Shown: positions 1 through 12,079 of the stretch, piece by piece
Position numbering within the stretch: the first letter of the stretch is position 1
Layout: each line of letters opens with the position of its first letter
Assembly (NCBI GenBank): GCA_001310555.1
Contig: BAXO01000127.1
Location: forward strand, 1 to 12,079
From: Bacillus sp. JCM 19058
GTDB taxonomy: Bacteria > Bacillota > Bacilli > Bacillales_H > Bacillaceae_D
Direction: 5' to 3'
DNA length: 12,079 nt
Position numbers and translations under genes: made by a program
Notes under the pieces: model-generated
What the model saw: only the letters and a program-made list of their open reading frames with translations
Told to the model about the DNA's origin: nothing
Database searches by the model: none

Positions 1-30
1 GGGGGAATTGGAAGGTTTGAAAAGGAAAGC

Positions 31-973
31 ATGTTGAAAAAAAATCAGAAGTTAATTCTCTCAAATCAACATAAAACTAATTGGACTAAATCAGAAAAAA
101 TTGGGAGTTATATTTATTAGCCTTACCTGTAGTTGCATACTTTTTAATCTTTAAATATTTTCCTATGTATGGTGTTCAGATCGCGTTTAAAGATTTTGTT
201 GCAACCCAAGGGATATTAGGGAGTTCTTGGGTTGGATTTGAACATTTTATTCGTTTTTTTCAATAGTTTTTATTTTTGGAGATTGATACAAAATACAATT
301 GGACTAAGTTTGTACAATTTAGTTGTTGGGTTTCCAATTCCAATTATTTTAGCATTGCTAATCAATGAAATTCGTCAAAAATATTTCAAAAGTTTTGTGC
401 AAACAATTACTTATGCTCCTCACTTCCTTTCAACAGTTGTCGTTGTAGGAATGTTGTTTCTATTCTTATCACCTAATGGGCTCGTTAATCAAATAATAAA
501 CATAGTAGGTTTTGAAACAATTTCTTTTATGACACAGCCCGAGTGGTTTAAGACGACGTATGTGTTTTCTGGGGTTTGGCAACAGATGGGATGGAGCTCC
601 ATCATTTATCTTGCGGCTCTCTCTGGAATCGATCCACAGCTTCATGAGGCTGCTAAAATGGACGGTGCTAGTAGGTTGAGGAGAATTTGGCATATTAATT
701 TACCTGGTATTCGCTCGACAGTTATTATTTTACTAATTTTGCAGACTGGAAGTATCGTCAGCGTAGGCTTTGAAAAAGTTTTCTTAATGCAAAATGATTT
801 GAATATGGCGGCTTCGGATGTTATAGCCACTCATATTTACCGAACCGGAATAACAGGAGCACAGTATAGTTATTCCTCTGCTATTGGCTTATTCGAGTCT
901 GTCATTAATTTTTTTCATTCTCATTTTTGTGAACTATGCTGCAAGAAAAACTAGCGAAACGAGTTTATGGTAA
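31..973 (+). pseudogene. CUT1 sugar ABC importer permease, LplB-like (frameshifted as read)
   Basis: Inner-membrane permease of a carbohydrate ABC importer, partner of the permease that follows. The N-terminal frame starts at ATG 31 behind AAAGGA (21-26). Restored, it gives about 313 residues, the usual LplB length. It contains KYFPMYGVQIAFKDF, the family signature after the first membrane helix, and the EAA loop (EAAKMDGASRLRRIWHINLP) near residue 206, which contacts the ATPase. It ends YAARKTSETSLW and stops at 971-973. Three single-base frame breaks are visible: A6 at 95-100 (needs 7), T7 at 254-260 (needs 6) and T7 at 909-915 (needs 6). The largest unbroken piece is 232-954, but its TTG start and its last residues are frameshift artefacts. 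The 12 bases between its restored stop and the next start imply co-translation. Substrate cannot be read from sequence; family members carry oligosaccharides. Confidence 0.88.
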
Positions 974-985
974 GGAGTGATTCCG

Positions 986-1873
986 GTGAGGGAAAGTTTT
1001 GGAGATCGAATGTTTGGAATCACAGTATATATATCAATTACATTAGTCACTCTTGCCGTCATCTATCCGCTCTTATACGTACTAAGTGCTTCGTTCAGTG
1101 AGCCAGGAGCGGTATTGAGAGGTGAACTTTGGCTTTGGCCTGTGAATCCTACGCTAGACGCTTATCAAAGTGTATTTAATAATCAAGATGTTTGGACAGG
1201 TTTTCGTAACACCTTTCTGTACACAACTTTAGGAACACTGTTTAACCTTGTTTTGTCTGTTATGGTTGCTTATCCTTTATCGCGAAAAGATTTTTATGGG
1301 AGGAGAATTCTTACAATTTTCCTAGTATTCACAATGTTCTTCAATGGAGGAATGATTCCAACATACTTGCTTGTTAGGGATCTAGGTATGTTGAATACTA
1401 TTTGGGCAATTATAGTGCCGGGTGCTGTTTCCGTTTACAATGTCATTATTATTCGGACATTCTTTCAAAATATTCCCGAAGAATTGAAAGAATCGGCTGA
1501 ACTGGATGGCTGTTCAAATATACAGTACCTTTTAAGGATCTTACTACCGCTATCCAAACCAGTAATTGCAGTGATGATACTTTTTTATGGGGTTAGTCAA
1601 TGGAATGCATTTTTTGATGCATTAATTTATTTAACGGATCGTGGGCTCTATCCATTACAACTATTTTTACGGGAGATGTTAATTCAGGAGCAAATGGCTG
1701 ATATGATTCAGCTTGCGGATTCAACATTAGATGCCCATGCAATGCGAATTGAAGGGATTAAATATGCAGTTGTTATTGTTGCAAGTTTACCTATGCTTAT
1801 TCTTTATCCCTTTTTACAGCGTTTTTTTTGTCAAGGGAGTCATGATTGGCTCTTTAAAGGGATGAAGCTTTGA
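986..1873 (+). CDS. CUT1 sugar ABC importer permease, YtcP/LplC-like
   Basis: Second permease of the importer. I choose GTG 986, not GTG 977, because AAGGAG at 972-977 would overlap the earlier start but sits 8 bases before 986. The protein starts MRESFGDRMFGITVYIS, the typical YtcP start (ESFGDR, then helix 1 with YPLLYVLSASFS). The EAA-type loop ESAELDGCSNIQYLLRILLP begins near residue 169. Five to six hydrophobic segments are seen. The C-terminus as read is abnormal: family members end FLQ-RFF-V-KG-V-M-I-GSLKG. Removing one T from the T8 run at 1822-1829 gives exactly that ending, with a stop at 1863-1865 and 292 residues. As read the frame runs to 1873 (295 residues) with about 14 scrambled residues. 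It follows the lplB-like gene with 12 bases between and precedes the lipoprotein gene by about 120. Confidence 0.92.
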   Translation: MRESFGDRMFGITVYISITLVTLAVIYPLLYVLSASFSEPGAVLRGELWLWPVNPTLDAYQSVFNNQDVWTGFRNTFLYTTLGTLFNLVLSVMVAYPLSRKDFYGRRILTIFLVFTMFFNGGMIPTYLLVRDLGMLNTIWAIIVPGAVSVYNVIIIRTFFQNIPEELKESAELDGCSNIQYLLRILLPLSKPVIAVMILFYGVSQWNAFFDALIYLTDRGLYPLQLFLREMLIQEQMADMIQLADSTLDAHAMRIEGIKYAVVIVASLPMLILYPFLQRFFCQGSHDWLFKGMKL

Positions 1874-1987
1874 TAATAAGACTCTCTTATCAATGGTAGA
1901 CGGACTAGGTTAAGCCAATGAATCGTTAGAACACGAGAGGAAAGCTGCTTGTTTGTTACAATAAATTAATGAAAGAGGGATGAAAAA

Positions 1988-3607
1988 ATGCATAAGAGGT
2001 ATTACTTGGCGGTTATTATAGCTTTTAGCATGTTCCTATTTATCGGATGTCAATCAGATACTGCCACCGAAGTAAATGAGAGTGCAGCAGACAGTAATCT
2101 AACTGACTCGGGATTTCCAATTGTCAAAGAGCCAATTGACTTAACGTTTTTTACCGGTAAACCTCCTAATACAGGGAATAGCTATGAAGATACATTAGTA
2201 TGGGAAACCTATAGAGAACTAACGGATATAAATGTCGAGTTTCAGTTAATTCCATTTAGTGCTCTAGAGGAACGACGAAATTTATCATTAGCAAGTGGAG
2301 ACTACCCTGATGCTTTTCATACTGCCCGCTTATCTACTAATGACTTAATTCGTTATGGTGAACAAGGGGTGCTGATCCCGTTAAATGATTTAATTAAAGA
2401 ACATGCGCCTAATTTCCAAAAAAATTCTAGAGGGAAATCCAGATCTCGAAAAAGGGCTGACCATGCCCGATGGAAATATTTACTCCCTTCCAAGATACTT
2501 TGATCCAGAATTTTTGTCTTTAGCAATTGGTTCTCCACTTTGGATCAATGAGGATTGGTTACAAAAGCTTGATATGGATGAGCCAGAAACAACTGAAGAG
2601 TTTTATCAATACCTTAAAGCAGTAAAAGAAACTGATTTGCTTGGCGATAATTCAGGGAATGAAGTTCCACTTAGCGCAATGAATGTATCTGCTATTATTG
2701 CCCATTTAAAAGGTGCATGGGGGCTAGGGAATAGAGGTGTGGGGAACTCTACTGTTGATTTAGATCCTAAGACGAATACATTACGTTTTATTCAGACGGA
2801 TCCGTATTATAAAGAAGTGCTTGAATATGTAAATAAATTATACTCTGAAGGGTTGATTGATCCGGAAATCTATAATTCGTATGAATCGCCGGAATTTTTT
2901 TGCTAAAGGAGCTACAGGAAATTTGGGGGCAATTGTAGTAGGAAATCCGATTGCTACTATGGGTCAGGAACAATATATAGGATTAGCGCCTTTAGAAGGT
3001 CCGTATGGTGAGCGCCTTCAATCACAAATTAGACCATCACTTCTTGATACTGGCTCGTTTGCGATCACTGATAAAAACGAACATCCTGAGGCAACGATTC
3101 GTTGGATGGATTATTTTTATAGCGATGAGGGAGCAAGATTGTTTTTTATGGGAATCGAAGGAGAGACCTTTGAAGAAACAGAAGATGGACAATTTGTTTA
3201 TGTGGATAGCATTAATAATCCAGCTGATGGATTGACACAGGATCAGGCGTTAGCTGAATATTTTACCTGGTTAGGCGGGGGATACCCAGGGATGATAAAG
3301 CAAGAGTTTTTCCAAGGGTCGGAAGGATTGCCAAATGCGATAGAAGCTGGAAAGAAAACAGAGGAGTTTCTTCCAGATGAGATTTGGAGCAGTTTTAGCT
3401 TTGACGTAGAGGAATTAACTTTTTTTAGAAACGACGGGTTCAGATCTAACAACTTTTATAGAGGAAACGGAAGCTCAATTTGTAACAGGGACTAAGCCAT
3501 TTAGCGAATGGGATAGTTATGTTGAACAACTTGAAAATCTAGGTTTGAGTCGTTACATGGAAATAATGGAAGCTGCTTATGAACGTAATGTATCAGGAAA
3601 TGAATGA
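1988..3607 (+). pseudogene. Sugar-binding lipoprotein of the importer, LplA-like (frameshifted as read)
   Basis: Extracellular solute receptor for the two permeases upstream. ATG 1988 follows an AGAGGG ribosome site. The N-terminus is a lipoprotein signal: MHKRYY, a hydrophobic core and lipobox FIGC with Cys21, followed by an acidic Ser/Thr linker. Restored length is about 538 residues, typical of LplA-type binding proteins, which are longer than MalE-like ones. Recognisable family segments include PIDLTFFTG, SGDYPDAFHTARL, MPDGNIYSLPRYFD, WINEDWLQKLDMDEPETTEE, GSFAITDKNEHPEATIRWMDY and the C-terminal Y-ERN end. Three one-base gains split it: A7 at 2418-2424, T7 at 2895-2901 and T7 at 3420-3426 (each needs 6). 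The open pieces are 1988-2503, about 2426-2906 and about 2890-3495, with a last piece that reaches the true stop TGA at 3605-3607. A terminator follows 60 bases later. Confidence 0.87.
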
Positions 3608-3667
3608 AGTGAATGTAAGGTGCTTCATTGTAAGGGATATAGGAACAAAGAATTCATAAAGAAAAGT

Positions 3668-3693
3668 TAGGGAGCCAATGTGCTCCCTATTTT
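3668..3693 (+). terminator. Rho-independent terminator of the importer operon
   Basis: A perfect 8-bp stem, TAGGGAGC (3668-3675) with GCTCCCTA (3682-3689), encloses a 6-base loop (CAATGT) and runs directly into TTTTTA. It lies 60 bases after the restored stop of the LplA-like gene and closes the importer transcript. Confidence 0.85.
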
Positions 3694-4022
3694 TATTGAT
3701 CATTACGTTCACTCTATGAAAAATCAAATTATTATTTTTAGTATGGAGAAGTTACTAATCATAGAAGAGTGAGCGAAACAACGAGTTTGTGCTAAACAAT
3801 TAATCTTTTTTTTGTACATGAAGGGTGAATCAGTTTAAAGCGTAGACGCGGCGGTTAGAAGTATAGTAACCTAACGGTGATCTGCACTAGAGTTCCTATT
3901 AAGATGTTTTTTTGGAGCAAGCACATCTAGTTAAATAGTTTCTAATGTAAATTATAAATCAAAATACCTATCACACCAATTGACAGATATGAACGAATTT
4001 ATAAAAAAATTTAAAAAAAGGA

Positions 4023-4051
4023 TTGCATCTATTTACTAATATTGATACTCT
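4023..4051 (+). promoter_or_regulatory. Putative sigma-A promoter for the BNR gene
   Basis: TTGCAT (4023-4028), a 17-base spacer and TACTCT (4046-4051). The -35 is good; the -10 matches TATAAT at its first, second and last bases only. The operator-like site starts 7 bases after the -10, so a bound repressor would cover the start point. The same arrangement is found before lacI (TTGCAA-17-TACTGT, then the operator), and this recurrence is the main support. Confidence 0.5.
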
Positions 4052-4058
4052 TTAAATA

Positions 4059-4075
4059 GAAACCGATTACTAAAA
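4059..4075 (+). promoter_or_regulatory. LacI-type operator, copy 1
   Basis: GAAACCGATTACTAAAA. Centred on CG (4064-4065), as in most LacI-family operators. It matches the other copies across CGATTACTAAA. It lies just downstream of a putative -10, so it would act as a repression site for the BNR gene. Confidence 0.65.
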
Positions 4076-4105
4076 GCCAACCCATATGAAGAACGGTATA
4101 CTTGC

Positions 4106-4151
4106 TTATGAAACGAAGAGCGAGTAAACAAGCTCGATGTTTAGATCATAA
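4106..4151 (+). other. Imperfect hairpin in the BNR leader
   Basis: Nested arms TTATGAAAC (4106-4114) / GTTT..TCATAA (4139-4151) and GAGC (4118-4121) / GCTC (4132-4135) fold around a 10-base loop, with a 3-by-3 internal loop and a small bulge. No T tract follows, so it is not a simple terminator. It would lie in the 5' leader of the BNR transcript. Function unknown; it could be chance. Confidence 0.25.
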
Positions 4152-4296
4152 ATAGGAATCGTCTAAGTATGGATTGCTAGGAGTAAATGCACTATTGAGG
4201 GCGCTGTCATTGAGTTTTAAAGGGAACTTTCTTAACTGCCTTTTATAGGGAGAAATTGAAATGTCGCATATCCAAATAACATTTCATGAAGAACAA

Positions 4297-4312
4297 TTTA
4301 GTAATCGATTTC
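4297..4312 (-). promoter_or_regulatory. LacI-type operator, copy 2 (reverse orientation)
   Basis: On the - strand it reads GAAATCGATTACTAAA, identical to copy 1 except T for C at the fifth base. Its centre is about 241 bp from that of copy 1, close to 23 helical turns. A repressor tetramer could therefore loop the DNA between them, but whether this repressor tetramerises cannot be read here. Confidence 0.62.
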
Positions 4313-4462
4313 TTTTTTCTTGTTTTAATAATGCGTAAGTGAAGCCATTTATTTTTAGATTGGCCATACTAATTTTGAAAGGGGGATTGAAAAGCTTCCG
4401 TTAATTATCGGGATTTAAATATGAGTAGAGAATGAAGCGTCACCTAAGGAGGATGAATATTG

Positions 4463-5670
4463 ATGAGAGGGGAGGACTGCAGAAATTTCACTTCGGATGG
4501 AGCATGGTGTTTTTTTTGCAGACCCACGAGCAATCTATTATGAAGGAGAGCATAAGCGAACGTATGTCGGTTACTTGACAAGGGGTGGCGATATTATGGT
4601 TGGTTATTATGATCATCGTGACAATACGGTTTCATCTTCATTGATTAAGAAGGAATTTCAAATCGATGACCATGCCAATCCGACGCTTTATCTCGAGGAA
4701 AATGGGAATATAACTGTTTTTTATTCAGCCCATAACGGAGCAAAAATGTACTATCGAACATCGGAGTTACCAGAGAATATTTCGACATTTGGCCCAGAAA
4801 AAAACAGTCGTGACGAATAACGATGGAAAAAAAGGGTATACATACCCCTCTCCGATTTATTTAAAAAGTGAGCAACTGTTGCTGTTGTTTTGGCGAGGAG
4901 GAAATTTTAAACCGACATTGTCTATCCGCAAAGATGGGGAGTATTGGTCAGAGGCCAAGACATTGATACAAGGTGATGGTTTCAGGCCGTATATTCGCTT
5001 TGCATCAAACCATATCGATACTATTTATTTTAGTTTCACAGACGGGCATCCCAATGAGTCCAAAAATAATATTTATTGTGGATACTACCGGAATGGATAT
5101 CTTTACCGAGCCAATGGCGAGCAGATAAAGCGATTGGACGACTTACCTCTTCTCCCTAAGGAAATAGGAATTATTTATGATGCAAAGAAACATGGTACCA
5201 ATACGTGGGTGTGGGACATGGCCGTCGATCAGACGGGGAACCCGGTTATTGTCTATGCTGTATTTGAGTCCGAAACCGATCATCGTTACTATTATAGCCG
5301 TTGGACAGGTGAAAGTTGGATAACTAATGAGATTACTCGTGCCGGATCTTGGTTTCCACAAACCCCAATAGGTGAATCAGAACGAGAAACCTATTATTCT
5401 GGAGGGATTATATTAGATCCCCAAGACCCGTCCAATGTCTATTTATCCCGCCCGAAAAATAGGATATTTGAAATCGAGCATTGGCGAACGACAGATTATG
5501 GAAGTAAGTGGTCCAGTTCGGCAATCACTCAAGATTCGTCCAAGAATAATGTACGTCCGTTTATTGCGCGGGGACACCGAAACGGTGCCGCAGTCTTACT
5601 ATGGATGCATGGTGACTATACTCATTATACCGATTATCAAACAGCGATTAAAATCAAGTTAATTGAATGA
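4463..5670 (+). pseudogene. BNR_4-family beta-propeller protein, probable intracellular glycan lyase/hydrolase (frameshifted as read)
   Basis: Restored length is about 401 residues, starting at ATG 4463 (or TTG 4460) behind AAGGAGG (4446-4452). The start gives MRGEDCRNFTSDGAWCFFADPRAIYY, the usual N-terminal blade of BNR_4 (PF15892) proteins. No signal peptide, so probably cytoplasmic. Family segments in order: VGYYDH, DDHANP (His70), SAHNG (His90), GYTYPSPIYL, RGGNFKPT, FTDGHPNES (His195), WVWDMAVD, SETDHRYYYSRW (His273), AGSWFPQTPIGE, YYSGGIILDPQDPS, KNNVRPF. The fold is shared with ulvan lyases of PL24/PL25, but many relatives are uncharacterised, so lyase activity is inference. Two one-base gains break the frame: T8 at 4510-4517 (needs 7) and A7 at 4798-4804 (needs 6). 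Open pieces are 4497-4820 and 4789-5670. Two operators lie upstream and a second sugar receptor follows. Confidence 0.83.
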
Positions 5671-5723
5671 CCCTATTCGTAATAGCTGCATCTTGAATGT
5701 AGGCAGATTTAAAAGAAATAAAA

Positions 5724-5740
5724 AGTAATCGATTACTAAA
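5724..5740 (+). promoter_or_regulatory. LacI-type operator, copy 3 (perfect palindrome)
   Basis: AGTAATCGATTACT at 5724-5737 is a perfect 14-bp palindrome, followed by the AAA shared by other copies. It lies 100 bases before the second lipoprotein gene. I see no convincing promoter around it; TTGAAT at 5693 with a poor -10 is the nearest candidate. Confidence 0.7.
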
Positions 5741-5839
5741 GAAAATGCCTTTAAGTTCACCTAGATCCGCTCAATGTTCTGAATTAAAAGTAAATAGTCG
5801 AGTGACGAACACCTTTAATAAATAAGGAGTGAACGAATA

Positions 5840-7205
5840 ATGAAAAGGGCTAAAATTCAGTTACTTTCACTGCTTTTGCTGTTGAATACTACAGTGCTCG
5901 CTGGCTGCTTTGGAGATGATTCCGTTACTGGGAATGAGGATGAGGAGGGGGATGATACTGCACGAGCCGATGCTGTAGATGAACCAGTAACTTTACATGT
6001 GTATGATATTAATGCGGGTATTTCCGAAGATGTATTTAACGAGTTGTTTATTGCTCCGGTGGGAGAAGCACATCCGAATCTATCGTTTGAACATACGACA
6101 GGTAGCGCCTAGACGGCTTAGAAGACATGATGGCTTCAAGAGAGGTTCCCGATATTATAACGGCGTCATTTAGCCAATTCCCTCATTTAATGCGGATGGA
6201 ATTAGCGAGTGATTTACGACCACTTGCAGAGAAAAATCATATGAATCTCGATCGTTTTGACCCTGTAGTAATAGAAATTACTGAACAATTTGGGCAGGCC
6301 GGAGAGTTGTATGGGATTCCATTTTCGATGAACACGGGTGTTCTCGCATATAATAAAGATATCTTTGATTTGTTCGGTGTCGACTATTTAACAGATGGTA
6401 TGACTTGGAATGAGGTAATGGAGGTTGCTAGACAATTATCTGGCGAACAAGGGGGAGCAAGTTATCTCGGACTAGCACCACAGGCGCACATAACCTCACT
6501 CGTGCATACCCTTTACCAGTAGTAGATGAAGCTACGGAAGAAGTCGTGATCGAGAATGGAGCTTACAGTGAAGGCTACCGCGAAGTGTTTAGCTTGATAA
6601 GGGACATGTATCGCGTTCCAGGTGCGATTGATGATGGAGGCAATCCGGTTGCGGCAAATTCGAATGTATTTATCAATCAAGCGGTAGCAATGCTGCCTAA
6701 CTGGATTGCAGCTATGACCATTTTGTTAGACGATTTTGAAGAGGCTGGTTTGAGTAATTGGGACGTTGTGTCTTGGCCGGTGTTTGAACATGAACCGGGT
6801 GTAGGAAGACAGGCGGATTTTCATGTGATGATTCTCCCGCCAACGAGTGAAAATCATGATGCCGCTTTTAACGTGGTGGAAACGTTAGTTAGTGAAGAAA
6901 ATCAGGAAAAAATGAATAGTGGTGAACGAGGATTAGGTACGAGGGTAACGGTACTAGATGATCAAGAAATGAGAATGAATTATGGATCAGAATTTCCGCA
7001 ATTTGCAGATAAGAATATCGAAGGAATTTTTACTGTTGATACTGCAACTGTGCCACCGCTCACACCTTATACGGATGAAATACACTCGATTTTACAAAAT
7101 GTAGCCGTTCAAATGGGTACTGAGGATTTAGATGTTAACACAGCATTGCGTATCGCACAGGAGGAAGCGGAAATAGTCGTTCAAGAAATGAAGCAGCAAG
7201 AATAA
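5840..7205 (+). pseudogene. Family 1 extracellular sugar-binding lipoprotein (frameshifted as read)
   Basis: A second, different solute receptor, about 455 residues when restored, close to MalE-type length. ATG 5840 follows AAGGAG (5824-5829). A lipoprotein signal is clear: MKRAKIQ, a Leu-rich core, and lipobox LAGC with Cys23, then a very acidic linker. Family segments include MMASREVPDIITAS, ELYGIPFSMNTGVLAYNKDI, FGVDYLTDGMTWNEVMEVA, an AMLPNW region and a C-terminal helix. Two one-base losses split it. CC at 6108-6109 should be CCC (joins GSA to LDGLEDMMAS). CC at 6494-6495 should probably be CCC (gives ITLTRAYPLPVVDEAT); this second position is less certain. Open pieces are 5840-6112, about 6110-6522 and about 6496-7205. 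No permease adjoins it; it may share the upstream permeases or partners elsewhere. Confidence 0.85.
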
Positions 7206-7373
7206 TCGATGTCTTCAACAATAGTGCTTTTAATAATTCCTTAGGATTTTTTCTAGTAACTGCTATGGCCAATACAGACATTACATTTCCTAAAAACACA
7301 ATCGTTCATATAGGTCGAGGGTAAACAAGTAGTATTAAGCTGGCATGCCAAGACATTAAACGTATGAAAATAG

Positions 7374-7402
7374 TTGCAATCCTCTAAAAATACTGATACT
7401 GT
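7374..7402 (+). promoter_or_regulatory. Putative sigma-A promoter of lacI
   Basis: TTGCAA (7374-7379), a 17-base spacer and TACTGT (7397-7402). The start point would fall near 7409, at the edge of the operator at 7411. The -35, spacer length, -10 and distance to the operator closely match the candidate before the BNR gene. Confidence 0.55.
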
Positions 7403-7410
7403 TTTAGAAA

Positions 7411-7426
7411 GCAATCGATTACTAAA
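7411..7426 (+). promoter_or_regulatory. LacI-type operator, copy 4, in front of the repressor gene
   Basis: GCAATCGATTACTAAA, one base different from copy 3 across the shared 16 bases. It sits between the putative -10 and the ribosome site of the LacI-family gene, so autorepression is the simple reading. Confidence 0.72.
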
Positions 7427-7440
7427 AAGGATGAAAGCAA

Positions 7441-8483
7441 ATGAAAAAACATGCAACTATTTATGATATAGCAAAGAAAGCCAAAACGTCGACAGCTACT
7501 GTTTCCCGCGTGTTAAGCAATAGTAATTATCCAGTGAGGGCGGAGCTTAAGGAACGGATCCAAAAGGTAGCCAAAGAATTGAACTACATTCCAAATATGA
7601 TCGGGCGGCAATTGAAAACGAATAATAGTATGACGATCGGGGTGATTATTCCTTCGATTACTAACCCATTTTACTCTTCAATCGTTTTAGGGATAGAAGA
7701 TATTGCCAGAGATAGAGGTTATCATGTTCTTCTTTGTAATTCTCATCGTACTCCTGAACTTGAAGAAGAGTATTTAACAACTCTGTTTGAGAAACAAGTG
7801 AAAGGGATCATTGTTTCATCAATTTCGCATAAGAAAGAGTTGCTGGATGAGCTGATGCAAATGGGGTTAAATATTGTCGCTCTTGACCAAACAATTGAAG
7901 GGCTAAATAGTAGCCAAATTCACTTTGATTTTAAAAAAGGTGGTTACTTGGCGACTGAATATTTGATCGAAAAGGGACATCAAAAAATTGCCTTCATAAG
8001 TTCACCATTAACTCGTCCGAGCCGCTTAAGCGTTTTCCAAGGCTATCAAGAAGCTTTACAGAAGCATGGGATCGAAGTCAATGAAGCAATGATTCAAATT
8101 GCCTCACGAGAAGAGGAAATTTCTGATAAAAACTATGAATTTACGAACGGAATTGAATTCACTCGTCAGCTCTTAGCGGGGACGGACCTGCCAACAGCGA
8201 TATTCGTCTGTAATGATATGACTGCCTTTGGTGTCATGAATGAATTGGTAGCACAGGCATAAAGATACCTGAAGAGATGTCTGTTGTCGGCTTTGATAAT
8301 ATTGAATTCTCACAAATGGTCTCTCCGCCTTTAACAACCGTCCAGCAACCAGATTATGAAATGGGCAAAATGGCGTGTCATTTATTAATTGATCAATTAA
8401 CAGGAAAAAGAACCGATAATATTGACATTACGCTGCAACCGAAAATTATTGAGCGTCAATCAACTCAGGCATTGAAAAGGTAG
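7441..8483 (+). pseudogene. LacI-family transcriptional repressor (frameshifted as read)
   Basis: Probable local regulator of the locus. ATG 7441 has AAGGATG (7427-7433) 7 bases upstream. The N-terminal helix-turn-helix is intact: ATIYDIAKKAKTSTATVSRVL, the hinge-helix region ELNYIPNMIGRQLKT, then the periplasmic-binding-protein-like core with IGVIIPSITNPFYSSIVLGI, TEYLIEKGHQKIAFIS and IFVCNDMTAFGVM. One base is missing at 8256-8257: GG read for GGG would join VAQ to GIKIPEEMSVVGFDNIEFS, a classic LacI-family junction, giving about 347 residues. As read the protein would stop at 8262 and lack the last third of its effector domain; the remainder is open at 8277-8483. The closest putative operator lies just upstream, with three more sites or site pairs at neighbouring genes. 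The inducer is unknown; a breakdown product of the imported glycan is likely. Confidence 0.9.
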
Positions 8484-8758
8484 TGACCTCCTCATTTGAG
8501 TATAATTGTCACTATATTCAAACTAGCTTGTTAAACTTAGTGAATAGTTGAAGCACTGCTGAATGAAAGGTAGTGGGGAGGTGGCAAAACGATAATTCCA
8601 CCCCCTTCTCGACAAAATACTGTCTTTGTTCTTTGCTAGGGGGCCATTATTGTGCTAAGCAAAGTATGTTCAATTCTCAATTATAGGTTGCGAGCACGAG
8701 GGTATGAGGATAGTCATGAGCGAAATGCTAGCTGCCGAATAATAAATTCTCATAAAAA

Positions 8759-8774
8759 GAAACCGATTACTTTA
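8759..8774 (+). promoter_or_regulatory. LacI-type operator, copy 5, before the dehydrogenase operon
   Basis: GAAACCGATTACTTTA is identical to copy 1 over its first 13 bases and diverges after. It lies about 145 bases upstream of the first dehydrogenase start and is the only copy before this three-gene operon. Confidence 0.62.
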
Positions 8775-8823
8775 TTGTGGTTAATATGCTGTTTCAGAAC
8801 CTTAATTTTCAAGATGTGTTCGT

Positions 8824-8844
8824 ACTCAAAAAAAATTTTTGAGT
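8824..8844 (+). other. Perfect A/T-rich hairpin in the dehydrogenase leader
   Basis: ACTCAAAAA (8824-8832) pairs with TTTTTGAGT (8836-8844) around AAA. The stem is 9 bp and mostly A-T, with no T run after it, so it is not a typical terminator. It lies between the operator and the ribosome site and may be an mRNA-end or leader structure, or chance in A/T-rich DNA. Confidence 0.3.
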
Positions 8845-8903
8845 GAGTGTTCATAGAATCAAAATTTAGTAAATTTAACAATTTAACTTAAGAGGTGGTT
8901 CTA

Positions 8904-9941
8904 ATGTCCAAGAAAATGAAGTTCGCAGTTGTCGGTGCGGGGGTTATTTCAGCACTCCACGGAAAAGCAATAGCCGCAAATGAAGAAGCGGAGCTAGTAG
9001 CGATTTGTGATACGGATCAAGAAATGGCGAATGAATTTGCTAAGGAATACTCAGCCCAGAACACATTCACTGACTACGAAACTATGTTTAAGGAAGTAGA
9101 GATTGATATTGTCTCCGTTTGCGTACCGAGTGGACTCCATGCAGAGGTGGCAATTGCTGCAGCTAAGGCAGGGATTCATGTCCTATGTGAAAAGCCGCTT
9201 GATATTTCTGACGAGAAAATGACGGAAATGATTAGCGTCTGTCGTGAAAATCGTGTAAAGCTCGGTGGTGTTTATCAACGTCGCTTGTTAGAGGCGGCAA
9301 TCCTTACTCGGCAAGCGATCCAGGAGGGAAAACTAGGGAAGATTGTTTTAGGCGATGCTTACTTAAAATATTACCGTAGTCCTGACTATTATGCGAGCGC
9401 AGGCTGGCGGGGCACTTGGGAGCTGGATGGAGGTGGTGCGCTAATGAACCAAGGTGTCCATGGAATTGACTTGATTCAATGGATGGTCGGCGAGGTTGAT
9501 TCAGTCTTTGCATATGCGGCTCCATTAGCTCGTAATATTGAGGTTGAAGACACAGCTGTTGTCACAGTGAAGTATAAAAATGGTGCCTTTGGCGTGATTC
9601 AAGGAACAACCTCCGTCTATCCTGGTCAAGAAACGCGATTTGAAATTCATGGAGAAAGAGGCTCGATTATTTTTGGTGATAAAGGCTTTAAACAATGGAA
9701 AATCATTGATAGTGATGAAACGATTCCGAAAGCTGAGGGTGAGGATGGAGGAAGTAGCGATCCGAAGTCGATTTCAAAACGAGGCCATGAAATCTTCGTT
9801 GATGATATCATTGCTGCCGTCCGTGAAGATCGTGAGCCGCTGGTCCCAGGTGAGGAAGCGCGAAAAGCCGTTGATTTAATTCACGCCATTTATGAATCAG
9901 CAAGGTCAGGCAAAGAAGTCAGAGTCAAGGGCTCAATGTAA
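8904..9941 (+). CDS. Gfo/Idh/MocA-family NAD(P)-dependent sugar dehydrogenase
   Basis: Cytoplasmic oxidoreductase of 345 residues, likely acting on a sugar or sugar acid. I choose ATG 8904, 5 bases after AGAGGTGG (8891-8898); the in-frame GTG 8895 lies inside that ribosome site. The N-terminal Rossmann domain has FAVVGAGVISALHG, an acidic end of strand 2 (AICDTD) and CEKPLDIS, whose Lys97 is the family's catalytic lysine. The C-terminal domain has GGGALMNQGVHGIDLIQWM, where His186 is the usual acid/base and Asn182 stands where inositol dehydrogenase has Asp. That Asn variant is seen in many members. Length and both domains are complete and the frame is intact. It heads a three-gene operon with the genes at 9962 and 10877. 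The exact substrate cannot be assigned. Confidence 0.93.
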   Translation: MSKKMKFAVVGAGVISALHGKAIAANEEAELVAICDTDQEMANEFAKEYSAQNTFTDYETMFKEVEIDIVSVCVPSGLHAEVAIAAAKAGIHVLCEKPLDISDEKMTEMISVCRENRVKLGGVYQRRLLEAAILTRQAIQEGKLGKIVLGDAYLKYYRSPDYYASAGWRGTWELDGGGALMNQGVHGIDLIQWMVGEVDSVFAYAAPLARNIEVEDTAVVTVKYKNGAFGVIQGTTSVYPGQETRFEIHGERGSIIFGDKGFKQWKIIDSDETIPKAEGEDGGSSDPKSISKRGHEIFVDDIIAAVREDREPLVPGEEARKAVDLIHAIYESARSGKEVRVKGSM

Positions 9942-9961
9942 GCAGGAAGGGGAGTAGTCAA

Positions 9962-10855
9962 ATGGATGAATTGAAAATTGGAATGATTGGCCTTGATACG
10001 TCCCATGTAGTCGCCTTTACAAAGCTATTAAATCGACCCGAAAATGAGTATCATGTTCCTGGAGGTCGTGTGGTCGTTGCATTTCCTGGCGGATCGCCGG
10101 ACATGGAATTAAGTCATTCGCGGGTTAAAGGGTTTACTGAACAAATGCGTGATAAATTTTCTGTTGAGATCGTTGATTCTCCCAAGGCAGTTGCAGAAAA
10201 GTGTGACGCAATTTTGCTGGAATCAGTCGACGGCAGAGTACACCTTGAGCAATTTCGTGAGATCGCTTCATATGGAAAACCGGTCTTTATCGATAAGCCG
10301 TTTGCTATCAGCTCAAACGATGCATTGGAAATGGTACAGCTTGCCAAACGATATCGTACACCATTAATGAGTGCCTCAGCACTAAGGTGTGCAGAAAATT
10401 TAACAAATACTTTAGCTAAATTGGAGGGCAAAGACATTCTTGGTGCTGATACGTATGGACCGCTTGCTCTCGAAGAGCATCATGGGTTGTTTTGGTATGG
10501 GATCCACACGGCGGAAATGCTTTTTCGGATTCTGGGAAAAGGCTGTAAGCAAGTTACGGTAATCAAAAATGATGACTACGATTTGATTATCGGGGAATGG
10601 AAGGATGGCCGAATGGGTAGCTTGCGTGGGAATCGAAAGGGGAATACCACGTTTGGTACAGCCATTCATCATCAAAAGGGGATTGAATTTGCGAATGTTG
10701 CTGGTAAGCCTTACTATGCCTCCCTGCTTGAAACGATTATGCCATTTTTTCAAACAGGGAAGGCAGATATCCCAATCGATGAAACGGTAGAGATTGTGCG
10801 CTTCCTAGAAGCAGCGAATGAAAGTCGTCGAACTGGGGAAACCGTCGAATTATAG
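9962..10855 (+). CDS. Second, divergent Gfo/Idh/MocA-family oxidoreductase
   Basis: 297 residues; ATG 9962 follows GGAAGGGGAG 21 bases after the previous stop. It is clearly in the family but differs from its neighbour. The N-terminus KIGMIGLDTSHVVAFTKLLN has GLDTSH in place of the usual GxGxxG loop, so cofactor binding may differ. IDKPFA provides the catalytic lysine (Lys112) and EEHHGLFWYGIHTAEMLFR the C-terminal catalytic region with His182. It is shorter than the 330-390 residues common in the family, with no sign of truncation. The pair of dehydrogenases in one operon suggests an oxidation followed by a reduction or a second oxidation on the same sugar, as in inositol-type pathways; this is inference. 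Frame intact. Confidence 0.9.
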   Translation: MDELKIGMIGLDTSHVVAFTKLLNRPENEYHVPGGRVVVAFPGGSPDMELSHSRVKGFTEQMRDKFSVEIVDSPKAVAEKCDAILLESVDGRVHLEQFREIASYGKPVFIDKPFAISSNDALEMVQLAKRYRTPLMSASALRCAENLTNTLAKLEGKDILGADTYGPLALEEHHGLFWYGIHTAEMLFRILGKGCKQVTVIKNDDYDLIIGEWKDGRMGSLRGNRKGNTTFGTAIHHQKGIEFANVAGKPYYASLLETIMPFFQTGKADIPIDETVEIVRFLEAANESRRTGETVEL

Positions 10856-10876
10856 CGCGTAAGGGAGGAAGTGTTC

Positions 10877-11741
10877 ATGCTTGAGAGGTTAGGTGTATTG
10901 ACAGATGAAGTGTCGGAAAATATTGTCGAAGCTTTAGATTGGGCAAGCGCTCAAGAATTGAAGCATGTTGAAATTCGACTCGTGAATGGAGAAAATGTAG
11001 CCGATTTGTCAGATATAGAGCTTGCCGATTTACTCTTTGAGGTCGAAAAGAGGAATCTCTTCATTTCGTGTATCGCTTCGCCGTTATTCAAATGTGCACT
11101 TGATCCAACGAGAGAAGTAGCTTCTGGAGATACATTTGGACAAAAGGAAGAAAGTGTCGAAGCTCACTTTGCAAAGCTCGATCGGATGATTGAGATTTGC
11201 AAACAGCTGCGCACAGATAAGATTCGCATTTTTTCCTTCTGGCGAGAGAAAAACCCGGCCGCACATGAGAAAGAAGTCATTCAGCATTTACAGAGAGCTG
11301 CAAATATAGCAAAAAAAAGCAGGTGTATACCTCTTACTGGAAAATGAGAGCGCTTGTAATGGAGGCTATGCAGCAGAAGTGGCACGAATCGTGCGTCAGG
11401 TGAACTCACCGAATGTTAAGGTTCTTTGGGATCCGGGGAATGAAGTTCATGGTGGTCGTTCCGCGTATCCGGAAGGCTATCAAGCAGTCAAAAAGCTAAT
11501 TGGGCAAGTACATCTAAAGGATGCTTATGTGAATCAGGATGGGCAAGGTGTCTGTGTACCGATCGGTGAAGGAAGAGTGCCTTTTGCTGCGCAATTACAG
11601 GCTTTGCAGCAGAATGGCTACAGGGGCCTGTTCACGATTGAAACACACTACGTCCCTGCAGGAGGAAATGCGATGCAAGGAACGGAAATGACATTGGCTG
11701 GGTTACGAAAGCTCGTGCTGGAAACTGCCAACGAACGGTAG
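10877..11741 (+). pseudogene. Sugar phosphate isomerase/epimerase, AP-endonuclease-2-like TIM barrel (frameshifted as read)
   Basis: Xylose-isomerase-like TIM-barrel enzyme (PF01261), about 287 residues restored. ATG 10877 lies 8 bases after AAGGGAGG (10861-10868), better than GTG 10871. The start LERLGVLTDEVSENIVEALDWA and the HVEIR strand are typical. The four metal ligands of the family are all present once the frame is repaired: Glu155 (LLLENES), Asp185 (LWDPGN), His212 (VHLKD) and Glu255 (FTIETHY). One extra A in A8 at 11311-11318 (needs 7) breaks IAKKAGVYLLLENE, leaving open pieces 10877-11347 and about 11319-11741. It is the last gene of the dehydrogenase operon, 21 bases after the previous stop, and a strong terminator follows. 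Likely isomerises or epimerises the ketosugar made by the dehydrogenases; dehydratase activity is also known in this fold. Confidence 0.87.
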
Positions 11742-11790
11742 AACGGATTTTTTTGCCGGAAATAGAAAAGCAGGAGAGGTGACTCTTGCA

Positions 11791-11833
11791 GCATCCTCAC
11801 GGAGATAGTTGAAACGTGAGGGTGCTTTTTTTT
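11791..11833 (+). terminator. Strong rho-independent terminator of the dehydrogenase operon
   Basis: An 11-bp stem (one G-U pair), GCATCCTCACG (11791-11801) with CGTGAGGGTGC (11815-11825), has a 13-base loop and is followed by eight T residues (11826-11833). It lies 50 bases after the TIM-barrel gene. Confidence 0.92.
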
Positions 11834-11899
11834 AAAAAACGAGTATGTTCACGGTTGTTCAAGAGCACCAATATGACTTGGAAGGGGCTTAAACAGAAG

Positions 11900-12079
11900 A
11901 TGAATGCCAGTATCGAACCTACAGAGAGAAAACAAATTGAAAACCTAATCGTACAGGTGTATGACGATCGGATGCAAATGGGGCAGGCTGCTGGAGTGGC
12001 TATAGCAGCTAAAATGAAAGAATTATTGGCGGAGAAAGAATCGGTTCGCATGATTTTTGGATCAGCACCATCACAAAAT
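11900..12079 (+). CDS. Glucosamine-6-phosphate deaminase/6-phosphogluconolactonase-like protein (5' part only)
   Basis: About 60 codons before the window ends. ATG 11900 gives MNASIEPTERKQIENLIVQV, followed by an N-terminal helix rich in Ala/Met (MQMGQAAGVAIAAKMKELLA) and MIFGSAPSQN. The last strand resembles the phosphate-binding edge of NagB-like proteins, where the MIFA-APSQN form marks the paralogous group found in sugar clusters rather than housekeeping NagB. The start is uncertain: ATG 11873 is in frame but has no ribosome site, while GGAAGGGG lies a long 12 bases before 11900. It sits after a strong terminator, so it would need its own promoter or read-through. If real, it would act on a phosphorylated (amino)sugar. 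Function beyond family is not readable from the fragment. Confidence 0.72.
   Translation, partial: MNASIEPTERKQIENLIVQVYDDRMQMGQAAGVAIAAKMKELLAEKESVRMIFGSAPSQN

Follow-up and report, generated by a model that had tools for sequence, protein, structure and literature searches.

Five copies of one operator-like sequence lie between the genes of a 12,079-nucleotide stretch of DNA from Bacillus sp. JCM 19058 (contig BAXO01000127.1, here called the window), and the question they raise is which protein reads them: the LacI-family regulator encoded among them, as the initial annotation proposed, or CcpA, which it named as the alternative. As tested in relatives, the dedicated-regulon reading is supported by sequence comparison, and the product of the LacI-family gene at 7441 very probably uses the five sites as its operators, in a dedicated local regulon.

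Genes and sites of the window

Open frames and Pfam matches bear out the gene content first described, namely an ABC transporter, a BNR_4 protein, a receptor, a LacI-family protein, two Gfo/Idh/MocA proteins and a TIM barrel, all on the plus strand. The ABC sugar transporter genes recognised by Pfam (two permeases and a lipoprotein receptor, 93..3604) have their promoter off the contig, and are followed by a BNR_4 (PF15892) family gene in a broken frame (4457..5670) and by a second sugar receptor (SBP_bac_1, 5840..7205) in three open pieces, the Pfam match being to the middle piece only. The LacI-family regulator gene (7441..8480) has an open frame at 7441-8262, with homology continuing in another frame at 8244-8480, and its product matches Pfam LacI with 59.3 bits and Peripla_BP_1 with 82.2 bits, both above cut-off. 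Next come Gfo/Idh/MocA dehydrogenase 1 (8904..9941) and Gfo/Idh/MocA-like protein 2 (9962..10855), both assigned by Pfam, and a xylose-isomerase-like TIM-barrel gene in a broken frame (10874..11741), the first piece of which scores 28.2 bits, below the Pfam cut-off of 31.1, while its intact relative in locus L003 reaches 104 bits. The contig end cuts off what is probably the start of a NagB-like gene (11816..12079); this piece matched no NCBIfam family, and its assignment comes from similarity to relatives' proteins (43-59% identity over 46-74 residues), those of loci L001 and L004 being NagB-like when scanned. A search of a plasmid collection found no DNA similar to the window.

The sequence AGNAAYCGATTACT is present at 4058, 4300 (minus strand), 5724, 7410 and 8758 and, by exact search, nowhere else in the window, where the palindromic copy scores on both strands; it has no match in 200 dinucleotide-preserving shuffles of the window. 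The CGATTACTAAA said to be shared by four of the five sites is indeed exact in four (at 4064, 5730 and 7416 on the plus strand, and at 4297-4307 on the minus strand), the fifth copy at 8764 having CGATTACTTTA instead. The central CG claimed for every site is present in all five, and all five lie, again as claimed, in gaps between the window's open frames. Within the lacI frame CGATTACTAAC at 7655 resembles the right half of the site with one mismatch, and is no counter-example to this intergenic placing because it is without the left half and scores below 4 bits with a matrix built from relatives with the window left out.

With the same window-free matrix the predicted operators are S1 (4056..4073, plus strand, ATAGAAACCGATTACTAA, 23.0 bits) and S2 (4298..4315, minus strand, 23.9 bits), respectively distal and proximal to the BNR gene with their centres 242 bp apart; S3 (5722..5739, plus strand, 24.5 bits), 5' of the second sugar receptor and enclosing the perfect palindrome AGTAATCGATTACT; S4 (7408..7425, plus strand, 23.2 bits), 5' of lacI; and S5 (8756..8773, plus strand, 21.4 bits), between lacI and the dehydrogenase operon. 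S4 ends 15 bp from the lacI start codon, its counterparts in loci L001-L003 doing so at 14-15 bp, and it is putatively autoregulatory; lacI genes orthologous to the window's have sites that correspond to it. A counterpart of S5 is found in locus L018, between lacI and the same dehydrogenase gene, and none in locus L004 despite the same gene order. That the sites overlap the transcription start was considered and dropped, since promoter-like sequences nearby are at chance level: a promoter scan of the window found 15 against 16.1 expected from shuffles, and the best promoter-like pairs by the sites, at 9.0-9.5, do not stand out from those at random positions, for which the median is 8.5 and the 90% point 9.5.

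The motif in relatives

Orthologues of the window protein, found by protein search and in genome contigs, include proteins 74-81% identical to it, an intact one of Lederbergia galactosidilytica at 81% among them, and for the best 80 of the orthologue loci listed the DNA was taken from genome contigs. A de novo 14-mer search, with the window excluded, covered the 250 bases 5' of lacI in 21 listed loci of at least 50% identity. The best-shared 14-mer, TAGTAATCGATTTC/GAAATCGATTACTA, is present within two mismatches in 12 of these 21 listed loci, the maximum in five base-shuffled controls being 3 or 4 loci. Iteration of a palindromic matrix gave 33 sites in 17 of 22 listed loci, lying 5' of lacI in 11 and behind it in 14, with the consensus ATAGTAATCGATTACTAT; the other 5 of the 22 searched have no site. 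When this window-free matrix is applied to the window the five noted sites come out on top (21.4-24.5 bits) and the next match has 5.5 bits, the best score in a background of 939 kb of more distant loci being 19.4 bits. All six relatives examined with at least 74% identity have a site of at least 18.8 bits 5' of lacI (at least 20.0 bits in L001, L002, L003, L004 and L018, and 18.8 bits in L161).

Across 19 sequences the sites avoid genes: crude open frames cover 88% of the bases and hold 7 of the 39 sites of at least 20 bits. As to the frame calls themselves, some of those seven sites are just 5' of a matched lacI start, where the frame was called too early.

For the held-out loci 104 genomes belonging to one family were searched, 29 of them with a match, which provided 30 further orthologue loci; nine were excluded as identical in DNA to loci used or searched in building the matrix. 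Of the remaining 21, 15 have a site of at least 20 bits in the roughly 1.5 kb to each side, and 6 have none. Within this set L131 is nearly the same as L132 (96%), and stretches of 72-90% identity connect some of the loci to one another or to those of the training set. No such site is seen in 53 distant paralogue loci of similar size. These controls come largely from other phyla, and therefore 20 paralogue loci of the orthologue-bearing genomes G001-G005 were added; none of the 20 has a site of at least 20 bits, their best match being 18.3 bits.

The initial annotation had proposed a genome-wide search, with enrichment near the LacI gene as the sign of a dedicated regulon, and in relatives such enrichment is what is found. 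Five whole genomes that encode a close orthologue of the LacI protein (24.2 Mb together) contain 10 exact sites, and for 8 of these the distance to the matched range of the orthologous lacI is at most 100 bp: three in G001, two in G002 and one each in G003, G004 and G005. The two away from lacI are both in G004 and score below 15 bits with the matrix, and a reversed-pattern control gives four matches. In G187, a sixth genome, there is a single exact site, just after lacI and before the ABC genes. The looser pattern AGNAANCGNTTNCT was rejected as a specific marker, as it is about as common as its reversed control in ten genomes; it is in YCGATTACT that the specificity resides, and not in the symmetrical half-site alone.

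Genome G300 separates the regulator from the enzymes. It carries the same enzymes (dehydrogenase-type proteins 76% and 62% identical, a TIM barrel 66% identical and a gene related to the last one in the window) and no orthologous lacI, its best-scoring LacI-family match being 37% identical and all 14 at most 38%, compared with 75% in G187. There is no exact site anywhere in this genome, and none of at least 13 bits at the enzyme operon. With the enzymes present and both orthologue and exact site absent, the motif appears to follow the regulator and not the enzymes, in a case that rests on this one genome.

Initially the regulon was drawn over four transcription units. Relatives uphold two of them, lacI and the operon behind it, while the BNR gene and the second receptor are candidate members by the window's own sites. 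The BNR genes of relatives have no site of at least 14 bits in any of 17 loci, and their co-occurrence with the orthologous lacI, judged across 104 genomes, is no more than a hint (8 of 17, compared with 29 of 104 overall; P 0.055). The window's BNR gene has no match by sequence among solved structures; according to the available parts of PMC13193363 and PMC8377490, BNR_4 is present in an ulvan lyase and an L-rhamnose-glucuronate lyase. The window's ABC genes, with their promoter off the contig, are likely to be a further member, because a related ABC operon of Paenibacillus filicis, its permeases 57% and 46% identical to those of the window, is preceded by two sites. Similarly a strong site lies between lacI and the cluster-leading ABC genes in L001, L002 and L161, the one in L003 having 17.2 bits.

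The reader of the sites

CcpA with its cre boxes is closely alike: the two systems share protein family, site length and centre and a similar core, and the orthologue's best-scoring solved relatives are CcpA-type chains, the chains named 'glucose-resistance amylase regulator' being, we presume, CcpA. The proteins can nevertheless be told apart by their recognition residues: the window protein and its closest relatives have Thr-Ala before TVSR and the hinge GRQLKT, unlike the CcpA proteins of five relatives, with Met-Ala and the hinge ARGLAS. In the available text of PMC2978694 this residue pair is linked to operator bases 4 and 5 from the centre, and a leucine in the hinge accompanies operators that have CG at their centre; the GRQLKT hinge and the CG of all five sites agree with the latter. 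In more distant orthologues the recognition pair is VA, AA, SA or PA, and since several of their loci carry the motif the pair alone does not set it. Each of the five relatives also has a separate CcpA, which scores 489-544 bits with the ccpA profile (curated cut-off 442), where the LacI orthologue scores 225-243 bits; the window's regulator piece has 176 bits.

The boxes differ as well. Copies 3 and 4 had been described as one mismatch away from the cre consensus, a count that proved too low: each of the five differs from WTGNAANCGNWWNCAW at two positions and from WWTGNAARCGNWWWCAWW at three, the latter being the Miwa form as quoted in PMC2697999, in the part of that paper available. Both mismatches to WTGNAANCGNWWNCAW are in every window site the outer T and A, so that the window copies read AG...CT where cre reads TG...CA. 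One gap of Bacillus sp. SD088 has both, a perfect TG...CA box and, at a distance of 55 bp, an AG...CT site, so that the two boxes coexist as different sequences.

How far CcpA might still take part can be considered in two forms. A double control, with the LacI protein as main reader and CcpA also binding the same sites weakly, is a minor prospect: the sites share their core with a published S. aureus cre (PMC9598941, as far as its accessible text goes), the site 5' of lacI in L018 has one cre-like half, and CcpA may thus bind the sites weakly. Against this, the window gaps hold, beyond the five sites, no CG-centred match with two or fewer mismatches to either cre form. CcpA as the main reader is unlikely, and we give little credence to the five sites being cre boxes under global carbon-catabolite control with the nearby lacI a bystander. 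The 14-base layout and CG centre are common to cre and the sites, the same S. aureus cre, ATTGTAATCGATTACATT, has the core ATCGAT, and two mismatches to cre were tolerated in one study (PMC2697999, from the portion at hand); however, the outer T/A pair of cre is missed by all five copies, exact sites adjoin the lacI orthologue in five relatives and are rare elsewhere, cre-type and AG...CT boxes stand side by side in SD088, and the loci of the five CcpA genes have no site of at least 14 bits.

Reading by another LacI paralogue of the same genome seems less likely still. LacI-family genes are indeed many in the relatives, with 14-38 matches to the ccpA model per genome, partial ones included, and in P. 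filicis additional contigs carry sites too, as do the surroundings of different ABC operons, so that in this species the motif could belong to a broader regulon or to paralogues. Yet the sites track this orthologue, being absent at the stated threshold from the distant and same-genome paralogue loci alike, and the genome with 14 paralogues and no orthologue has no exact site. A dispersed short repeat or chance similarity of no regulatory meaning is scarcely credible, for although AT-rich gaps could raise chance matches, none of the 200 shuffles has the motif, it is conserved at the same place in relatives across genera, and few further copies occur elsewhere in their genomes.

The predicted circuit and its pathway

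Dimer binding, and repression until an inducer arrives, is the usual mode of the LacI family. Here a dimer of the regulator would bind the CG-centred pseudo-palindrome (A)TAGTAATCGATTACTA(T) 5' of its own gene, the dehydrogenase/isomerase operon, the second sugar receptor and the BNR gene. Its target genes would most likely be repressed rather than activated, and the sugar of the pathway would bind the regulator and act as inducer for its release.

The kind of circuit is well known and ordinary. Most members of the LacI family regulate sugar genes locally, through palindromic sites with CG at the centre, as the available part of Ravcheev et al. 2014 (PMC4052901) has it, and the relatives fit that description, with operators 5' of the regulator gene and of neighbouring operons and few elsewhere. 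Likeness to the local regulons in that part of the survey extends to the even palindrome, the central CG, the upstream position, more than one site at some operons and sugar genes as targets; the difference lies in a motif of its own here, with an A.T outer pair. From CcpA and cre the system departs in this reversed outer base pair and in sites that are local and not global. RbsR-type repressors are similar in that RbsR gives the regulator piece its top NCBIfam score (177.4 bits), but that is far below the curated cut-off of 382 bits, in a test that is partial because the 273-residue piece is shorter than the profile, and the scanned pieces included no recognisable ribose gene.

As for the substrate, the relatives' operons continue with a Glucosamine_iso protein (125.5 bits in L001 and 118.2 in L004, the nagB cut-off being 237) and contain an amidohydrolase that reaches the NagA cut-off of 225.65 in two of the three scanned (228.1 and 227.9; 219.5 in L018). 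These NagA-like and NagB-like genes make an N-acetyl amino sugar or a derivative the most likely substrate; to call the pathway undescribed is guesswork. A broader picture, of an unnamed LacI group in Bacillales and some clostridia with its own AG...CT operator, running a private regulon beside CcpA for an undescribed amino-sugar pathway, is tentative, and we hold it at somewhat less than even chances. If true, the pathway would consist of two Gfo/Idh/MocA proteins, a TIM-barrel isomerase and NagB-like and NagA-like enzymes.

Overall the analysis gives an operator sequence and a target set, both predicted, to an uncharacterised group of LacI-family regulators, and offers a base-pair rule that separates the sites of this group from CcpA boxes in the same genomes. 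It also flags a possibly undescribed amino-sugar operon as what may be the main target of the regulator in close relatives.

Broken reading frames and the state of the regulator

Across positions 93-11741 of the window a change of reading frame is seen in five genes, those for the first sugar ABC transporter permease, the first sugar-binding receptor, the BNR protein, the LacI-family regulator (7441-8480) and the xylose isomerase-like TIM barrel, and in each of them homology resumes in another frame at once, or nearly so, after the break. The second receptor gene is likewise read as three open frames. Runs of seven or eight A or T lie at several of the breaks, and the counterparts of the broken genes are whole in the relatives compared. 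Sequencing error seems more likely than gene decay as the source of these breaks, and so the LacI-family regulator is probably whole in the living organism.

The BNR_4 protein and the first dehydrogenase

The BNR_4 gene (4457-5670) has relatives at 52-60% identity in 17 of 104 genomes of the family to which Paenibacillus filicis belongs, has no sequence match among solved structures, and the names among the matches listed give no activity for it. The first Gfo/Idh/MocA dehydrogenase after the regulator gene (8895-9941) finds its top solved chains in 3q2k and 3q2i (210 bits), which we take to be sugar-nucleotide 3-dehydrogenases, and this could hint at oxidation at C3.

Related loci in other genomes

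At the Bacillus niameyensis locus (L018, 2649-17171) the aldehyde dehydrogenase and proline dehydrogenase genes, identified by a scan of their first copies only, each occur twice with copies equal in length, as do the second dehydrogenase-type and TIM-barrel genes, reflecting either true duplication or an assembly fault. In Paenibacillus filicis further strong operator-like sites, spread over several contigs (L103-L108), lie close to other operons for ABC sugar transport, and so the regulon there may be wider, or common to a paralogue.
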